This document shows, one piece after another, positions 1-6,389 of a DNA stretch of 6,389 nt. Under the pieces are notes generated by a model. The model ran no database searches. It was given only the letters and a program-made list of their open reading frames with translations, and was not told the DNA's origin. A program made the translations under genes and the position numbers. Source of the stretch: Chloroflexota bacterium. GTDB taxonomy: Bacteria; Chloroflexota; UBA4733. Position 1 is the first letter of the stretch, and every line of letters starts with the position of its first letter. Location: assembly GCA_025449435.1 (NCBI GenBank), contig JANWJO010000221.1, forward strand, positions 1-6,389, in the 5' to 3' direction.

Positions 1-82
1 CATGCTGCTGACCGTGCTGGTATTCCGCTCATCGCGCTCATGGGTGTATTACGAGGGACAGCTTGAAGGTGGCAAGCGCTGA
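1..82 (+). CDS. C-terminal end of a carbohydrate ABC transporter permease (MalF/UgpA type), partial
   Basis: An open frame enters from the left edge and ends at the TGA at 80-82, giving 26 visible residues that finish in ...VFRSSRSWVYYEG... and a short basic tail. A hydrophobic stretch followed by an aromatic and basic tail of the form FR-S-R-WVYYEG is the usual C-terminus of the first inner-membrane permease of sugar ABC importers. The next gene is the partner permease and its ATG shares the last base of this stop codon, which supports a co-translated permease pair. The 5' part lies outside the window, so substrate and exact subfamily cannot be judged. The call rests on the short tail and on context. 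Confidence 0.75.
   Translation, partial: MLLTVLVFRSSRSWVYYEGQLEGGKR
65..72 (+). promoter_or_regulatory. Ribosome binding site of the second permease
   Basis: GAAGGTGG lies inside the 3' end of the upstream permease gene, 9 bases before the ATG at 82. Together with the TGATG stop/start overlap it suggests translational coupling of the two permeases. Confidence 0.55.
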
Positions 83-975
83 TGGCTGAACCTGCTGTGG
101 ACACCGTCAGGCCAGCACACCACACCGGGATGCTTGCTGCGCCGCTGCACCGGCGACGCCAAGTACTAGGCTTGAGTGTCCATGGCGCGTTGCTCATTGG
201 CGTCGCGCTCATGCTCACGCCGCTTGCCTGGATGCTCTCAACATCGCTCAAAGACCCGGCCTACGTGTTCAACCTGCCGCCCCAGTGGATACCACAACCG
301 ATCCAATGGGCCAACTACGCGCGGGCTTTTCAGCAGGAGCCATTGCTGCACTTCTTCGCCAACACCACGTTGATAACCGTGCTCGACGTAATCGGCAAGC
401 TCATCTCTTGTTCGCTAGTTGCCTTCTCATTTGCTCGCTTGCGCTGGCGAGGTCGAGAACTGTGCTTCTTGCTTATGCTCTCGACCTTGATGCTGCCTCC
501 ACAGGTGACGTTGATCCCGCAGTTTGTTGGTTACCGGCTGATCGGTTGGGTTAATACCTTTTTGCCCCTCATCGTGCCCAACTTCTTTGGTGGGCCGTTT
601 CTTACGTTCCTGCTGCGCCAGTTCTTCCTCGGTTTGCCACGGGAACTCGATGATGCGGCGCGCATCGACGGTGCCAACACTTTCGGCATCTATTGGCGCA
701 TCATCCTGCCGCAAGCACGGCCGGCCCTCGCTGCCGTCGCCATTTTCGAGTTCACGGGCGTCTGGAACGACTTTTTGGGCCCGTTGATCTACCTCAACAC
801 GCCCGACCACTTCACCTTGTCGCTGGGCTTGCGCGCCTATATAGCCGAGTGGGGGCCGCAATGGCACCTGCTCATGGCGGCTTCGCTGGTCACCATTTTG
901 CCGGTGCTAGTGATTTTCTTCCTCGGTCAGCGCTATTTCATCCAGGGCATCGTATTCTCCGGCGTCAAGGGGTAA
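82..975 (+). CDS. Carbohydrate ABC transporter permease (MalG/UgpE type)
   Basis: This 297-residue inner-membrane protein is the second channel subunit of a binding-protein-dependent sugar importer. Six hydrophobic segments are visible at about residues 33-54, 93-116, 127-147, 157-180, 213-236 and 263-285. The cytoplasmic EAA loop that docks on the ATPase is clear at 188-210 (ELDDAARIDGANT...ILP, with the family's D-A-A, DGA and terminal LP). The C-terminus QGIVFSGVKG is typical of the MalG branch of this family. Length is close to the usual 275-300 residues; the extra is a roughly 30-residue polar N-terminal tail, and Met17 is a possible later start. I prefer the ATG at 82 because it overlaps the upstream stop and has a good ribosome binding site. 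No ATPase gene is visible; such importers often share one encoded elsewhere. The substrate cannot be read from the permease, but context suggests a sugar or sugar-acid derivative. Confidence 0.95.
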   Translation: MAEPAVDTVRPAHHTGMLAAPLHRRRQVLGLSVHGALLIGVALMLTPLAWMLSTSLKDPAYVFNLPPQWIPQPIQWANYARAFQQEPLLHFFANTTLITVLDVIGKLISCSLVAFSFARLRWRGRELCFLLMLSTLMLPPQVTLIPQFVGYRLIGWVNTFLPLIVPNFFGGPFLTFLLRQFFLGLPRELDDAARIDGANTFGIYWRIILPQARPALAAVAIFEFTGVWNDFLGPLIYLNTPDHFTLSLGLRAYIAEWGPQWHLLMAASLVTILPVLVIFFLGQRYFIQGIVFSGVKG

Positions 976-1002
976 TGGTCCAGGCAGCGCGAAGCAACAC
1001 GC
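976..1002. other. 27-base convergent intergenic gap
   Basis: This is the only space between the stop of the permease (plus strand) and the stop of the DMFase-like gene (minus strand). I see no GC-rich hairpin followed by a T run in either direction, so no intrinsic terminator can be supported; the transcripts may overlap at their 3' ends. Confidence 0.6.
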
Positions 1003-2604
1003 TTACGTGGTGAAGCGCTCCAGCACGTTCCGCGTGATGCGCGACACCGACGCATCGACCAGAATGGTCGCGACGTAGGTGATCGACCCCACCGAAAACA
1101 CCGCGCCACCACTGGCAGTTGTAAAGTGGACCATTTCCGAGCCGCCTTCGTCGGGATTGGTGCCTTTGGCGATGAGCTCGGTCCCGGTTGGCGACGATGC
1201 GGTGCGTTTATCGGTTTCGTGGCCCGACGCGCCGCCACTAATACGTTCGTGCAGGCTCGCCTCGCCGAAGATGTCGCCGGGCTTGAGACCGGTCCCGTCC
1301 AGCGCCCAGTGGTCGGCGGCCACCTTGAAAGGAGCGGCCGTCATGACGCCGGGGTCAGTGAACGCGACGCCCAATAGCGTGGCTTCACTTGCGACGGTGC
1401 GGTGGAAGCGGCTTTCCAGCGGCTTGCCAGCAGCGTCACGGTCCCCGGTCTTGCCCTTATAGGAGTTGACGTGCAGCGTGGCCTCATCGAGGAACTCCAC
1501 CTCGCAGTTCACACCGTTGCCACCCAGGTACATGAGCTTGCCGGCGCGTTGCTGCACCCAGGCGTAGGTGCGCTCGTACATCGCCCTAGACCAGTATTCC
1601 GGGTGGACGCTCAAGATCAAGACCTTGTAGGCGCCGAGATCCAACGTGCCGTCATGTAACTGCGCCTCGCTGTACAGATCGTATGCAAAGCCTTCGCGTT
1701 CAAGCCAGGCCAGAAAGCGCCACTCCGTTGGCGCAAGGTGGCAGGGTTGTCGCCCACGAATAGGGTCGGTCACCTGCGTTTCGCGCGGAATGTGGTTGAA
1801 CGGCTCCGGCCGGTCAAACGACAGCGGCAGGTAGTCAGCGTCGGGAAACCCCCATACGTCGTTGGTGCGGTCTGAGTTGTACCGCAGTAGGTCTTGCCGG
1901 GCATTCACCACCGGTGTCGCCGGCAGCCCCGTCGCGTTGATGTAGTTGCTGCGGCCACCAAAGTTGTTATAGGTATTCCACGTGTTGGTGGAGGCGACCA
2001 CAGCAATCTTGGCGCTCGGCTTGGCAGGCGCCACCACGAGCGGGAAGCTAAAGAACTTGCCCGACTCAGTTTCCGCGTGAAAGTAATACAAGCCTGAGCG
2101 CCGGGGTGCCGTCACGGTTTGCGTGGGATTCGGGTGCAGGTAGCCGGTGGTATTCCATCGGACGCCGCCGGTCACATAGTCGCCATCCGGCGTAATTTGC
2201 ATCACAGCGTTGGGGCCGTGTTCGTCGAACCAACCATACAGGCGCACAAATTCCTTCGTCCAGCCATACCGCCATAAGCTCAAGCGGTATGGCTCGACCG
2301 AGTGCACTTTGAACTCGGTTGTGCCGCCACTGCGTACCCACTTCGGCCACGCATAGCCCAATAGCTGGTTGGAGAGCAGACGGAACTGGTAGGGTTGGTC
2401 TTGGGGCAGTGTGAGCGTTACACGTTTTGAGCCGCAGCCGGGCATCGCCAGCGTGACCCGATACGTGCCGGCGTCCAGGTTCGCCAGCACCGCGCCGCTC
2501 GCTGTGGACTGAACGACTGCCACAATAGCGCCTTCGCGCTCAAATTCCACGGTCGCACCGCATAGCGCCACATACCGTTCGTCACTGACGTAGCCGATGA
2601 GCAC
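1003..2604 (-). CDS. N,N-dimethylformamidase large-subunit-like protein with N-terminal regulatory-like beta domain
   Basis: The protein has 533 residues from a GTG at 2604, preceded by AAAGGA at a spacing of 8 bases. Residues 1-75 resemble a carboxypeptidase regulatory-like beta sandwich (GATVEF...GAVLANLDAGTYRVTLAMPG). Residues about 76-195 form a second beta-rich section ending in RSGLYYFHAETESGKFFSFP. Residues 196-530 match the C-terminal module of the DMFase beta (large) subunit family: NTWNTYNNFGGRSNY (208-221), PLSFDRPEP, HPEYW (334-338), GGNG (361-364) and SGHETD (459-464). In true DMFase an iron held by Tyr and Glu side chains hydrolyses an amide; Tyr337 and Glu462 are candidate equivalents, but I cannot align them reliably. 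No signal peptide is seen, so it is probably cytoplasmic. It is the last gene of the minus-strand operon. No DMFase small-subunit gene is adjacent, and the protein is shorter than DMFase (about 760 residues), so the substrate is probably not dimethylformamide. The family call is firm; the reaction is unknown. Confidence 0.85.
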   Translation of the reverse strand: MLIGYVSDERYVALCGATVEFEREGAIVAVVQSTASGAVLANLDAGTYRVTLAMPGCGSKRVTLTLPQDQPYQFRLLSNQLLGYAWPKWVRSGGTTEFKVHSVEPYRLSLWRYGWTKEFVRLYGWFDEHGPNAVMQITPDGDYVTGGVRWNTTGYLHPNPTQTVTAPRRSGLYYFHAETESGKFFSFPLVVAPAKPSAKIAVVASTNTWNTYNNFGGRSNYINATGLPATPVVNARQDLLRYNSDRTNDVWGFPDADYLPLSFDRPEPFNHIPRETQVTDPIRGRQPCHLAPTEWRFLAWLEREGFAYDLYSEAQLHDGTLDLGAYKVLILSVHPEYWSRAMYERTYAWVQQRAGKLMYLGGNGVNCEVEFLDEATLHVNSYKGKTGDRDAAGKPLESRFHRTVASEATLLGVAFTDPGVMTAAPFKVAADHWALDGTGLKPGDIFGEASLHERISGGASGHETDKRTASSPTGTELIAKGTNPDEGGSEMVHFTTASGGAVFSVGSITYVATILVDASVSRITRNVLERFTT

Positions 2605-2612
2605 GAGTTGGG

Positions 2613-2618
2613 TCCTTT
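2613..2618 (-). promoter_or_regulatory. Ribosome binding site of the DMFase-like gene
   Basis: AAAGGA on the minus strand lies 8 bases before the GTG at 2604. It falls in the 39-base gap after the GntR chimera and supports the GTG start, for which no in-frame ATG alternative exists nearby. Confidence 0.6.
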
Positions 2619-2643
2619 CACCTGACAGAGCGCTGCGGGTTGC

Positions 2644-3726
2644 CTAAGCTGCTCCCTGCTGCATGGTGACACGATAGCTATCAATCAAGTGGCGTGCCAT
2701 TGCCTGGCCAGCGACTTCCGGGTTGCCGGGGCGGATACCGCCGTCAAGTAGTTGATGAAGCGACTGGTTGAGTTCCACTTGTCGCTCGGCATTGACTGGG
2801 CTCGGGTTCTGCAGCAGGTGATAGCGCAGCACTTCCATCCACGCGCTGAGCAAGCGATTGCCCGACGCCTCTGCCAGCGTGGCGTGGGACTCCATATCGA
2901 GCACTAGGTAGGAGATCGGTCCAGGAAGGGCGGCACCTTGAGCGACGCTGTCGAGCCGGCGCACAACACTGTCGAGCTTGGCGATCTGCGCGGGCTGGGC
3001 TCGTTGGGCCGCCAAACGGGCGATCTGCACTTCCAGGCTATCGCGCAGCTCCTTAACCTCTGTCAGGTTGACGTGCTCCATGTCCAGCAGGAGGCCGAGC
3101 GCTCGTTGCAACGACTGCCGGGCGGAATCGAGCACGATCGCACCGCCATGCCTGTCCACTTGGATGGCGATGACGCCGTCAGCCTCCAGATGGCGCAGCG
3201 CACCGATCACCGTGACCTTGCTGACACCAAACACTTCTTGGAGTTCGCGCTGTGAGGGCAGCCGGTCCCCCGTTTGGAGCTCGCCGCGCACGACGGCCTC
3301 GCGAATGGCCAGAGCGACTTTTTTGAAAGCTGTAAGCGGATCAAAGTGCTGGTAGTTCGGGCCGAACTTGATTCCTTTTAGTCCGAGGTCCGTGCGCGAG
3401 CGCTCCAGTTCGTCCAGCGCATCGGCATCGTATGGGTGCAACGTCATGAAGCCTGTGTACTTGGGTCTGTGCTGCCGAACAAAATTGGCGGTGTTGTCAT
3501 TCACGCTGCGCGCTGGCTCACGCCAGTCCCCGCGCGCCCTTGGTCGTTGGTCGCCGGCGATGTTGAAGCAAATCACCCGGTCAACCGGTTGCATGGCGCT
3601 CAAGTAGGCTGCAGGGCCCTGCTCCCAGTCCACCGTTCTGTCTGGCCTGGACAGCGCGTTCACGCGAGATGCCGCTGCGGCCGGTTCGGCGGCTCGTGGC
3701 GCGTGGGTGTGGACGTCGATGATCAC
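2644..3726 (-). CDS. Chimeric protein: truncated amidohydrolase fused in frame to an FCD-family GntR regulator
   Basis: The protein has 360 residues from the preferred GTG start at 3726; the frame is open up to a GTG at 3744. The GTG at 3726 gives the classic amidohydrolase opening MIIDVHTH and has AAAGGAG 6 bases upstream. Residues 1-131 match the N-terminal half of amidohydrolase family 2 (HxH metal ligands His6 and His8; LKGIKFGPNYQHFDPL at 116-131). The rest of the TIM barrel, with the later His and Asp ligands, is missing, so this half cannot be a working enzyme. From residue 132 a GntR winged helix begins (AIREAVVRGELQTGDRLPSQ, FGVSKVTVIGALRHLEADG), followed by an FCD ligand domain at about 210-355. 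The FCD metal-site residues are all present: Asp277, His281, His324, His346. The GntR part, about 229 residues, is of normal length. It probably regulates this operon if it still folds. Three possibilities remain: a natural deletion fusion, a tolerated extension on a live regulator, or an assembly join. Confidence 0.85.
   Translation of the reverse strand: MIIDVHTHAPRAAEPAAAASRVNALSRPDRTVDWEQGPAAYLSAMQPVDRVICFNIAGDQRPRARGDWREPARSVNDNTANFVRQHRPKYTGFMTLHPYDADALDELERSRTDLGLKGIKFGPNYQHFDPLTAFKKVALAIREAVVRGELQTGDRLPSQRELQEVFGVSKVTVIGALRHLEADGVIAIQVDRHGGAIVLDSARQSLQRALGLLLDMEHVNLTEVKELRDSLEVQIARLAAQRAQPAQIAKLDSVVRRLDSVAQGAALPGPISYLVLDMESHATLAEASGNRLLSAWMEVLRYHLLQNPSPVNAERQVELNQSLHQLLDGGIRPGNPEVAGQAMARHLIDSYRVTMQQGAA
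3325..3342 (-). other. Fusion junction between amidohydrolase and GntR parts
   Basis: Homology switches here from amidohydrolase (…YQHFDPL) to the first helix of a GntR winged-helix domain (TAFKKVALAIREA…). No stop, ATG, or ribosome binding site is seen at the switch, and the first Met in the GntR half falls far inside its FCD domain. A separate GntR product is therefore not evident, and the regulator seems to be made only as a fusion. An A6 run on the coding strand lies at 3319-3324, just downstream of the join. Confidence 0.65.
3334..3726 (-). pseudogene. Amidohydrolase (family 2) remnant, first ~131 residues only
   Basis: This is the 5' part of the chimera described for 2644-3726. It carries the start, the ribosome binding site and the first strands of a metal-dependent amidohydrolase barrel, but ends after FDPL at about 3334, whereas the family runs to roughly 270-300 residues. 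In related enzymes the sequence after this motif leads to the strand with the next metal-binding His. No continuation of an amidohydrolase is found in any frame of the window, so the missing half is absent rather than frameshifted. Its position just after the RraA-like gene suggests the ancestral operon had a full amidohydrolase here, possibly acting on a lactone or hydroxy acid intermediate (inference). Confidence 0.65.
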
Positions 3727-3732
3727 GGGAGG

Positions 3733-3739
3733 CTCCTTT
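3733..3739 (-). promoter_or_regulatory. Ribosome binding site that decides the chimera start
   Basis: AAAGGAG, a near-perfect Shine-Dalgarno match, sits 6 bases before the GTG at 3726. The more upstream GTG at 3744 would place this motif inside the coding region, so the start at 3726 (MIIDVHTH) is preferred. Confidence 0.75.
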
Positions 3740-3781
3740 GGCACTGGTCACTCGCGACCACGAGACCTTCCCGCGCGTCGA

Positions 3782-4450
3782 TCACAACAAGCCAAACTTC
3801 GCATACGCGTCGGTGAGCGACATGCCGCGGCGGAGGGCGTCACGCATCGTATTCTCGCCGTCTACCTTCGCCAGGGCTCGCTCGATTGCTTCGGGAATCG
3901 CGCCTTGCGGGATGACGACCAGCCCGTCGATATCCCCGACGATTAGGTCGCCCTCGCTGACTATCACGCCTCCACACGACACGGTGCCGCCATATTCCAC
4001 TACCTGTGACCGGCCGGCGGAATCCACCGGCGACATGCCCGTCGCAAACACGGGAAACCGCATATCGGTGATCCGGCGCACATCGCGTATGTAGCCGTCC
4101 ACTACCGCGCCGCGAGCGCCGCGCCCCTGGGCGGCGGTGGACAGCAGCTCACCCCAAAAACACGTGCGGGTGGACGGGCCCGTGCTCGCCACCAGCACGT
4201 CACCCGGCCGCAGCGTGTCAACGGCCTCAATTTCCAGCCGGTAGGGGTCCGGCTTAAAGCTAAACACGTCGACGGTGAGCACTGTGTGCGCGCGTCCGAC
4301 CAGGATCGGGCAATCCCATACCGGTCGCAGCCGTGCGCTCATCGCCTGGTCTCGAAAGCCCAGTTGGTCGAGCACGTCCGATAGCACAGCGCTGTACAAA
4401 CGCTGTTCCACCACTGTTATACGGTCAGCATCGGTCGATGGTTCAGGCAT
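3782..4450 (-). CDS. RraA-like protein / HMG-aldolase-type lyase
   Basis: This 222-residue protein starts at an ATG at 4450; a GGTGG 9 bases upstream is a modest ribosome binding site. It matches the RraA-like / 4-hydroxy-4-methyl-2-oxoglutarate aldolase fold across its whole length. Landmarks are LYSAVLSDVLDQLG (18-31), RPGDVLV (81-87), WGELLSTAAQGRGARGAVVDGYIRD (99-123), FPVFATG (132-138) and GDLIVGDIDGLVVIP (167-181). Arg122 and Asp123 are the conserved pair that, in characterised aldolases of this fold, bind substrate and the divalent metal; GEL at 100-102 fits the opposite side of the site. This argues for a metal-dependent lyase acting on a 2-oxo acid or hydroxy acid rather than the RNase E inhibitor RraA. 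It lies 47 bases after the enolase-superfamily gene and 55 bases before the chimera, in the same operon. The exact substrate is not known. Confidence 0.9.
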   Translation of the reverse strand: MPEPSTDADRITVVEQRLYSAVLSDVLDQLGFRDQAMSARLRPVWDCPILVGRAHTVLTVDVFSFKPDPYRLEIEAVDTLRPGDVLVASTGPSTRTCFWGELLSTAAQGRGARGAVVDGYIRDVRRITDMRFPVFATGMSPVDSAGRSQVVEYGGTVSCGGVIVSEGDLIVGDIDGLVVIPQGAIPEAIERALAKVDGENTMRDALRRGMSLTDAYAKFGLL

Positions 4451-4497
4451 TGTCAGACGCCACCCTTTCGCCGGAATGTCCGCGTGCTTGACATTCG

Positions 4498-5646
4498 TTA
4501 ATTCTCGTCCAAAGCGCTATCGCTCAAACGGTGTGTGCGCACGGCGTCCTCGTCCAGTTCAACGCCTAGGCCAGGACCGGTGGGCGCCTCGGCATAGCCG
4601 TACTTGACGAAGCTGGCATCGGTGATGAGTGAATGGTCGTGGTACAGCGTCCCAATCACGTCGGCGGGGTAGGCATCGGCGGTAATTTCCGGCGTCGACA
4701 CGCCGTAGTGTGCCATAGCGGCTGAGCCAATGCCCAGCTCAAGGTTGCTGCCGATGGTGGCCCCTATTCCGCATACGCCCGCGAAATGTGCCAGCTTCTT
4801 GGCTTGCAGAATGCCGCCGTGTTTACCGGGATACAGGCTCAACACGTCAGCAGCGTCCTGTTGCACCACTGCTGCCGCGTCGTTCAGGCTAAACACGCTC
4901 TCATCAGCCATGATCGGCACGTGGACCGCCCGCCGCACCTCTGCGAGCAGGCGTGGATTGCGGGCTTGTACCGGTTGCTCGGCCACCGTGAGGTCGCAGT
5001 CTTCCAGTTGCCGTAACGCCCATATAGCGTCTGGCACGGTCCAACCGGTATTGGCATCCACCGTCACCAAAACGTCTGGTCCCACGGCCACGCGCACCGC
5101 CTTCACCCGTTCGACGTCGGCATGGGGGTTGACGCCAACCTTCACTTTGACGGTGTCGAAGCCCAGCGCCACATACTCCCTGGCTACCTCGGCCGCACGA
5201 TCTGGTGTCGTTGCTGCCACGACAAACTTGGTCCGGATACGGTCGCGCACTTTGCCGCCGAGCAGTTCGTAGGCGGGTACGCCCATCAACTTACCAGCGA
5301 GGTCCCAGCACGCCATCTCGATGGCGGCTTTCGCAAACGGATTCTCTTTGGCCCGCGCATCCATCTTGCGCGCGATGCGCTCGATATTCAGGGGGCTCTC
5401 GCCTATGACCTCGGGCGCCAGATAATTCTTGATGCAGCGGATGGCGGTGACGGCGTCTTCGCCGTTCCAGCGCACGTCGACGGTCGCTTCACCCAACCCG
5501 GTCATGCCGTTACTGGTGTGGACTTTCAAGATGACGTAGTTGCTTGCCGCCCGTGTGCCGTGCGCCGTGATGATTTGGATAGCTGGCAAGCGGTGCACAC
5601 GGACGGCGATGGTCTCGATGGCGGTGATGCGCGGCGCAGACAGCAC
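4498..5646 (-). CDS. Enolase-superfamily enzyme, mandelate racemase / muconate lactonizing enzyme family
   Basis: This 382-residue protein starts at a GTG at 5646, with AAAGGAAG just upstream. It has an N-terminal capping domain (about 1-130, with LLGGKVRD at 128-135) and a C-terminal barrel with the full active site. The site comprises the KxK motif Lys167/Lys169, the metal ligands Asp197 (VDANTGW), Glu223 (EQP) and Asp248 (ADES), and a lysine on a later strand, Lys275 (YPGKHGG), plus Glu303 (SNLELG). Lysines on both sides of the site are the signature of the muconate-lactonizing subgroup, rather than the His-Asp dyad of mandelate racemase or the sugar acid dehydratases. Enzymes of this subgroup abstract an alpha proton of a carboxylate and then cycloisomerise, epimerise, racemise or dehydrate. 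No residue is missing, so it should be active. Context with an RraA-like aldolase suggests a catabolic step on a sugar-derived or dicarboxylic acid (inference). Confidence 0.93.
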   Translation of the reverse strand: MLSAPRITAIETIAVRVHRLPAIQIITAHGTRAASNYVILKVHTSNGMTGLGEATVDVRWNGEDAVTAIRCIKNYLAPEVIGESPLNIERIARKMDARAKENPFAKAAIEMACWDLAGKLMGVPAYELLGGKVRDRIRTKFVVAATTPDRAAEVAREYVALGFDTVKVKVGVNPHADVERVKAVRVAVGPDVLVTVDANTGWTVPDAIWALRQLEDCDLTVAEQPVQARNPRLLAEVRRAVHVPIMADESVFSLNDAAAVVQQDAADVLSLYPGKHGGILQAKKLAHFAGVCGIGATIGSNLELGIGSAAMAHYGVSTPEITADAYPADVIGTLYHDHSLITDASFVKYGYAEAPTGPGLGVELDEDAVRTHRLSDSALDEN

Positions 5647-5650
5647 AAAG

Positions 5651-5658
5651 CTTCCTTT
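5651..5658 (-). promoter_or_regulatory. Ribosome binding site of the enolase-superfamily gene
   Basis: AAAGGAAG on the minus strand lies immediately upstream of the GTG at 5646 (about 6 bases from the AGGA core). It supports the GTG start and lies in the 39-base gap after the alpha/beta hydrolase stop. Confidence 0.65.
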
Positions 5659-5685
5659 CGTGAGCGGAAAGCGGGCGCGCCGGGC

Positions 5686-6389
5686 CTATGCCAGGCCAGA
5701 ATCGCTCAGCCAGTCAAACAGCCGGTCGATCCAGGAATCGGTAGGCATGCCCCGCCGGCGCATGCCGAAGCCGTGTCCACCGCGTGCATAGACGTGCAAC
5801 TCGGACGACCGCCCAGCGGCGCGCCAGGCGTCGTGCAATGGCCCGACCCGTGCGGCAGCCACCTGGTCATCCGCCGCCACCGCCTGAAACAGCGGCGGCG
5901 CATCGGCGGGCACGGTCACCACGCCGAATGGTGCGCCATAAATGGCGCCAACCCAAGCCGGCCGCTCACTCGCATCTGGCACCAGTGCGGTGCCGCAAGC
6001 TAACATTGAACCGGCGGAAAAGCCCATGATGCCTGTGCGCTCTGGCTGGATGTTCCATTCAGCGGCGCGCCGGCGCACCACTTTGATGGCTTGGACACCG
6101 TCAGCGATCGCGAGCGGGCGCACTGCGTCCATCCGAGCGCGCCGGCCCTCGTCCACACCACGTGGAGAACCCCAGGCCCGGCGGAACTCGTCGTCGTCAA
6201 CCGGCGTTTGCACTATTCGATAGCGCAGCACAAAGGCGGTGATGCCCTTGGAAACGAGCCATTCAGCCACCTGCGAACCCTCGTGCTCGATGGCCAGGAA
6301 GTGGAACGCGCCACCGGGAGCCACGATGGCCGATGCACCGGTGGCCACCGAAGCCTCTGGCCGGTACACCGTGATCGTTGGGTGTGTCA
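5686..6389 (-). CDS. Alpha/beta hydrolase (esterase/lipase-like), 5' end outside the window
   Basis: The frame is open from the right edge to the TAG at 5686-5688. The GTG at 6369 is a possible start, but six further sense codons (THPTIT, then VYRP) run to the edge and give the usual first strand of this family, so the gene probably begins at or just beyond position 6389. Counting from the GTG, 227 residues are seen. The family pattern is complete: oxyanion loop APGGAFHFLA (17-26), EHEGSQVAEWLVSKGITAFVLRYR (28-51), nucleophile Ser118 in GFSAGS, acid Asp167 or Asp168 in AADD, and catalytic His199 in GGHGFG. This resembles the small cytoplasmic acetylxylan/feruloyl-esterase-like (BD-FAE type) hydrolases. 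No signal peptide is seen in the visible part. As the first visible gene of the operon, it may remove an acyl group or open a lactone of the imported substrate (inference). Confidence 0.88.
   Translation of the reverse strand, partial: THPTITVYRPEASVATGASAIVAPGGAFHFLAIEHEGSQVAEWLVSKGITAFVLRYRIVQTPVDDDEFRRAWGSPRGVDEGRRARMDAVRPLAIADGVQAIKVVRRRAAEWNIQPERTGIMGFSAGSMLACGTALVPDASERPAWVGAIYGAPFGVVTVPADAPPLFQAVAADDQVAAARVGPLHDAWRAAGRSSELHVYARGGHGFGMRRRGMPTDSWIDRLFDWLSDSGLA

Follow-up and report, generated by a model that had tools for sequence, protein, structure and literature searches.

A candidate fusion of half an amidohydrolase to a FadR-type GntR/FCD regulator, with a putative frame-restoring scar, in a Chloroflexota bacterium

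Proteins that combine an enzyme with a transcriptional regulator are a known kind. In MocR, a single chain holds a GntR winged helix together with a part derived from an enzyme, the regulator standing in front and the enzyme part, of full length, behind. The protein described here likewise unites a GntR winged helix with part of an enzyme, but the enzyme part is only half of one and it stands in front. The regulator half resembles the FadR-type GntR/FCD regulators (represented here by P0002-P0009 and by the structures 6az6, LldR 2di3 and NanR 6on4), with which it shares the winged helix, the FCD domain and an aspartate plus three histidines; these regulators have an N-terminus of their own, whereas in the fusion 131 enzyme residues replace the first 20. 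The enzyme half resembles Amidohydrolase family 2 (PF04909; P0010-P0014 and P0016), sharing residues 1-131 at 66-70% identity and the N-terminal HxH, but these enzymes also have the strands past beta4 and a later His, His and Asp, which the protein of the window lacks. By the window we mean the whole stretch of DNA analysed, 6,389 nucleotides long.

Frame-restoring pairs of indels are known as well. In Mycobacterium tuberculosis, according to the excerpt of PMC8339072 consulted, most of 69 two-indel scars have their indels less than 10 nt apart. The scar considered below is like these in that a frame is broken and then restored by nearby changes, and differs from the excerpted cases in that one of the two changes is the joining of two genes instead of an indel. 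What is new is the combination, half an amidohydrolase set ahead of an FCD regulator and joined to it through a scar, which turned up neither in the protein searches nor in the literature searched.

The fusion gene and its two halves

The fusion gene lies on the minus strand at 2644..3726 and encodes 360 residues from a GTG at 3726, as judged from the open reading frame, from the plus-strand reading, which contains stops, and from Pfam matches. The frame is open from a further GTG at 3744, giving 366 residues, and ends with the stop at 2644; residue numbers refer to this 366-residue frame throughout. The GTG at 3726 is the start that agrees with the MIIDVHTH of the relatives, and it is preceded at a distance of 6 nt by the Shine-Dalgarno sequence AAAGGAG (3733..3739, minus strand), inherited from the amidohydrolase side. 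There was no stop in the 360 codons, and each half matched its own family with strong E-values. According to a sequence-only reading of this DNA, an FCD-GntR regulator follows in frame upon half of an amidohydrolase that keeps its ribosome binding site, and the domain matches and the AAAGGAG agreed with this. No sigma-70-like promoter was found in 2500-4000 (0.3 expected), and no RNA family reached its gathering score in the window.

The amidohydrolase part (3335..3726, minus strand) comprises 130 codons plus two bases of the next and runs from beta1 to beta4 of the barrel. Pfam Amidohydro_2 matched residues 9-140 over profile positions 1-125 of 289, with 26.2 bits, just below the cut-off of 26.4. 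In the protein search this half was 66-70% identical to P0010-P0016 and 49-51% identical to P0017-P0019; these relatives are 289-299 residues long, except P0015, which has 210. The HxH (H12 and H14) is retained, and the half ends before a His, a His and an Asp that are invariant in 9 of 9 aligned relatives (H152, H187 and D241 of P0013) and would be metal ligands in this family. Thus neither a whole barrel (four strands in the model described below) nor the full set of conserved metal-type residues of the family is present. Since the later conserved residues are missing, the enzyme half is, as far as its sequence tells, a dead half barrel that cannot work as an amidohydrolase. The sequence-only reading had likewise called it unable to catalyse, on account of the later barrel strands and metal ligands.

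The regulator half contains a GntR winged helix (residues 142-195; 3160..3321, minus strand; Pfam E 1e-13, 51.2 bits against a cut-off of 27) and an FCD domain (residues 230-353; 2686..3057, minus strand; Pfam E 1.1e-17, 65.1 bits against a cut-off of 24.3, profile positions 2-123 of 125). It was 53-74% identical to the separate regulators P0002-P0009, which have 245-293 residues. D283, H287, H330 and H352 aligned with the Asp and three His of LldR 2di3, so that the metal-site residues typical of the class (Asp or Asn plus three His) are all there, as had been read from the sequence; in 2DI3, zinc is bound by three histidines and one aspartate according to the excerpt of PMC7797058. None of the NCBIfam cut-offs was reached, the best score being that for NanR (85.5 of 260 bits). 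The regulator is complete as to its winged helix and FCD domain. The description of it as complete fails for the N-terminus, where the first 20 residues (counted on the closest relative, L001) and its own start codon are missing, and its synthesis would hence depend on the start of the enzyme. Among the eight close regulators, only P0007 has a counterpart of H330 (window 2755-2757), six having Arg and one Gln at this place. Because the third metal-type histidine is thus replaced in 7 of 8, the members of this small group may differ in their use of metal.

An AlphaFold2 model based on 36 sequences had a mean pLDDT of 85 and a pTM of 0.52, so that the placing of the parts relative to each other is uncertain. 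It showed four barrel strands and three helices, the fourth strand at 124-126 (118-120 in the model), and, ten residues after this strand, the first helix of the winged helix at 137-152 (131-146 in the model). The PDB fold matches listed for the model were FadR-type and other GntR regulators.

The join and the frame scar

Comparison with L001 placed the join, to within one base, between the last enzyme base at 3335 and the first regulator base at 3334 (3334..3335, minus strand), the regulator sequence beginning at the codon for Tyr21 in L001 numbering. At this place the eight close regulators all read PDYSFQKVA, and the fusion frame reads DPLTAFKKVA. The stretch TACAGCTTTCAAAAA (3320..3334, minus strand) encodes TAFKK in the fusion frame and YSFQK in the old frame of the regulator, so that the original frame can be recovered over a short stretch between two changes. 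When these shifted codons were compared with those of L001 (TAT AGC TTC CAG AAG), 11 of 15 bases were alike and the four differences all fell at third positions, against 6 of 15 alike in the fusion frame. As a control, the remainder of the regulator was compared with L001 in the same manner at 200 positions of five codons each. Here the same shift matched 3.2 of 15 bases on average and 7 at most, the opposite shift no more than 9, and neither shift reached 11 at any of the 200 positions; in frame, the mean was 10.8, with 8 of the 200 positions at 6 or fewer, so that the low match of the fusion frame is uncommon but not exceptional. The DNA comparison of the scar involves this one relative. These figures indicate that the join was originally out of frame.

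The frame is regained in a run of six A (3319..3324, minus strand; T on the plus strand), which holds a one-base gain. The run sits 10-16 nt past the join, so that the frame is back within 16 nt, and three residues are altered by the scar (Y, S and Q to T, A and K). The sequence thus points to a join that was itself out of frame and to a frame restored when the A run grew by one base. The sequence-only reading had explained the gene by a deletion. Its account of half an enzyme joined to a regulator stands, but a simple deletion leaves the frame unexplained, one extra base in the A run being needed as well. We rejected programmed slippage as an explanation, since six A are shorter than the usual runs (eight or more in transcriptional slippage, in the part of PMC3711429 consulted) and the fusion frame is not in register with the A-AAA-AAG phase. 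No other homopolymer of at least six bases occurs in the window, and a run of this kind lends itself equally to genuine slippage and to a base error.

No repeats were found at the join, and the parent genes, as judged from L001, would have shared at most about one base there. A search of the rest of the window for a left-over C-terminal half of the enzyme or N-terminus of the regulator gave no match better than E 0.37.

Relatives, neighbourhood and searches for the same architecture

Genomes were scanned with the amidohydrolase alignment, and the best 80 of 473 loci by score were considered. The closest among them, L001, is on a 10,960-base contig of a Chloroflexota MAG (G001) and holds a complete amidohydrolase (613-1482) and a complete regulator (8426-9232) on the same strand, 7 kb apart, in the order amidohydrolase, enolase-superfamily gene, transporter, regulator, enolase-superfamily gene and start of a DMFA2-like gene. 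The transporter, on the other strand, is of the oligopeptide type, with two permeases and a family-5 binding protein. Separate amidohydrolase and GntR genes in relatives had been anticipated from the sequence, and L001 provides them. The accompanying idea that only the 3' end of the enzyme gene and the intergenic region were lost does not hold against this locus, where 7 kb and the transporter lie between the two genes; the event would therefore have removed more than an intergenic gap or have followed a rearrangement. The L001 regulator is back to back with the binding-protein gene, with 96 bases between them, a position that we take to be usual for a local regulator. Unlike it, the regulator of the window stands behind the start of the enzyme.

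In the window, the fusion gene is preceded by an RraA-like gene (3782..4450, Pfam), an enolase-superfamily (MR/MLE) gene (4498..5646), which is 61-63% identical to the gene behind the L001 regulator, and an esterase-like gene (5686..6369), whose 5' end may lie outside the window; it is followed by a DMFA2_C-like gene (1003..2604), whose relative in L001 is one gene behind the regulator. All four are on the minus strand, and past the last of them comes an ABC permease on the other strand. The order RraA then amidohydrolase also occurs in L004. The DMFA2_C-like protein, which has a carboxypeptidase-regulatory-like start, recurs near the amidohydrolase in L001, L009, L019, L024 and L080, that is, in several Chloroflexota loci and one actinobacterial one.

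In the flanks of 6 of the 80 loci, L001 with its regulator 7 kb downstream being one, such a regulator was present (profile E 1e-8); many of the 80 have short flanks, and with the same limit on flanks none of the best 80 of 473 had the tandem order amidohydrolase then regulator. In L018 and L030, from Anaerolineaceae MAGs, a GntR gene lies directly behind the amidohydrolase on the other strand (10891-11607 and 10924-11631, minus strand); it lies upstream in L024 and L054, on the same strand, and in L021, on the other strand.

The fusion itself was sought in about 5.8 billion proteins, of which 7,992 candidates were scored. The 34 hits consisted of the window's own protein, regulators, amidohydrolases and one other amidohydrolase chimera (P0015), and none of the 33 besides the window's own protein spanned the join. 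A second protein search used words from residues 98-178; its 68 candidates yielded 13 hits, and again none of the 12 others crossed the join. One protein, P0036, seemed to do so, covering 73% of the stretch, and was dismissed because it is a full-length amidohydrolase whose extension is a weak alignment. A sample of 400 genomes from the phylum was also scanned, and matches with an E-value of 1e-20 or lower occurred in 47 of them; up to five candidates per genome were scored, and L089-L117 were judged from the match table. Each match listed covered one half, except in G391, where a candidate (C198; residues 11-353, one stop) had a GntR-FCD match at E 1e-3 only and no amidohydrolase; G374 gave a like result on inspection. 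The searches at order and class level covered three genomes. No relative of the fusion was found in viral contigs. Among plasmids, 245 records matched, all below 60% identity, and among the matches listed three covered residues 49-366 at 25% identity and were annotated as ordinary FadR/GntR regulators.

These searches bear on the idea that an amidohydrolase-like sensor joined to GntR-FCD is an old, normal domain order, which we regard as scarcely credible. The sequence-only reading had asked for hits across the join, and both protein searches returned the window's own protein alone; a widespread family with the same architecture, which would have spoken for an old arrangement, did not appear in them or in the 400 genomes, where the listed matches cover one half each and that in G391 lacks the amidohydrolase. 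Among the best 80 of 473 amidohydrolase loci, moreover, 78 matched to residue 280 or beyond and the other two ran off their contig; half-length relatives could occur among the lower-scoring rest.

P0015, the other chimera, consists of 210 residues encoded on a 781-base ENA contig and has the N-terminal half of the amidohydrolase in frame with another protein. Its enzyme half is cut about 15 residues further on than that of the window, and in place of a regulator it carries the end of a protein with a xylose-isomerase-like barrel (26.0 bits, against a cut-off of 31.1). It may represent a recurrence of enzyme-half capture or a recurrent artefact.

Origin and fate of the fusion

We consider it probable that the fusion is real, be it working or decaying. 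The narrower proposal, a recent and real fusion in a single lineage, with a frame-restoring scar and a regulator that is still functional, seems to us an even call. According to it, a deletion, as we infer, or else a rearrangement in a catabolic gene cluster would have brought codon 131 of the amidohydrolase up against codon 21 in the gene of a FadR-type GntR/FCD regulator, with the frame off by one base, and the gain of one base in the A run, before or after the join, would have returned the regulator to frame, presumably under selection. The fusion protein would be made from the start codon and Shine-Dalgarno sequence of the enzyme, behind the RraA-like gene and presumably co-transcribed with its neighbours as an operon, with the regulator's original start and the sequence ahead of it lost. 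The predicted winged helix and FCD domain most likely still bind DNA and effector, and the half barrel would ride along as a passive or degraded head. If real, the gene would show a newly arisen regulator architecture, with an out-of-frame join mended by one base and a regulator relocated behind the start of an enzyme in a catabolic operon. It would also amount to a test, made by nature, of whether a regulator can carry half a TIM barrel.

We considered the possibility that the assembly wrongly connected two stretches of one genome, or of two related genomes, perhaps with a base error in the A run as well, so that two ordinary genes are hidden. The join is known from a single 6.4-kb contig, no second copy of it turned up in either protein search, and the sole homopolymer of six or more bases sits exactly where the frame is restored. 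Chimeric contigs do arise through shared k-mers or sequencing errors (PMC7299287, as excerpted), and P0015, in which this enzyme half is again part of a chimera on a short contig, is what might be expected if such artefacts recur. The parent genes, however, judged from L001, share no sequence at the join. The halves are about equally diverged from L001 (69.5% and 71.4% identity; 72.4% for the DMFA2-like and 61.4% for the enolase-superfamily gene) and alike in composition (GC3 of 0.73 and 0.72, against 0.72-0.76 in the other genes, with an even GC along the window), which also disfavours a join across species. Nor would a mis-join predict a frame restored just past it, and no other frame break was seen in the window, its five other genes aligning without one over about 4.8 kb. 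The evidence thus leans against an artefact, which we hold to be unlikely, though a rival of some weight.

A real fusion could also yield a dead product, a decaying leftover of a deletion in which the restored frame is due to chance or to an older frameshift; this we judge unlikely. In the regulator half, F286S and G197D fall at positions invariant in the eight close regulators, site 286 being Phe in 18 of 19 aligned regulators, and these replacements hint at decay. Of 80 columns that are otherwise invariant, 11 are altered in the enzyme half (the GTG start among them), more than in any of six close relatives (0-4 of 69-73). Half a barrel is, furthermore, a doubtful folding unit, and the regulator's own start is gone. 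Against this, the frame stays open throughout, and the excess of changes at invariant columns was not significant in the regulator half (p 0.39) or, compared with the most diverged of the six relatives, in the enzyme half (p 0.16), so that faster decay of the latter was not supported. In both halves the differences from L001 concentrate at third positions (0.50 and 0.52; the first two codon positions have 0.15-0.21), although much of this divergence predates the fusion. For annotation the gene carries a warning, as an open reading frame resembling a bifunctional protein can hold a dead enzyme half.

A further reading takes the N-terminal half barrel as a self-folding module that is repeatedly captured and alters the assembly or sensing of the regulator, with the frame restored under selection. 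P0015 would be a second capture of this type. Two half-barrel mutants described in the excerpt of PMC5770038 unfolded as single units, which, as far as the excerpt goes, does not favour independent halves, and we think this reading quite improbable. In the same hit list as the fusion, P0028, a protein of 469 residues, combines two GntR-FCD regulators in one chain.
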